Assembly (NCBI RefSeq): GCF_014251235.1
Contig: NZ_CP059181.1
Coordinates: forward strand, 248,001 to 312,000
DNA length: 64,000 bases
Source of the DNA: Blattabacterium cuenoti
GTDB taxonomy: Bacteria > Bacteroidota > Bacteroidia > Flavobacteriales > Blattabacteriaceae
Direction of reading: 5' to 3'
Positions within the stretch are counted from its first letter, which is position 1, and each line of letters begins with the position of its first letter. Below, in pieces: positions 1-64,000 of this stretch. The notes under the pieces were generated by a model. That model was not told where the DNA came from. It worked only from the letters and a program-made list of their open reading frames with translations, and ran no database searches. The position numbers and the translations under genes are program-made.

Positions 1-160
1 CGTTTTTAATCAAAATAATACCATCAGCTCCAACTCCAAAACGTCTATGACATAATTTTTTAAAAAAAGAATGGTTAAATTCAGGAATTATTTTTTTTCT
101 ATTATCTATTAAGATAAAATCATTTCCCGTCCCTTCGTATTTAAAAAAATACAACTTCAT
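1..160 (-). CDS. dapF: Diaminopimelate epimerase DapF, N-terminal part (cut by window edge)
   Basis: Only the first 53 codons are inside the window; the gene continues beyond position 1. The start is the ATG whose complement ends at 160. Residues 10-19 read GTGNDFILID, the substrate-side GNDF motif that opens this family, and residues 39-51 hold RRFGVGADGIILI, the conserved segment just before the first catalytic Cys, which lies outside the window. The enzyme converts LL- to meso-diaminopimelate in the cytoplasm, for lysine and for peptidoglycan cross-links. It is transcribed away from the protease gene to its right. The meso-DAP product matches the DAP-type MurE further on. Confidence 0.93.
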   Translation of the reverse strand, partial: MKLYFFKYEGTGNDFILIDNRKKIIPEFNHSFFKKLCHRRFGVGADGIILIKN

Positions 161-192
161 AACATGCAACTAAAAATAAATATCAGGAACCG

Positions 193-214
193 GTTACAAG
201 GTAACTTTTTTTTT
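193..214 (+). promoter_or_regulatory. Small hairpin followed by T9 in the dapF/htrA divergent spacer
   Basis: GTTAC (193-197), loop AAG, GTAAC (201-205), then nine T (206-214). It looks like a very small terminator, but it lies between two divergently transcribed genes, so a role as terminator is hard to explain; it may be chance. A Bacteroidetes-type -7 box, TATATTTG, follows at 247-254 upstream of the protease gene, without a -33 TTG at normal spacing. Confidence 0.2.
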
Positions 215-291
215 GAAAAAATTATACTTTTTGCTATATATTGCCATATATTTGTTTTATTTATTTAGTATTAAATAGTTGAATAATAAAC

Positions 292-1809
292 ATGAAAAAA
301 ATTATTTTTTATATTCTTGCCAGTAGTCTGATGAGTTCCGTTGTGACTATAGCTGCATACAAAAAATATGTTAAAGAAGAAGGTCTTTTTTATCCTCCAT
401 ATTTTAATCCTTTATCAGAAAAAGCAAAATTAAATTCTTCATTGGTTAGTTCTGCAGGTTTACCTGATTTTACCAAGGTTGTAGAAAAAACTGTTCATGC
501 AGTAGTTAATGTGAAAAATTACTCTAAAAATAGTAATAATCAATTACCTTTTGATCCATTTGACTTTTTTTTTGGTTTTCCTGATGATTTTGGAGAAAGG
601 GGTGGAAATAGTGGACGAAATTATCAAAAAAAAGATGATCTTCCTGGATATCATGGTTCTGGTGTGATAGTATCTCCTGATGGATATATTGTAACCAATC
701 ATCATGTTATAAAAGATGCAGATAAAATAGAAATAACACTAAATGATCAAAGATCTTATAGAGCTAGACTAATTGGAACAGATAAAAGTACAGATATAGC
801 CCTATTGAAAATTAATGAAAAAAATTTACCATTTATTTATTTTTCTGATTCTAATAAGGTTAAAGTAGGAGAATGGGTTTTAGCTATAGGTAACCCTTTT
901 GATCTAAATTCTACTGTTACGGCAGGAATTATAAGCGCAAAAAATAGAAGTTTAGGACTTTTGAGAGGAGAAACACAATCCGCTATAGAATCTTTTTTTC
1001 AAACAGATGCAGCTGTAAATCCTGGAAATAGTGGAGGGGCTTTAGTGAACACTAATGGAGAATTAATTGGAATTAATACAGCAATATCCTCTAATTCAGG
1101 AAATTTCATAGGATATAGTTTTGCAGCTCCTTCTAATTTAGTAGGAAAAGTAATACGTGACATAAGAAAATACGGAGCCGTACAACGTGCTTATTTAGGC
1201 GTTAGAGGGATGGATCTTTCTAAGACTGAATATTTAAAGGCTTATAACAATGAAACACATCAAAATATAAAAACACAACAAGGATTTTTAATTGGAGAAG
1301 TATTTGAAAAAAGTGGAGCCTATGATTCAGGAATTAAAAAAGGAGATATTATTAAAAGTATAGACGGTAAAAAAATTCAAAATATAGCTGATTTATCTTT
1401 TATTATAGGGACAAAGCATCCTGGAGATCAAGTAAAAATAGATATTTTTCGAAAAAAAGAAATGAAAGTTTTTTACGTTATTTTAAAAGATATAAAAGGA
1501 AGGACAAAAATTAGAAATAAAGAAGAAATAATTCCTTTAGAATTTTTGGGAGCAAAATTTGAAGTACTTGGGAAAGAAGATAGAAAAGATTTTGGAATAG
1601 ATTATGGAATTAAAATTATAGAAATACAAGTAGGTCGTTTAAGTGATATAGGAATGGAAGAAGGAGATATTATTTTATCTATTAATGGAGTAAAAATAAG
1701 AAAACCAAATGATGTTAATCGTATATTAAAAAATTATTCAGGAGATGTCACTATAAAATCTATTAAACAAAATGGTCAGGTATACATAGCAGGTTTTGAA
1801 ATGAATTAA
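292..1809 (+). CDS. htrA: Do/HtrA family periplasmic serine protease with two PDZ domains
   Basis: A 505-residue DegP/DegQ-like protease that degrades or chaperones misfolded envelope proteins. An N-terminal hydrophobic segment (about residues 2-23) acts as signal peptide or anchor. The trypsin-like domain carries the full triad: His138 in TNHHV, Asp168 in STDIALL and Ser247 in NPGNSGGAL. Two PDZ domains follow (roughly 300-400 and 415-505, each with a GI..GDII..I.G pattern). A loop of about 40 residues rich in F, D and G (about 85-125) precedes the protease core, like the LA loop of DegP. The last codons overlap the convergent lptF/G gene by 4 bases, leaving no room for a terminator. Family assignment is firm; DegP versus DegQ cannot be decided. 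Confidence 0.96.
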   Translation: MKKIIFYILASSLMSSVVTIAAYKKYVKEEGLFYPPYFNPLSEKAKLNSSLVSSAGLPDFTKVVEKTVHAVVNVKNYSKNSNNQLPFDPFDFFFGFPDDFGERGGNSGRNYQKKDDLPGYHGSGVIVSPDGYIVTNHHVIKDADKIEITLNDQRSYRARLIGTDKSTDIALLKINEKNLPFIYFSDSNKVKVGEWVLAIGNPFDLNSTVTAGIISAKNRSLGLLRGETQSAIESFFQTDAAVNPGNSGGALVNTNGELIGINTAISSNSGNFIGYSFAAPSNLVGKVIRDIRKYGAVQRAYLGVRGMDLSKTEYLKAYNNETHQNIKTQQGFLIGEVFEKSGAYDSGIKKGDIIKSIDGKKIQNIADLSFIIGTKHPGDQVKIDIFRKKEMKVFYVILKDIKGRTKIRNKEEIIPLEFLGAKFEVLGKEDRKDFGIDYGIKIIEIQVGRLSDIGMEEGDIILSINGVKIRKPNDVNRILKNYSGDVTIKSIKQNGQVYIAGFEMN

Positions 1810-2891
1810 TATAGATTTTTATTACAATAAATAAGTAATGTAATTATCATGAAAATCATATTCGGAAGAATAACGGAAGCAATTGAAGGTAAAATTCCTT
1901 TATTGGAATAAACTTTGAACATCTCTATAAAAAAAAGATAAAAAAATGCTAATAATAGACCTATAAAAGTATGATGATCATTTTCTCCTTTTTTTATTTT
2001 TGATGAGATAGACAATCCTAAAATCGTGAATATAAAATTAGAGATAGGAAGAGAGGTTCTTTGATAATATTCATTTAAATAGGTATTTAAATGACTAGAG
2101 CCTTTTTTCTTTTCTCTATCAATAAATTTTTTTAGTTTAAAAATGGTCATTGTTTCTGCAATATACTCTTCCGGTAAAAGTTCTTCATGAGTAAAAGGTA
2201 ATTTTTTTATTGTATAATTTCCTTTCGAAAAGGAATGATAATTATGATTTGTATTATTTTCAACATAATCATATAGAATAAGATTCTTATTGAACCAAAT
2301 AACATTTTTAGCTTTCAAAAGATATATCAATTTTCTTCCATTTAATTCTTGATAGACAAAGTCTTTTCCTCTATTTTTTTTTCTAGAAAAATTTCGAATA
2401 AATAGATATCCATTTTTTGATACTTGAGTACATATAGTCTTGTTGTTATCATATTGATTTTTATATGTTGAATTTAATAAATATTGATAATGAAATTTAT
2501 TTTTCATTTCATTAGCTTTAGGTAAAAAAAAATAATTGACAATTAAAGATATTGTTCCTATAATAAAAGCTGAGAATAAATAAGGAATAGTTATTCTTTG
2601 AAAACTAATACCATTTGTTAAAAGAGCTTTCATTTCTGAATGTTTAGTTAAACTAGATGTAAAAAAAATAATTGATAAAAAAAGGGATATAGGTGAAAAA
2701 GTATTAGATAGCCATAAAGACCAAAATGGGTAATAATAGATTAAAGCATTCTTTATGGATCCTTTATTTTCTTCTAATCTATGCATACGTTGAGTAATAT
2801 CTATGATAACAGAGATAATTTGTAAAAAAAGAGTAATGAAAATGAAAGTAATAAGAATATTACGAATAATATAACGATCGAGTATTTTCAT
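1806..2891 (-). CDS. LptF/LptG family permease (YjgP/YjgQ)
   Basis: A 361-residue inner-membrane protein with the family layout: three membrane segments near the N terminus (about residues 9-31, 55-77, 101-124), a hydrophilic beta-rich periplasmic region (about 130-270), and three more membrane segments at the end (about 283-300, 311-330, 336-357). LptF and LptG form the transmembrane part of the ABC machine that pulls lipopolysaccharide out of the inner membrane. Only one copy is in the window, so whether it is F or G is open. It starts 4 bases after tgt and is probably co-transcribed with it, an arrangement common in Bacteroidetes. Confidence 0.9.
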   Translation of the reverse strand: MKILDRYIIRNILITFIFITLFLQIISVIIDITQRMHRLEENKGSIKNALIYYYPFWSLWLSNTFSPISLFLSIIFFTSSLTKHSEMKALLTNGISFQRITIPYLFSAFIIGTISLIVNYFFLPKANEMKNKFHYQYLLNSTYKNQYDNNKTICTQVSKNGYLFIRNFSRKKNRGKDFVYQELNGRKLIYLLKAKNVIWFNKNLILYDYVENNTNHNYHSFSKGNYTIKKLPFTHEELLPEEYIAETMTIFKLKKFIDREKKKGSSHLNTYLNEYYQRTSLPISNFIFTILGLSISSKIKKGENDHHTFIGLLLAFFYLFFIEMFKVYSNKGILPSIASVILPNMIFMIITLLIYCNKNLY

Positions 2892-2895
2892 TATT

Positions 2896-4023
2896 TTATA
2901 AACGTTTTTTTAATAAGGATACTACAGAGTTTTTCCAAGGAATAAAATTATCTTTTATTATATTTTCTCTAGATTTTTTAATTAAATCAAAATAAAAAGA
3001 AAGATTATGTAAAGAAGCTATTTGTTTTGCTATATTTTCTTTAGAAAGAAAAAGATGTCTTACATAAGACTTGCTATATAATTTATCTACATAAGAAGTT
3101 CCATGTTCATCTAGACAAGAAAAATCTTTTTCCCATTTTTTATTTTTTATATTCATAATTCCTTTCCAAGTGAATAACATTCCATGACGTCCATTTCGTG
3201 TAGGAATAACGCAATCAAACATATCTATTCCAAGAGATATTCCTTCTAATATATCTTCCGGTTTTCCAATACCCATTAAATATCTTGGTTTTTCTTTAGG
3301 TAAAATATCCGTTATTTTATCAGTTATAGAATAAGTTAACTCTTTATTTTCCCCTAAACCTAATCCACCTATAGCATTTCCTTCTTCTTCCAATAAGGCT
3401 ATATATTCTGAAGAATATGTTCTTAAATCAGTATAAATGCTTCCTTGAACAATAGGAAAAAAACTTTGTTTATAATTATACTTTTCTGGATTATTTTGTA
3501 AATAAGATTTACATTTTTTTAACCAAAAATGTGTTAATTTAAGAGACTCTTTTGCCTCTTTATAACTACACGGATAGGGAGGTAAATCATCAAAAGACAT
3601 AATAATATCACTCCCTATTAGACGTTGAATTTCCATAGATTTTTCAGGAGAAAAAAAATGATATGATCCATTTATAATAGATTTAAATAGGACTCCCTCT
3701 TTTGTTTTTTTATTCATTTTTCTCATAGAGAAAATCTGAAAACCACCACTATCGGTTAATATAGATTCTTTCCAATTCATGAAAGAATGAAGACCTCCGA
3801 TTTTATGTAATACTTCTAATCCAGGACGGAAGAACAAATGATAAGTATTTCCAAGAATAATTTTACATCCTAAATTATTCAATTCATGTTGTAAGACAGA
3901 TTGTACACTACCCTTGGAAGCAACTGGCATAAATATTGGAGTTTCTATTTTTCCATGATCTGTTTCTATGAGACCTGCTCTTGCTTTAGAAAATTTATCT
4001 ATTTTTATTAACTTAAATTTCAT
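2896..4023 (-). CDS. tgt: tRNA-guanine transglycosylase
   Basis: A 375-residue enzyme that swaps guanine 34 for a queuine precursor in tRNAs for Tyr, His, Asn and Asp. The catalytic signatures DSGGFQIFS and MFDCVIPTRNGRHG (with the nucleophilic Asp) are present. Odd: the C-terminal zinc site is missing. At the positions where well-studied bacterial enzymes have Cys-x-Cys-x2-Cys, this protein has Gly308, Ser310 and Asp313; only the fourth ligand, His339, is kept, at the same spacing of 31 residues. I think this loss is shared by other Bacteroidetes, but this is from memory. It starts divergently from the rsmH-led cell wall cluster. Confidence 0.96.
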   Translation of the reverse strand: MKFKLIKIDKFSKARAGLIETDHGKIETPIFMPVASKGSVQSVLQHELNNLGCKIILGNTYHLFFRPGLEVLHKIGGLHSFMNWKESILTDSGGFQIFSMRKMNKKTKEGVLFKSIINGSYHFFSPEKSMEIQRLIGSDIIMSFDDLPPYPCSYKEAKESLKLTHFWLKKCKSYLQNNPEKYNYKQSFFPIVQGSIYTDLRTYSSEYIALLEEEGNAIGGLGLGENKELTYSITDKITDILPKEKPRYLMGIGKPEDILEGISLGIDMFDCVIPTRNGRHGMLFTWKGIMNIKNKKWEKDFSCLDEHGTSYVDKLYSKSYVRHLFLSKENIAKQIASLHNLSFYFDLIKKSRENIIKDNFIPWKNSVVSLLKKRL

Positions 4024-4025
4024 TA

Positions 4026-4040
4026 TTGTTATAATAACAA
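4026..4040. promoter_or_regulatory. 15-bp palindrome between tgt and the dcw cluster
   Basis: TTGTTAT, a central A, then ATAACAA: perfect 7-bp arms inside the 65-base divergent spacer. The place would suit an operator controlling tgt or the division cluster, but AT-rich palindromes of this size arise easily here. Similar arms occur at 23579-23607 and 30235-30274. Confidence 0.2.
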
Positions 4041-4088
4041 CATCCCTGGAATAAGGATAAACTAATTTTTTAATTTTAAGAAAAAAAA

Positions 4089-5006
4089 ATGAATTATTAT
4101 CATAAACCAGTTCTTTTAAAAGAAAGTATAGATCATTTAGTAACAGATAAACATGGAATTTATGTAGATGTTACATTTGGAGGAGGAGGTCATTCTTATG
4201 AAATTCTAAAAAAATTAAAGGATAAAGCTATATTAATAGCACTAGATAAGGATTATAAAGCAATTCAAAATAATTCTATTATAGATAAACGTTTTTATTT
4301 ATTTCACGAAAATTTTGTACATATAAAACATATGTTAAAAAAACTTCATATTGAAAAAATATCAGGTTTATTAGCTGATCTTGGTATATCTTCGACTCAA
4401 ATAGACGATCCTGAAAGGGGTTTTACCCATCAAAAAAACTGTATTTTGGATATGAGAATGGATCAAAATAATGCTTATACGGCTATAGATGTTTTGAATA
4501 AATCATCAAAAGAAAAATTACTTCAAATATTTTTTGATTATGGTGATTTTAAGAATGCAAAAAATATTGCTGAAAAAATACTAGAAAATCGTTTAAAAAA
4601 ACCTATCATTACTACATTTGATTTAGTGAATATTTTTTTGAGAAAAAAAAAATCTTTTAAATGCAGAAAAAGATTTTTTTCTAGAATTTTTCAAGCTATA
4701 CGAATAGAAGTTAATAACGAAATAAATGTTTATAAAAATCTTTTATTCGAATCTTCTTCTTTTATTATGAAAGGAGGAAGATTAGTTATTCTAACTTATC
4801 ATTCTATAGAAGATAGAATAACAAAATATTTTTTAAAAAGAGGAGTTTTTTTTAACGAAAGAATAAAAAGAGAAGATCAAAAAATAAAAAATATAATATT
4901 ACCATTTAAAATGGTATGTAAAAAAGTCATTCGACCAAACCGTCAAGAAATTATAAATAATCCAAGATCTAAAAGCGCTAAATTAAGAATAGCGGAAAAA
5001 TTATAA
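4089..5006 (+). CDS. rsmH: 16S rRNA (cytosine1402-N4)-methyltransferase RsmH (MraW)
   Basis: A 305-residue SAM-dependent methyltransferase that modifies C1402 in the 30S decoding centre. The N-terminal signature HKPVLLKESIDHL and the SAM-binding motif VDVTFGGGGHS (about residues 27-37) are clear, as are LADLGISSTQID and the C-terminal NPRSKSAKLRIAEK. It is the first gene of the plus-strand dcw cluster, as in other bacteria, but mraZ, which normally precedes it, is absent; tgt lies divergently instead. An A10 tract at 4643-4652 stays in frame. Confidence 0.98.
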   Translation: MNYYHKPVLLKESIDHLVTDKHGIYVDVTFGGGGHSYEILKKLKDKAILIALDKDYKAIQNNSIIDKRFYLFHENFVHIKHMLKKLHIEKISGLLADLGISSTQIDDPERGFTHQKNCILDMRMDQNNAYTAIDVLNKSSKEKLLQIFFDYGDFKNAKNIAEKILENRLKKPIITTFDLVNIFLRKKKSFKCRKRFFSRIFQAIRIEVNNEINVYKNLLFESSSFIMKGGRLVILTYHSIEDRITKYFLKRGVFFNERIKREDQKIKNIILPFKMVCKKVIRPNRQEIINNPRSKSAKLRIAEKL

Positions 5007-5018
5007 AATCAATGGTTA

Positions 5019-5372
5019 ATGAAAATAAATTTTTCTATTAAAGATATCCTAAAAGGAAAATTTTTAGTTAAAAAAAATGCATATCGGAGTTGGACCTTTA
5101 TTATTTTTATTACTATTCTATCTTTAATCAGTATTACAAGTTCACATATAATGGATAGAAAAATTAAGAAAATAACGAAACTGAGTGAAGAAATAAAGGA
5201 ATTAAAATCTGAATATGCAGATATACATAGCCAATATTTAAAAATGAAATTATCATCTGTATTAAATAAATTAGTAAATATTAATGGATTAAAACATTTA
5301 GAGGAACCTCCATATGAATTAATTTTAGAAAAAAAAACCAAAACTAAAGATATAGATACAATATTAGAATAA
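5019..5372 (+). CDS. ftsL: FtsL-like cell division protein
   Basis: A 117-residue bitopic protein in the ftsL position between rsmH and ftsI. A short basic cytoplasmic tail is followed by one membrane segment (about residues 27-46) and a charged heptad-like stretch (about 48-90) suited to a coiled coil, as expected for FtsL, which pairs with FtsQ/FtsB and recruits FtsW and FtsI. Sequence similarity in this family is weak, so the call rests on size, topology and position. It starts 12 bases after rsmH and ends 2 bases before ftsI. Confidence 0.85.
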   Translation: MKINFSIKDILKGKFLVKKNAYRSWTFIIFITILSLISITSSHIMDRKIKKITKLSEEIKELKSEYADIHSQYLKMKLSSVLNKLVNINGLKHLEEPPYELILEKKTKTKDIDTILE

Positions 5373-5374
5373 TA

Positions 5375-7363
5375 ATGAAACGAAAAAGATATGTTTTATT
5401 ATACAAATCTTATTTAATTGGCTGTTTTTTTCTTTTTTTAGCTGTACTAATTGTTTTTAATCTGATTCAGATTCAACATTCTTCAGCTAAATATAAAAAA
5501 TCCTTGATAGAAAAAACAATTCGAACTAATTTGATTAAGGCAAAACGTGGAAATATTTATGCAGAAGATAATAGTCTTTTGGCTATGTCTATCATAAAAT
5601 ATGATATCCATATTGATTTCAGATCAATATCTGAACAATTATTTAAAAAAAATATCAATTCCTTATCCAATTCCTTGGAATCTTTTTTTAAAAAACCAAG
5701 ATCGTTTTTTTATCAAAAATTGCAATACGAGAAAAAAAAGGAAAATAGATATTTTTTATTAGTAAAAAATTTAGATTATCCTCATTTTAAAACATTACGA
5801 AATTTTCCTATTTTCAATAAAGGAAAAATAAAAGGAGGTTTTATAGTGGAAAAAAAAGTATGTAGAATTCATACATTAGAAAATATTGGAAAAAGAACAT
5901 TAGGATACGATGATCATAGAGGAAAAGCGGGAATAGAAGGAGGCTTCAGTCAATATCTTACTGGTAAAGATGGAAAAAGATTAGAACAACGTATTAGTTC
6001 TCAAATGTGGAAACCATTAAATTGTGAAAATGAAATTGAGCCAGAAGATGGAAAAGATGTCTATTCAACCATAAATATATATTTACAAGATATAGCTTAT
6101 CATGCCTTACAAAAAGAGTTATCTATTTCTCATGCTGATCATGGATGTGTAATTATTATGGAAGTTAAAAGTGGAAAAATCATGGCTATGATTAATTTGG
6201 AAAAAACGAAAAAAAATACTTATGAAGATTTAAGAAATTTTTCTGTGTGGGAAGGAAGTGAACCAGGATCAACTTTTAAAACTATGGCTATTCTTGCTGC
6301 TTTAGAAGACAAAAAAATAGATATTAACATGATAGTGAATACTAAAGGTGGAGTTCTTAAATTAAGAGGAAAACAAATAAGAGATAGCCACTATATAGGA
6401 GGAAATGGAGAAATGAATCCTCAACAAATTTTGGAACATTCTTCAAATGTTGGAATAGCTAAAATTATTTATGATAAATATAAAGAAGATCCAAAACAAT
6501 TTATAGGACATTTATCTAAGTGGAAATTAGATGAAAAAATAGGAATTGAGATTCCAGGAGAAAGTAAACCATTGATCCCTAAGCCTGGAGAATCAAATTG
6601 GAATAGTATCACATTGCCGTGGATGACTTTTGGTTATAACATAAAATTAACACCTTTACAAATTCTTACTTTTTATAACGCTATCGCAAATAAAGGAAAA
6701 ATGATTAAACCTATCTTTATTAAGGAAATAAAATTTCATGGAAAAATTATAAAAAAATACAAAACTCCTGTTGTTATAAATCCTTCTATTGCAGAAAAAA
6801 AATCTTTAGAAAAAATTCAAAATATGTTGGAAGGAGTTGTAAAAAATGGAACTGCTAAAAAATATTATCATCCAGAATATCCATATGCGGGAAAAACAGG
6901 AACTACACAACTAAATTATTGGATAAAAGGAAAACCTTTAACTTATAATAGTTCTTTCGTAGGTTATTTTCCAGCTAATAATCCAAAATATTCTTGTATT
7001 GTAGTTATTTCTAAGCCCAAAAAAGGATATTATGGTATAGAAGTAGCAGTTCCAGTATTTGATAATATAGCAAGATCCCTATATCCAAAAATAGTAAAAA
7101 GAAAAATGATCTATAAAAATAAAGGAAATATAGATTTTTTAAAAAAAATAAAAGAAAAAAAAGATAATTATTTTCAATTATTTTTTGACAGAGGGATTAT
7201 GCCTAATATTGTTTCTGTTCCTGGAAAAGATATAATTCCTATATTAGAAAATAGGGGGTTAAAAATAAGATATCAAGGAATAGGAAAAGTGATTAGTCAA
7301 TCTGTTAAACCAGGAAATGTACTGAAAAAAAATCAAGTTTTATTTTTGAGGCTAGAAGAATGA
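5375..7363 (+). CDS. ftsI: Septal peptidoglycan transpeptidase FtsI (PBP3) with PASTA domain
   Basis: A 662-residue class B penicillin-binding protein. One N-terminal membrane anchor (about residues 10-32) is followed by the PBP dimerisation domain and the transpeptidase domain with all three active-site motifs: Ser299-Thr-Phe-Lys, SSN at 356-358 and KTG at 507-509. A single PASTA-like domain closes the protein (about 605-662), as in the Spo-VD-like PBPs of Bacteroidetes. It cross-links septal peptidoglycan with FtsW as partner glycosyltransferase. Its stop overlaps the murE start by 4 bases, suggesting translational coupling. Confidence 0.98.
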   Translation: MKRKRYVLLYKSYLIGCFFLFLAVLIVFNLIQIQHSSAKYKKSLIEKTIRTNLIKAKRGNIYAEDNSLLAMSIIKYDIHIDFRSISEQLFKKNINSLSNSLESFFKKPRSFFYQKLQYEKKKENRYFLLVKNLDYPHFKTLRNFPIFNKGKIKGGFIVEKKVCRIHTLENIGKRTLGYDDHRGKAGIEGGFSQYLTGKDGKRLEQRISSQMWKPLNCENEIEPEDGKDVYSTINIYLQDIAYHALQKELSISHADHGCVIIMEVKSGKIMAMINLEKTKKNTYEDLRNFSVWEGSEPGSTFKTMAILAALEDKKIDINMIVNTKGGVLKLRGKQIRDSHYIGGNGEMNPQQILEHSSNVGIAKIIYDKYKEDPKQFIGHLSKWKLDEKIGIEIPGESKPLIPKPGESNWNSITLPWMTFGYNIKLTPLQILTFYNAIANKGKMIKPIFIKEIKFHGKIIKKYKTPVVINPSIAEKKSLEKIQNMLEGVVKNGTAKKYYHPEYPYAGKTGTTQLNYWIKGKPLTYNSSFVGYFPANNPKYSCIVVISKPKKGYYGIEVAVPVFDNIARSLYPKIVKRKMIYKNKGNIDFLKKIKEKKDNYFQLFFDRGIMPNIVSVPGKDIIPILENRGLKIRYQGIGKVISQSVKPGNVLKKNQVLFLRLEE

Positions 7364-8837
7364 GAAAATACTTAGAAAACATTCTGAAAAATGTAAACTT
7401 TTTAAAAAAAATAGGATGTACTAGAAAATATATAGAAGGAATTTCTATAAATTCCGAAACAATTAATAAAAAAAATATAATGTTCGTAGCTATAAAAGGA
7501 AAAAGGACAGATGGACATCTATTTATTTTAAATGCAATAAAAAATGGAGCAACTTGCATTGTTTGTGAAAAATTGCCTTTTTTTAATCAATATAGAAAAA
7601 AAGTGGCCTTTATCCTTGTAAAAAATACCATGGAATCTTTGGGTGTTATTTCTTCCAATTTTTACAACCATCCTACAAAAAAAATCAAATTAGTAGGAAT
7701 TACAGGAACTAATGGAAAAACATCCATTGCAACAATGCTTTATCATCTATTTTGTAAAATAGGAGAAAAAAGTACTCTAATTTCTACTATGGGAGTTAAA
7801 ATTTTAACTAAAACAATTCCTACTAAGAATACAACTCCAAATATCGTAGATATTAATAAATATTTAGATTTTTCAATAAAAAAAGGATGTAAATATGCTT
7901 TTATGGAAGTTAGTTCACATGGAATTCACCAAAAAAGAATCGAAGGTTTATCGTTTACAGGTGGTGTATTTACTAATATTACACATGATCATTTGGATTA
8001 TCATAAATCATTTAATAATTATCTATCAATTAAAAGATCTTTTTTTGAAAAATTTCTTCCTATAAATTCTTTTTCATTAATTAATTCTGATGATCCATAT
8101 TCTCATCAAATTATAAAAAATACTTTATCAAAAACGTATTTTTACGGTTTAAACAAAAAATCTCATTACAAGATAAAAATTCTTAAAAAGAATTTTATTA
8201 AAAATAAATTACTAATTAATAAACATGAGATTTATACTTCTTTAATAGGAAAATTTAATGTATCTAACCTATTAGCTGTTTATTCTACAGCTCTTTTATT
8301 GGGTAAAAATAAAAAAGAAATTATACATAATATAAAAAATATACAACCTATAAAAGGACGTTTTGAGCAATTTTTATCCCGTTCGGGTATTCGTATCATT
8401 GTTGATTATGCTCATAATCCAGATGGAATAAAAAATCTATTAAATACTATTAAAGAAATCAAAGAAAAAAAAGAAAAATTAATCTGTGTTATAGGTTGTG
8501 GAGGAAATAGAGATAAGAAAAAACGTCCTATAATTGGAAAAATAGTTTATGAAATATGTGATATCTCTATTTTTACATCAGATAATCCTAGAGAAGAAAA
8601 TCCGGAAAAAATATTAATAGATATGAATCAATTTGTTTCTTCCATTCAGAAAAAAAAAAAGATCATTTAACAATTGTAGATAGAAAAAAAGCAATTAAAA
8701 CGGCAATTCAAATGGCAAATAGTAAAGATATTGTTGTTTTAGCAGGTAAAGGACATGAAAATTATCAAGAAATTAAGGGAATACGTTATCCTTTAGATGA
8801 CATGAAAATAGCTAAAACATTATTGATTCATACTTAA
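7360..8837 (+). CDS. murE: UDP-MurNAc-tripeptide synthetase MurE, frameshifted at a poly(A) tract
   Basis: The enzyme adds meso-diaminopimelate to UDP-MurNAc-L-Ala-D-Glu. The ATP loop GTNGKTS is near residue 118 and the DAP-selecting motif DNPR is at 408-411 (Lys-adding enzymes have another sequence here). The first frame stops at 8670 after 436 residues. The missing C terminus, with the family motif AGKGHENYQ, continues in another frame to 8837. The break is at an A11 run (8650-8660): one extra A would give a 492-residue protein, the normal length. The enzyme is essential for DAP peptidoglycan, so either slippage restores it or the base count is a sequencing error. Real decay is less likely with both parts so well conserved. 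Confidence 0.93.
8650..8660 (+). other. murE: A11 tract at the murE frameshift
   Basis: Eleven A between CAG and GAT. Reading A12 gives QKKKKDHLTIVDRKKA, joining the two MurE frames; the A11 as written leads to a stop 10 bases later. This is the expected kind of site for RNA polymerase slippage. Confidence 0.85.
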
Positions 8838-8847
8838 ATAGGGTTCC

Positions 8848-10029
8848 ATGTTCTTTTTAAGAAGAATGTACTATGTTCCTTTTTTTACTCTTCCTCTATC
8901 TTTTAGAGCTGTAATAGTTTTTATTTTATCTCTGTTTATAGCCTTAGTCTTCAACAAAAAAATGATTTTTTGGAATCAAAAGAAAAAAAATATAGGGGAA
9001 GGAATACGGTATTTAGGACTTACTGGACAAAAAGAAAAAGAAGGAACTCCTACAATGGGAGGAGTTATTATAATAATTTCGACTTTAATTCCTACAATTT
9101 TTTTTTCAGATTTAAACAATATATATGTAATTATTATGATAGTTACTACATTATGGATAGGTTTTCTCGGTTTTTTAGACGATTATCTAAAAATAAAACA
9201 TAATAATAAATATGGATTAAATGCTACATGTAAAATATTTGGTCAAATAATGTTAGGATTTTTTATCGGAATTATAATGTCTTTTAATAAGAGTATTACT
9301 CCCATTTCTAGAAACCAATTTCTTATAAACAACAAAAATTTATTTTTGGAAGAACATCGTTTCAAAACGAATTTTCCTTTTTTTGAAAAAAAATTTGATT
9401 ATTCCTATATTTTAAGTTTTTGTCATAAAAAATGGAAAAAATATGCATGGATGATCTTTATTCCTATCGTCGTTTTTATTGTTACATTTTTATCAAATGG
9501 AGCTAACTTAACTGATGGACTTGATGGTCTAACAGGTGGAGTTTCTTATATTATTTTATCCACTTTGTCTTTAGTTATTTTTATCTCCAGCAATAAATTT
9601 TACTCTTATTATTTTCATTTGATATATATACCTCATATAGAAGAGGTTATAATATTTTCTTTTTCTTTTTTGGGTTCATTAATAGGTTTTCTTTGGTATA
9701 ATATCTATCCAGCTCAAATATTTATGGGAGATACAGGTAGTTTAACTATTGGTGGAATAATTTCTGTTTTATCCATTTTAACTAGAATAGAATTATTTTT
9801 ACCAATTTTATGTGGAATTTTTTTTTTAGAAAATTTTTCTGTTATAATACAGGTTTTATATTTTAAATTTTCTAAAAAAAAATATGGAATAGGAAAAAGA
9901 ATTTTTCTAATGACACCTTTACATCATCATTTCCAAAAATTAGGATATCATGAGAATAAAATAGTGTGTCGTTTTTTCATTATACAAATGATACTATCTA
10001 TCATCGTCTTGATTCTATTAATTATGTAA
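8848..10029 (+). CDS. mraY: Phospho-MurNAc-pentapeptide transferase MraY
   Basis: A 393-residue polytopic inner-membrane enzyme that transfers phospho-MurNAc-pentapeptide to undecaprenyl phosphate, forming lipid I. Visible family motifs: PTMGGVIII on the first cytoplasmic loop, FLDDYLK with the paired Asp, NLTDGLDGLTGG, FMGDTGSL and the late MTPLHHHFQ with the three His. About ten membrane segments. It starts 11 bases after the restored end of murE. The insertion of about 50 residues between the third and fourth conserved blocks (about 150-200) is usual for Bacteroidetes MraY, as far as I recall. Confidence 0.98.
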   Translation: MFFLRRMYYVPFFTLPLSFRAVIVFILSLFIALVFNKKMIFWNQKKKNIGEGIRYLGLTGQKEKEGTPTMGGVIIIISTLIPTIFFSDLNNIYVIIMIVTTLWIGFLGFLDDYLKIKHNNKYGLNATCKIFGQIMLGFFIGIIMSFNKSITPISRNQFLINNKNLFLEEHRFKTNFPFFEKKFDYSYILSFCHKKWKKYAWMIFIPIVVFIVTFLSNGANLTDGLDGLTGGVSYIILSTLSLVIFISSNKFYSYYFHLIYIPHIEEVIIFSFSFLGSLIGFLWYNIYPAQIFMGDTGSLTIGGIISVLSILTRIELFLPILCGIFFLENFSVIIQVLYFKFSKKKYGIGKRIFLMTPLHHHFQKLGYHENKIVCRFFIIQMILSIIVLILLIM

Positions 10030-10034
10030 TCATC

Positions 10035-11411
10035 ATGAATAAAAAAAAATTAATTATTGTATTAGGGGGTGGAGAAAGTGGAGTTGGGGCTGCTTTATTA
10101 GCTAAAAAAAATGGGTTAAATGTATTTGTTTCTGATTCTGGATCAATTTTAAAAAAATATAAAAGAGTTTTATTAGATAATGGAATTTATTTTGAAGAAA
10201 AAGGGCATACAGAAAGTGTAATCTATAAAAAAGCGTCTTTAATCATAAAAAGTCCTGGAATATCTAGAAAAAAAAAACTGATAAATAAAATTAATTTATT
10301 TAAAATACCTATGATTTCTGAATTAGAATTTGGAAAAAAATATCTAAAGGATTCCTATATTATTAGCATAACAGGAAGTAATGGGAAAACAACAACAAGT
10401 TCTATTGTTTACAAAATTCTCAAAGAAGAAGGTTTACATGTAGGTCTTGCAGGAAATATTGGTAGTAGTTTTTCACGAAAAGCTATAAAAAAGAAAGATA
10501 TTTATGTATTAGAAGTAAGCAGTTTTCAATTAGATGATTCTTCGAATTTCCGTTCAAATATTGCTGTATTATTAAATATAACAAGAGATCATTTGGATAG
10601 ATATAATAATGATATAGAAAACTATATATCATCTAAATTCAAAATTGCTACTCATCAAAGAAAAGAAGATATTTTCATCTATAATTATGATAGTCATCTT
10701 ATCAGAAAAGGATTGAAAAATCATATAATATTATCCAAATGTTTTCCATTTTCTATTCGTAAAAAGTTAAATGTAGGGGCATATATTATGGATGATATTA
10801 TTTTTTTTAGAGAAAAAGGAAAAAAAGAAAAAATGATTATGAATATAAAAAAAATTCCTTTAAAAGGAGATCATAATCTATATAATATTATCGCCTCAAT
10901 TTTGATATCCTGTCTTTTATATGTAAAAAAATATACCATTCAACGTTCTGTCTTAGAATTCAAAACTTTAGAACATAGAATGGAGAAAGTTTTAAATATT
11001 AATGGTGTACAATTTATTAATGATTCTAAAGCTACTAATGTAAATTCCGTTTTTTATGCATTAAAAAGTGTTAAATCACCTATCATATGGATTGCAGGTG
11101 GAAAAGATAAAGGAAATGATTATAGAGAACTTGTTCCTATGGTGAAAAAAAAAGTCAAATCTATCATTTTTTTAGGAAAAAAAAATGAGAAATTTATATT
11201 TTTTTTTCAAAAAATTATAAATATTATTTTGAAAACGGAAAGCATTCAAGAAGCGGTTCGTATGGCTTATATATTATCTAATTATGGAGATAATATACTT
11301 TTATCTCCTGCATGTTCCAGTTTAGATCTTTTTCAAGATTATAAAGAAAGAGGTCTTAAATTTAAACAAGAAGTAATAAAACTTTTTTATGAAAAAAATA
11401 GATATATCTAA
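10035..11411 (+). CDS. murD: UDP-MurNAc-L-alanine:D-glutamate ligase MurD
   Basis: A 458-residue cytoplasmic Mur ligase adding D-glutamate. The N-terminal Rossmann-like domain begins LIIVLGGGESGVGAA; the ATP loop is GSNGKTTTSS; the C-terminal domain has FINDSKATNVNSV. I use the ATG at 10035, just 5 bases after mraY, because the family start lies here; an in-frame ATG at 9966 would add residues that only read through mraY in another frame. The 3' end overlaps ftsW by 23 bases. Confidence 0.97.
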   Translation: MNKKKLIIVLGGGESGVGAALLAKKNGLNVFVSDSGSILKKYKRVLLDNGIYFEEKGHTESVIYKKASLIIKSPGISRKKKLINKINLFKIPMISELEFGKKYLKDSYIISITGSNGKTTTSSIVYKILKEEGLHVGLAGNIGSSFSRKAIKKKDIYVLEVSSFQLDDSSNFRSNIAVLLNITRDHLDRYNNDIENYISSKFKIATHQRKEDIFIYNYDSHLIRKGLKNHIILSKCFPFSIRKKLNVGAYIMDDIIFFREKGKKEKMIMNIKKIPLKGDHNLYNIIASILISCLLYVKKYTIQRSVLEFKTLEHRMEKVLNINGVQFINDSKATNVNSVFYALKSVKSPIIWIAGGKDKGNDYRELVPMVKKKVKSIIFLGKKNEKFIFFFQKIINIILKTESIQEAVRMAYILSNYGDNILLSPACSSLDLFQDYKERGLKFKQEVIKLFYEKNRYI

Positions 11412-12567
11412 ATATATCAAAGGAGATAAATATTTATGGGCTTTCATTACGTTATTAGCTATATTTTCTTTTTTACCTGTATACTCTGCAAGTACTAATT
11501 TAGTTAGTACGTATGGAGGGTCTAACACAGTATTTAGTTATTTATTTAAACATACAATTTTTTTGATGGTTGGTTTTTGCATTCTTTTTTTCACTCAGTT
11601 TATAGATTATAAATACATTTATAGAATCTCTATATTTTCGATTCCTATTGTCTTAATTTTGTTGATATTTACAATTATTCAAGGAAAAGAATTAGATGGA
11701 GTAAACGCTTCTCGTTGGTTACATGTTCCTATTATTAATATATCTTTTCAAACTTCTAACCTTGCTGGGTTTGTTCTTTTTATTTATTGTGCTAGATTTT
11801 TAGCTAAAAGAAGAAAAGAAAAAAAGAACTTTTCTAATTCTTTTTTTACTTTAATTATTCCGATATTCTTTATTATAGGACTGATATTTCCATCTAACGG
11901 TTCTACTGCAGTTATTCTTTTTTTTTCAGTTCTTATCATACTTTTCATAGGTGGATATTCATTTATAGGTATTATAGAAATATTATTCATGGGTTTTTTA
12001 GCTGCAGGAGTATATGTTTACTATGTTATAAAATTGGGAGATAAAAATCCAATGAACAGAGTTTATACATGGAAAAATCGTATAGAAAATTTTATGTATC
12101 ATGATACTGAAGAAAGTTATCAGATGAAACAATCTAAAACAGCTATTATTTTAGGTAATAAATTTGGACGTGGACCTGGAAAAAGTGTTTTAAAAGCTTT
12201 TCTTCCACAATCTTCTTCAGATTTTATTTATGCTATTATTATAGAAGAATACGGTTTGTTTGGAGGTATTATTCTGTTATTTGTTTATCTTCTAATCTTT
12301 TTTAGAGTCATGATTATCTCCACTAAAATACAAAACTATTTTTGTTCTTTATTGGTTCTTTCTTTAGGTATCCCTATTATTAATCAAGCACTCATTAATA
12401 TGGGAATTTCTGTAGGTTTATTTCCTATTACAGGCCAACCTTTACCTCTTATTAGTGCTGGTGGAACCTCTATGTGGATTACATTTTTTAGTTTTGGAAT
12501 TATACTGAGTGTTAGTAGAATGATCTATAATTATCCTAATAAAGAAAAACAAATTCATCATGAATAA
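11389..12567 (+). CDS. ftsW: Septal peptidoglycan glycosyltransferase FtsW (SEDS family)
   Basis: A 392-residue SEDS protein with about ten membrane segments that polymerises lipid II at the septum together with FtsI. Typical features: GVNASRWLHVP after the third segment (the family has a G.ARWI motif), the large extracellular loop with YQMKQSKTAIILG and GRGPGKS, and the late PITGQPLPLISAGGTSMW block, which is the SEDS signature. The start ATG lies inside the last codons of murD and the stop overlaps murG by 8 bases, so the three genes are tightly coupled. Confidence 0.97.
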   Translation: MKKIDISKYIKGDKYLWAFITLLAIFSFLPVYSASTNLVSTYGGSNTVFSYLFKHTIFLMVGFCILFFTQFIDYKYIYRISIFSIPIVLILLIFTIIQGKELDGVNASRWLHVPIINISFQTSNLAGFVLFIYCARFLAKRRKEKKNFSNSFFTLIIPIFFIIGLIFPSNGSTAVILFFSVLIILFIGGYSFIGIIEILFMGFLAAGVYVYYVIKLGDKNPMNRVYTWKNRIENFMYHDTEESYQMKQSKTAIILGNKFGRGPGKSVLKAFLPQSSSDFIYAIIIEEYGLFGGIILLFVYLLIFFRVMIISTKIQNYFCSLLVLSLGIPIINQALINMGISVGLFPITGQPLPLISAGGTSMWITFFSFGIILSVSRMIYNYPNKEKQIHHE

Positions 12568-13663
12568 GATTTCGCCTAGAATAATTATTGGAAGTGGTGG
12601 AACTGGTGGTCATATTTATACAGGCTTAGCTATAGCAGATGAACTGAAAAAAAAAATTCCAAAAGTCAATATTTTATTTATCGGATCTAAAAATCACATG
12701 GAAATGCAAGAAATACCTAAGTTAGGATATAAAATTGAGAGTATTTATATTTCAGGTGGAAAAAATAAATTTTTTTCCATGAGATTTTTTATTTTAACTA
12801 TGGAATTAATATACAGCTACTTTTTGGTAAAGAAAATTTTGGATAAATTCTCTCCTGATTTAGTAATTGGAACTGGTGGATATGTTAGCTTTCCAACTTT
12901 ATATGTTGCAGGAAGAAGAAAAATACCTATTTTACTTCAAGAACAAAATTCTTTTCCTGGATGTACAAATAGAATATTTTCTCGTTATGCTAAAAAAATA
13001 TGTATTTCTTATGAAGAAGCAAATAAATATTTTCCAAAAGAGAAAACTGTAATAACGGGAAATCCTGTTAGATCTGTAATTTTAGAAAATTTTCCTAGTA
13101 AAGATAAAGCATGTAATCATTTAGGTTTAAATATTCATAAACCTATTATTTTATCTTTAGGAGGAAGTCAAGGATCTAATAAAATTAATCAAACATGGAT
13201 GAAAGGATTAAAAAAACTAATTCATCTGGATATTCAATTGATTTGGCAGGTAGGAAAAAAAGATATTCATGAATTGAGAAAAAATATGATTTCTCATCAT
13301 AAAAATTTTGTTTTGATGAATTATATTGAAAATATATCTGTATGTTATGCGGCTGCAGACATTATTGTATCTAGAGCAGGTGCTTTAACTATATCTGAAA
13401 TATGTTTAATAGGAAAACCTTGCATATTGATACCTTATCCTTGGTCATCTGATGACCACCAAAATAAAAATGCTAAAATAATGAAAGAAAAAAAAGCAGC
13501 ATTGATCATTAAAAATGATGAAATAGAAAATAAATTAGTAGATACTACTATACAATTGCTTAATGATTCTAAAAGAAAAAAAATAATTAGTACAAATAAT
13601 CTACGATTAGGAAAACCTAATGCAACAAAAGATATTATAAACGAGATATTACAGATTATTTAA
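12560..13663 (+). CDS. murG: Lipid II synthase MurG
   Basis: A 367-residue GT-B glycosyltransferase at the inner face of the membrane, adding GlcNAc to lipid I. The N-terminal glycine loop GSGGTGGHI (about residues 12-20), the second glycine loop SLGGSQGSNKIN (about 195-206) and the donor-binding block SRAGALTISEI with the nearby PYPWSSDDHQNKNA are all there. It overlaps ftsW by 8 bases and is followed by 21 bases to murC. Confidence 0.98.
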   Translation: MNKISPRIIIGSGGTGGHIYTGLAIADELKKKIPKVNILFIGSKNHMEMQEIPKLGYKIESIYISGGKNKFFSMRFFILTMELIYSYFLVKKILDKFSPDLVIGTGGYVSFPTLYVAGRRKIPILLQEQNSFPGCTNRIFSRYAKKICISYEEANKYFPKEKTVITGNPVRSVILENFPSKDKACNHLGLNIHKPIILSLGGSQGSNKINQTWMKGLKKLIHLDIQLIWQVGKKDIHELRKNMISHHKNFVLMNYIENISVCYAAADIIVSRAGALTISEICLIGKPCILIPYPWSSDDHQNKNAKIMKEKKAALIIKNDEIENKLVDTTIQLLNDSKRKKIISTNNLRLGKPNATKDIINEILQII

Positions 13664-13684
13664 CATTTATATATATGTATATGT

Positions 13685-15067
13685 ATGAATCTAAATGAAA
13701 TGAGATTTTGTTATTTTATAGGAATAGGAGGGATGGGGATGAGCTCATTAGCCCTATATTTTCATTATCTTGGAAAAACAGTTTCTGGTTATGATAAGAA
13801 TCGAACTATTTTAACAAGGAAATTAGAAAAAAATGGAATTTTAATAAATTATCATGATCATATAAACATTTTACCTAAATGGATCCATTCCGAAAAATGT
13901 TTAATCGTTTATACTCCAGCAATTCCAGATAACCATAAACAATGGAATTTTTTAAAAAAATATGGAAAGAATATAAAAAAAAGATCTCAAGTATTAGCTT
14001 TAATTACAAAAAATAAAATTTGTATAGCTATAGGAGGAACTCATGGAAAAACAACGACTTGTATATTATTAGGGCATATCTTGTATAATACTGGAAAAAA
14101 GATTACTGCTTTTTTAGGTGGTATTTCTGAAAATTATAAATCTAATCTTATTTTGAATGGTAAAGAACTCTTTTTAGTAGAGGCTGATGAATTTGACCAA
14201 TCTTTTTTATATTTATCTCCGAATATAGCATGTATTACATCTTTAGATCAAGATCATGTGGATACTTATCCGGAAAAGAATACTTTGATAAAGGCATATA
14301 TAAATTTTTCTAAACAAATAAAAAATCCGCATAAAAAATTATTTATTAATATTAATAAAAAAGAAATTTTTACGAATAAAAATTCTATTATTTCTTATTC
14401 AGTAGGAAAAATAGGAGGAAATTATTATTCTAATCTTGTTTATATGAAAGGAAATAAATGGTTTTTTGATTTTCATACCCCAAAAGAAACATGGAAATCT
14501 CTTCCATTGCCTATTCCAGGATTTCATAATTTAAAAAATATAACGGCGGCATTGTCTATATCTGATTATTTGAAAATAAGTAGTGAAGAGGTTAGAAAAG
14601 CTCTATTTTTATTTAAGGGAATTTACAGAAGATATACCATTCATTTTCAATCTATGAAAAAAATATATATAGATGATTATGCTCATCATCCTACAGAAAT
14701 AAATGAACTAATTGTAACTATTAGAAAATCTTTTCCATGTAAGAAAATATTGGGAATTTTTCAACCTCATTTATTTAGTAGAACTAAATTTTTTGAAAAA
14801 GATTTTGCTAAAAGTTTAGAAAAACTAGATTGTTTAATTTTGTTAGATATTTATCCAGCTAGAGAATTTCCTATGTGTGGAGTTACTTCTAATAAATTAT
14901 TAGATATAATTAAAATGAATTATAAAAACAAAGAGGTATCTACTTTATCAAAAGTTTTAGAAAAAATAAAGAAAAAAAATTTTGACATTTTACTTACAAT
15001 AGGAGCAGGAAATATTGATACGTTAATTATACCTATTAAAAAATGGTTAGAAAATATGGATGAATGA
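13685..15067 (+). CDS. murC: UDP-MurNAc:L-alanine ligase MurC
   Basis: A 460-residue Mur ligase that attaches L-alanine to UDP-MurNAc. It opens with the nucleotide-binding IGIGGMGMSSLA; the ATP loop is GGTHGKTTT; the central EADEFDQSFL and the C-terminal DDYAHHPTEI complete the signature. The stop overlaps the ftsQ start by 4 bases. The start ATG at 13685 gives the family's normal N terminus. Confidence 0.98.
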   Translation: MNLNEMRFCYFIGIGGMGMSSLALYFHYLGKTVSGYDKNRTILTRKLEKNGILINYHDHINILPKWIHSEKCLIVYTPAIPDNHKQWNFLKKYGKNIKKRSQVLALITKNKICIAIGGTHGKTTTCILLGHILYNTGKKITAFLGGISENYKSNLILNGKELFLVEADEFDQSFLYLSPNIACITSLDQDHVDTYPEKNTLIKAYINFSKQIKNPHKKLFININKKEIFTNKNSIISYSVGKIGGNYYSNLVYMKGNKWFFDFHTPKETWKSLPLPIPGFHNLKNITAALSISDYLKISSEEVRKALFLFKGIYRRYTIHFQSMKKIYIDDYAHHPTEINELIVTIRKSFPCKKILGIFQPHLFSRTKFFEKDFAKSLEKLDCLILLDIYPAREFPMCGVTSNKLLDIIKMNYKNKEVSTLSKVLEKIKKKNFDILLTIGAGNIDTLIIPIKKWLENMDE

Positions 15068-15792
15068 AAAAAAAAATATCCTATATTCTTATTATATATA
15101 TGATTTTTATGATATTCTTGTTTTTTTTTTCTAAAAAAACACATCAAAATAGAACTTTAGAAAAAGTTAATGTTATCATAGTAAACTCATCATCTAATGA
15201 TGGTTTTATAAATGAAAAAACTATTAAAAAAATTCTATTTCCTAGGTATAAAATAGAAAATTTTAAAAAAAAAATCGGTCAATTATGTATATTAAACATG
15301 GAAAAAAAATTAAATAATTACCCTTTTATAAAAAAATCTGAAGTTTTTCTTAGTGTAGATGGGACTCTACATATTAAAATTTGGACAAAAAAACCTATTT
15401 TAAGAATAAAAAATGGAAAAGATGAATACTATCTTACTAATGAAGGGGAAAATTTAGAGCTTTCTTCTCTCTACTCCTCAAATGTTATTTTGGCAACAGG
15501 ATATTTTTCAAAAGAAGAAAGAAAATATCTATCTAATTTGGTTCAAATTATAAATTCTGATGAAATTTTAAAAGAGCAAATAATTAGTATTAAAAAAACC
15601 GTTTCTGACTTGTTTTTACTAATACCAAAAGTAGGAAATCATCGTATTATATTAGGAAATATCAAAAATTTTAAAAGTAAATTGAATAAATTAAAGGCTT
15701 TTTATACGCAGTATCTCAATGTAATAGATATAAAAAAATATGAAAGTATTGATTTACAATATAAGGACCAAGTAGTTGCGAAAAAAAGATAA
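15064..15792 (+). CDS. ftsQ: Cell division protein FtsQ/DivIB
   Basis: A 242-residue bitopic protein between murC and ftsA, the standard ftsQ place. One membrane segment (about residues 5-22) is followed by a POTRA-like region (about 35-105; NEKTIKKILF, then PFIKKSEVFLSVDGTLHIKIWTK patterns typical of the FtsQ beta segment) and a beta-rich C-terminal domain. FtsQ links FtsL to the late divisome. Similarity is low, as usual in this family; position and topology carry the call. The end overlaps an alternative TTG start of ftsA. Confidence 0.92.
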   Translation: MKKKISYILIIYMIFMIFLFFFSKKTHQNRTLEKVNVIIVNSSSNDGFINEKTIKKILFPRYKIENFKKKIGQLCILNMEKKLNNYPFIKKSEVFLSVDGTLHIKIWTKKPILRIKNGKDEYYLTNEGENLELSSLYSSNVILATGYFSKEERKYLSNLVQIINSDEILKEQIISIKKTVSDLFLLIPKVGNHRIILGNIKNFKSKLNKLKAFYTQYLNVIDIKKYESIDLQYKDQVVAKKR

Positions 15793-15796
15793 ATTT

Positions 15797-17149
15797 ATGG
15801 AATATCAAGATATAGCTATAGGTCTTGACGTGGGGACCACAAAGATTGTAGCTATGGTAGGAAGGAAAAATGAATATAATAAAATAGAAATTTTAGGTAT
15901 AGGAAGATCTAAAAGTATAGGCGTTCATAGAGGTGTCGTAAATAATATAACTCAAACTATAGATGCTATAAGGGAAGCTGTGTCTGAAGCTGAAAATAGT
16001 TCTGGATTAAAAATTAAAGAAGTTATTGTCGGAATTGCAGGACAGCATATTAGAAGCCTACAACATAATGATAACATAACTAGATTAGATTTTGAAAATG
16101 TTATAAATAAATCAGATATACAAAGATTAATAGACCAAGTTCATAAATTAATTATGCTTCCTGGAGAAGAAATTATACATGTTCTTCCACAAGAATATAA
16201 GGTAGATAGCCAAGCTGAGATAAAAGAACCTATAGGCATGTATGGATGTCGTTTAGAAGCTAATTTTCATGTAGTTGTAGGACAAATTTCTTCTATTAGA
16301 AACATTGGTAGATGTGTAAAAGCTGCAGGGTTAAATTTATCTGGAATGAGTTTGGAACCTTTAGCTTCTGCAGAAGCGGTATTGAATATGGAAGAAAGAG
16401 AAGCAGGAGTTGCTTTAGTAGATATAGGTGGTGGAACTACAGATATTGCCATATTTAAAGATAACATTATTCGTCATACAGCTGTTATTCCCTTTGGAGG
16501 AAATATGATAACAGAAAATATAAAAACGGATTGTTTAATTATAGAAAGACAAGCAGAATTATTAAAAATAAAATTTGGATCTGCATGGCCCGGAGAAAAT
16601 AAAGAAACAGAAATTGTTTGTATTCCAGGATTAAGAGGTCGTGAACCTAAAGAGATTTCATTAAAACGTCTTTCTAAGATCATTCATACCAGGGTGTTTG
16701 AAATTTTAGAGCAAGTAAATATAGAAATCAAAAATTATGGAAATGAGGAACAAAAAAAACGACTTATAGCAGGAATAGTGATGACAGGTGGAGGTTCTCA
16801 ATTAAAACATATTCGTCATTTGACGGAATATATTACTGGAATGGACGTCCGTATAGGTTATTCTAATGAACATATTTCAGGTGGAGAAAACGGAATGATC
16901 AGTAATCCAGAATATGCGACATCTATAGGTCTAGTTATAAAAGGGCTAGAAGATAAAGAAAAATATGTTTGTCCAAAAAAAGATATGAATCATTCTTATG
17001 ATTTTTTATCTAAAAAAATCAATGATAGGGATCCTAAATTCAATAAAAACGAAGATATGTTTTTAACAAAAAATAAAAAAAGAAAATCTAAATCTTTTTT
17101 TGAAATATGGGCAGATAAATTCCGTAAAATACTGAATGATACAGAATAA
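15797..17149 (+). CDS. ftsA: Cell division actin-like ATPase FtsA
   Basis: A 450-residue actin-fold ATPase that anchors FtsZ to the membrane. Motifs: IGLDVGTTKIVAM (phosphate 1), VDIGGGTTDIAIF (phosphate 2), MTGGGSQLKHI (adenosine). The last residues, SFFEIWADKFRKILND, form an amphipathic helix suited to be the membrane-targeting tail. The linker before it (about 395-430) is Lys/Asn-rich and poorly conserved. I chose the ATG at 15797, after the ftsQ stop; a TTG at 15776 in frame would add 7 residues. Confidence 0.97.
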   Translation: MEYQDIAIGLDVGTTKIVAMVGRKNEYNKIEILGIGRSKSIGVHRGVVNNITQTIDAIREAVSEAENSSGLKIKEVIVGIAGQHIRSLQHNDNITRLDFENVINKSDIQRLIDQVHKLIMLPGEEIIHVLPQEYKVDSQAEIKEPIGMYGCRLEANFHVVVGQISSIRNIGRCVKAAGLNLSGMSLEPLASAEAVLNMEEREAGVALVDIGGGTTDIAIFKDNIIRHTAVIPFGGNMITENIKTDCLIIERQAELLKIKFGSAWPGENKETEIVCIPGLRGREPKEISLKRLSKIIHTRVFEILEQVNIEIKNYGNEEQKKRLIAGIVMTGGGSQLKHIRHLTEYITGMDVRIGYSNEHISGGENGMISNPEYATSIGLVIKGLEDKEKYVCPKKDMNHSYDFLSKKINDRDPKFNKNEDMFLTKNKKRKSKSFFEIWADKFRKILNDTE

Positions 17150-17155
17150 AAAACA

Positions 17156-18478
17156 ATGAAAAAAGCAAATTTTATACAAAAAAAAGAAAACATTCCATTT
17201 GGAATATCTAAAAATCGTTCAGCAGCTATAAAAGTTATTGGTGTAGGAGGAGGGGGGAGCAACGCTTTAAGTCATATGTTTGAACAAGGAATCACTGGTG
17301 TAGATTTTATAGTTTGTAATACAGATGCACAAGCATTAAATAACAATCCAGTTCCAATAAAAATTCAATTAGGAGCTTCCATTACAGAAGGATTAGGTGC
17401 TGGAGCAGATCCAGAAATAGGAGAAAAAGCAGCTTTAGAAAGTTTAGAAGAAATTAAAAGTATATTAGATTCTAATACAAAAATGGCTTTTATTACAGCT
17501 GGTATGGGTGGAGGAACAGGAACAGGAGCCGCTCCAATTATCGCAGGTATTTCTAAAGAAAAAGGAATTTTAACTGTAGGAATAGTAACCATTCCTTTTC
17601 ATTTTGAAGGAAAAATGAGGTTACAACAAGCTCAAAAAGGAATAGAATCTTTGAGGAAAAATGTGGATTCACTCATTGTTATTAACAATGATAAATTAAG
17701 AGAGTTATATGGAAATCTTGGATTTAAAGCAGGCTTTTCAAAAGCAGATGAAGTTCTTACTACTGCAGCTAAAGGAATAGCAGAAGTTATTACTCACCAT
17801 TATAAACAAAATATTGATTTAAGAGATACAAGAACTGTTCTGAAAGAAAGTGGAACGGCTGTAATGGGTTCTGCTGTTTCTGTTGGGGAAAACAGAGCAA
17901 AAGAAGCTGTAGTTCAAGCTTTAGATTCTCCATTGCTTAATGATAATAAAATAACGGGAGCAAAAAATGTTCTTCTGCTTATTGTTTCAGGAAAAATTGA
18001 AATTACTATAGATGAAATAGGAGTCATCAGCGATTATATACAATCGGAAGCCGGAAATAATGCTAATATTATTATGGGATTAGGAGAAGATGAAGGATTA
18101 GAAGAAAGCATTTCAGTTACTATAGTAGCAACAGGATTTCCTACTGAAATTCAAAGAGTTATTAATCATGAAGAAAAAAAAATATTTCATAGGTTAGAAG
18201 AACCTTATAGGTTATCAAAAATAGAAAGGATTCATTCATATTCTAAAAAAAAAAGAATGGATCCTTTTTCATCAAATGAATCAAAAATTACTAATAAAAA
18301 GAACTTTTCTTTCAATAAAAAGAAAAATTTATTGCATAAAAGTATAAATCATACATCTAATTCTTCAGTTGAAAAAAGATACATGTTAGAAGAGGATTTT
18401 GATCTTCCTATTATTCATAAAGATAAAAGAAATATAAAGGATAATAAGAAGGAAAATGATAATATTCATGATTTTTAA
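17156..18478 (+). CDS. ftsZ: Tubulin-like division protein FtsZ
   Basis: A 440-residue tubulin-fold GTPase that forms the Z ring. The tubulin signature GGGTGTGAAP (about residues 118-127), the N-terminal GVGGGGSNAL and the T7 loop with the catalytic Asp pair in NIDLRDTRTV are intact. After the core (up to about 325) comes a short, Lys/Asn/Ser-rich tail ending IHDF. Flavobacterial FtsZ normally has a much longer tail, and the usual conserved C-terminal peptide that binds FtsA cannot be recognised here. It sits 6 bases after ftsA. Confidence 0.98.
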   Translation: MKKANFIQKKENIPFGISKNRSAAIKVIGVGGGGSNALSHMFEQGITGVDFIVCNTDAQALNNNPVPIKIQLGASITEGLGAGADPEIGEKAALESLEEIKSILDSNTKMAFITAGMGGGTGTGAAPIIAGISKEKGILTVGIVTIPFHFEGKMRLQQAQKGIESLRKNVDSLIVINNDKLRELYGNLGFKAGFSKADEVLTTAAKGIAEVITHHYKQNIDLRDTRTVLKESGTAVMGSAVSVGENRAKEAVVQALDSPLLNDNKITGAKNVLLLIVSGKIEITIDEIGVISDYIQSEAGNNANIIMGLGEDEGLEESISVTIVATGFPTEIQRVINHEEKKIFHRLEEPYRLSKIERIHSYSKKKRMDPFSSNESKITNKKNFSFNKKKNLLHKSINHTSNSSVEKRYMLEEDFDLPIIHKDKRNIKDNKKENDNIHDF

Positions 18479-18494
18479 AGGATCATAAAAAAGT

Positions 18495-19889
18495 ATGGAA
18501 CGTTTTAGTATTCCAAAGGGAACCAGAGATTTTTCAACTACAGAAATCAATAAAAGAAATTATTTAATTCAAATTATTCAAAAAGAATTTGAATTATTTG
18601 GTTTTTTTCCAATAGAAACTCCTTCTTTTGAAAATATTTCCACTCTGTTAGGTAAATATGGAAAAGAAGGAGAACACTTAATGTTCAAGATTCTTCATTC
18701 AGGTATTTCTTTAAAAAAAGAAAAAGATACTAGTTTTATTATTAGATCATTATTAATGAATAAGATATATAATAAAGCTCTTAGATATGATTTAACAGTT
18801 CCCTTTGTTCGTTATGTAGCTATGCATAGAAATGAAATTTCTTTTCCTTTTAAAAAATATCAAATACAACCAGTATGGCGTGCAGAAAAACCACAGAAAG
18901 GAAGGTTTAGAGAATTTTATCAATGTGACGCAGATATTATTGGATCATCTTCCTTATCTCTATGGACAGAAATTGAATTTATTCAACTTTGTGAAAAAAT
19001 ATTTACAAAACTAAATTTACCAATAATTATAAATATTAATCATAGGGATATTTTAGGAGGTTTGGCAGAGATTTCAGGGATAGAAAATGACTTATGGAAA
19101 AATTTTACGACATCTTTAGATAAATGGGACAAAAAAGGAAAACATGTAGTAAAAAAAGAAATGTTACAAAAAGGTATATCCTTAAAATCTTTTGAAAAAA
19201 TAGAAATGTATTTAGATATAAAAGGTGATTTTGTAGAGAAAAAAAAATATATAAACACTGCTTTTCAATATTCAAAAAAAGGAAAAAATGGATTAAAAGA
19301 TCTTAATTTCATTTTTCATCAAATAAAAAATTTTTCTTTAAAACAGATAAAATTAGAATGGAATATTACTTTAGCTAGAGGACTGAATTATTATACAGGA
19401 ACAATATTTGAAATATTACCACGCATTGGTTACAATGATTTTTCAAAAAATTCTATTGGAGGAGGAGGAAGATATGATCAACTAGCTAGTTGTTTTGGAA
19501 TGAAAAATATTTCTGGTATAGGAGTTTCTTTTGGTTTAGATAGAATATATTTAGTTATGGAAAAAGAAAATTTATTCAAAAAAAATTTTTCTGAAATATC
19601 TTCAAGAGTATTGTTTATTAATTTTGGAAATGAAGAAGTTTTATATGCGTATAATATGATTAATTTTTTGAGAAAAAAAGGAATATCCACTCAATTATAT
19701 CCTGATGCTGTAAAAATAAATAAACAGTTTAGATATGCTAACAAAAACAATATACCATTTGTTATTAGTATAGGAAAAAACGAAATAGAAAACAATAAAA
19801 TACGAGTAAAAAATATAAAAGAAGGAATAGAAATAGAATATAATAACATCTATGAAATTGCTCATCAATTACTGAGTTTTGTTTCTTAA
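18495..19889 (+). CDS. hisS: Histidine-tRNA ligase
   Basis: A 464-residue class II aminoacyl-tRNA synthetase charging tRNA-His, which is also in this window (39214). Motif 1 region near PSFENISTLLGKYG, motif 2 in the QIQPVWRAEKPQKGRFREFYQCD segment, the His-A motif ARGLNYYTGTIFE, and motif 3 with GIGVSFGLDRIY are clear; the anticodon-binding domain occupies about 370-464. It follows ftsZ by 16 bases and may be read from the same transcript. Its end overlaps the convergent phosphopantetheinyl transferase by 4 bases. Confidence 0.98.
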   Translation: MERFSIPKGTRDFSTTEINKRNYLIQIIQKEFELFGFFPIETPSFENISTLLGKYGKEGEHLMFKILHSGISLKKEKDTSFIIRSLLMNKIYNKALRYDLTVPFVRYVAMHRNEISFPFKKYQIQPVWRAEKPQKGRFREFYQCDADIIGSSSLSLWTEIEFIQLCEKIFTKLNLPIIININHRDILGGLAEISGIENDLWKNFTTSLDKWDKKGKHVVKKEMLQKGISLKSFEKIEMYLDIKGDFVEKKKYINTAFQYSKKGKNGLKDLNFIFHQIKNFSLKQIKLEWNITLARGLNYYTGTIFEILPRIGYNDFSKNSIGGGGRYDQLASCFGMKNISGIGVSFGLDRIYLVMEKENLFKKNFSEISSRVLFINFGNEEVLYAYNMINFLRKKGISTQLYPDAVKINKQFRYANKNNIPFVISIGKNEIENNKIRVKNIKEGIEIEYNNIYEIAHQLLSFVS

Positions 19890-20539
19890 TTATCTTCTTT
19901 GTCTATAATATAAACTAAATAATGATCATCTATTTTTCTGTAAAAAGCAGAAAATCTCTTACTATAGTTTTTTTTTATAATCCAACAGGATATAATCCTA
20001 CAAGAATCTTCTTTTGTTAAGACAAATGGAGAAACTTTATAATTATCTATAAAACTTGATGAAAGACCTCCTTCTAATTTATATAAACTTTCTTTTATCC
20101 CCCATATAATATGAAGATAATCTATTTCATTTTTTCTATCTACAAAAAAAGATTCATCTTCTCTAAGAAATCTTTCCTTTATTTTTATGATTTTTTTATC
20201 TTTTCGTAATTTCTCTATATCTATACCTATATGATAATAACTAATAGCTATCGCTATTTTTTCAAACGAATGACTAAAAGAAATATTAAACCTTTCTCTA
20301 GGAAAAAGAAAAGGTTTTCTCTTTTTATTATAGAAAATATTTTTATTTATTCCCATATATCTTAGCGCATAACGTACTCCTAAAAATTCTGTTTTACGTT
20401 TTTCTGATAAAGAGAAAAAAATTCTCCTTTCTTTTTTGGAAAGAAGAATAAAGGGATCCAAAAATATAACATTTGAATTATCCCATTTAAAAACTATAAT
20501 TTTCGTATGAAAATGACAAAATTGATTAAAAATTAACAT
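19886..20539 (-). CDS. 4'-phosphopantetheinyl transferase superfamily protein (Sfp/AcpT type)
   Basis: A 217-residue protein with the family's metal and CoA motifs: GIDIEKL (about residues 112-118) and WGIKESLYKLEGG (about 150-162), preceded by FNISFSHS. Such enzymes move phosphopantetheine from CoA onto acyl carrier protein. In a reduced genome it probably serves the fatty-acid ACP, in line with fabI in the window, but I cannot see whether a small AcpS exists elsewhere. The N-terminal third is poorly conserved. Confidence 0.88.
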   Translation of the reverse strand: MLIFNQFCHFHTKIIVFKWDNSNVIFLDPFILLSKKERRIFFSLSEKRKTEFLGVRYALRYMGINKNIFYNKKRKPFLFPRERFNISFSHSFEKIAIAISYYHIGIDIEKLRKDKKIIKIKERFLREDESFFVDRKNEIDYLHIIWGIKESLYKLEGGLSSSFIDNYKVSPFVLTKEDSCRIISCWIIKKNYSKRFSAFYRKIDDHYLVYIIDKEDN

Positions 20540-20597
20540 ATTTATTTTTTTTGTACTATTGTGAAAATAAAAAAAATCAATAGCCTATTTTTTCTAT

Positions 20598-21614
20598 ATG
20601 ATACAAAAGATAAAAAAAGCATTAGAAAATGTTTTTATTGATAATAAAAATATTATTCAATCTGGAATGGTTAAGAATATAGATCTTTTAGAAGATGAAA
20701 TAATAATACACATAAGCTTATCAAATCCAACTATGCATGCAAAGAAAAAATTAGAAAGAGATATATCTAAAATAATCATAGAACAAAATGTTAATAAAAA
20801 AATACGAATAAAAACAACATTAGATACTCTTGTTGGAAAGAGTAAAAAAGAAGAAATAAGAAATATAATAGCCGTTGCTTCAGGAAAAGGAGGAGTAGGA
20901 AAGTCTACTATATCTACTAATATCTCCGTTTCTTTAGTAAATATGGGATATCGTGTAGGTTTGTTTGACGCCGATATTTATGGGCCTTCTATTCCTTTAA
21001 TGTTTAACATAATAGAAGATAAAGTTCAATCTTCCATTATTCATCATAAAAATGGAACTTATGTAATGAAACCTATCACTAGTTATGGAGTAAAGATTCT
21101 ATCTATAGGTTTTTTCTCCAAATCTGGACAAGCTATTGCTTGGAGAGGACCAATGGCTACTAAAGCATTAAGACAATTAATCAATGAAACAGATTGGGGT
21201 ATTTTAGATTTTTTAATTATAGATCTTCCACCAGGAACTGGTGATATCCATTTATCCATTTTGCAAGAATTTTCATTAAAAGGAATAGTCTTGGTAAGCA
21301 CTCCCCAAAAAATTTCTTTATCAGATGTTCATAGGTCTGTGGGAATGTTACGTCTGAAATCAGTCTTAGTTCCAATACTTGGAATTATAGAAAATATGTC
21401 TTTTTTTGTCAAAAAAAAAGAAAAATTCTATTTGTTTGGTAAAGATGGAGTGAAAAAATTTTCCAAGAGAATGAATATTGATTTCCTTGGAGAGATTCCT
21501 TTAATACAAGAAATACGGGAATCTTCCGATTTAGGAATTCCTATTGTTTTAAAAAACCGTACAATCAGAAAAATTTTTGTAAAAATAACGAATAATATAA
21601 TGAATAATTTATAA
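20598..21614 (+). CDS. mrp: Mrp/NBP35 family Fe-S cluster carrier ATPase
   Basis: A 338-residue P-loop ATPase (ApbC/Mrp) thought to carry Fe-S clusters to target enzymes. Residues 1-85 form the MIP18/DUF59-like domain; the deviant Walker A SGKGGVGKST follows (about residues 95-104), then DADIYGPSIP, GPMATKAL and DFLIIDLPPGTGD. The C-terminal CxxC pair known from several Mrp proteins is not visible; the corresponding stretch reads NMSFFVKKKEKFYLFGKDG. It is a single-gene unit on the plus strand. Confidence 0.95.
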   Translation: MIQKIKKALENVFIDNKNIIQSGMVKNIDLLEDEIIIHISLSNPTMHAKKKLERDISKIIIEQNVNKKIRIKTTLDTLVGKSKKEEIRNIIAVASGKGGVGKSTISTNISVSLVNMGYRVGLFDADIYGPSIPLMFNIIEDKVQSSIIHHKNGTYVMKPITSYGVKILSIGFFSKSGQAIAWRGPMATKALRQLINETDWGILDFLIIDLPPGTGDIHLSILQEFSLKGIVLVSTPQKISLSDVHRSVGMLRLKSVLVPILGIIENMSFFVKKKEKFYLFGKDGVKKFSKRMNIDFLGEIPLIQEIRESSDLGIPIVLKNRTIRKIFVKITNNIMNNL

Positions 21615-21652
21615 TAAAAAATAACAAAATAAAATAAATATGAGTATATATG

Positions 21653-22417
21653 TTAAGTAGATTTAATAAATTCTTTTAAAATGAGTGTTAAAAGAGGAAT
21701 TGTTTTTTCCGTATTTTTAGATTCATATTTTTCAGATAATTCTATTATAATAGATATAGAAAAAACTTGTAAATCTATACATCTTGCTGTAATTACATCT
21801 GATATAATATGATTCATACCAATACTATCTCCACCTATTGATCTTATCATTGCATATTCAGAATGAGTATTATAATGTGAATAAGGAATAGAAACATACA
21901 CTCCCTTTTGTATCATGATGTTATGATTCATGGCTATACTTTCTGCTAATTCAAGCATTTTTTGATCATAATAAGGATCCATGTATAAAAAATTCTTTCT
22001 TTTCAGAAGAAATTCTTTCATTTGTGTACTTTCTGGAAAAAAATTAATGTGATCTTTAACAAACATGATGTCTCCTTTTTTATAGTTAGGATTTACACCT
22101 ATAGAAGTATTAATTAATATTAATTTATTTACACCGATATTTTTACAAACAAGAATAGGAAAGCTTTTGTTTTCTTCTTTGTAGCAGTAAGATAGAGGTT
22201 CTATTAAGAATACTACTTTTTTTCCTTCTATGTCTCCAAAAATAAATTTTCCACATGTTCTCATAAAACTTGGTATTTCTTCATAAGAAAGACATATAGG
22301 ATTTTTAATTTCTTTTATCAATTGAGAAAATTGATTTTCTAAAATAATTATTCCAAATTCTGGTTTTTCTTGTATTTTTTCTTGTATATATTTTGTTGAT
22401 TTTTCTTCTGAAGTCAT
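21653..22417 (-). CDS. punA: Purine nucleoside phosphorylase-like protein with most active-site residues lost
   Basis: A 254-residue protein that aligns along its length with trimeric purine nucleoside phosphorylases: FGIII at the start, then GDIEGKKVV, NTSIGVNPNYKKGDIMFVKDHINF, GVYVSIPYS, SEYAMIRSIGGDSIGMNH, ITARCIDLQVFSISI. But the residues that make the active site are replaced: the phosphate loop GSGLG reads LENQF, GRFHxYEG reads EPLSYCYK, the Glu of FETxAE is Asn, GMST is GMNH, and the late Asn of the ITN motif is not found. The reading frame is intact. It is likely a much altered or inactive enzyme; any new role is unknown. Confidence 0.75.
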   Translation of the reverse strand: MTSEEKSTKYIQEKIQEKPEFGIIILENQFSQLIKEIKNPICLSYEEIPSFMRTCGKFIFGDIEGKKVVFLIEPLSYCYKEENKSFPILVCKNIGVNKLILINTSIGVNPNYKKGDIMFVKDHINFFPESTQMKEFLLKRKNFLYMDPYYDQKMLELAESIAMNHNIMIQKGVYVSIPYSHYNTHSEYAMIRSIGGDSIGMNHIISDVITARCIDLQVFSISIIIELSEKYESKNTEKTIPLLTLILKEFIKST

Positions 22418-22509
22418 TGAAAATAAAATTATTTGATCGAATACTATTTCTTATTTCTGTAGAAAGATAAATAAAATAAAGAAAACCATTATATTTATTT
22501 GTTTTTTGG

Positions 22510-22524
22510 ATAGTATAATACTAT
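22510..22524. repeat. 15-bp palindrome at the murB 3' end
   Basis: ATAGTAT, central A, ATACTAT. No T run follows in the murB direction, so it does not look like a terminator; it may be chance in such AT-rich DNA or part of a regulator site for the downstream punA-like gene. Confidence 0.15.
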
Positions 22525-23560
22525 TATTGGATAATATTTACTTCTCGTGATAATAGAATTCCCAATTTATTTTTTATTTTTTTAGTTATTTCTTCTGAAA
22601 AAGAATATATATCTATTCCTCTAGCTTTTCCATAGTTTACTAAAACAATAGGAAGTTTTTCATATATTCCAACATTTCCCTTTTTTTTACCTTTCCATCC
22701 TATTGATTCAATCAAGGAACTGGCAGATAATTTTACTTTATTTGTTTTTTTATTATTATCAATAATAGAATAACCCGTAATATTTGGATATTTAGATCTT
22801 ATATTAATAAAATCAATCATTTCTACGATTGGATTCATAAAGAAACTACCAGCATTTCCTATTTTTTTTGGATTTGGGAGTTTTCTTTTTCTAATATTCA
22901 TAATAGCTATACTTAAATCATAAATGGTTGGTTTCTTTATTTTCATATTTTTTAATTCCTCTTTCATTTCGTAAGAAATATTTAGTTTGTGATTTTTTTT
23001 TTTAACAAAAAGGATACAGATAAAATCAAAAAATTATTTTTTACATGTGTTTGTTTAAAAAAAGAATGACGATATTCTAATTTACATTCTTCCTTTGTAA
23101 AGATTCTTATTTGTCCATTATTTGTATCATAAACTTGAACTTCCAGTAAAGTATCTTTTACTTCTGATCCATATGCTCCAATATTTTGTATAGGTGAAGC
23201 TCCTACAGTTCCAGGAATAAATGATAAATTCTCTAATCCGCTAAATCCTTTTTTTATAGTCCAAATAACAAATTTTTCCCAATTTTCTCCAGAAAATGCT
23301 TTTACTATTACTTGAGAATCATATTCTTTCATCACTATTATTCCTTTAAATCCAATTTTCATTACAATTCCATTGTAATAATTTCTTAAAAAAAGGACAT
23401 TACTCCCATTTCCTAATGGAAGTTTTGGAATGTATGGATATTTATAGTAAATTTTTTGTATTTCTTCTATTTTTTTTACATTAATAAAATAATTTGCTTG
23501 TACATTTACTCCAAATGTGTTAAAATTCTTCAGAGAAAAATTTCTTTTAAAATTTAACAT
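22524..23560 (-). CDS. murB: UDP-N-acetylenolpyruvoylglucosamine reductase MurB, frameshifted at a poly(A) tract
   Basis: FAD enzyme making UDP-MurNAc from enolpyruvyl-UDP-GlcNAc. The first frame (23560 down to 22982, 192 residues) has the FAD-binding half: NTFGV, LGNGSNVLF, LSFIPGTVGASPIQNIGAYG and EYRHSFFK. The second frame holds the rest: IRKRKLPNPKKIGNAGSFFMNP with the catalytic Ser, and SREVNII with the catalytic Glu. They part at an 11-base run (T11 at 22993-23003, A11 on the coding strand). One more A gives a single 345-residue protein reading LLKKKNHKLNISYEMKEEL across the joint. Neither half could work alone, so slippage or a base-count error is the likely explanation. Confidence 0.93.
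22993..23003 (-). other. murB: A11 tract (coding strand) at the murB frameshift
   Basis: T11 on the plus strand, so A11 in the murB message. As written the frame closes at ATCACAAACTAA just after; with A12 the frame runs into the conserved C-terminal half. Same length and same direction of error as in murE. Confidence 0.85.
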
Positions 23561-23649
23561 AGATAAAAAATATTGTCAATAACAATTTTGTACTTAAGTA
23601 TTGTTATGATTAAATTTATTATTCTAAATATAAAATCGTTTTTTTTATT

Positions 23650-23919
23650 ATGAAAAAAGGAGGAAGTTTTTTTTGGGGGGTTATTCTAGGTACTATGGCT
23701 GGTGTTATATTAGGTATTTTTTTAGCTCAAAAAAAAGAAAAAGAAGAAAAAATTAGAAATATACTAGGTAAAAAGACAGAAGAACTTAGAGATAATCTGC
23801 ATAATATAAGTAAAAAAATAGGAAAAAAAGTGCATAAACTTAAATCTAAATTTGAGTCAAAGTGGAACAAAAATAAGATAGATAAAGCGGATAAAGTGGA
23901 AGAAGAATTGGGAACATAA
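23650..23919 (+). CDS. YtxH-like small membrane protein
   Basis: An 89-residue protein with a glycine-rich membrane segment (GVILGTMAGVILGIFLA, about residues 10-26) followed by a highly charged, Lys/Glu-rich helix. This is the layout of the YtxH (gas-vesicle-like) family, found before a holin-like gene in many Bacteroidetes. The function is not known; envelope or stress roles have been suggested for relatives. An inverted repeat (ATAACAAT 23579-23586, ATTGTTAT 23600-23607) lies in the spacer with murB. Confidence 0.75.
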   Translation: MKKGGSFFWGVILGTMAGVILGIFLAQKKEKEEKIRNILGKKTEELRDNLHNISKKIGKKVHKLKSKFESKWNKNKIDKADKVEEELGT

Positions 23920-23935
23920 TTTCTTTATTCAAGGA

Positions 23936-24259
23936 ATGTTCGTTTTCATAATAAATTTTTTCAATAGACAGTTGAATATTATCAAAAATAAAGCTATTAA
24001 AGTAGTCATTTCCGTAATGACAGAAATTATTATGAATTTCTTTTTTCTTATACTTTTCGTAATGATTTTTTTTATAGGTAGTATTTTTTTATCTTTTTTT
24101 TTATCTTATTATCTTGATAATTATGTTTTAGGGTTTGGAATTATCACTATTTTCTATTTTTTTCTTTTATTTTTTATTTTACTTTTTTGTAAAAAAATCA
24201 TACGTTTTTTTATCAAAAAATTCATTTTTAAAAAATTTTTCCAAAATAAAGAAAAATGA
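23936..24259 (+). CDS. Small phage-holin-like (DUF1469-type) membrane protein
   Basis: A 107-residue protein with two long hydrophobic segments (about residues 33-57 and 63-86) and basic ends, 16 bases after the YtxH-like gene and overlapping rlmB by 4 bases. Pairing of a YtxH protein with a holin superfamily III-like protein is common in Bacteroidetes; the call rests on that context and topology, as the sequence itself is almost only F, I, L and K. Function unknown; no sign of prophage nearby. Confidence 0.6.
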   Translation: MFVFIINFFNRQLNIIKNKAIKVVISVMTEIIMNFFFLILFVMIFFIGSIFLSFFLSYYLDNYVLGFGIITIFYFFLLFFILLFCKKIIRFFIKKFIFKKFFQNKEK

Positions 24260-25032
24260 AAAAATTAGAAATAATATATGGAATACATCCATTAATAGAA
24301 GCTATTATAGCTAAAAAAACGATTTTTAAATTATTTTTTAAAATAGGATGGAAAAAAAAATCCAATCATTATAAAAAATTAATTAATCTGTCTAAGAGAG
24401 AAAATATAGAAATTGATACTGTTAAAAACAGTAAATTTTATCATTTATTGAAAAATAAAAATCATCAAGGTGTTTTTGCTTATATCCATCCTATAACCAC
24501 TTATTATATAAAAGATTTACTTCCTATATTATATGAAAAGGGGAAAAATCCACTTTTTATCATTTTAGATCGGATCACTGATGTAAGAAATTTTGGATCT
24601 ATTATTCGTACTTCTGCATATGCAGGTGTAGATGCTATCATCATTCCGAAAAAATATACAGCTATGATTGGTTCTGATTCTGTAAAAACATCATCAGGGG
24701 CTTTGTTTAAAGTCCCAATATGTAAGGAGAAAAGTATCAAAACTGTTATAGAGTATTTAATAAAATCAGGATTAAAAATTGTTTCAGCTACTGAAAAATC
24801 AAATATTTATTTGTATGATATTAATTTTTCAGGTCCTACAGCTATCATATTAGGTAATGAATCAAATGGTATTTCTCCTAAATACTTGAAAATGACTTTT
24901 GAAAAAGCAAATATACCATCATCAATTAATAATGGGAAAGGAATAGATTCTTTAAATGTTTCTGTAGCTTGCGGAGTCTTTTTATATGAAGTTTTACGAC
25001 AAAGAAAATTTATCACAACAAATCACTTTTGA
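24256..25032 (+). CDS. rlmB: 23S rRNA (guanosine2251-2'-O)-methyltransferase RlmB (TrmH family)
   Basis: A 258-residue SPOUT methyltransferase. The N-terminal substrate-binding domain starts [11 protein letters not shown]; the catalytic domain has [20 protein letters not shown] (motif 1, with catalytic Arg), [10 protein letters not shown] (motif 2) and [14 protein letters not shown] (motif 3), forming the SAM knot. It methylates a ribose in the peptidyl transferase centre. A TrmH-type tRNA target cannot be fully excluded. The end overlaps the convergent pheS by 20 bases. Confidence 0.93.
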
Positions 25033-26008
25033 ATTGTTTTAGGAAACGAGTATCGTTCTCAAAATAAATTCGAATATCATCTATTTTATAAATAAGTAAA
25101 GCCAGACGTTCAATCCCTATACCGAAAGCAAATCCGGAATAAATATCTGGATCTATTTCTACATTTTCTAATACTTTAGGATCTATCATTCCACATCCCA
25201 TTATCTCTAACCATCCTATATTTCTATTTTCAGAAATATCTACTTCTGCACTAGGTTCTGTAAATGGAAAATAAGAAGGACGGAATCTTATTTTTCTACT
25301 TATTCCAAATAAGGAAATGATTAAATAATGTATAGTTTGTTTTAAATCTGAAAAAGAAACTTTTTTGTCTATATAAAAAGCTTCCATTTGGTGAAACATG
25401 AAATAGGAACGAGAAGAAATAGTTTCATTTCTATATACTTTTCCTATGGAAAATACACGAAAAGGAGGACTATGTTTTTTCATATATCTTATTTGTACAG
25501 AAGAAGTATGTGTACGTAACAAAATATCTGGATTTTTATATAAAAAGAAAGTATCTTGCATATCCCTAGATGGATGATCTATAGGAATATTTAAAGCCGT
25601 AAAATTATGCCAATCATCTTCTATTTCAGGTCCTTCTACATAAGAAAAACCTATTTTTTTAAATAGGTTTGTAATTCTATTTTTTAGAATAGAAATAGGA
25701 TGCAAAGATCCTATTTCTATGGATTTTCCTGGAATTGTAGGATCAAAATGGATGAAGTTATCATTTTTAATGAGTTTTTTGAAAGAATGCATATTGATCT
25801 TTTTTTGAATTTTCCTTTTAATTTCATTGATCTTTTTTCCATATATTTTTCTTTCTTGAATAGGATATTTTTTTAATTCTTTGAATAAGATCGTTAAAAC
25901 ACCCTGTTTTTTTCCTAGAAATTTTATCCGAAAGGATTCAATATCATCATATGTATATGCTTGAAAACATTCTATTTCCTTTTTTAGATTACTCAATTTT
26001 TTATCCAT
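25013..26008 (-). CDS. pheS: Phenylalanine-tRNA ligase alpha subunit
   Basis: A 331-residue class II synthetase subunit that pairs with PheT (not in the window). After the N-terminal coiled-coil (about residues 1-85), the catalytic core shows motif 2 in [11 protein letters not shown], the Phe-binding [17 protein letters not shown] and motif 3 [12 protein letters not shown]. Length is normal. It is in the opposite strand to rlmB with a 20-base overlap of the 3' ends, the longest convergent overlap in the window. Confidence 0.98.
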
Positions 26009-26031
26009 AGAAATATTAATATTTTTTAATA

Positions 26032-26406
26032 TTATTCAATAATATTTTCTTCGTTCATATAACGTATAATAGCTTTTCTAATTAAAAATGATTGTTCCTC
26101 TATTTTTAAAAATGGAAGATTTTTTTTTAAAAGGTAATGAGGCCATCCTTCTTTATCCCTACCAATAAATGTATAATAACCAAAAGGTTCTAGAATTCTA
26201 CATATTGCAATATGCAAAATATTTAATTTTTCTTCTCTTTTCAAAAAAAGATCTTTTATCAATCCTTTACCTAATTCTTGAATTCCTATAAGATATATGA
26301 TTCCAATAGGATCAATTTTACCTTTTATATAAAAATGATTTCGTATATATAATATTACTTGATTCCAATTTTTTATATAGAATCGTTTTATAAATTCTTT
26401 TTTCAT
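26032..26406 (-). CDS. Conserved Bacteroidetes protein of unknown function
   Basis: A 124-residue soluble protein, no signal peptide or membrane segment. It contains [39 protein letters not shown] and [15 protein letters not shown], stretches I recall from uncharacterised proteins located beside CvpA and pheS genes in other Flavobacteriia. The block of nearly invariant residues (IGxQELG, HIAxCR, EGWPH) suggests a real function. It starts 23 bases upstream of pheS and is probably co-transcribed; the CvpA-like gene is divergent 29 bases away. Confidence 0.7.
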
Positions 26407-26435
26407 ATTTTTTGAATAAAAAAAAGTTATTTGTA

Positions 26436-27920
26436 ATGTATACCAATGATATTATTATTTTGTTTATAGTTTTTTATGGAGGATATAAAGGATATAAAAA
26501 AGGATTATTATCACAGTTATTTTTTTTCATGATATTCTTTATTTTTCTATACAAAGAAATAGAAATATTTCATGTTGTTTCAGAAATAATTTTAAAAAAA
26601 TATAGAATAAAAGAACCATTGTTTACAGGTCTATCTATAATTATTTCATTTTTTTTTATAATTATCATATCTTTTTTTTTAAAAAAATTCATAGAATTGA
26701 TTTTAAATATGATGTATTTAAATACACTTGATAAAATATTAGGTAGTCTATTAGGTTTTATTAAATATTTTTTTTATATTTCAATATGTCTTTCTTTGTT
26801 GAAAGAAACAAATAAAATAATAAATTTTGTTCCACATCGTTTTTTTTTAAATTCTTTTGAAAAAGAATTTCAATATTTCTTCTCTATGTATCGAAAAATA
26901 TTCATTTTTTTTTTCAAAAAAGTAGAAGAATTATATTTTCATCAAATGAACTTTAATAAAAAGATTTTTTCTATATCATCCAAAAAAGAATTTTTATCTC
27001 TCTCATTAGAGATATTCAATTATCAAATCAAAAATAACAAAATTTATAAAAATTATTTACAATTATTAAAAATTAAACCATACTGTATTAAAAAAATATC
27101 TGATATACCATTTTTACCTATTTCATTTTTTAAAACTCATCGAGTTTATAGTTTACCAAAGGATATTATACCAGAAGTTGTTTTTGAAAGTACTGGAACA
27201 ACAGGTATCAAAAGTAGACATTATATAGCGGATTCAATCATTTATATTAATAGTATTTGCAAAGGATTTGAATATTTTTATGGTTCTATAGAAAATTTTC
27301 AATTTTTAGCTTTATTACCTTCTTATAGAAAAGATTCTTCTTTAATTTTCATGTTAAAATACTTTATACAAAAAACATGTAAAAATGGAAGTACTTTCAT
27401 TGATAATGAAAATTTACCAATTCTTCATAATGAAAAAAATATTTTTATTTTTGGATCGAGTTTCTCTTTATTAGATTTTTTAAATCAAAAAAAAAATAAA
27501 AATAGTTTCGATTTTAAGAAAAGAAAAGTTATAATTATGGAAACAGGAGGAATGAAGGGAAAAAAAAAGGAAATTATAAGAGAGGAGTTACATTGTATTC
27601 TCAAAAAAGGTTTCTGTGTGAAAAATATCCATTCTGAATATGGAATGACAGAATTGCTTTCTCAAGCGTATTCAAAAAAAAACGGAATATTTAGATGTCC
27701 TCCTTGGATGAAAATATACATAAGAGATCCTGAAGACCCCTTTTTACATATCGATAATCATAAGATAGGAGGAATAGATATTATTGATTTATCCAATTAT
27801 TTATCTTGTTCATTTATTTCTACAAATGATTTAGGAAAAAAGATAAATGAAGAAGAATTTGAAGTATTAGGAAGAATGGATTCTTCAGATATACGTGGAT
27901 GTAGTATGATGACTTTTTAA
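26436..27920 (+). CDS. CvpA-like membrane protein fused in frame to LuxE/PaaK-type acyltransferase domain
   Basis: A 494-residue ORF made of two parts. Residues 1-170 are CvpA-like: about four membrane segments, with YGGYKGYKKGLLSQLF near the start and LDKILGSLLGFIKYFF. Residues 171-494 look like a complete LuxE-type acyl transferase as found as a separate gene in Flavobacteriia: it starts MNFNKKIFSISSKKEF and has PFLPISFFKTHRVY, STGTTG (nucleotide loop) and the late HSEYGMTELLSQAY. The codon at 171 is an ATG (26946), so the second part could be made alone. A T10 run (26905-26914) sits just before the joint; one T less or more would end the CvpA part at 26925 or 26956. I start at ATG 26436 rather than TTG 26412. 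Confidence 0.8.
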   Translation: MYTNDIIILFIVFYGGYKGYKKGLLSQLFFFMIFFIFLYKEIEIFHVVSEIILKKYRIKEPLFTGLSIIISFFFIIIISFFLKKFIELILNMMYLNTLDKILGSLLGFIKYFFYISICLSLLKETNKIINFVPHRFFLNSFEKEFQYFFSMYRKIFIFFFKKVEELYFHQMNFNKKIFSISSKKEFLSLSLEIFNYQIKNNKIYKNYLQLLKIKPYCIKKISDIPFLPISFFKTHRVYSLPKDIIPEVVFESTGTTGIKSRHYIADSIIYINSICKGFEYFYGSIENFQFLALLPSYRKDSSLIFMLKYFIQKTCKNGSTFIDNENLPILHNEKNIFIFGSSFSLLDFLNQKKNKNSFDFKKRKVIIMETGGMKGKKKEIIREELHCILKKGFCVKNIHSEYGMTELLSQAYSKKNGIFRCPPWMKIYIRDPEDPFLHIDNHKIGGIDIIDLSNYLSCSFISTNDLGKKINEEEFEVLGRMDSSDIRGCSMMTF

Positions 27921-30202
27921 ACTACTGAAGAGTCTTTTTTTGATTTTCGATGAAGTAGGATAAAAGTTTCTGTATATAAAAAAATAATATTTTCTATATT
28001 TTTTGTTATTTTTTTCGATTGTAAGAGTATATCTAACATTAATAGTGTGTTTTTTTCACCATATTTATTATGTATGATTCCATTTACCTGTTGATTTATA
28101 AAATATTCTATTTTTTTGAAAATTTTTCTTTTTATTTTTCTGTTTTCTTTTTCAGTACATCTATGAATTCTGATTTTTTTAAAAATTTGGAAATATTCTA
28201 ACATCAAATATTTAAGTATACGTAAATTTTTCTTTTGCTGATCTTTTAAAGATTTATGACTATTCATCACGTGAAATAAAGTACGATTAGTTATAATATC
28301 TGAAGATTCAATCATTTCTTTCATTTTATTATATATACGTATATAAAGTCTACCAGAGGTTTGATCACTACTTTTTGTTTTTCTAATTACTAATATTAAA
28401 GAGTTTTGTATTATCGTAAAGTTTTTTTTAATTTTTAAAAAAATTTTCTTACTATCCTGTAAAATTTTTAATTTCTCTTGAGTAATTCCTTCTATACTAT
28501 TTTCATAAATATTTTCTATTGATTCAATTAAAGGGTCTAATATATCCAATGTCTTGTTTAAGAACCTTTCTAAGGAAAGAGTTTCTCCTAAAAGGATTAT
28601 TTTTTGTTCTTCAAGTTTTTTTGATTCTACTTTTTGATAATTTTTGTAGCTTTTGTAAAAAACAACAACAATCAAAAAAAGAAAAAAAATTAAGGCCCAT
28701 ATTTTTGAAAAATATAAAAAAGAGGACGTAATTCCTGCCATAAAAAAAGCCATAAAACCTGTTAAGAACCAACCTCTTATAACTTTTAAAACTCCTGATA
28801 TTCTATAAACTGCACTTTCCCTATCCCAAGCTCTATCTGAAAGAGATGTCCCCATAGATACCATAAAAGTAACAAAAGTAGTTGATAATGGTAATTTTTT
28901 AACCGTAGCTATGGATATTAATATGCTAGATATAGTTAAATTAGCAGAGGCTCTAACTAAATCAAAGGCAACATTTTCATTTTGTTGTTTTTTTCTTTTA
29001 AAATTTTTTTCTATTCTTACCAATAATCTTTTAGGAAATAATTTAAAAAATTTATCTCCAAAATATAAGAAAAATCGAACGATTCCTCTTGAAAGAGAAG
29101 AGGATAAAAATTTTTCATCTCCTTCATTTTGTCTACTTAAATTAATTTCTGTGCTTGTAATTGTTTTTGTCTTTTTAGAAAACCAAAGAGTCAATATCAT
29201 AATAATACCCGAAAAAATTAATACGGATGAAGGAACATGAACATTTTCAGATAGACTTTTCATATAAAATTTTTCGGCTGGAGGACCACCCGCTTCTTTC
29301 CATATATTATAAGATTGTATGCTAGCTATAGGAATTCCTATAAAATTGACTAAATCATTTCCAGCAAAAGCCATAGCTAAAGAAAAAGTTCCATATAAAA
29401 CGACGAATTTTAATATATTACATCCTAAAGAAACACAAATCTTTGCGATAATGATACAAACAGAAAATAATACAAGTAAAAAAACAAAAAAATTATGGTG
29501 TATATACTTAATAAAATTTTTAATGAATAGAGAAAAATATGTTGAATTTTCACTAACTATACCTTGTAAACCTCTTACAATCAAAAAATAAGTCATACTG
29601 CTTAATGAAATAGCGGCCCATATAACTCCTAAATATTTTAATCTATTCTCATATTCAAAACTTAAAAAAAACCGTATAAAATAATGAATAAATGCACCTG
29701 AAATAAAAGAAATGATAATAGATAAAAAAATACCTAAACCTATCGTTAATGTTTTTTCTGCTTTTATGTATAGACTTAAATTATGAAGAGGTTCTTGACT
29801 TAGTGGGGAAGACATTTTTATCATGGCAATACTGAACGCTCCACCTAATAAACAAAAAACCATGGATACTGTAGTAGAGGTAGGTAACCCTAGAGTATTA
29901 AAAATATCTAATAAAATAATATCAGATATCATTACAGCTAAAAAAATGAAGGTTAGATCTGAAAAATAAAAATAAGAAGGATCAAAAACTCCTTTTCTAG
30001 CTACTTCCATCATTCCACTGGAAAGAAATGCTCCTAATAAAATACCCATGCTAGAAAAAATCATAATAGTTTTACGAGAAGCAACTTTAGATCCAATAGC
30101 TGAATTCAGAAAATTAACTGCATCATTAATCAAACCTACAATAAGATCAAAAATAGATAATACAAAAAGAATCACTATAATTGATGGATAAAAAAATTTC
30201 AT
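27917..30202 (-). CDS. PiT family inorganic phosphate transporter with PhoU-like C-terminal part
   Basis: A 761-residue membrane transporter. The duplicated PiT signature appears as GLINDAVNFLNSAIGS (about residues 23-38) and AGNDLVNFIGIP in the second half (about 280-291); there are about ten membrane segments up to residue 515. The C-terminal 230 residues are charged and helical like PhoU. This long form is usual in Bacteroidetes. It imports phosphate, perhaps with sodium or protons. A -7-type box on the minus strand (TACTTTTG, complement of 30245-30252) lies 43 bases before the start codon. Confidence 0.93.
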   Translation of the reverse strand: MKFFYPSIIVILFVLSIFDLIVGLINDAVNFLNSAIGSKVASRKTIMIFSSMGILLGAFLSSGMMEVARKGVFDPSYFYFSDLTFIFLAVMISDIILLDIFNTLGLPTSTTVSMVFCLLGGAFSIAMIKMSSPLSQEPLHNLSLYIKAEKTLTIGLGIFLSIIISFISGAFIHYFIRFFLSFEYENRLKYLGVIWAAISLSSMTYFLIVRGLQGIVSENSTYFSLFIKNFIKYIHHNFFVFLLVLFSVCIIIAKICVSLGCNILKFVVLYGTFSLAMAFAGNDLVNFIGIPIASIQSYNIWKEAGGPPAEKFYMKSLSENVHVPSSVLIFSGIIMILTLWFSKKTKTITSTEINLSRQNEGDEKFLSSSLSRGIVRFFLYFGDKFFKLFPKRLLVRIEKNFKRKKQQNENVAFDLVRASANLTISSILISIATVKKLPLSTTFVTFMVSMGTSLSDRAWDRESAVYRISGVLKVIRGWFLTGFMAFFMAGITSSFLYFSKIWALIFFLFLIVVVFYKSYKNYQKVESKKLEEQKIILLGETLSLERFLNKTLDILDPLIESIENIYENSIEGITQEKLKILQDSKKIFLKIKKNFTIIQNSLILVIRKTKSSDQTSGRLYIRIYNKMKEMIESSDIITNRTLFHVMNSHKSLKDQQKKNLRILKYLMLEYFQIFKKIRIHRCTEKENRKIKRKIFKKIEYFINQQVNGIIHNKYGEKNTLLMLDILLQSKKITKNIENIIFLYTETFILLHRKSKKDSSVV

Positions 30203-30234
30203 AATAAAGAGGTAAGTATTAATTAATCAATTTG

Positions 30235-30300
30235 ATAACAAAAACAAAAGTATATTATTTTTGGAGTTTGTTATTGTAATAATTAATCTTGATGATTAAT
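30235..30300. repeat. Inverted repeats in the ruvA-phosphate transporter spacer
   Basis: ATAACAAA (30235-30242) pairs with TTTGTTAT (30267-30274), and a separate hairpin ATTAATC-ttgat-GATTAAT spans 30282-30300. The first pair flanks the putative -7 box of the transporter. No T run makes either a clear terminator for ruvA. Confidence 0.25.
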
Positions 30301-30314
30301 CGTCATTAATTTTT

Positions 30315-30923
30315 TTATAATTTTTTTATAGATTCCTTGATAAGATGTTCCACAGTATATTCTGGATTTTTATCCAAAATTTCATCCAAAATTTTTTTAG
30401 ATTCTTGAGTATAAAAACCTAAAACTATCAAAGCTTTTAAGGCTTCTTCTTTCTTTTTTTTATTTTTTATGTTAAAACAATTTTTATCTGAAAAACACAC
30501 TTTTTGTTCTTTAGGGAGATTTTTCTTAATCTTATCTTTAAGTTCTATGATAATTCTTTTAGCTGTTTTTATCCCTATTCCCTTAATCTGATGAAAAATA
30601 TTTATATTTTCTTGATATATAGCTTTTTCTACTTCTTCTGGAGTTAAATAAGATAATAATGTGATAGCAGAACCAGGTCCTATTCCATTTACAGAAATCA
30701 AATCAGAAAATGTTTTTCTTTCTTTTTTATGATAAAAACCATACAATACATGTTGATTATCCTTTATCAAAGGATAAGTATATATGTATATATCTTGGCC
30801 TATTTCTGATAAAGAAGAATAAGTGTACGAAGATATATGTAAAAAATAACCAATTCCGTTACAATCTATTATTAAATCAGATTGATTTTTTTCTATCAGT
30901 TTTCCTCTTAGATGTGTAATCAC
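30315..30923 (-). CDS. ruvA: Holliday junction branch migration protein RuvA
   Basis: A 202-residue protein that binds four-way DNA junctions and loads RuvB. The OB-fold N terminus is MITHLRGKLIEKNQSDLIIDCNG; the helix-hairpin-helix pairs are in LISVNGIGPGSAI and IKGIGIKTAKRIIIEL; the C-terminal domain (about 150-202) binds RuvB. The start codon is GTG (complement of 30921-30923), placed directly after the der stop with no spacer, so the two genes are likely translated in coupling. RuvB and RuvC are not in the window. Confidence 0.97.
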   Translation of the reverse strand: MITHLRGKLIEKNQSDLIIDCNGIGYFLHISSYTYSSLSEIGQDIYIYTYPLIKDNQHVLYGFYHKKERKTFSDLISVNGIGPGSAITLLSYLTPEEVEKAIYQENINIFHQIKGIGIKTAKRIIIELKDKIKKNLPKEQKVCFSDKNCFNIKNKKKKEEALKALIVLGFYTQESKKILDEILDKNPEYTVEHLIKESIKKL

Positions 30924-32252
30924 TTATTTTTTTCGAAAAAAAATTTGTATGGGGACCCCTTTAAAATCAAAGTGATTACGTATTTCTTTTTCAACAAATC
31001 TTTTATAAGATTCTTTAATAGACTGAGGTGAATTAGAAAAAAAGATAAATTTTGGAGTAGGTGTAGGTAGCTGAATGCAATATTTAATGGTTGTTTTAGG
31101 AGAAGGAACATATTTCTGAAATATTGGTAACATAATTTTATTTAATAAATTAGTTTTTAATCTACTTCTACGTTTTTCAAAAATGTGAAAAGCTATGGAT
31201 AAAATATTTTCTATCCACTTGTTATTTTTAGCAGATATGAAAAATATGGGAACATTATTAAATGGAGCTATTTTTTTACGAATTAAAATTTCGTAATTTT
31301 TTTGTATAGAAGAATGATTCTTAGTGGAATTTAACAAAAGATCCCATTTATTAATAAGAATAAGTATCCCTTTTTGATTTTTTTCGGCTAATCTAAAAAT
31401 TTTTCTATCTTGTGCTTCCCATCCGCAAATAGCATCTACCATTAAAAAACATATATCTGTATATTCTATACTTTTAATAGTTCTTAGACTCGAATAAAAT
31501 TCAATACTTTTACTTATTTTAGATCTTCTTCTAACTCCAGGAGTATCAACTAAGATACATTTATATTCTTTTTTTTTGTTATAAAAAACTTCTAAGCTAT
31601 CTCTAGTCGTACCAGAAATATCTGTTACAATATGGTGATTCTTATCTAAGAAAGAATTAACAAATGTAGATTTTCCTACATTCGGACGTCCTATCACAGA
31701 AAAACGTGGAATATCTTTTCTTATTTCATTATCTTCATTTCTTTTTTCTACTTTTTTTAGTAAGTTTATTAACTTATCTAACAATTCCCCTGTTCCACTT
31801 CCATTGATAGCTGATATTAAATAATAATCTTTAAATCCTAAACGAAAAAAATCTGTATGAGAAAAAAGATTTTTTTCTTGATCAATTTTATTGACAACTA
31901 ATAAAATATATTTATTACTTTTTCTAAGTAATTGAGAGATTTTAATATCTGTATCTATGCTCCCTCCTATTTTTATTTCTACCATAAATAAAATCACATC
32001 AGCTTCTGTTATGGATATAAAAATTTGTTTAGTGATCTCTCGATCAAGAATATTCTTACTATATGGATTGTACCCCCCTGTATCTATTACATAAAAATGA
32101 AATCCATTCCATTCAGAATATCCATAAATACGATCTCTTGTCACTCCACTATCAACATGAACTATAGCTTTCCTTCGTCCTACGAAACGATTAAATAATG
32201 TAGATTTTCCTACATTTGGACGTCCTACGATAGATACTAAGGGGCTACTCAT
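30924..32252 (-). CDS. der: Ribosome biogenesis GTPase Der (EngA)
   Basis: A 442-residue protein with two GTPase domains in tandem, needed for 50S assembly. First domain: GRPNVGKSTLFNRF near residue 9, DTGG, NKID. Second: GRPNVGKSTFVNSF near 190, DTPGVRRRSK, NKWD. A KH-like domain forms the end (about 355-442). Upstream on the minus strand a -7-type box TACCTTTG (complement of 32281-32288) lies about 30 bases before the start and is identical to the box found before pheA. Confidence 0.98.
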   Translation of the reverse strand: MSSPLVSIVGRPNVGKSTLFNRFVGRRKAIVHVDSGVTRDRIYGYSEWNGFHFYVIDTGGYNPYSKNILDREITKQIFISITEADVILFMVEIKIGGSIDTDIKISQLLRKSNKYILLVVNKIDQEKNLFSHTDFFRLGFKDYYLISAINGSGTGELLDKLINLLKKVEKRNEDNEIRKDIPRFSVIGRPNVGKSTFVNSFLDKNHHIVTDISGTTRDSLEVFYNKKKEYKCILVDTPGVRRRSKISKSIEFYSSLRTIKSIEYTDICFLMVDAICGWEAQDRKIFRLAEKNQKGILILINKWDLLLNSTKNHSSIQKNYEILIRKKIAPFNNVPIFFISAKNNKWIENILSIAFHIFEKRRSRLKTNLLNKIMLPIFQKYVPSPKTTIKYCIQLPTPTPKFIFFSNSPQSIKESYKRFVEKEIRNHFDFKGVPIQIFFRKK

Positions 32253-32280
32253 TTTTTGTTCTTTTGATATTATTTCAAAA

Positions 32281-32288
32281 CAAAGGTA
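32281..32288 (-). promoter_or_regulatory. Putative Bacteroidetes -7 box of der-ruvA
   Basis: TACCTTTG on the minus strand fits TAnnTTTG, the -7 consensus of Bacteroidetes primary sigma factor promoters. No TTG is seen at the usual -33 distance, so support is partial. Confidence 0.3.
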
Positions 32289-32378
32289 TAAATTTTTTTA
32301 ACTAGGTTATAGTTATATAAGATTATCTGCATGTATCTCCTTAACTTACTTAAATTTAATAATTTAAAGTAAATAAAA

Positions 32379-33041
32379 ATGCGTATAGATATCATTAGCG
32401 TAATTCCAGAAATTTTTCATGGTCCATTTTCAAATTCTCTTATTAAAAGAGCAGTGAATAAAAGAATCTTAAATATACATATTCATGATTTACGAAAATA
32501 TGGCTTAGGAAAACGTAAGAATGTAGATGATTATCCTTATGGTGGTGGATCAGGAATGGTTATTCGAATAGAACCTGTTTATAATTGTTTTGATAAATTA
32601 TTATCAGAAAGGAATTATGATGAAAAAATTTTTCTGACTCCTGATGGAAAAATTTTTTCACAAGAAAATGCAAAACAATTAACTAAAAAAAAAAATATTA
32701 TTATTTTATGTGGACGTTACAAAGGAATTGATCAAAGAATAAGAGATAATTTAATCTCCAAAGAAATATCTATTGGTCCTTATATCCTTTCTGGAGGAGA
32801 AATAGCAGCAGCTGTAGTAGTAGAATCGATAGCAAGATTATTACCTGGAGTCATACATAATCATGATTCCATAAAATATGATACCTTTCATAAAGGAGTT
32901 AACTTCTATGCTCCTCCTATTTATACTCGTCCAGAAATTTATAAAGGATGGACCGTTCCACCAATTCTTTTGTCTGGTAATCATCGAAAAATAAAAGAAT
33001 GGATTGATGAAAAATCAAACAAAAAGAAATTAGATTTTTAA
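32379..33041 (+). CDS. trmD: tRNA (guanine37-N1)-methyltransferase TrmD
   Basis: A 220-residue knotted SPOUT enzyme making m1G37 in tRNA, which prevents frameshifting on the ribosome. Motifs: IDIISVIPEIF at the start, DDYPYGGGSGMV, LCGRYKGIDQRI, ISIGPYILSGGE and IYTRPEIYKGWTVPPILLSGNH. Length agrees with Bacteroidetes members. It contains an A11 tract (32685-32695) that is in frame here, unlike those in murE and murB. Confidence 0.98.
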   Translation: MRIDIISVIPEIFHGPFSNSLIKRAVNKRILNIHIHDLRKYGLGKRKNVDDYPYGGGSGMVIRIEPVYNCFDKLLSERNYDEKIFLTPDGKIFSQENAKQLTKKKNIIILCGRYKGIDQRIRDNLISKEISIGPYILSGGEIAAAVVVESIARLLPGVIHNHDSIKYDTFHKGVNFYAPPIYTRPEIYKGWTVPPILLSGNHRKIKEWIDEKSNKKKLDF

Positions 33042-33170
33042 AATTCTAATTTCCTTTTATGTTTATGAAAATAGAACTTTACTAGAAAAAAAACCTCTTA
33101 AGTTCTAAATTACTATTTTTTATAAACTAGAAATAACAAGTTTTCACGTGATAACATTTTTGTTCTATAT

Positions 33171-33196
33171 TTGATAGTAAAAACTATCAATTTTTT
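33171..33196 (+). terminator. Hairpin plus T6 between trmD and gyrB (terminator or operator)
   Basis: TTGATAGT (33171-33178), loop AAAA, ACTATCAA (33183-33190), then TTTTTT (33191-33196): a perfect 8-bp stem and a U tract, 130 bases after trmD and 46 before gyrB. The stem is AT-rich and so weak. Its left arm overlaps a -7-type box TATATTTG (33166-33173), so it may instead be an operator or cruciform at the gyrB promoter. Confidence 0.45.
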
Positions 33197-33241
33197 ATGA
33201 AAAAAAGAAAAATTTACTCTGAAAATTAGAATGAATGTATT

Positions 33242-35161
33242 ATGAGTAAAAATACGAGTAATTATACAGCAGATAGTATTCAATCTCTTGAAGGGATTGA
33301 ACATATAAGGATGAGACCTTCTATGTATATTGGAGACGTAGGAATGAAAGGTTTACATCATCTTGTAAATGAAGTTATAGATAATTCTGTAGATGAATCT
33401 TTAGCGGGTTTTTGTAATAAAATATGGGTTACGATCCATAATAATGGATTTATAACCATTGTTGATAACGGACGTGGAATTCCTGTAGGAATTCATAAAA
33501 AAGAAGGAATATCTGCTCTTGAAGTTGTTATGACTAAAATTGGAGCTGGAGGTAAGTTTGATAAAAATTCCTATAAAGTATCTGGAGGTTTACATGGGGT
33601 AGGTATTTCTTGTGTAAACGCATTATCAAAAAAACTTATAGTAACTATATATCGTAATGGTGAAATTTACCAACAAGAATATTTTAAAGGAAAATCTATT
33701 AATAATGTAAAATGTTTAGGAAAAACAAATATGAGAGGAACGAAAATACATTATATAGCTGATAATTCTATTTTTAGTTCTATATCATATAGTTATGAAA
33801 TATTATCTAGTCGTTTAAGAGAATTGTCTTTTCTAAATAAAGGACTCCATCTCTTTTTACAAGACGAAAGAATCCATAAAAAAGAAGTTTTTTACTCTAA
33901 AAATGGAATAAAAGAATTTCTTTTTCTTTTAGATAAAAATGAAGAAGTTTTAACTAAAAATATTATTTCTATTACAGGTGAAAAAGAAAATACCGTTTTG
34001 GAAATTTCCATGCAATACAATACTTCTTTTAAAGAAAAAATTTATTCTTATGTGAATAATATAAATACTCAAGAGGGAGGAACTCATATTTCTGGTTTTA
34101 GAAGAGCCTTAACAAGAACTTTAAAAAAATATGCGGAAGAATATGGTCCATTATCCAAAGAAAAAGTAGATTTAACTGGAGAAGACTTTAGGGAAGGCCT
34201 TACAGCTATTATATCTGTAAAGGTTATGGAACCTCAGTTTGAAGGACAAACTAAAACAAAATTAAGTAATCAAGAAGTGGGTGGTGTTGTAGAAAAAATA
34301 GTGGGTGAAATTTTATCCACTTATCTAGAAGAACATCCTATTGATAGAAAAAAAATAATCGATAAAGTCATTTTATCTGCAAAAGCACGTAAAGCAGCTA
34401 AGAAAGCTCGTGAATTTATACAAAAAAAAAATACACTGTATAATAGTGTTTTGCCTGGTAAATTAGCAGATTGTTCTTTAAATGATCCAGAAACTTGTGA
34501 AATTTATTTAGTAGAAGGAGATTCTGCAGGAGGAACAGCTAAACAAGGAAGAGATAGAAATTTTCAAGCAATTTTACCATTGAGAGGTAAAATTTTAAAT
34601 GTTGAAAAATCTATTTCATATAAAATATTTGAAAATGAAGAAATAAGAAATATATTTACTTCTTTAGGGGTTACTTTTTCTAATGAAAAAAATCAAAAAG
34701 ATTTAAATATAGAAAGACTAAGATATAATAAAATCATTATTATGACAGATGCGGATATAGATGGAAGTCATATTTCTACTTTAATTTTAACTTTGTTTTT
34801 CCGTTATTTGAAACCATTAATAGAAAAAGGACATATCTATATAGCGACTCCTCCTCTTTATTTAATACGAAAAGGAAAGAATTTTCAATATGCTTGGAAT
34901 GATAAGGAAAGAGAAACAATTTTACATAAATTTGGAGGTAGAAAACATGTAAATGTTCAACGTTATAAGGGTTTAGGAGAAATGAATGCAGATCAACTTT
35001 GGGAAACAACCATGAATCCCGAAAAAAGAACTTTACGAAAGATTCATATAGAGGATCATTCGGATGCTGATAAAATATTTTCCATTCTTATGGGAGATGA
35101 AGTTCCACCACGTAGAAATTTTATAGAAAAAAATGCTATCTATGCGAAATTAGATGTTTAG
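33242..35161 (+). CDS. gyrB: DNA gyrase subunit B
   Basis: A 639-residue type IIA topoisomerase subunit that supplies ATP hydrolysis for negative supercoiling; GyrA is elsewhere. The GHKL ATPase motifs are EVIDNSVDE, DNGRGIP and GGLHGVG; the Toprim domain has EGDSAGG from Glu425 and DADIDGSHI with Asp503 and Asp505; the C-terminal QRYKGLGEMNADQLW is typical. Length is that of gyrase B without the long insert of some proteobacteria. ParE in Bacteroidetes is similar but the motif set and the length fit GyrB. An A10 run near 34432 is in frame. Confidence 0.97.
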   Translation: MSKNTSNYTADSIQSLEGIEHIRMRPSMYIGDVGMKGLHHLVNEVIDNSVDESLAGFCNKIWVTIHNNGFITIVDNGRGIPVGIHKKEGISALEVVMTKIGAGGKFDKNSYKVSGGLHGVGISCVNALSKKLIVTIYRNGEIYQQEYFKGKSINNVKCLGKTNMRGTKIHYIADNSIFSSISYSYEILSSRLRELSFLNKGLHLFLQDERIHKKEVFYSKNGIKEFLFLLDKNEEVLTKNIISITGEKENTVLEISMQYNTSFKEKIYSYVNNINTQEGGTHISGFRRALTRTLKKYAEEYGPLSKEKVDLTGEDFREGLTAIISVKVMEPQFEGQTKTKLSNQEVGGVVEKIVGEILSTYLEEHPIDRKKIIDKVILSAKARKAAKKAREFIQKKNTLYNSVLPGKLADCSLNDPETCEIYLVEGDSAGGTAKQGRDRNFQAILPLRGKILNVEKSISYKIFENEEIRNIFTSLGVTFSNEKNQKDLNIERLRYNKIIIMTDADIDGSHISTLILTLFFRYLKPLIEKGHIYIATPPLYLIRKGKNFQYAWNDKERETILHKFGGRKHVNVQRYKGLGEMNADQLWETTMNPEKRTLRKIHIEDHSDADKIFSILMGDEVPPRRNFIEKNAIYAKLDV

Positions 35162-35186
35162 ATATGTGTAATAAAACAAATTTCTC

Positions 35187-36041
35187 ATGAATTATATTCA
35201 ATCAATCCTACTAGGTTTTATTGAAGGTATTACAGAATTTTTACCAATTTCCTCTACAGGACATATGATAATTGCAGCTTACTTCATGGGAATTATGGAA
35301 AAAGAATTTACTAAATTATTCTTAATATCTGTTCAAGTTGGAGCAGTTTGTTCAGTTCTTTTTTTATATAGAAAAAAGTTCTTTCTTCAAAAGAAAGATT
35401 TTTATATAAAGCTAGTTTTAGCTTGTATACCTATAGTGTTTGTTGGTTTTTTTTTTAAAAATCAAATAAATTTTTTTTTGGAAAAAAAACTTATAGTGGC
35501 TTTTTCTCTTATTATAGGAGGTTTTATAATTATTCAACTGGAAAATTTTTATGAAAAAAAAATTCATAAAAGTAATCATATAACTTATTTACAAGCTTTT
35601 AATATTGGATTATTTCAATGTCTATCTGTCATTCCTGGAGTATCTAGGAGTGCTACTATTATAGCTGCGTGTATGATTCAAAAAATTAATAGGAATAAAG
35701 CTATTGAATTTTCTTTTTTTTTATCTTTACCTGTTATTGGAATGGCTACATGTAAAAAATTATTTGATCATTTTTTTCAATTAAATTATTTATCATATAA
35801 ATTTTATTTTTTAGAATTTGTAAAAAATATAAAATACAAAGATCTTTTTATTATACAGCAGGAGATAAAATTATTAATGATTGGAAACATTGTTTCTTTT
35901 ATTACAGCTCTTCTATCCATCAAATTTTTTGTGGATTATTTAAAAAATAATAATTTTAGATTATTTGGATATTATAGAATCATTTTAGGGATGATTTTTG
36001 TTTTTATCCATTATTTTATCAAACCTATTGGAAAACTTTAA
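35187..36041 (+). CDS. uppP: Undecaprenyl-diphosphatase UppP (BacA)
   Basis: A 284-residue inner-membrane phosphatase that recycles the lipid carrier of cell wall synthesis. The two active-site regions are present: EGITEFLPISSTGH (about residues 13-26) and PGVSRSATIIA (about 152-162). About eight membrane segments. It starts 25 bases after gyrB and may share its transcript. It closes the lipid cycle used by MraY and MurG here. Confidence 0.97.
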   Translation: MNYIQSILLGFIEGITEFLPISSTGHMIIAAYFMGIMEKEFTKLFLISVQVGAVCSVLFLYRKKFFLQKKDFYIKLVLACIPIVFVGFFFKNQINFFLEKKLIVAFSLIIGGFIIIQLENFYEKKIHKSNHITYLQAFNIGLFQCLSVIPGVSRSATIIAACMIQKINRNKAIEFSFFLSLPVIGMATCKKLFDHFFQLNYLSYKFYFLEFVKNIKYKDLFIIQQEIKLLMIGNIVSFITALLSIKFFVDYLKNNNFRLFGYYRIILGMIFVFIHYFIKPIGKL

Positions 36042-36078
36042 AAAAAGTTTTAAAAAAAATTCAATATAAAAAGTTGTT

Positions 36079-36417
36079 TTATTCTTTTTTCTTTTTTAAC
36101 CAAGAATGAAATTTTTGAAGAGCCTCTTCATCACTTAAAACTTTTTTTTTAACACCTTCTAATAAATGTTTTTTTAATAAAACTCCTTTTTTGGAAAAAA
36201 TAGATTTTACTGTATCCGTAGGTTGTGCTCCATTCATCAACCATGATACAGATTCCTGGATTTTTAATCTGATTAAAGGAGGATCATAATGAGGATTATA
36301 GGTTCCTAGCTTTTCAAGGAATTTACCATCTCTTGGAGAACGAGAATCTGCTACAATGATGTGATAAATAGGCTTATGTTTTTTTCCAATTCTTTTTAAA
36401 CGTATTTTAACAGACAT
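36079..36417 (-). CDS. rpsP: Small ribosomal subunit protein bS16
   Basis: A 112-residue 30S protein beginning MSVKIRLKRIGKKHKPIYHI, the standard bS16 N terminus, with VADSRSPRDGKFLEKLGTYNP and a basic C terminus. The frame stays open up to 36576, but the extra 53 codons would run over the tRNA-Gln gene and have no family match, so the start is set at 36417. In many bacteria rpsP sits beside trmD and rimM; here trmD is 3 kb away and no rimM is seen. Confidence 0.97.
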   Translation of the reverse strand: MSVKIRLKRIGKKHKPIYHIIVADSRSPRDGKFLEKLGTYNPHYDPPLIRLKIQESVSWLMNGAQPTDTVKSIFSKKGVLLKKHLLEGVKKKVLSDEEALQKFHSWLKKKKE

Positions 36418-36552
36418 TATTGATTTTTTTCTATAGCTGTGTAATATAATACAAAAAAAATTAAGGATAGAAAGAGATTTTTTTGATCTAAAAATAGCTT
36501 TATTCATAATTATTGTTTTTGAAAAAAAATGGTATATATTTACATTTTTCAT

Positions 36553-36623
36553 AGACCCGTTGTGTAACGGTAGCACAGCAGATTTTGGTTCTGTAAGTTA
36601 GGGTTCGAATCCCTACGGGTCTG
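36553..36623 (+). tRNA. tRNA-Gln (anticodon TTG)
   Basis: A 71-base cloverleaf: acceptor AGACCCG pairs with CGGGTCT, a short D arm (GTG/CAC), anticodon stem GCAGA/TCTGT with loop TTTTGGT giving TTG, and T arm TAGGG-TTCGAAT-CCCTA. CCA is not encoded. It lies divergently from rpsP and 23 bases before gltP, so it may be the first element of the gltP transcript. Confidence 0.96.
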
Positions 36624-36646
36624 TTTCCTTTATTAATAAGATATAG

Positions 36647-38074
36647 ATGTTGAATTTTTTTTACAAAATGAGTATTGGGATGAGAGTAAAAAAAGAAAAA
36701 GTTTTGCTGATAGCACTTTTAAGTGTTTTCGCTTATATTTTTATTCATTTATTAAAATCATTTTTTGGCATTGATAAATGGACTCTTTGTACATTAAGAT
36801 GTTTCGTTATATCTATTTTCGTTTTTTATGCTATTCTAAAAAAAGATTTAACTACTTGGATCTTGTTATCTATTATGATAGGAATAGAGTTTGGACTAGA
36901 TTTACCTAAAATTGCAATAGAATTAAGATTCCTGTCTAAAATATTTTTGAGAATGATCAAAACTATTATAGCTCCGATTTTATTTTCAACTTTAGTAGTT
37001 GGAATAGCTAGTCATTCTAATATCAAACAATTAGGTAATATGGGCTGGAAATCCCTCTTGTATTTTGAGATAGTAACCACTTTAGCTTTATTTATTGGTC
37101 TGATAGCTATTAATGTATCTCAAGCTGGAGTAGGCATCACTATACCTTCAAGTATCGATGAACAACAATTACCAAAAGTAGAAAGTAAAACGTGGCAAGA
37201 TACCGTTCTTCATGTTTTTCCAGAGAATTTCATTAAATCTATATATCATGGAGAAGTATTACCTATTGTTGTCTTTTCTGTTTTATTTGGTATATCTATG
37301 GTTTTTTTAAGTGAAAAAAAACGTAGTCCTATATTATTATTTGCAGAAAGTCTTTCAGAAATCATGTTTAAATTTACCAAAATAATCATGTATTTTGCTC
37401 CTATAGGAGTAGGATCTGCTATAGCTTATACGGTAGGACATATGGGTTTAGATATTTTATATAATCTTTTTCAATTATTATTTACTCTTTACATTGCTTT
37501 GCTTTTATTTTTGATGATTGTTTTATTCCCCATCCTTTTATGGATTAAAATACCTTTAAGAGGATTTGTAAAAGCATTAACAGAACCAGTTTCATTAGCT
37601 TTTGCTACAACAAGTTCAGAATCAGCTTTACCTCTTCTTATGGAAAATTTAGAAAAATTAGGAGTTCCTAGAAAAATTGTTTCTTTTGTAATTCCTACAG
37701 GTTATAGTTTTAATTTAGATGGAACGACTCTGTATTTATCTTTAGCTACCGTTTTTGTTGCACAAGCATCTGGAATTCCCTTAAGTTTTAGCCAACAAAT
37801 ATTTATAGGTTTAACTTTAATTTTAACCAGTAAAGGTGTAGCTGGTGTACCTAGAGCCTCTTTAGTTATCCTTTTAGCTACAGTAACGTCTTTTGGGTTA
37901 CCTACTTGGCCTATATTGGCTATTATAGGAATAGATGAATTGATGGATATGGCTCGGACAACTGTAAATGTTATCGGAAATGGTTTAGCTAGTTGTGTTA
38001 TTGCTCGTTCTGAAGGAGAATTTAATGATAATAAAATGTTAGATTATATAAAAAAAAATAATAACGTGAATTAA
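36647..38074 (+). CDS. gltP: Dicarboxylate/amino acid:cation symporter (GltP/DctA family)
   Basis: A 475-residue membrane transporter that most likely takes up glutamate or aspartate (or C4-dicarboxylates). The family's serine-rich re-entrant loop ATTSSESALPLLMENLEKLG and the substrate/cation-binding TGYSFNLDGTTLY are present, with GVAGVPRASLV in the second re-entrant loop and a final DELMDMARTTVNVIGNGLA. The substrate cannot be told from sequence. In a nitrogen-recycling symbiont, glutamate import beside aspartate aminotransferase would make sense. In-frame ATGs at 36668 and 36680 are possible starts. Confidence 0.93.
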   Translation: MLNFFYKMSIGMRVKKEKVLLIALLSVFAYIFIHLLKSFFGIDKWTLCTLRCFVISIFVFYAILKKDLTTWILLSIMIGIEFGLDLPKIAIELRFLSKIFLRMIKTIIAPILFSTLVVGIASHSNIKQLGNMGWKSLLYFEIVTTLALFIGLIAINVSQAGVGITIPSSIDEQQLPKVESKTWQDTVLHVFPENFIKSIYHGEVLPIVVFSVLFGISMVFLSEKKRSPILLFAESLSEIMFKFTKIIMYFAPIGVGSAIAYTVGHMGLDILYNLFQLLFTLYIALLLFLMIVLFPILLWIKIPLRGFVKALTEPVSLAFATTSSESALPLLMENLEKLGVPRKIVSFVIPTGYSFNLDGTTLYLSLATVFVAQASGIPLSFSQQIFIGLTLILTSKGVAGVPRASLVILLATVTSFGLPTWPILAIIGIDELMDMARTTVNVIGNGLASCVIARSEGEFNDNKMLDYIKKNNNVN

Positions 38075-38094
38075 ATCGTACTTGAAAGATTTTC

Positions 38095-39149
38095 ATGAAA
38101 AAAAATTATTTTATTTATAAGAAAAAAAGATGTTTTATAGTGACAAATGGAGAGGTAAAGAAGAGAAGTCCTTCTAATATTGCTTTAATAAAATATTGGG
38201 GGAAAAAAAAAAAGAAAATTCAAATTCCGTTAAATTCATCTATTAGTTATTCTTTAGGAGACATTTATACAGAAACAAAATTAATTTATCATATTAGAAA
38301 AAAAAAAAATCTATAAAGGTTTTCTTTTGTGGAAAAGAGAAAAAAAGTTTTCTTCCAAAAATTTTAGAATTTTTTCATAGAATTTCATTTTATTGTTCTT
38401 ATTTAAAAAATTTCAATTTCGTAATAGAAACAATCAATACTTTTCCACATAGTAGTGGATTAGCTTCATCAGCTTCCTCTATGAGTTCCTTAGCTTTATG
38501 CATTATGGAAATAGAAAAAAAATTGGTTCCATCTTTAAATGAAGACTTTTTTTTTAAAAAAGCTTCATTCTTAGCTAGATTAGGTTCCGGAAGTGCATGC
38601 CGATCTATATATCCTGGACTTGTAGTTTGGGGTTTTCATAAATCTATAAGTGGAAGCAATAACTTCTATTCTATACCTTATCCCTATAAGGTCCATCCTA
38701 TTTTTACACAAATGGAAGATACTATACTAGTAATAGATGACAAACCTAAAAAACTTTTGAGCTCAAAAGGACATAAATTAATGAATAATCATCCTTATGC
38801 TAGGGATAGATATAAAAGTGCTAATAAAAATATGGATAAAATGATATCCATATTGAAAACCGGAGATATACGAAGTTTTGGAGAATTAATAGAACATGAG
38901 GCTTTGACTCTTCATGCAATGACTATGACTTCTTCTCCTTATTTTTTTTGGATGAAACCTAATACACTTCATGTTATTTATAAGATATTTGAGTTTAGGC
39001 ATCAAAGCAAAATAAATATTTTTTTTACATTAGATGCAGGAGCAAACGTTCACCTTATATATCCAATTCAAGAAAGAGGACCTATTCTAAAATGGATAGA
39101 TAATGACCTTTTTTTTTGCAAAAAAATCATCAAAAGTTTTTGTAAATAA
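38095..39149 (+). CDS. mvaD: Diphosphomevalonate decarboxylase, frameshifted at a poly(A) tract
   Basis: GHMP-fold enzyme that makes isopentenyl diphosphate. The first frame (38095-38316) has SPSNIALIKYWGK and PLNSSISYSL. The second frame, open from 38310 to 39149, has the phosphate loop HSSGLASSASSMSSL, ARLGSGSACRSIYPG and LDAGANVHLI. The frames part at an A12 run (38298-38309): with one more A they form one 351-residue protein of normal size, reading IRKKKKSIKVFFCGKEK over the joint. A second run, A11 at 38213-38223, is in frame. The early stop would remove the active site. The product feeds undecaprenyl carrier synthesis. Confidence 0.88.
38298..38309 (+). other. mvaD: A12 tract at the mvaD frameshift
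   Basis: Twelve A between ATTAG and TCTATAAAGG. A13 restores the frame; A12 ends in TAA at 38314-38316. The direction (one A missing) is the same as in murE and murB. Confidence 0.85.
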
Positions 39150-39171
39150 ATCGATTGATTATCTATCTTTG
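39140..39171 (+). promoter_or_regulatory. Putative promoter of tRNA-His
   Basis: TTTTTG ending at 39142, a 21-base spacer, then TATCTTTG at 39164-39171. This fits the Bacteroidetes -33 TTTG / -7 TAnnTTTG pattern and would start RNA about 35 bases before the tRNA. The -33 part lies in the last codons of mvaD. Confidence 0.45.
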
Positions 39172-39213
39172 TTTGGTTTATTTTTTTTGAATTTTTTCAT
39201 CTGTGAAACAAAT

Positions 39214-39289
39214 GGTGGGTGTAGCTCAGTAGGTTTAGAGCATCAGATTGTGGTTCTGAGGGTCGCCGGTTCGAATCCGGTCATCCACC
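39214..39289 (+). tRNA. tRNA-His (anticodon GTG)
   Basis: Cloverleaf with acceptor GTGGGTG/CATCCAC, the tRNA-His hallmark extra G(-1) at 39214 facing C73 at 39289, D arm GCTC/GAGC, anticodon stem CAGAT/TTCTG with loop containing GTG, and T arm GCCGG-TTCGAAT-CCGGT. CCA follows directly at 39290-39292, so the 3' end is encoded, in contrast to tRNA-Gln in this window. The CCA is part of the palindrome described next. Confidence 0.97.
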
Positions 39290-39304
39290 CCATATGGGGT
39301 TTTT
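39287..39304 (+). terminator. Compact terminator overlapping the tRNA-His 3' end
   Basis: ACCCCATATGGGGT (39287-39300) is a perfect palindrome; as RNA it forms a 5-bp GC-rich stem with loop AUAU followed by UUUUU (39300-39304). Its left arm is the tRNA acceptor end plus the CCA, and its U tract touches the aspC stop codon (complement of 39303-39305). It is the most GC-rich hairpin in any spacer here. Confidence 0.55.
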
Positions 39305-40490
39305 AATTCAAAACTTGTTTGATCCTTTTAAAAGCCTCTATTATTTTATCCTCTTTAGATGCATAAGAAATTCGTAAACATTCATTATCTCCAAAAGCAC
39401 TACCACTGACAGTAGCTACTTTAGCTTTATCAAGTAAAAAAATAGAAAGTTCATCAGAATTCATAATTTTCTTTCCGTCAACTTTTTTTCCAAAAAAAGA
39501 AGAAATATTTGGAAAAACATAGAAAGCTCCATATGGTTTATTGACGTGAAATCCATCAATTTTTTTGATCATTTCTAAAACTAAATCTCTTCTTTTTTCA
39601 AATTCTTTAATCATATATTCAATTTTTATTGGTGAAACTTTTAATGCCTCGATAGCTGCACGTTGTGCTATGGAATTAGCACAAGAAGTTATTTGACCTT
39701 GTATTTTATCACAAGACTTAGAAACCCATTCTGGAGCCCCAATATAACCTATCCTCCATCCAGTCATAGAGAAAGCTTTGGATAATCCATTGATGGTAAT
39801 AACTTGATGATAAATTTCAGGAAAAGAAGCAATACTAGTATGTTTAACCGAATAACGAATATGTTCATATATTTCATCAGAAATAATTAGAACATTTGGA
39901 TGTTTTTTGAAAATTTTTGCCAAATTTTCTAATTCTTGATAGGAATAAACACTTCCTGTAGGATTACAAGGGGTACTAAAAATAAACAATTTTGTTCGAT
40001 GGGTAATATATTTTTCCAATTTTTTTGGAGATATTTTAAAATCTTCTTCCATCGTTGTTGGGATGATAACGGGAGTAGCTTCACACAATTTAACCATTTG
40101 ATAATAACTAACCCAGTAGGGAGCGGGGATAATAACTTCATCATTTTTATTGAGTAAAGATAAAAAAATATTCATAATAGATTGTTTTCCTCCTGTAGAA
40201 ACTACAATTTGTGATGGTGAATATTTTAATCCATTGTCACGATAAAATTTCTTGCATATTACCTCTCTAAGTTCTAAATATCCTGTTACTGGTGTATAAT
40301 AATGAAAACCTTGATCTATAGCTTTTTTAGCAGAAGATAAAATAAAATCAGGAGGATAAAAATCAGGTTCTCCTAAACTTAGGTTAATAACGTCATATCC
40401 TCTATTTTTTAATTCTCTAGCTTTACTAGACATAGCTAGAGTTTGCGAATAAGATATATTTTGTAAACGGTGGGATAATCTATTTTTCAT
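39303..40490 (-). CDS. aspC: Aspartate aminotransferase (PLP-dependent, class I)
   Basis: A 395-residue fold-type I aminotransferase like the subgroup Ib aspartate aminotransferases of Thermus and Bacillus. Visible: LSLGEPDFYPP near the start, STPCNPTGSVYS, SDEIYEHIRY, the PLP-lysine motif INGLSKAFSMTGWRIGY and late RISYASKEDKI. It exchanges amino groups between glutamate and oxaloacetate. A role with prephenate or other acceptors is possible in related proteins. It is divergent from rsmG. Confidence 0.93.
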   Translation of the reverse strand: MKNRLSHRLQNISYSQTLAMSSKARELKNRGYDVINLSLGEPDFYPPDFILSSAKKAIDQGFHYYTPVTGYLELREVICKKFYRDNGLKYSPSQIVVSTGGKQSIMNIFLSLLNKNDEVIIPAPYWVSYYQMVKLCEATPVIIPTTMEEDFKISPKKLEKYITHRTKLFIFSTPCNPTGSVYSYQELENLAKIFKKHPNVLIISDEIYEHIRYSVKHTSIASFPEIYHQVITINGLSKAFSMTGWRIGYIGAPEWVSKSCDKIQGQITSCANSIAQRAAIEALKVSPIKIEYMIKEFEKRRDLVLEMIKKIDGFHVNKPYGAFYVFPNISSFFGKKVDGKKIMNSDELSIFLLDKAKVATVSGSAFGDNECLRISYASKEDKIIEAFKRIKQVLN

Positions 40491-40548
40491 AGATGCATAA
40501 TTTGAAATGATTACAAATCTAAATAAATTTGATTATAAAAAAATCTAT

Positions 40549-41160
40549 ATGGAATTGATTAAAAAATATTTTCCAGATCTATTGGAGAAACAAATCGATC
40601 AACTATCATCTTTAAAAAATATTTATTCATATTGGAATACATATGTGAATCTTATTTCTAAAAAAACATTTTGTCACTTTTATCAAAGACATATTCTTTT
40701 TTGTTTAGGAATTGCAAAAGTTTATTCTTTTTTTCCTGGATCAACGGTTATGGACTTAGGAACGGGTGGAGGGTTTCCAGGAATTCCATTATCCATTGTT
40801 TTTCCTAATACGGAATTTATATTAGTTGATTCTATTCTTAAAAAAATTAAAATAGTAGATAAAATTATAAATTCTCTCCGTTTAAAAAATGCAAAAGCTA
40901 TTTGTATACGTGCAGAAAAAATAGAAAATAAATTTGATTTTGTTGTTAGTAGAGCTGTAGCAAAAATATATAAAATTCATCAATGGATAAAAAATAAATA
41001 TAGATGCAAATCTATTAGTACTGGAGCTTTCTATCTAAAAGGAGGAAATCTAACCAAAGAATTAAATAGATTTCCTAATGCAGTAGAATATCCTCTAATT
41101 AATTATTTTAGAGAACCGTTTTTTATAGAAAAAAAAGTTATTTGGATTTCCAATATTTAA
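40549..41160 (+). CDS. rsmG: 16S rRNA (guanine527-N7)-methyltransferase RsmG (GidB)
   Basis: SAM-dependent methyltransferase acting on 16S rRNA near the 530 loop. The SAM motif is VMDLGTGGGFPGIPLSI, preceded by the family's NLISKKT.CHFYQRHI block, with VVSRAVAKI later. The start is set at ATG 40549 (203 residues) because homologues begin with MELIxKYFP; an in-frame ATG at 40507 would add 14 residues of no clear similarity. It is divergent from aspC and 12 bases before the amidohydrolase. Confidence 0.95.
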   Translation: MELIKKYFPDLLEKQIDQLSSLKNIYSYWNTYVNLISKKTFCHFYQRHILFCLGIAKVYSFFPGSTVMDLGTGGGFPGIPLSIVFPNTEFILVDSILKKIKIVDKIINSLRLKNAKAICIRAEKIENKFDFVVSRAVAKIYKIHQWIKNKYRCKSISTGAFYLKGGNLTKELNRFPNAVEYPLINYFREPFFIEKKVIWISNI

Positions 41161-41172
41161 TACAAAATTAAA

Positions 41173-42138
41173 ATGAATCCTAAAAATATTTTTATTGAAA
41201 AAATAAAAAATAAAGGGGGATGGGTAAATTCCCATGCTCACTTAGACCGAGCTTATACTCTTACGAAAGAAAATTTTCAATATTCTTATTCTTCCTTGAA
41301 GAAAAAATGGTATTTAGTAGATGAAATGAAACGTCTATCTACAGAGGATGATATTTATGTTCGTATGGAAAAAGCTTTAGAATCCTTTTTAATACAAGGA
41401 ACACAAGCTATATGCACTTTTATTGATGTGGATGAAATTATTGAAGATAGAGCATTAAAAGCAGCTAAAAAATTGAAAAAAAATTATGGTCATTTGATAA
41501 AACTTCGTTTTGCTAATCAAGTACTTAAAGGAGTTTTGAATAAAAAATCAAAATATTGGTTCGATAAATCTATAGAATTCGTAGATATTATAGGGGGTTT
41601 GCCCGCTAAAGATTATGGAAGAGAAGATGAACATATAGATATTTTATTAAAAACAGCAAAAAAAACAGGAAAATTAGTACATATACATGTAGATCAATTT
41701 AATACAGATGATGAAAAAGAAACAGAAAAACTAGCAAAAAAAACTATCGATCATGGGATGGAAGGGAAGGTAGTAGCAATACATTGTATATCTATAGCCT
41801 CTCATGATAGAAAATATCGTTATGAAATCTATGAATTAATGAAAAAAGCTAATTTAATGGTAATATCTTGTCCTATTGCATGGATTGATCATATTAGAAG
41901 TGAACGTTTAACACCTAGTCACAATTCTATTACTCCAGTAGATGAAATGCTACCAGAAGGAATTATTGTTGCTTTTGGAACAGATAATATATGTGATATA
42001 TACAAACCTTTTTCTGATGGAAATTTATGGATAGAATTACGTGTCATGTTAGAAGCTTGTCATTATTATAATATTGACAATCTTGTTAAGATTGCAACGG
42101 AAAATGGTTTGAAAGTATTAGGTTTAACTCCTTCTTAA
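41173..42138 (+). CDS. Cytosine deaminase-like amidohydrolase with Gln at the catalytic Glu position
   Basis: A 321-residue metal-dependent hydrolase of the amidohydrolase superfamily, nearest to the CodA group. The metal ligands are in place: His21 and His23 (SHAHLD), His172 (HIHVDQ), His204 (AIHC) and Asp271 (FGTDN). CodA has a Glu as acid/base three residues after the third His; here this is Gln175, so cytosine deamination is doubtful. The substrate is unknown: a ring amide, another deaminase substrate or an N-substituted amino acid are possible. It follows rsmG by 12 bases. Release of ammonia would suit a nitrogen-recycling symbiont, but this is only inference. Confidence 0.8.
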   Translation: MNPKNIFIEKIKNKGGWVNSHAHLDRAYTLTKENFQYSYSSLKKKWYLVDEMKRLSTEDDIYVRMEKALESFLIQGTQAICTFIDVDEIIEDRALKAAKKLKKNYGHLIKLRFANQVLKGVLNKKSKYWFDKSIEFVDIIGGLPAKDYGREDEHIDILLKTAKKTGKLVHIHVDQFNTDDEKETEKLAKKTIDHGMEGKVVAIHCISIASHDRKYRYEIYELMKKANLMVISCPIAWIDHIRSERLTPSHNSITPVDEMLPEGIIVAFGTDNICDIYKPFSDGNLWIELRVMLEACHYYNIDNLVKIATENGLKVLGLTPS

Positions 42139-42149
42139 GAATTACTTTT

Positions 42150-43646
42150 TTATCTTTTTTCTGTACGCATTTGTGGAAAAAATAAGACTTCTTGAATAGA
42201 ATTTTGTCCTGTCAATAGCATTACCAATCTGTCTATACCTATTCCAATTCCTGCTGTTGGAGGCATTCCGAATTCTAAAGATCGTATAAAATCTTTATCT
42301 AGAAAAATAGATTCATCTGTTTTATTTTCTGTTTTATTTTCTGATAATTGAAGTTGTTCTCTAAAACGATCAAGTTGATCAATAGGATCATTAAGTTCGG
42401 AATAAGAATTAGCTATTTCTTGTCCATTAATAAGAAGTTCAAAACGTTCTGATAAATTTTTTTTATGACGATGTCTTTTAGTTAAAGGACTCATCTCTAC
42501 AGGATAATCAATAATAAAAGTGGGTTTTTTATAATTTTTCTCACATTTTTCTGAAAAAATATTTTCTATTAATTTAGCTTTACTCATTTGATCATTTTCT
42601 TCTATATGCAATTTTTGACAAACTTTTCTTAGTGTATCTTTATCCATTCCTTTTAGATCAAATCCAGTATATTTTTGAATGGAATCCAATATAGGGATGC
42701 GAGGAAAAGGAATCTCTAGTTCCACAAAATTTTCTTGTTGTATCATTTGAAAAATACGCTTCATAAGTTTTTCTGTAAACTTCATCATCCAATAATAATC
42801 TTTATAAGCAACATAAAGTTCTAGTACAGTAAATTCTGGATTATGAAGACGATCCATTCCTTCATTTCTAAAATTTTTAGAAAATTCATAAACTCCATTA
42901 AATCCTCCAATTATAAGTCTTTTCAAGTAAAGTTCATTAGCTATACGTAAATATAATGGAATTCTAAGAGTATTGTGATAAGTCATAAATGGACGAGCTA
43001 TAGCTCCACCAGGAATAGGTTGTAAAATAGGTGTTTCTACTTCTAAATAACCCTTATTATCTAAATAATCTCTAATTATACGTATAATACGAGTACGTTT
43101 TAAAAAAATTTCTTTTACATGATCATTCACTATTAAATCTACATAACGCATACGATAACGTTGTTCAGTATTGGAAAAAGCATCGTATATTTTTTTATTT
43201 TTATCTACTTTTACTTGTGGTAAAGGACGTAAAGATTTAGAAAGTAAAGTTAATCTATGAACATGTATCGTTATTTCATTCATTTTCGTTTTAAATAGAA
43301 AACCTTTAATTCCAATAATATCTCCTATGTCTATAAGTTTTTTTAAAAGAATATTGTAAGACTCTTCTTCTCCCATTTTTTCTGAAAAAAAATGATTTTT
43401 ATTAAAGTATATCTGTATGCGTCCCGTATGGTCTTTAATTTCTCCAAAAGAAGCCTTTCCTAAAATACGTAATCTAATTAAACGTCCAGCTATGCTAACA
43501 TATTTTTTTTCTACAAATTTTTGATGAATATTTATAATAGGGTAAGTTATTATATATTCGTCTGGTGGATAAGGGTTTATTCCTAATTTTCTTAAATTAT
43601 CTAATTTTTTTCTACGTATAATTTGTTGTTCTGATAAATTTTTCAT
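42150..43646 (-). CDS. lysS: Lysine-tRNA ligase, class II
   Basis: A 498-residue class II synthetase. An OB-fold anticodon-binding domain (about residues 50-150, VSIAGRLIRLRILGKASFGEI) is followed by the catalytic core with YRMRYVDLI, motif 2 NFRNEGMDRLHNPEFT and motif 3 GIGIGIDRLVMLLT. It ends with FFPQMRTEKR, near the normal family end. It converges on the amidohydrolase with 11 bases between. Confidence 0.98.
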   Translation of the reverse strand: MKNLSEQQIIRRKKLDNLRKLGINPYPPDEYIITYPIINIHQKFVEKKYVSIAGRLIRLRILGKASFGEIKDHTGRIQIYFNKNHFFSEKMGEEESYNILLKKLIDIGDIIGIKGFLFKTKMNEITIHVHRLTLLSKSLRPLPQVKVDKNKKIYDAFSNTEQRYRMRYVDLIVNDHVKEIFLKRTRIIRIIRDYLDNKGYLEVETPILQPIPGGAIARPFMTYHNTLRIPLYLRIANELYLKRLIIGGFNGVYEFSKNFRNEGMDRLHNPEFTVLELYVAYKDYYWMMKFTEKLMKRIFQMIQQENFVELEIPFPRIPILDSIQKYTGFDLKGMDKDTLRKVCQKLHIEENDQMSKAKLIENIFSEKCEKNYKKPTFIIDYPVEMSPLTKRHRHKKNLSERFELLINGQEIANSYSELNDPIDQLDRFREQLQLSENKTENKTDESIFLDKDFIRSLEFGMPPTAGIGIGIDRLVMLLTGQNSIQEVLFFPQMRTEKR

Positions 43647-43708
43647 TAAACAGACATTAAACAGAGTAGTAAGTGAACGTTATTTCTTTATTTATACGTA
43701 TACGAAGG

Positions 43709-43716
43709 TACATTTG
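43709..43716 (+). promoter_or_regulatory. lipB: Putative -7 box before lipB
   Basis: TACATTTG matches TAnnTTTG, 39 bases before the lipB start. There is no TTG at the usual -33 distance. The spacer also has the palindrome CGTATACG at 43697-43704 between the divergent lysS and lipB genes. Confidence 0.25.
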
Positions 43717-43755
43717 TTTTTTTTATTATATTCAAAAAGTTTTGAATGAAAAACT

Positions 43756-44439
43756 ATGAAAAAAAGAATTCTCTTTTTTGAAGACTTGGGATATAAAAAA
43801 TATAAAGAAACTTGGATATATCAAAAAATATTATTTAACAAACTCATCCATCAAAAAAAAATATGTGATAAAAAAATACACGGATATTTGCTTTTTGTAG
43901 AACATCCTCATGTTTACACTATAGGAAAAAATGGAAAAGAACAAAATTTGTTGGTTACCTCAAACTTTTTAAAAAAAATAAATGCTGAATTTTATCAAAT
44001 AGATAGAGGAGGAGATATAACTTACCATGGTCCTGGACAATTAGTTGTATACCCAATTTTAAATATGGATTATTTTTTTACGGATATTCATAAATATTTA
44101 CGTTTTTTAGAAGAAGTTGTTATTCATTTTTTATTAAAAAATTATGGAATAAAAGGTGAGAGAATAAATAAAAATACAGGAGTTTGGTTAATAAAAAACG
44201 GAACTTATAGAAAAATATGTTCCATAGGAATTAGAATAAGTCGTTGGATTACTATGCATGGTTTTTCTTTAAATATCAATACAGATTTACGATATTTTGA
44301 TCATATTATTCCATGTGGTCTTTTTAATAAAGGAGTTACATCCTTAAAAGAAGAATTGAAAAATAAAATATCTTTTTATGATGCAAAAAATCTAGTAAAA
44401 AAATCTTTTCAAAAAATTTTTCATATAGAATTTATATAA
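43756..44439 (+). CDS. lipB: Octanoyltransferase LipB
   Basis: A 227-residue enzyme moving octanoyl groups from ACP to the lipoyl domains of 2-oxoacid dehydrogenases, the first step of lipoate synthesis. Family blocks RGGDITYHGPGQLVVYP and MHGFSLNIN are present, and so are the catalytic Lys153 (in RKICSIGI) and Cys187 (in PCG). LipA is not in the window. Its end overlaps mtaB by 8 bases. Confidence 0.97.
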   Translation: MKKRILFFEDLGYKKYKETWIYQKILFNKLIHQKKICDKKIHGYLLFVEHPHVYTIGKNGKEQNLLVTSNFLKKINAEFYQIDRGGDITYHGPGQLVVYPILNMDYFFTDIHKYLRFLEEVVIHFLLKNYGIKGERINKNTGVWLIKNGTYRKICSIGIRISRWITMHGFSLNINTDLRYFDHIIPCGLFNKGVTSLKEELKNKISFYDAKNLVKKSFQKIFHIEFI

Positions 44440-45754
44440 TAGATTTAACTATCATTATTCCATCTTTATCTACTTTTTCGAGAAAAACGTTTTGTAACGT
44501 ATTTATAAATAATGGATTAATATTTATTTTTGTTCGAATATAATTATCTGTATATCCATACAAATATTTTTTATTTTTCGTATTATTCTTTTCAAATAAA
44601 ACTGTTTTTTTAGTATAAAGTTGTTTCTTACAAAAAGTAAGATACTTCTCTTTTGAAAGAGTACTTAATATATTTTTTCGTTTATATTGGATTTCTTTAG
44701 TTACTTGTTCTATTAAATTAATAGCTTTTGTATTTGGTCTTTGAGAGTATGGAAATATGTGTAATGAAGATATTTCCAATTCCTTCAAAAAATAATAAGT
44801 CTCTAAAAAATGTCTATGTTTTTCTCCAGGAAATCCTACAATTATATCTGAACCAATATAAGCATCAGGAATTATATTACGTATGTATTGTATTTTTTCT
44901 TTATAAAGTTCTCGTCTATAACGTCTTTGCATATTCCCTAGTATATAATTACTCCCAGATTGTAAAGGAATATGAAAGTGAGGCATAAAAAGTTTACTTT
45001 TTGATAAAAAATCAATACACTCATTTTTCAATAAATTAGGTTCTACTGAGGATAAACGTATTCTTCCTTTTTTATTTATTTTTTGATCTATAAAACGTAT
45101 TAAATCAAAAAAAGTGTAACAGGAACCTCCGTTTTCTTTTTTATATATTCCTTTTCCATAATCTCCAATATTTATCCCTGTTAATACTATTTCCTTTATC
45201 CCTTTTCTAAAAAGAAAATTTATATTATTTAATATGTTTTCTACACTGTCAGAACGAGAACCCCCTCTTGCTAGAGGGATGATACAATAACTACATTTAT
45301 AATCACATCCATCTTGTATTTTTAAAAAAGAACGAGTTCTTTTTCCAATAGAAAAAGAAGAAAAATAAGAAAATTTTTTATATCTGTTTTTCGATATAAT
45401 ATGACCAGTTTTCTTTTTATTAAGATGATCTATAATGTGATATTTATCTTCATTTCCTAAAACTAGATCTACACCATGTATGGAAGAAACTTTATTATAA
45501 TGAATTTGAGCATAACATCCAATTGCTATAATAAAAGCTTTTGAATTTTTTTTGATAAAAAAACGTACTATATACTTAAAATCTTTTTCTGCATTTTTAG
45601 TTACGGAACAAGTATTAATAACATATATATCTGCAAAACTTTTGAAAGTAACATGTTCATATTCTAAAACAGAAAATTTTCTTTCTATAGTAGATGTTTC
45701 CGAATAATTAAGTTTACATCCTATGGTATAAAATGCTATCTTTTTTCTTTTCAT
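44432..45754 (-). CDS. mtaB: tRNA t6A37 methylthiotransferase MtaB
   Basis: A 440-residue radical SAM enzyme that turns t6A37 into ms2t6A in ANN-decoding tRNAs. The N-terminal UPF0004 domain starts FYTIGCKLNYSET with the first cluster Cys; others are in NTCSV and GCYAQ. The radical SAM cluster Cys are Cys150, Cys154 and Cys157 (DGCDYKCSYCIIPLARGG). A TRAM-like end follows. GCKxNxxE and the ARGxSRS stretch favour MtaB over MiaB and RimO. Confidence 0.93.
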   Translation of the reverse strand: MKRKKIAFYTIGCKLNYSETSTIERKFSVLEYEHVTFKSFADIYVINTCSVTKNAEKDFKYIVRFFIKKNSKAFIIAIGCYAQIHYNKVSSIHGVDLVLGNEDKYHIIDHLNKKKTGHIISKNRYKKFSYFSSFSIGKRTRSFLKIQDGCDYKCSYCIIPLARGGSRSDSVENILNNINFLFRKGIKEIVLTGINIGDYGKGIYKKENGGSCYTFFDLIRFIDQKINKKGRIRLSSVEPNLLKNECIDFLSKSKLFMPHFHIPLQSGSNYILGNMQRRYRRELYKEKIQYIRNIIPDAYIGSDIIVGFPGEKHRHFLETYYFLKELEISSLHIFPYSQRPNTKAINLIEQVTKEIQYKRKNILSTLSKEKYLTFCKKQLYTKKTVLFEKNNTKNKKYLYGYTDNYIRTKININPLFINTLQNVFLEKVDKDGIMIVKSII

Positions 45755-45788
45755 TATAATAATATTCCTCTCTTCTATTCTAAGTCTT

Positions 45789-46418
45789 CTAAGAGGAATA
45801 ATAATCTAAAAGTCCACGATGAGTAGCTTTTATAGATCTTTTACCCTTTGTCCAATTTGCTGGACAGACTTCTCCACTTTTTTCATAATATTGAAGAGCA
45901 TCTATCATACGAATGGCTTCATCTATATTTCTTCCTAAAGGAAAATCATTAATTAAAAGATGTCTGATAAAACCTTCTTTATCTATCAAGAATAAACCTC
46001 TATAAGATATTAGCTCTCCCGTAGCTTTTAATTCGTTTTGGTCTAAAATTAAGTTTCCAGATAAAACACCATAATTATAGGATATAGTTTTATTGATATC
46101 AGAAACTATAGGATAAGTAACGCCATGTATACCTCCTTTTTCTTTTGGAATTTGTAACCATGCCCAGTGAGATTGTTCCGTATCTGTAGATATAGCTATA
46201 ACTTGAACATTCCTTTGCTCAAAGTCACGTATTTTTTCTTGAAATGCATATATTTCTGTAGGACAAACAAAAGTGAAATCTTTTGGATAGAAAAAAAGTA
46301 ACACATATTTACTTCCATAAAAATGTTCTAAAGTAAAATTTTGAATAATATCTTCACCATTTAATACTGCACTAGCTGTAAAATTAGGAGCTTTTTTTGA
46401 AATTAAAGTATGTTTCAT
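45789..46418 (-). CDS. Typical 2-Cys peroxiredoxin (AhpC/Prx1 type)
   Basis: A 209-residue thiol peroxidase that removes hydrogen peroxide and organic peroxides. Peroxidatic Cys52 lies in FTFVCPTEI and resolving Cys185 in GEVCPANW. The long C-terminal tail after Cys185 is like that of robust-oligomer Prx1 enzymes. No AhpF or thioredoxin partner is near. A -7-type box TAATTTTG (complement of 46447-46454) lies about 30 bases upstream of the start. Confidence 0.95.
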   Translation of the reverse strand: MKHTLISKKAPNFTASAVLNGEDIIQNFTLEHFYGSKYVLLFFYPKDFTFVCPTEIYAFQEKIRDFEQRNVQVIAISTDTEQSHWAWLQIPKEKGGIHGVTYPIVSDINKTISYNYGVLSGNLILDQNELKATGELISYRGLFLIDKEGFIRHLLINDFPLGRNIDEAIRMIDALQYYEKSGEVCPANWTKGKRSIKATHRGLLDYYSS

Positions 46419-46474
46419 TTTTTTCTTAATTTATTGACGAATTTACCAAAATTATCATAAAAAACCAATCTTTT

Positions 46475-48316
46475 TCATACATATCTATGTAACTTTTTAT
46501 TAAGTTTATTTTTCAAATTTGTTAAATACATAATTCTTTTCAAAATAACTTCATTTTCAACATTGCTTTTCTGAAAATTAAGAATTTCTTGTTGTATTAA
46601 TTTTAATACATATAAAGATTTATATCTCAATAAAATATCCATGAGATATTGATGAATTCTCTCTTCTTTAGAAGAAACATCAATTCCTTTTTTATCCCAT
46701 TTAGATAAAGAATATGTTTTTTTCTCTTTATTAAGCTTAAGGAAATTTAAATTCCCTTTTTTATGTTTTTGTAAACAAATTTGATCAAATATTTTTTGAT
46801 GATGTTCCAAGAAAAAACGGAATTTACATTTTATAAATGTTTGGTATATCTCCTCAAAAACAGTAACATGATATCCTTCTTTTTTTTGAATCAGAAGATT
46901 TCCATAATTTAAAATCAAATGAATTAATTCTCTTTCTAGAATAAAAAGTGGATTTCTTTTTCCTGAATTTAAAAGAATGTTTTTTCCGATTTTATTCTTC
47001 TGTTTATTATTTTTTTGACTGATTCTTATTAATTCAGAAATTAGAACTTCTGGGCGTATATCGAATAATTTAGATGTTTCCTGAATGTATAACTCTCTTT
47101 GAATAAAATTAGATAATTTAGAAATATTATTCAATATAGTCCAAACCAAAAATGATTTTTTCATTGGATCATCTTGATGGAATTTTTCATAGATTCTCTT
47201 TTTAAAGGAAACAAAATTATAGCTATTTTTATCTAAAACATCTCTCAATTGAGAATAAGAATAATTTTTTGCCAAATAATCCGGGTCTTCTCCATTATCA
47301 AAGAATAGAACACGTAAATTCATATTTTGTTCAAGGAACATATTAATAACTCTTAAAGTAGCTTTAAGACCAGGACTGTCTCCGTCATAGAAGATGACAA
47401 TAGATTTTGTAAATCTCTTAATCAATAAAATTTGATCAATAGTCAGAGAAGTTCCAGAAGAGGATACCACATTCTTTATTCCAGACTGATGTAAAGATAT
47501 AACATCAGTATATCCTTCAACTAAATAACAAAAATCCTCTTTTAAAATGTTATTTTTAGCTTGAAATAAGCCATATAAAATTTTTCCTTTTTGAAAAATA
47601 TCATTTTCTGACGAATTAAGATATCTTGTAGCATAAGAATTATCATCAATAATCCTACCTCCAAAACCTATAACTATTCCTAAATGATCATAAATAGGAA
47701 ACATTATACGTTTACGAAAGCAGTCAAAAGGATTATTATTTTCTTTTAATACAATCAAACCAGATTTTTGTAAATCACATATATTTAAACCTTTCTTTAA
47801 AGCTACTTCTGTGAATAGTCTATAAGAAGAAGGAGCATAACCTAATTTAAATTCATGAATGGTTTGTATATTAATACCTCTTTTATTGACTAAATAACTT
47901 AATCCATTATTTTTTCCTTCTTGAGTAAAATATAATTGATTTCGGAAAAATGATTTTGCATAATCTTGTATTAAGCATAAATTTTTATATTCATGATATC
48001 TTTTTTGAACAAAAGATGAATAATTATTTCCTTGAATCTTAATATCATATTTTTTAGCTAAATAATGTAAGGATTCTACATAAGTAAAATGTTCATGCTC
48101 CATAAGAAAAGTGATGATATTTCCCCCTTTTCCAGAACTAAAATCCTTCCATATTCTTTTTTTAGGAGAGACAACAAAAGACGGATTTGTTTCTTGGGAG
48201 AAAGGACTTAATCCTCTATAATTTAGACCGCTTTTTTTTAATCGAACAAATTCTCCAATCACTTCTTCTATACAAGAAATAGAATATATTTTTTTTATAG
48301 TTTCTTTAGAAATCAT
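46475..48316 (-). CDS. dnaG: DNA primase DnaG lacking the zinc ligands
   Basis: A 613-residue primase making RNA primers for replication. The zinc-binding domain fold is recognisable (LNYRGLSPFSQETNPSF, then IWKDFSSGKGGN), but all four ligands are gone: Ser37, Ser40, Asp58 and Ser61 occupy the places of Cys, His, Cys, Cys in the E. coli enzyme, with the same spacings of 3, 21 and 24. The Toprim core is normal: VEGYTDVISLHQSG and FYDGDSPGLKA. A helicase-binding region follows. I recall similar losses in other Bacteroidetes primases. Confidence 0.97.
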   Translation of the reverse strand: MISKETIKKIYSISCIEEVIGEFVRLKKSGLNYRGLSPFSQETNPSFVVSPKKRIWKDFSSGKGGNIITFLMEHEHFTYVESLHYLAKKYDIKIQGNNYSSFVQKRYHEYKNLCLIQDYAKSFFRNQLYFTQEGKNNGLSYLVNKRGINIQTIHEFKLGYAPSSYRLFTEVALKKGLNICDLQKSGLIVLKENNNPFDCFRKRIMFPIYDHLGIVIGFGGRIIDDNSYATRYLNSSENDIFQKGKILYGLFQAKNNILKEDFCYLVEGYTDVISLHQSGIKNVVSSSGTSLTIDQILLIKRFTKSIVIFYDGDSPGLKATLRVINMFLEQNMNLRVLFFDNGEDPDYLAKNYSYSQLRDVLDKNSYNFVSFKKRIYEKFHQDDPMKKSFLVWTILNNISKLSNFIQRELYIQETSKLFDIRPEVLISELIRISQKNNKQKNKIGKNILLNSGKRNPLFILERELIHLILNYGNLLIQKKEGYHVTVFEEIYQTFIKCKFRFFLEHHQKIFDQICLQKHKKGNLNFLKLNKEKKTYSLSKWDKKGIDVSSKEERIHQYLMDILLRYKSLYVLKLIQQEILNFQKSNVENEVILKRIMYLTNLKNKLNKKLHRYV

Positions 48317-48321
48317 AATTT

Positions 48322-48978
48322 TTATTTCTGACTATTTTTCATCCTACGAATTACTTTTTTTGGATTTTTACTAGAAAAAATAGTAGTTCCTGATACTAAA
48401 ATATCAGCTCCATTTTTAAATAATAAAGAAGCATTTCCTAGATTAATCCCACCATCTACTTCTATAAGAGCAGAAGAATGTTTTTTTAAAATTAAATCTT
48501 TAGCATCTTCTACTTTTTTATATGTTTGATTAATAAATTTTTGTCCACTAAAGCCAGGATTAACGCTCATTAACAAAACAAAATCTATATCCATAATAAT
48601 TTCTTTCAAAAGAAAAACTGGAGTATGAGGATTGACAGCTACACCTGCCTTCATGCCATGCTCTTTAATAGAAGAAATAGTCCTATTTAAATGAATACAA
48701 GCTTCATAATGAACATGTAAATGATCTGCTCCACATTCTTTAAATTGTTCTATATAACGTTCTGGTTGTAAAATCATTAAATGTACATCCATAGGTTTAG
48801 ATGCATATTTTTTCATTTTTTTTATAAAAAGATTTCCAAAAGAAATATTAGAAACAAATGTTGTATCCATAATATCAATATGGAACCAATCAGCTTCACT
48901 TTCATTTAGCATTTTTATATCTTTATATAAAAAAACAAGATCCGCTGAAAGTAAAGATGGAGCTATAATTTTTCTCAT
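48322..48978 (-). CDS. rpe: Ribulose-phosphate 3-epimerase
   Basis: A 218-residue TIM-barrel enzyme of the pentose phosphate pathway, interconverting ribulose 5-phosphate and xylulose 5-phosphate. PSLLSADL at the start, the metal-binding His/Asp in WFHIDIMD and DVHLMI, the phosphate loop VNPGFSGQKF and IEVDGGIN are all present. It ends 5 bases before dnaG on the minus strand, so the two are probably co-transcribed. Confidence 0.97.
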   Translation of the reverse strand: MRKIIAPSLLSADLVFLYKDIKMLNESEADWFHIDIMDTTFVSNISFGNLFIKKMKKYASKPMDVHLMILQPERYIEQFKECGADHLHVHYEACIHLNRTISSIKEHGMKAGVAVNPHTPVFLLKEIIMDIDFVLLMSVNPGFSGQKFINQTYKKVEDAKDLILKKHSSALIEVDGGINLGNASLLFKNGADILVSGTTIFSSKNPKKVIRRMKNSQK

Positions 48979-49032
48979 ATTTTTTTAATATTGATAGAAA
49001 AAAATAAGGTATTGAAATGAAATGATCATTTT

Positions 49033-49836
49033 TCAATGATCTATCATTTCACTAATCCCTATTTTAGAAAAACCTCCATCATGATATAAATTTTGCATTG
49101 TAACTTTTTTTGTTAAATCGGAAAAAAGTGTAATTATATAATTTGCACAATCTTGTGTAGAGGCATTTCCTAACGGAGATATCTTTTCAGATATAACGAA
49201 AAATTTGTTAAATCCTTTAATAGATTTTGCCGCTTTAGTAATGCTAGGAGATTGTGAAATTGTGTTTACTCTAACTTTATCCTTTATTCCCCAATAATAA
49301 CCAAAATTACGAGTGATACTCTCTAAATACGATTTATAATCTGACATATCTCCATAATGTGGAAAAAATCTTTGAGAAGCAATATATGTTAAAGCAACAA
49401 TAGATCCCCATTTATTCATAGCTTTTTTTTTCCAGGCTATCTGCATGATCTTATGATAAGAAACAGCAGATATTTCCCATCCCTTTCTCAAAAATTCATA
49501 ATTGATAGAAGTATAAGAACATCCTTTTCTAATATTTATGGACATTGCTATAGAATGTAGCATAAAATCTATTTTACCACCGAAATAATCTAATGTTTTA
49601 TCAAAAAGAATATTCAGATCTTCTAAAGAAGTAGCATCTGCTGGAATAACCATAGATTTAGTTTTTTTTGATAAATCATAAATTTTACTTCCCATTCTTA
49701 TAGAAGAAGGTGTATTTGTTAAAACAAAAGAACCTTCTTCTTCATATACTTTTTCTGCTACTTTCCAAGCAATGGAATTTTCATCTAAAGCTCCAAATAT
49801 AATTCCTTTTTTTCCCTTCAATAAATTGTAAGACAT
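49033..49836 (-). CDS. fabI: Enoyl-ACP reductase (NADH) FabI
   Basis: A 267-residue short-chain reductase that finishes each round of fatty-acid elongation. It begins LLKGKKGIIFGALDENSIAWKVA with the FabI nucleotide-binding turn; the catalytic Tyr-x6-Lys type pair is in HYGDMSDYKSYLES, and NTISQSPSITKAAKSI is the substrate-loop region. The last segment ANYIITLFSDLTKKVTMQ is typical of Bacteroidetes FabI. This is the best sign that the cell makes its own fatty acids. Confidence 0.97.
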   Translation of the reverse strand: MSYNLLKGKKGIIFGALDENSIAWKVAEKVYEEEGSFVLTNTPSSIRMGSKIYDLSKKTKSMVIPADATSLEDLNILFDKTLDYFGGKIDFMLHSIAMSINIRKGCSYTSINYEFLRKGWEISAVSYHKIMQIAWKKKAMNKWGSIVALTYIASQRFFPHYGDMSDYKSYLESITRNFGYYWGIKDKVRVNTISQSPSITKAAKSIKGFNKFFVISEKISPLGNASTQDCANYIITLFSDLTKKVTMQNLYHDGGFSKIGISEMIDH

Positions 49837-49873
49837 AAATATTGATTAACTAATTAATATGAGAATACTGATT

Positions 49874-51130
49874 TCATATGTTAAAAACATCTTTAATGAT
49901 AGGTAAATAATCCAATTTTTCCCATGTAAAAAGTTCTACTTCTTGTTTTTTCTTTTTCCTTTCCCCGTCAAAGAAATATTTCCATACTTTTCTTGGTTTT
50001 TTCCCCATATGTCCATAAACTGATGTTTCCTCATATATCGGATGACAAAGTTTCAATCTTTTTGTAATAGCGTAAGGACGTAAATCAAAAATTTTTTTGA
50101 TATTCAATACAATATCTTCATCAAGAAGATCCACTTTAGAAGTCCCATAAGTATTGACAAAAATACTGATAGGTTCTTCAACTCCAACTGCATAAGATAT
50201 TTGTACCAATAATTCATCCGCAATACCTGCAGCTACGAGATTTTTAGCAATATGTCGTGCTGCATATGCTCCCGATCTATCCACTTTAGAAGGATCTTTT
50301 CCAGAAAAAGAACCTCCTCCATGACTTCCTCTCCCACCATAAGTATCTACTATAATTTTTCTACCGGTAAGTCCCGTATCTCCATGAGGGCCTCCGATTA
50401 CAAATTTACCTGTAGTATTTATGTAATATTTTGTTCTGTCCGTAAATAATTTTTTTACTTTTTTGGAAAAGACTTTTTTTACCCTTGGTAGCAAAATATT
50501 TCTGATATCTTGAACTATTCTTTGATGCATTCTTTCTCTTGTATCGAATTCATCATGTTGAGTAGAAATTACGATAGCGTGAATATGCATAGGAATATTA
50601 TTTTCAGAATATTCTAAAGTGACTTGAGACTTAGAATCTGGACGTAAGTAAGTCATTTTTTTACCTTCTTTTCGTATAGATGAAAGTTCTTTTAGTAAAT
50701 AATGAGATATCTCTAATGCTAGTGGCATATAATTTTCTGTTTCTTTAATTGCATATCCAAATACAAAACCTTGATCTCCTGCTCCATATTCTTCAGATTT
50801 TCTTAACTTCCTTATTCCATGATAAAGATCTATAGATTGTTTTTGAATAGAAGAAAGAATACCACAAGAATCGGCATTGAATCTATATTCATTTTTTGTA
50901 TATCCAATTTTACGAAGAATATCACGAGCCACCTTACGAACATTAACATAAGTTTTAGAATTTACTTCTCCAGCTAATATAATTTGTCCTGTAGTAACTA
51001 AAGTTTCTATCGCTACTTTTGCCTCTGGATCATCAGCTAAAAAATGATCTAATATAGTATCCGATATCTGATCCGAAATTTTATCAGGATGTCCCTCTGA
51101 AACGGATTCACTAGTAAATAAATAAGACAT
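49874..51130 (-). CDS. metK: S-adenosylmethionine synthetase
   Basis: A 418-residue enzyme joining methionine and ATP. It starts MSYLFTSESVSEGHPDKISDQISD, the family N terminus, then GAGDQGFVFGYA and GGPHGDTGLTGRKIIVDTYGG with the following GGGSFSGKDPSKVDRSGAY. The frame is open further up to 51226, but the extra 32 residues lack similarity and would run into aroG. The product serves the many methyltransferases and radical SAM enzymes in this window. It follows aroG by 40 bases. Confidence 0.98.
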   Translation of the reverse strand: MSYLFTSESVSEGHPDKISDQISDTILDHFLADDPEAKVAIETLVTTGQIILAGEVNSKTYVNVRKVARDILRKIGYTKNEYRFNADSCGILSSIQKQSIDLYHGIRKLRKSEEYGAGDQGFVFGYAIKETENYMPLALEISHYLLKELSSIRKEGKKMTYLRPDSKSQVTLEYSENNIPMHIHAIVISTQHDEFDTRERMHQRIVQDIRNILLPRVKKVFSKKVKKLFTDRTKYYINTTGKFVIGGPHGDTGLTGRKIIVDTYGGRGSHGGGSFSGKDPSKVDRSGAYAARHIAKNLVAAGIADELLVQISYAVGVEEPISIFVNTYGTSKVDLLDEDIVLNIKKIFDLRPYAITKRLKLCHPIYEETSVYGHMGKKPRKVWKYFFDGERKKKKQEVELFTWEKLDYLPIIKDVFNI

Positions 51131-51170
51131 TTCTCTGACAAGATAAATTATTTTTTTTCTACATTTTATT

Positions 51171-52244
51171 CTAATCTTTTTGAATATTAATGGATTCTTT
51201 ATGCAACAATTGAAAAATATCCTCAAGTATTTTTTCCGAAAGACCTAATTCTTTTCCCAATTTTATAGATTTTTTCATAATAGATTTCCATCTATTTGGC
51301 TGAAAAATTGTGATATCTTCAGATTTTTTTAAAAAACCCAATTTTTTAGAAATTTTCATTCTATCTGCTAAAAGGTGAATGATATTCTCATCTATTTCAT
51401 CAATAAAAACTCTAAAATCATATAAATCCTTTTTTTTATCAAATGTAGTAGTAATATATGTTAGTTTTTTTAACATATTTAAGAGATAGACCGGAGTAAT
51501 CTGTTGTTTAGCATCACTCCAAGCATGATCAGGATCACAATGACTTTCTATCATTAAACCATCATATCTAAAACGATATGCTTTTTCTGCTATCTCAAAA
51601 ATACCTTCTTTGTTTCCGCAAATGTGTGATGGATCACATATCACAGGAATTCTAGGAAGAATTTTCCTAAAATTAAACAATAAATTCCAATTTGGTTGAT
51701 TTCTGTATTTTGATGTTTTATAGGTGTAAAATCCACGGTGGATTACTCCTAACTTTTTTAATCCTTTACTTAATAAACGTTCTAAAGCTCCAATCCACAA
51801 TTCTATATCAGGATGTATAGGATTTTTTACTAGGATAATTTTATCCTCTTCTCCTTCTAAAGAATCCGCTATTTCTTGAATAGTAAAAGGACTAGCCGTA
51901 CTTCTTGCTCCTATCCAAAGAACATCAATGTCAAATGATTTTGCCAATTTAACATGTTCAGCGTTTGCTACCTCTGTGGATACCATTAACCCTGTATCTT
52001 CTTTCACTTTTTTCAACCACCTCAGTCCTTTTTTTCCTATACCTTCAAAATTGTTTGGTCTAGTCCTAGGTTTCCATATTCCTGCTCTAAATATTTGAAC
52101 ATAAACTGGATCTAGTTTTTTTGCTGTTTCCATAATTTGTTGTTCACTTTCTGCACTACAAGGTCCAGATATAGTTAAAGGTCTATCAAATTGATCTATC
52201 CAAGATCGATCAATACTATTATTCAGAATATCTTTTTCCATCAC
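51171..52244 (-). CDS. aroG: Bifunctional DAHP synthase / chorismate mutase
   Basis: A 357-residue fusion. Residues 1-260 are a type I-beta DAHP synthase, first enzyme of the shikimate pathway: SGPCSAES, FRAGIWKPRTRPNNFEG, NPIHPDIELWIGALERL, CDPSHICG and ESHCDPDHAWSDA. Residues about 265-357 are a chorismate mutase of the AroQ type: FRVFIDEIDENIIHLLADRMKISKKLG with the typical helix pattern. This fusion is common in Bacteroidetes, where the mutase part also acts in feedback control. It belongs to the pheA-aminotransferase-tyrA-aroG operon and gives both ends of the aromatic route. Confidence 0.95.
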   Translation of the reverse strand: MMEKDILNNSIDRSWIDQFDRPLTISGPCSAESEQQIMETAKKLDPVYVQIFRAGIWKPRTRPNNFEGIGKKGLRWLKKVKEDTGLMVSTEVANAEHVKLAKSFDIDVLWIGARSTASPFTIQEIADSLEGEEDKIILVKNPIHPDIELWIGALERLLSKGLKKLGVIHRGFYTYKTSKYRNQPNWNLLFNFRKILPRIPVICDPSHICGNKEGIFEIAEKAYRFRYDGLMIESHCDPDHAWSDAKQQITPVYLLNMLKKLTYITTTFDKKKDLYDFRVFIDEIDENIIHLLADRMKISKKLGFLKKSEDITIFQPNRWKSIMKKSIKLGKELGLSEKILEDIFQLLHKESINIQKD

Positions 52245-52256
52245 AATACATTTAAT

Positions 52257-53099
52257 TTATACATATTTTTTTATTTTATTTGATTCTTTCATATAATGAT
52301 TAATTTCATGATATTTTTTATTTTTTAGATAAAAACGAATTTTTTCTAAATTATCTATATGAATATCTATGGCCTCAATCAGGTTTTTTTTATTTGAAAT
52401 AAAAATAGGTAACCATGTTTTAGGATTGCTTTTAGCTAAACGGGTAGCAGAAATAAATCCACTTCCTATTATCTTATTCAAAATATCTTCTTCGTTTTCA
52501 AACTTTTCTAAAGTTGTTTTAGCTAAGGAAAAGGATAAAATATGAGGTAAATGAGAAACATAAGAAATATAAAAATCATGTTCTTTAGAAGTTAAATAAA
52601 TTTTACGCATTTTCATAATAGAGTAAATTTTTTCGGCCATAGATATTGCATCTTTAGCACTTAATTCAGAATCACAAAAAACACAATTTTTTTTATAGAA
52701 AAGATCTGAATGAGCCGAATTTGGTCCAGAATTTTCGATTCCTGCAATGGGGTGTGTGGCAACAAAACGACTTCTTTTTGGATGAGAATAAACACTATGA
52801 CAAATATCATATTTAGTAGATCCAGTATCTAAAATAACTGTATTTTCACTCACTTTATTCAGAATACTTGGAAGTATTTTTTTTATATGATCAACAGGAA
52901 TGGATAAAATAATAACGGAAGATAATCGAATAAGATCTTTTAAGGGGATAATTTCATCTACTATTCCAAGTTTGATAGCATGTACAGCGTTTTTTTCATT
53001 TAAGTCGGTCCCTATATATCTATCACCAAAATTATATTTTTTCAATCCTAAACTAATAGATCCACCAATTAAACCTAATCCTATAATTCCAATATTCAT
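52257..53099 (-). CDS. tyrA: Prephenate dehydrogenase TyrA
   Basis: A 280-residue NAD(P)-dependent enzyme turning prephenate into 4-hydroxyphenylpyruvate for tyrosine. Rossmann start IGIIGLGLIGGSISLGLKK; DTGSTKYDI; the substrate-binding THPIAGIENSGP; and SHLPHILSFSLA with the conserved His. No ACT domain is attached, so no built-in tyrosine feedback is visible. It overlaps the upstream aminotransferase by 4 bases. Confidence 0.96.
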   Translation of the reverse strand: MNIGIIGLGLIGGSISLGLKKYNFGDRYIGTDLNEKNAVHAIKLGIVDEIIPLKDLIRLSSVIILSIPVDHIKKILPSILNKVSENTVILDTGSTKYDICHSVYSHPKRSRFVATHPIAGIENSGPNSAHSDLFYKKNCVFCDSELSAKDAISMAEKIYSIMKMRKIYLTSKEHDFYISYVSHLPHILSFSLAKTTLEKFENEEDILNKIIGSGFISATRLAKSNPKTWLPIFISNKKNLIEAIDIHIDNLEKIRFYLKNKKYHEINHYMKESNKIKKYV

Positions 53100-54259
53100 G
53101 AAAAAATTCTATTTTTTGCCTCTTCCAAAACTTCAAAAGGACAACACATAGATAATCTAACGTATCCTTTTCCATTTTTTCCAAAAATTCTTCCTGGTGT
53201 AATAAATATGTGATAATTTTTAAGAATTTTCTCTGACCATTTATTATCATCTTTATCTATCTTTTCTGTTATTCTTGCCCAAACAAATATACCAGAGCTA
53301 TTTTTATTGTATTTTAAATGAAGACGATCACATATTTCCCATATAACTTTTCGACGTCTGATATATTCCATATTTAGTTTTTTAAACCATTTTTCACCAT
53401 AATTAAATGCTTCTATAGCTCCAATTTGGATAGGAAAAAACATTCCAGAATCCATTTGACTTTTTACTTTTACGATATTTTTAATAAAATCTCCTTTTCC
53501 AATTATCATTCCGACACGCCATCCTGGCATATTATAACTTTTACTTAAAGAATTTAATTCTAAAGAAACATCTTTAGCTCCATCAATATTAAAAATACTC
53601 AATGGTTTTTTTCGATTGTTTAATAGCAATAAGCTATATGGGTTATCATGAACTAGTAAAATATGATTTTTTTTAGCAAAAAGGACTATTTCTTCTAACT
53701 TATCAAAAGTAAGAGTGGATCCTGTAGGCATATGAGGTGAATTAATCCACATAATTTTTACATTAGTAATGTCTTTATTATTTTCCAAATCCTGTATGTT
53801 TGGACACCAGTTTTCACTTTCATAAAGATTATAATAAATAATTTCAGATTCCAAAAGTTTAGTTATAGAAGAATAAGTCGGATATCCTGGATCTGGAATT
53901 AAAACACTGTTTCCTCTATTTAAATAAGACAAACTTATATGCATAACTCCTTCCTTTGATCCCATTAAAGGTAAAATTTCTCTATTTGGATCTACATCTA
54001 CCTGATATGTTCTTTTATACCAAATAGAAACAGCTTTTCGAAAGCTATCTATTCCAACATAATTTTGATAAGTATTCGCATTATTTCTTTCTGATGCTAT
54101 TTTCATTTGATGAATCACTCCACTTGGAGGAAGAAGATCCGGATTTCCTATTCCTAAATTAATAATTTTTATTCCTTTTTTTTCAAGAAGACGAATTTCT
54201 CTCATTTTTTCGGAAAAAAAGTATTCCGATATTTGATCCATTCTTGTTGACTCAATCAT
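53096..54259 (-). CDS. Class I aminotransferase of the aromatic block
   Basis: A 387-residue PLP-dependent aminotransferase: LGIGNPDLLPP, INSPHMPTGSTLT, VHDNPYSLLLL and the PLP-Lys motif LNSLSKSYNMPGWRVGM. Placed between pheA and tyrA, with 4-base overlaps on both sides, it likely makes phenylalanine and tyrosine from phenylpyruvate and 4-hydroxyphenylpyruvate, or acts on prephenate. An alternative start is the Met at residue 7. Confidence 0.92.
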   Translation of the reverse strand: MIESTRMDQISEYFFSEKMREIRLLEKKGIKIINLGIGNPDLLPPSGVIHQMKIASERNNANTYQNYVGIDSFRKAVSIWYKRTYQVDVDPNREILPLMGSKEGVMHISLSYLNRGNSVLIPDPGYPTYSSITKLLESEIIYYNLYESENWCPNIQDLENNKDITNVKIMWINSPHMPTGSTLTFDKLEEIVLFAKKNHILLVHDNPYSLLLLNNRKKPLSIFNIDGAKDVSLELNSLSKSYNMPGWRVGMIIGKGDFIKNIVKVKSQMDSGMFFPIQIGAIEAFNYGEKWFKKLNMEYIRRRKVIWEICDRLHLKYNKNSSGIFVWARITEKIDKDDNKWSEKILKNYHIFITPGRIFGKNGKGYVRLSMCCPFEVLEEAKNRIFS

Positions 54260-55113
54260 TGAAGATCTATTTTTTCTTCTGTTCCATTTTTGTATTCTCC
54301 CATAATAGAGAATTGATGAATAGATACTATTTTTCGTATTTTTTCTTTCATCATATTATAATCTTTTATATCATTAAATATAATATCTACATAAAATGAA
54401 TATTCCCAAGGTTTTTCTATAATAGGTATGGATTGTATTTTAGTCATGTTTATTCCTAAACTCGATATAATACCCAAAATTTGAGAAAGACTTCCGATTG
54501 TATGCAAAATTTTAAATTTTAATGAAGCTTTATTAAAAAAATTATCTTCCTTTTTTTTATAAATATTTTCAATAACGAAGAATCTAGTAAAATTACTTTT
54601 AATCGTTTGTATATTTCTATAGATTATTTCTAATCCATACTCTTTAGCTGCATCTTCTGATGCTATTGCAGAAAAATCTTTTTTTTTTTTACTAGAAATA
54701 AATTTAGCAGCAGCTGCTGTATCGTAGTATTTTGATATTTTTATTTCAGGATATTTTTCTAAAAAAGTTTCACATTGTAAAATAGCCATCGGATGAGAGT
54801 ATATCTCTTGTATATTTTCTATTTTTTGTCCAGGAAAAACCATTAAATGGTGTTTTATAGGCATATATACTTCTCCTACTATTCTTATTAAATTATATTC
54901 AGATAAAAGATTGTAATTAGTTAATATTGTTCCCGCTATACTATTTTCTATAGCCATTACTCCTACATCTACATCTCCTTGAACAACTGAGATAGCTAAA
55001 TCTTTAAAAGAAAAAAATTCCATTAATTCATAAGGATAACTTCTTCCAAAATACTTAGAAACTGCTGCGTGATGAAAACAACCCTTAATCCCTTGTATAG
55101 CTATCTTTTTCAT
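54256..55113 (-). CDS. pheA: Prephenate dehydratase PheA (with ACT domain)
   Basis: A 285-residue enzyme making phenylpyruvate. The catalytic domain begins AIQGIKGCFHHAA and has the SNFTRF motif with the essential Thr-Arg-Phe; the ACT domain follows (about 195-275). In Phe-inhibited enzymes the ACT domain carries GALV and ESRP; here they read GSLS and IQSIP, so feedback binding is likely weak or altered. First gene of the aromatic operon. An A12 run in the message (complement of 54679-54690) keeps the frame, in contrast to mvaD. Start at ATG 55113. Confidence 0.96.
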   Translation of the reverse strand: MKKIAIQGIKGCFHHAAVSKYFGRSYPYELMEFFSFKDLAISVVQGDVDVGVMAIENSIAGTILTNYNLLSEYNLIRIVGEVYMPIKHHLMVFPGQKIENIQEIYSHPMAILQCETFLEKYPEIKISKYYDTAAAAKFISSKKKKDFSAIASEDAAKEYGLEIIYRNIQTIKSNFTRFFVIENIYKKKEDNFFNKASLKFKILHTIGSLSQILGIISSLGINMTKIQSIPIIEKPWEYSFYVDIIFNDIKDYNMMKEKIRKIVSIHQFSIMGEYKNGTEEKIDLQ

Positions 55114-55144
55114 GTATAAATCAAATCTACATATATAGAAAATT

Positions 55145-55175
55145 CAAAGGTAGAAAATAATTTAGTTTTATGCAA
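55145..55175 (-). promoter_or_regulatory. Bacteroidetes-type promoter of the pheA-tyrA-aroG operon
   Basis: On the minus strand TTG (complement of 55173-55175), a 20-base spacer and TACCTTTG (complement of 55145-55152). Both elements and the spacing match the TTTG / TAnnTTTG promoters of Bacteroidetes. The -7 box ends about 30 bases before the pheA ATG. Confidence 0.5.
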
Positions 55176-55228
55176 TGTATTTTATCATATCTCAATGAGA
55201 AAAATCAATACAAAAAACGGTTAACTTT

Positions 55229-56626
55229 ATGCTTTCATATATCAAATTCTATTTTTATATGAAAAAAAATAGTAGAAATACTATCATAAAAGGATGGAAA
55301 AAAGAGAATAAATATCCTACTCTTCCAGAGGTTTTTTCTTCTGTTTCTATACCTAAAAAAAAAGGAAAGTGGAGAAAAATTTTTTCTTTTACTGGACCAG
55401 GATTATTAATAGCTGTAGGCTATATGGATCCAGGTAACTGGGCTACAGATATTGCTGGAGGATCTAAATTTGGATACATGCTTTTATCCGTTATTTTTAT
55501 ATCAAATATTTTTGCTATGATTTTACAATATCTAGCTCTAAAGCTAGGAATTGTTTGCGAACGAGATTTGGCTCAAGCATGTAGAGATCATTATTCTCCT
55601 TTTATTAATTTATTTTTATGGATTTTATGTGAAATAGCTATTTCTGCATGTGATTTAGCAGAGATTATTGGTTCTGTATTAGCCTTAAAATTGCTTTTTG
55701 AAATTCCCCTAACTTTTGGGGTATTAATAACATCCATAGATGTTTTACTTATCTTATTTTTTCAGTATAAAGGATTCCGATATATTGAAAGTGTAGTTGC
55801 GATTTTAATATTGACAATATTAGTTTGTTTTAGTTTTGAAATAATCAGTTCTAAACCAGAATTTTTTCAAATTTTAAAAGGATTTATACCAAATCACGAA
55901 ATAATTAAAAATTCAAATTCTCTTTATATTTCTATTGGAATTCTAGGCGCAACCGTTATGCCTCATAATCTTTACTTACACTCAAGTATTATTCAAACAA
56001 GGAATTATCCACGTACTATTAAAGGAAAAAAAATGGCCATTAAGTATGCAACTATAGATAGCACGTTATCTTTGACTTTAGCTTTCTTTGTAAACGCAGC
56101 TATATTAATTATTTCTGCTTCTACTTTTCATAAAACAGGACATACAGAAGTAGCAGATATTATGGATGCACATAAACTTTTAACTCCTATTTTAGGTTCT
56201 AGTCTTTCTGGAATTTTCTTTGCTTTAGCTTTATTAGCATCAGGACAAAATTCGACACTTACTGGAACTCTTGCAGGACAAATCATTATGGAAGGATTTC
56301 TTCAAATAAGATTAAAACCATGGATAAGAAGATTAGTTTCACGATTATTAGCTATTGTTCCAGCTATGATATTTTCTATTTTTTATGGAGAAAAAGGAAC
56401 AACTCAACTATTAATAATTAGTCAAATTATATTATCAATGCAATTAAGTTTCGCTATAATTCCATTAGTTTGTTTTACAGGAGATTATAAAAAAATGGGG
56501 AACTTCGTAAATAGTCCTATTTTAAAAACATTAGCTTGGTTGATTACAATCATAATTTTGATACTAAACTTATTTTTGATATATAGTATGATGACAAAAA
56601 ATCAAATAAGTAGCCTAGGAATCTAA
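55229..56626 (+). CDS. mntH: Nramp family divalent metal transporter
   Basis: A 465-residue proton-coupled importer of Mn2+ or Fe2+. The metal-site motif DPGNWATDIAGG in the first membrane segment and MPHNLYLHSSI in the sixth are conserved, as is SGQNSTLTGTLAGQIIMEGF. About eleven membrane segments. Start uncertain: ATG 55229, or ATG 55259 giving a 455-residue protein. Its end overlaps rplI by 12 bases. Confidence 0.95.
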   Translation: MLSYIKFYFYMKKNSRNTIIKGWKKENKYPTLPEVFSSVSIPKKKGKWRKIFSFTGPGLLIAVGYMDPGNWATDIAGGSKFGYMLLSVIFISNIFAMILQYLALKLGIVCERDLAQACRDHYSPFINLFLWILCEIAISACDLAEIIGSVLALKLLFEIPLTFGVLITSIDVLLILFFQYKGFRYIESVVAILILTILVCFSFEIISSKPEFFQILKGFIPNHEIIKNSNSLYISIGILGATVMPHNLYLHSSIIQTRNYPRTIKGKKMAIKYATIDSTLSLTLAFFVNAAILIISASTFHKTGHTEVADIMDAHKLLTPILGSSLSGIFFALALLASGQNSTLTGTLAGQIIMEGFLQIRLKPWIRRLVSRLLAIVPAMIFSIFYGEKGTTQLLIISQIILSMQLSFAIIPLVCFTGDYKKMGNFVNSPILKTLAWLITIIILILNLFLIYSMMTKNQISSLGI

Positions 56627-57064
56627 AACTTCAAAATTCATAATAAATTCACTTTTCTGATGGAATCGTATATATGCCTGATGTTTACCTATTGTTTTAA
56701 TTACTTTATTTCCAGGAATTCTTATAAACTTTTTATCTACAGAAATTCCTTCTTTATTTAAAGCATTCATTAGATTCTGATTGTTAATCGAACCATATAA
56801 TTTCCCTTTTTTTCCTACTTTAGCTTTTATTTTTATAGTTAACTTTTTTAATTTTTTTTCAATTTCTTTTGATTGATCAATAAGAAAATTCTCCTGATTG
56901 GAACGTTGTTTTAATATTTCTTTAATATGTTTAATTTTTCCAGGTAAAGCTAAAATAGCATAACCATGAGGGATGAGATAATTTCTTGCATATCCAGGTT
57001 TTACGTCTAATTCTTCATATTTAAATCCCAAATTTTCCACATTCTTTTTAAGAATTATTTTCAT
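56615..57064 (-). CDS. rplI: Large ribosomal subunit protein bL9
   Basis: A 149-residue protein of the L1-stalk base. The N-terminal domain reads MKIILKKNVENLGFKYEELDVKPGYARNYLIP with the classic GYARNYL motif; a long helix (about 40-75) joins it to the C-terminal domain (GKLYGSINNQNLMNAL). Third gene of the rpsF-rpsR-rplI operon, 13 bases after rpsR. Confidence 0.98.
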   Translation of the reverse strand: MKIILKKNVENLGFKYEELDVKPGYARNYLIPHGYAILALPGKIKHIKEILKQRSNQENFLIDQSKEIEKKLKKLTIKIKAKVGKKGKLYGSINNQNLMNALNKEGISVDKKFIRIPGNKVIKTIGKHQAYIRFHQKSEFIMNFEVLDS

Positions 57065-57077
57065 ATATTTTATTTTT

Positions 57078-57395
57078 TTATCTTAAATCATCTGTAATAA
57101 AAGGAAGTAGTCCAATTTGTCTACATCTTTTTATAGCTGCATTTAATTTATTTTGATTTTTTTGCATAGTACCTGTAATACGACGTGGAAGAATCTTCCC
57201 TTGTGCATTAAGAAATTTTATTAAAAAAGTAGGATCTTTATAATCAATATACTTGATATTTCTTTTATGAAAATAACAAAATTTTTTTTCTATTTTAGTT
57301 TCAATTTTCAGAGGAGACAAATATCTTAAATCGTTTTCTCCATCCTGTTTTTTTATTGTATTGTTTTTTTGTTTATCCTTATCTTCTGCAATCAT
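57078..57395 (-). CDS. rpsR: Small ribosomal subunit protein bS18
   Basis: A 105-residue 30S protein that pairs with bS6. The core contains CYFHKRNIKYIDYKDPTFLIKFLNAQGKILPRRITG and KLNAAIKRCRQIGLLPF. There is an N-terminal extension of about 35 charged residues compared with E. coli S18, as often seen in Bacteroidetes. Overlaps rpsF by 4 bases. Confidence 0.98.
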   Translation of the reverse strand: MIAEDKDKQKNNTIKKQDGENDLRYLSPLKIETKIEKKFCYFHKRNIKYIDYKDPTFLIKFLNAQGKILPRRITGTMQKNQNKLNAAIKRCRQIGLLPFITDDLR

Positions 57396-57730
57396 AATTT
57401 TTTTAATTTATTTCTTCTTCTTTCAGCATATTCTATTCCATACTTATTTAAGTTCACAATGATAAATCGTAAAATACGTTCATCTTGTCTTAATTTCAAC
57501 TCAAAATCATATACAAAATTTGTATTTAACAAAAATTCAAATAAATGATAACATCCACTTTGTTTTTTTTGTATTGTATAAGCTAACTTTTTTAGACCCC
57601 AATGTTCTTGGTAAACTATTTTTCCATTTTTTTGAATTAAAAAATTTTCATACTCTAGTGCAGTTTTTTTTGCCTGATCATCCGATAAAATAGGAGTAAT
57701 AATCATTATATTTTCATAATGTTTTAACAT
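57392..57730 (-). CDS. rpsF: Small ribosomal subunit protein bS6
   Basis: A 112-residue 30S protein: HYENIMIITPILSDDQ at the start, then VYQEHWGLKKLAYTIQKKQSGCYHLFEF and DERILRFIIV, all typical of bS6. First gene of the rpsF-rpsR-rplI operon. The 68-base spacer to gltX probably holds its promoter but no clear box is seen. Confidence 0.98.
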   Translation of the reverse strand: MLKHYENIMIITPILSDDQAKKTALEYENFLIQKNGKIVYQEHWGLKKLAYTIQKKQSGCYHLFEFLLNTNFVYDFELKLRQDERILRFIIVNLNKYGIEYAERRRNKLKKL

Positions 57731-57798
57731 CTGAATTATTTGATTTTTTTTGCAAAGATATGAATCTATATTTTTATGTTCTTTTTTTCAAAGAAAAT

Positions 57799-59298
57799 CT
57801 ATTCTAATTTTTTTCTAATTTTTTTTATTAATCTATCTATACGATGAATGCATTCCTCTTTTCCTATCATTTTCAAAATGATGATAAGATCATATCCTTT
57901 TATGGATCCGACTAAGGATAAACGAAATATTTGCATCATTTTACGTTTATTGTTTTCTTTGTCAAAAAAACTTTTTAAGTTTATAGATGTATATGGATGA
58001 ATACTTAACAATAATTTTTTCCAATTATCTAATCTATCTATCGTTTTTTTATAACAAATTTGATTAAAAAAACTATAATCATAAGATATGGGACCAATAA
58101 AAAAATAAAAAGAATGTTTCCAAATTTCATGAATAAAATGTATTCTATTGATAATACAATCAATAACTTTATAGATATAATTTTTTGTAGAAAAAATAGA
58201 ACGTTTTTTCAATTCTAAAGAAAGATGAGAAAATATTTCTTCCTTTTTATTTTTCAAATATTGTTTATTAAACCAATTCGCTTTTTTAATATTGAAAAAA
58301 ACACTAGACTTATTGACTTTTTCTAAAGAAAATAATTTTGACAATTCTTGTAAGGAAAAAATTTCTTTTTTTGTTCCAGGATTCCATCCTAATAAAGCTA
58401 ACATATTAACAAAGGCGTCTGGAAAATATCCTAATTCCCTAAATCCTAGAATATCTTTATTTTCAGAATCTTTCCATTTTAAAGGAAATATTGGATAATC
58501 TAAATTATTTATAAATCGTTTACTAATTTTACCTTTTCCATCATTTTTCAATATTAAAGGTAAATGAGCAAAATTAGGAGGATTCCAGTTAAAAGCTTTA
58601 TACATTAATAAATGTAAAGACATAGAAGGTAACCATTCTTCTCCTCTTATAACATGAGTTATTTTCATTAAATGATCATCTATTGTATTTGCTAAATGAT
58701 AAGTTGCCGTCCCATCTGATTTGAATAATATTTTATCATCTAAATTATCTGTGTTTATTACTATAATTCCACGAATTAAGTCATACATTTCTACCTTATC
58801 TCCAGGTTTAATTTTAAATCTAATAACATATGAATTTCCAGAACGAAATTGAGTTTTCAATTCTTTCTTTGTCATAGTTAATGAATTTTTTAAATTCTTT
58901 CGTACACTTGCATTATATGAGAAAGTTGATCCTTTATTTAGATATTTTTTTCTTATAGAATTCAAATCATGATCTGTATCAAAAGCATAATAAGCTAGCC
59001 CTTTCTTTAAAAGTTTGGAAAGATAGAATCTATATATAGATCCACGTTTAGATTGATAATATGGAAAATATGGTCCACCATAACCTACTCCTTCATCAGG
59101 TTCTATCTTGCACCATTTTAATGTTTCCAATATATACGATTCAGATTTTTTGTTAAATCTTTTTCTATCCGTATCTTCTATCCTAAGAATAAATTTTCCT
59201 CCATTTTTTTTTGCAAAAAGATAATTAAATAAAGCAGTCCTTATTCCACCTAAATGTAAAGGACCTGTTGGACTAGGAGCAAAACGAACTCTTACCAT
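57799..59298 (-). CDS. gltX: Glutamate-tRNA ligase
   Basis: A 499-residue class I synthetase. The HIGH-type signature is APSPTGPLHLGGIRTALFNY and the KMSKS equivalent is GKISKRF; FILRIEDTDRKRF and VIRGEEWLPS are also family blocks. No sign of a truncated glutamyl-Q form. Whether it also charges tRNA-Gln cannot be told: neither GlnRS nor GatCAB is in the window. Probably co-transcribed with mnmE (18 bases). Confidence 0.97.
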   Translation of the reverse strand: MVRVRFAPSPTGPLHLGGIRTALFNYLFAKKNGGKFILRIEDTDRKRFNKKSESYILETLKWCKIEPDEGVGYGGPYFPYYQSKRGSIYRFYLSKLLKKGLAYYAFDTDHDLNSIRKKYLNKGSTFSYNASVRKNLKNSLTMTKKELKTQFRSGNSYVIRFKIKPGDKVEMYDLIRGIIVINTDNLDDKILFKSDGTATYHLANTIDDHLMKITHVIRGEEWLPSMSLHLLMYKAFNWNPPNFAHLPLILKNDGKGKISKRFINNLDYPIFPLKWKDSENKDILGFRELGYFPDAFVNMLALLGWNPGTKKEIFSLQELSKLFSLEKVNKSSVFFNIKKANWFNKQYLKNKKEEIFSHLSLELKKRSIFSTKNYIYKVIDCIINRIHFIHEIWKHSFYFFIGPISYDYSFFNQICYKKTIDRLDNWKKLLLSIHPYTSINLKSFFDKENNKRKMMQIFRLSLVGSIKGYDLIIILKMIGKEECIHRIDRLIKKIRKKLE

Positions 59299-59316
59299 GA
59301 TGAATTATTTTATTCA

Positions 59317-60726
59317 TTATTTTCCAATGCAAAATTTAGAAAAAATATTATTTAAAACATCCTCATTGGTAACCTCTCCTGAAATTTCTCCTAAAAAACG
59401 TAGAGCTTCTTTGATATGTATAGAGATAAACTCTTCTGAGAGATTTTTCTTTAAAGAATGATGAGCTATCAATATCTCCTTTAAAGTTTTTTTCAAAGCT
59501 TCATAATGTCTATTTTGCGTCAAAACGATATTTCTTTTTTTTAATTTTTTCATGAAAAAATTACATAATGTATGTAACATTTCTTTTATTCCGTGTTTTT
59601 TTTCTGCAGAAATTTCAAAAAAATAAGGAACCTTTGACTTGATTTGATAAAAATCTTTAAAAGATGATAAGTCCGATTTATTGGCAACGACTAAAATTTT
59701 TTTGAATGGATACTTTATCTGAAAATTTTGAATTTTATGTATAATTTTTTTTTGTTCTTCTTTACCTATAGAAGCTTCAAAAAGATATAATATAACTTGA
59801 GAATCCTTTATTTTTTCCATAGTTTTTCTAATTCCCTTTCTTTCTATTTCATCTTTAGTATCTCTTATTCCTGCTGTATCTATAAAGTGAAAAAGAATAT
59901 TATTCAAAATAATATCACCTTCTATACTATCCCTAGTTGTTCCTTCTATATTTGATATGATAGAACGATTTTCTTTTATGACATGATTAAATAATGTAGA
60001 TTTTCCTACATTTGTCTCTCCAGTTATTGCGACATATATTCCATTTTTAATAGAATTTCCTAGTGAAAATGATTCAATTAAATCTTGTAAAATTTCTTCT
60101 AATTCATTGAATCTAGAAAATAGATCATATTCTTTAATAGATATTTTTTCTTCTGAAAAATCTAATTTCAACTCTAATAAAGAGGCTATGTTTAAAATTT
60201 TTTTTTTTATTTTTTGTATGGTGATCTTAAGTGTTCCTTTTATTTGTTCTAGAGATAATTCATGAGAAATTTTACTTTCAGAAGAAAAAATATCTGCTAT
60301 TGCCTCAGCTTGTGATAAATCTATTTTTTTATTTAAAAAAGCACGAAGTGTAAATTCTCCTGGACGAGCTATACGTATTCCTTTTTTGATTAATAATTTT
60401 ATTATATTTCCTTGAATATAATTAGATCCATGACATGATATTTCTATCATGTCTTCTCCTGTATAGGAAAAAGGAGATCTAAATATAGATACTAACACTT
60501 GATCCAAGTAATTTTTTTTGTATTTTCCTTTTTTTTCTTCTACAATAAAACCTAAATGAATTGTATGTGTAGATTGATTTTCTAATTTTTTTCCATTTTT
60601 AACTGGAATAAAAATATTTTCAACAGTAGAAATAGATTTATTTCCAGAAATACGAATTAAAGAAATAGCACTAGATTCTGTTGTTGTAGAAGAGGCTAAA
60701 GCAACTATCGTATCTTGATCCAACAT
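59317..60726 (-). CDS. mnmE: tRNA uridine-5-carboxymethylaminomethyl modification GTPase MnmE
   Basis: A 469-residue protein that works with MnmG on wobble U34 of tRNAs. N-terminal folate-binding domain (to about 120; DTIVALAS, RPGEFTLRAFLN), a helical domain, the inserted GTPase (GETNVGKSTLFN, DTAGIRDT, NKSD) and the C-terminal CIGK with the invariant Cys. The tract A11 in the message (complement of 60198-60208) is in frame. Confidence 0.97.
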   Translation of the reverse strand: MLDQDTIVALASSTTTESSAISLIRISGNKSISTVENIFIPVKNGKKLENQSTHTIHLGFIVEEKKGKYKKNYLDQVLVSIFRSPFSYTGEDMIEISCHGSNYIQGNIIKLLIKKGIRIARPGEFTLRAFLNKKIDLSQAEAIADIFSSESKISHELSLEQIKGTLKITIQKIKKKILNIASLLELKLDFSEEKISIKEYDLFSRFNELEEILQDLIESFSLGNSIKNGIYVAITGETNVGKSTLFNHVIKENRSIISNIEGTTRDSIEGDIILNNILFHFIDTAGIRDTKDEIERKGIRKTMEKIKDSQVILYLFEASIGKEEQKKIIHKIQNFQIKYPFKKILVVANKSDLSSFKDFYQIKSKVPYFFEISAEKKHGIKEMLHTLCNFFMKKLKKRNIVLTQNRHYEALKKTLKEILIAHHSLKKNLSEEFISIHIKEALRFLGEISGEVTNEDVLNNIFSKFCIGK

Positions 60727-60789
60727 TTTGAAAAATGTCTATTTTTTAACTTCGTAAAATAAGCATTTTTTTTAAATTATTACTTAATA

Positions 60790-61701
60790 ATGGATATAAA
60801 TCAATTTTATCATTTATTTTGTCAATCTTTACAAGATATATATTCAGAAAAAAAGGAAATCGAATCTTTATTCTTTTTTCTAACAACAAACATTTTAAAA
60901 TGTAATAAAACAACACTTATCTTAAAATTAATAAATGGAAAAGAAAAAATAAATGATGAAATATATAAACAACTGATAAATAAATTATCGGAATTAAAAA
61001 AAAATAAGCCTATTCAATATGTAATTGGAAAGGCTTATTTTTTTGGAAGGAGCTTTATCATTAATGATAATATTTTTATTCCAAGACCAGAAACAGAAGA
61101 ACTTGTATCATGGATTATACAGGATCACAGAGAACATAGTGAAAATATTCAAATATTTGATATTGGAACAGGAAGTGGATGTATTGGTATAACTTTAAAA
61201 AAAGAACTACCTAAAACACGTCATATTCATGCAATAGATTCCTCTATATCTTCCATTTTTATAGCAAGTAAAAATTCTAAAATTCATCAAGAAAAAATCC
61301 TTATCAAAAAGATTGATATTTTACAAAAAAAAACTGAAATACCAATTTATAAAAAATATAAGATGAACATTATCGTAAGTAATCCTCCTTATATAAGACA
61401 ATCTGAAAAAAAATTACTTCATCCAAATATTTTTCAATATGAACCATTTCAATCCTTGTTTGTTTCTGATGAAGATCCTTTTATTTTTTATCAAGCGATC
61501 ATTTCATGGATTCATGAAAATTTTAAAACTGGAACAGTTTATGTTTACTTTGAAATTAATCAATTTCTTTATTTAGAATTTTTAATATTTATGAAAAAAA
61601 ATGGATTTCTGAATTTAGAAATAAAAAAAGATATTCAAGGATCATTTAGAATGATTCGTGCTATATTTCAACATCAAAAAAACAAAGAAATAAAACCATG
61701 A
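60790..61701 (+). CDS. prmC: Release factor glutamine methyltransferase PrmC (HemK)
   Basis: A 303-residue SAM enzyme that methylates the GGQ Gln of release factors RF1 and RF2. Family blocks: PIQYVIGKAYFFGRSF, FIPRPETEELVSWI, IFDIGTGSGCIGI (SAM) and the catalytic NPPY at residues 198-201. Divergent from mnmE and overlapping ligA by 4 bases. Confidence 0.97.
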   Translation: MDINQFYHLFCQSLQDIYSEKKEIESLFFFLTTNILKCNKTTLILKLINGKEKINDEIYKQLINKLSELKKNKPIQYVIGKAYFFGRSFIINDNIFIPRPETEELVSWIIQDHREHSENIQIFDIGTGSGCIGITLKKELPKTRHIHAIDSSISSIFIASKNSKIHQEKILIKKIDILQKKTEIPIYKKYKMNIIVSNPPYIRQSEKKLLHPNIFQYEPFQSLFVSDEDPFIFYQAIISWIHENFKTGTVYVYFEINQFLYLEFLIFMKKNGFLNLEIKKDIQGSFRMIRAIFQHQKNKEIKP

Positions 61702-63737
61702 AAAAAGAAGATATAGAAAAAAAAATAGAGAAACTAAGAAAAGAACTATCTGAGTATAATTTTCAATATTATACATCAAAAAAGACGAATATATCAGACT
61801 ATGATTTTGATCAAAAATTAAAAATTTTATCTTCTTTAGAAAAAGAACATCCTGAATTATATGATCTTTCCTCTCCTACAATGAGAATAGGATATGGAAA
61901 ACTATCCCCTTCTTATTCTATCATACTTCATAAATATAAAATGTATTCTCTTCAAAATACTTATTCAAAAAAAGAATTAACTGTTTGGAAAAAAAAAATA
62001 AACAAATCAATCAGTTCCTCTTTTGTATGTGAATTAAAATATGATGGAATTTCCATTAATTTGATTTATAAAAAAGGAATATTAACTTATGCTTTAACTC
62101 GTGGAAATGGAAATAAAGGAGAAGATGTTACAAAACAAGTAAAGACTATCCAGTCTATTCCTCTTAGAATAAGAGAAGAAACCTTCCCTCCATACATCGA
62201 AATACGTGGAGAAATTTTCATTCCTATAAAAAATTTTTTAGAGATTAATGAAAGGCGTATTAAATATGGAAAAAAACCTTTTTCTAATCCAAGAAATACA
62301 GCAAGTGGGACTTTAAAATGTAAGGATATTAAAGAAGTATATAGGAGATCTTTATCCTGTATAGTCTATTCAGCTATAGGAAAAAATATACCTTTTAATA
62401 CACATTATCAATCCCTAATTGACCTCCGTAAATGGGGTTTTCCAGTTCCAAAACCAGAAACTATTAGCCTTTGTAAGAAAAAAGAGGACATATTTCATTT
62501 TATTGATTACTGGAATATATATAAAAACAAGCTTACATATCATATAGATGGAATAGTTGTTAAAGTCAATGAATATTATCATCAATCTATTTTAGGATAT
62601 ACAAATAAATATCCACGTTGGGCTATTGCTTATAAATTTAGACAAGAAAAATTATCAGAAACTAAATTATTACATGTTTCTTTTCATACAGGACGTACAG
62701 GTATCATTACTCCTATAGCTCATGTCGTTCCTATATGGATAACTGGAACAATAGTGAAAAAAATAACACTTTACAATAACCGTTTTATTAAAAAAATTGG
62801 AATACATGATGGAGATTATCTTTTTTTAGAAAAAAGAGGAGGAATTATTCCAAAAATAACTCGAGTAAATGAATCTAAAAGACCATTATTTAGATCTACT
62901 ACTCCTATAACTTTCATAAAAACATGTCCTTCCTGTGGTAGCCCCTTAAGAAAAAATAAGGAATTATTTTATTGTCAAAATGTAAATTTATGTCCATCTC
63001 AACACATAGAAAAAATACGACACTTTGTAAGTGAAAAAGCTATGAATATAAAAGGAATTGGAAATAAAATAATCAAAAAATTATATGAAAAAGGTTTTTT
63101 ATATAGTATTCCTGATTTATATTCTTTAAAAAAAGAAACACTTCTTCAAATAGATGGATTAAAAGAAAAATTAGCAGATTCTTTAATAAAGAATATAGAA
63201 AAATCAAAAAAGAATCCTTATCACATAGTCCTATATTCCATAGGTATACCTCATGTAGGAAAGGTCGTTTCTAAAGAATTAACAAAAAGATTTTTAAACT
63301 TAGATTCTTTGATAGAAGCAGCTCATTATAATCAGTTAAAATCCATTCTAAATATAGGGAAAAAAATAACTGAAAGTATAAGGACCTATTTTTCCATTCA
63401 AGAAAATAAAAATATGATAAAAAAACTTATGAAACATGGTTTATTTATTTTCAATAATTTATCTTTGTCTAGAAAAAAAATATATCCTCCTATTGAAGGA
63501 AAATCTTTTTTATTTACAGGAAAATTGTCTACTATAAGTCGTAAAAAAGCTATAAAAATGGTAGAGTTTTTAGGTGGAAAAGTAAGTGATACTATAAATA
63601 ATCATATTCATTTTCTTGTTGTAGGAAAAAATCCTGGTTCTAAACTAGAAAGATGTAGGATAAAATATCCTATAAAAATTTTAACTGAAAATGTTTTCAT
63701 AGACTTGATAAAAAAAGGAAAAAAAAGTACCTCTTAG
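61698..63737 (+). CDS. ligA: NAD-dependent DNA ligase LigA
   Basis: A 679-residue replicative ligase with the standard domain order: Ia domain (about 1-65), adenylation domain with active-site Lys114 in CELKYDGIS, OB fold, a Cys4 zinc finger (CPSCGSPL, then YCQNVNLCPSQ), helix-hairpin-helix domain (about 440-580) and C-terminal BRCT (about 600-679, GKSFLFTGKLSTISRKKA). All zinc ligands are kept, unlike those of DnaG and Tgt here. Confidence 0.98.
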   Translation: MKKEDIEKKIEKLRKELSEYNFQYYTSKKTNISDYDFDQKLKILSSLEKEHPELYDLSSPTMRIGYGKLSPSYSIILHKYKMYSLQNTYSKKELTVWKKKINKSISSSFVCELKYDGISINLIYKKGILTYALTRGNGNKGEDVTKQVKTIQSIPLRIREETFPPYIEIRGEIFIPIKNFLEINERRIKYGKKPFSNPRNTASGTLKCKDIKEVYRRSLSCIVYSAIGKNIPFNTHYQSLIDLRKWGFPVPKPETISLCKKKEDIFHFIDYWNIYKNKLTYHIDGIVVKVNEYYHQSILGYTNKYPRWAIAYKFRQEKLSETKLLHVSFHTGRTGIITPIAHVVPIWITGTIVKKITLYNNRFIKKIGIHDGDYLFLEKRGGIIPKITRVNESKRPLFRSTTPITFIKTCPSCGSPLRKNKELFYCQNVNLCPSQHIEKIRHFVSEKAMNIKGIGNKIIKKLYEKGFLYSIPDLYSLKKETLLQIDGLKEKLADSLIKNIEKSKKNPYHIVLYSIGIPHVGKVVSKELTKRFLNLDSLIEAAHYNQLKSILNIGKKITESIRTYFSIQENKNMIKKLMKHGLFIFNNLSLSRKKIYPPIEGKSFLFTGKLSTISRKKAIKMVEFLGGKVSDTINNHIHFLVVGKNPGSKLERCRIKYPIKILTENVFIDLIKKGKKSTS

Positions 63738-63810
63738 TGTTTGGTTTTTCATATAGAAAAAAAAAGTATCTTTAAAATTTTATATATGATGAATTATCAT
63801 TTAAGTAAGT

Positions 63811-64000
63811 ATGAAATCTATTCTTGATATGTTGCTAAAAAATATATTTACCGAATCTGGATTTGAATCTGAAGCAGAATTTATTCCTTTAATGAGTCAA
63901 GATGAAGAAGATCAACTTCTTAAAGATGATGTTCCAGAACAATTATGTATATTGACCGTAAGAAATATGGTTTTGTATTCTGGTATTGTTTTTCCTATTA
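63811..64000 (+). CDS. lon: ATP-dependent protease Lon, N-terminal part (cut by window edge)
   Basis: The first 63 codons, open to the window end. After a short acidic leader (ESGFESEAEFIPLMSQDEEDQ), typical of Bacteroidetes Lon, the LAN domain begins LCILTVRNMVLYSGIVFPI, matching the family's LP(L/I)RNxVLFPG pattern. The ATPase and Ser-Lys protease parts would lie outside. Start at ATG 63811, 73 bases after ligA. Confidence 0.85.
   Translation, partial: MKSILDMLLKNIFTESGFESEAEFIPLMSQDEEDQLLKDDVPEQLCILTVRNMVLYSGIVFPI

Follow-up and report, generated by a model that had tools for sequence, protein, structure and literature searches.

A single open reading frame of 494 codons lies on the forward strand of the window (the whole 64,000-nucleotide stretch analysed here, from a genome of 613,216 bp of Blattabacterium, an endosymbiont of cockroaches), running from an ATG at 26436 to a TAA at 27918-27920. 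Its first part encodes a CvpA protein (PF02674) and its second a LuxE-type acyl-protein synthetase, and the locus is organized as follows.

26436-26945, forward strand: CvpA (Colicin_V) part, residues 1-170 of the fusion; matches PF02674 and aligns with cvpA of 48 congeners.
26905-26914, forward strand: T10 tract, coding for IFFF in the ancestral cvpA frame; gapless in the alignments with relatives G066 and G030.
26922-26939, forward strand: VEELYF, a conserved CvpA tail motif in the same frame as LEELYF or LKELYF of the relatives compared.
26938-26939, forward strand: point of a net 14-nt deletion, uncertain by a few nucleotides, at which the cvpA tail and stop are removed and the two frames come into register; from pairwise DNA alignments with G066, G030 and G071.
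26946-26948, forward strand: ancestral start of luxE, which has become internal in the fusion (Met171); lines up with the luxE start in the 35 congeners whose luxE is intact.
26947-26956, forward strand: stop codons within the luxE start (TGA at 26947-26949 and TAA at 26954-26956), the places at which cvpA stops in most relatives by sequence comparison.
26946-27920, forward strand: LuxE-type acyl-protein synthetase part, residues 171-494 plus the stop; assigned by NCBIfam LuxE, by 7xc6_E (E=1e-22) and by a PaaK/ANL fold.
27900-27902, forward strand: invariant cysteine, Cys319 in the numbering of LuxE and Cys489 in that of the fusion; its aligned counterpart in Photobacterium LuxE is Cys364.

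The joint region of the fused protein (residues 160-180) includes the peptide VEELYFHQMNFNK. A preliminary description of this DNA had reported the 494-residue CvpA and LuxE-type frame, the T10 tract at 26905-26914 and the internal ATG at 26946, and all of these are present; the second part does keep its own start and full length, as had been claimed.

The CvpA identity is secure by profile, with a PF02674 match over residues 5-125 (E=3.3e-12, 47 bits against a curated cut-off of 29.3), and cvpA is found in all 49 Blattabacterium genomes, the window's included. PF02674 proteins are four-helix inner-membrane proteins, and the hydropathy of the CvpA part shows three distinct segments preceded by a weak one; the AlphaFold model is of low confidence in this half, which was left out of claims about fold. 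The side of the membrane on which the CvpA tail lies is addressed by three observations. A positive-inside charge count is flat and favours neither side; a survey of Buchnera lists CvpA with five helices and marks it as inside; and a weak match of the membrane part to MarP (E=0.054), in which the CvpA-like part carries a periplasmic domain, hints that the tail is outside. MarP has a CvpA-like membrane part of four helices, and the fusion resembles it in the weakly matching membrane part with an enzyme domain behind it, but the enzymes are unrelated, and MarP's serine protease works outside the membrane, in the periplasm, whereas LuxE needs ATP.

For the LuxE half, the NCBIfam LuxE profile gives a weak match (E=3e-16, 59 bits against a cut-off of 550), and PF04443 gives no hit below E=1 with the window's own sequence; free-living orthologues that share about 50% identity with it pass PF04443 with 49.7-54.6 bits (cut-off 24.9). 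A Pfam match to Corona_I in this part is below its cut-off and was dismissed as chance. When PDB sequences are searched, the LuxE sequence alone has no match; the LuxE family profile finds Photobacterium LuxE (7xc6, E=1e-22), and the confident half of the AlphaFold model matches PaaK-type adenylating (ANL) enzymes (Z 23.3, rmsd 3.5 over 300 residues). The identities given to both halves in the preliminary description thus hold, for CvpA by PF02674 and for LuxE by NCBIfam, by PF04443 in the free-living orthologues and by 7xc6. All 57 residues that are invariant in every other LuxE sequence compared are kept, among them ETGGMKG and EYGMTE as well as RGC at the C-terminal end. The counterpart of the invariant Cys319 in 7xc6_E is residue 364, the cysteine within KGCSL, which carries the acyl group in Photobacterium LuxE. 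The fused part most likely corresponds to a LuxE-type acyl-AMP/acyl-transfer enzyme, which it resembles in family (by profile), in its ANL-type fold and in the aligned C-terminal cysteine; it differs from Photobacterium LuxE in the presence of the CvpA part and in that there is no sign of a lux operon around the fusion. Of 149 Bacteroidia genomes sampled, 136 match the query, nearly all of these in its LuxE part, and this near-universal presence of the LuxE orthologue suggests a conserved role.

Both halves appear to be under constraint. Comparisons of the window with relatives give dN/dS of about 0.22-0.27 for luxE and 0.31-0.57 for cvpA, and the corresponding values among unfused genomes are 0.25-0.36 and 0.34-0.66. 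With all invariant LuxE residues kept and dN/dS as in unfused pairs, neither half looks like a pseudogene, and by these sequence measures both look functional.

Comparison of the locus in 48 other Blattabacterium genomes (49 with the window's) reveals no fusion in any of them, in support of the claim that two separate genes have here become one frame. luxE is intact in 35 of the 48, lost in 10 and eroded in three; the loci with lost or eroded luxE are L084-L094, L106 and L107 (13 of the 49 genomes). Among the congeners with intact luxE, cvpA ends in a 4-nt overlap in 12 (a TGA overlapping the luxE ATG), in an 11-nt overlap in 16, and ahead of luxE in seven, which leaves a short gap. In the class-wide sample of 149 genomes a LuxE orthologue is found in most, but in no case does an intact CvpA part precede it. 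The two families had been described as separate neighbouring genes in Flavobacteriia; they are indeed adjacent in Blattabacterium, but in other Bacteroidia that carry CvpA and LuxE on one contig the genes are 19-355 kb apart, and a general adjacency in Flavobacteriia is not supported. None of the other genomes searched has the CvpA-LuxE combination, and the literature searched for gene fusions in Blattabacterium yielded no relevant paper.

DNA alignments with relatives locate the change that separates the window from the unfused arrangement. Against G066 and G030 the alignment is gapless from TTTGAAAAAGA across the T tract to GAATTATA, and over the same interval G071 aligns likewise except for a shorter T tract. 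After GAATTATA, the window lacks the 14 bases that precede the luxE ATG in G066 and G030 (window, RKIFIFFFKKVEELYF; G066, RKEFLFFFKKLEELYF), which puts a net deletion of 14 nt in the stretch from the ELYF motif to the start codon of luxE. The reading frame is identical to that of the relatives on both sides of T10 and, because the alignment across the tract is gapless, its phase is ancestral. In the gene used for comparison, DNA identity to the nearest of the relatives is only about 79%, so the net deletion could comprise several events, the direct ancestor being unseen.

These alignments bear directly on the proposal in the preliminary description that a one-base slip in the T10 tract created the fusion, with RNA-polymerase slippage at the tract now yielding both fused and separate proteins. 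The frame arithmetic behind the proposal is right on recomputation: T9 would give a stop at TAG 26923-26925, before the luxE start, and T11 a stop at TAA 26954-26956, inside it, thereby recreating the 11-nt overlap that 16 relatives have. In Buchnera, insertions by slippage at A/T runs are documented too, in a study that found none restoring a reading frame (PMC5574713). In G071 (locus L096, genome of 634,449 bp) the homologue of the tract is T7, with T8-T9 in close relatives, and CvpA is truncated before its conserved tail. However, this slip, the only one observed among the relatives, cuts CvpA short without fusing it, and the joint comparison that had been put forward as a check goes against the proposal, as the frame change lies downstream of T10. 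Furthermore, T11 would destroy the conserved CvpA tail, turning KVEELYF into QKSRRIIF, and with a profile of the relatives' CvpA, from which the window was left out, T10 scores 192.4 and T11 187.7 bits, a modest 4.7-bit margin that agrees with the alignment. A slip is rejected as the origin of the fusion by the alignment, the lost tail and the profile score, and the proposal as a whole is improbable. We regard as quite improbable too the variant in which the T10 DNA would give the tethered LuxE and polymerase slippage to T11 would give a separate CvpA plus a coupled free LuxE, with the cell using the ratio of the two; none of the observations calls for such dual products. The window (26% GC) contains 20 A/T runs of 10 or more, so one such run near the joint is unsurprising; the locus shows that a striking homopolymer can lie next to a fusion point without being its cause.

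The fusion is known from one genome only and rests on the assembly sequence. An assembly or consensus error would fit with its occurrence in a single genome and with the commonness of long A/T runs, but the 14-base difference sits outside the homopolymer, an error at T10 would necessarily disrupt a conserved motif, and both halves are otherwise intact; such an error is therefore highly improbable.

The reason that a small deletion can have this effect lies in the start of luxE. LuxE begins M-N-F-K/N, encoded by ATGAAYTTYAA, which contains a TGA at +1 and a TAA at +8, one in each of the frames that luxE does not use, and cvpA therefore normally stops inside the luxE start. A cvpA frame that enters luxE either stops there or continues as a fusion, and insertions and deletions in the cvpA tail can thus yield a 4-nt overlap, an 11-nt overlap or a fusion. 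Both types of stop occur in the relatives, and the window represents the third outcome. The explanation that we favour, with a probability of about 0.85, is a single-lineage fusion by the net 14-nt deletion, with in-frame read-through and the 494-residue protein as the most likely main product. In Blattabacterium, cvpA runs into the luxE start; the comparisons with relatives show that loss of the last cvpA codons and stop just upstream of the luxE ATG has put cvpA into luxE's own frame, with the T10 tract upstream of the deletion keeping its phase, and ribosomes would then read through. In the protein so made, the LuxE-type enzyme would be tethered to the membrane by CvpA, and a single membrane-tethered LuxE is the simplest reading of the product as judged from the DNA. 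Some free LuxE may also start at the retained ATG at 26946.

An alternative with the same origin gives that internal start the larger role, such that LuxE would be made mainly from ATG 26946 and the read-through protein would be a tolerated by-product. Both the ATG and the LuxE N-terminus MNFNKKIFS behind it are retained, and LuxE is under full constraint. The periplasm is without ATP, which LuxE needs, and a periplasmic CvpA tail, as hinted by the weak MarP match, would place the fused LuxE there, so that the internal start would be needed. Against this, the stop-and-restart coupling open to the overlapping relatives is lost here, and we consider predominant internal initiation possible but somewhat doubtful.

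The fusion is a genuine but minor, single-lineage case of a kind of event already known. yidC and yidD are fused in Blochmannia pennsylvanicus and B. vafer (PMC3017870), and in both cases neighbouring genes of an insect endosymbiont with a reduced, AT-rich genome share one frame; they differ in the genes involved and in that the Blochmannia fusion is in two species whereas this one is in a single lineage. The locus also resembles the poly-A/T frameshifts of Buchnera and Blochmannia that are rescued by slippage, in having a long A/T run within a coding frame of a reduced genome, but in those cases slippage repairs a frame that is broken in the DNA, whereas here the frame is intact at the DNA level. 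The locus provides a small, clear example of the passage from gene overlap to gene fusion in shrinking genomes: with stops in two of the three frames provided by the start of the downstream gene, an indel that shifts the frame in the tail of the upstream one readily leads to fusion. It could also hint that the widespread LuxE homologue of Bacteroidia tolerates life at the membrane, although one genome is weak evidence for this.

Elsewhere in the window, we note that murB (reverse strand, 22524-23560) is broken into two frames, of 192 and 147 amino acids, next to a run of A11 (on the forward strand, T11 at 22993-23003), and the split gene is a candidate for rescue by transcriptional slippage.
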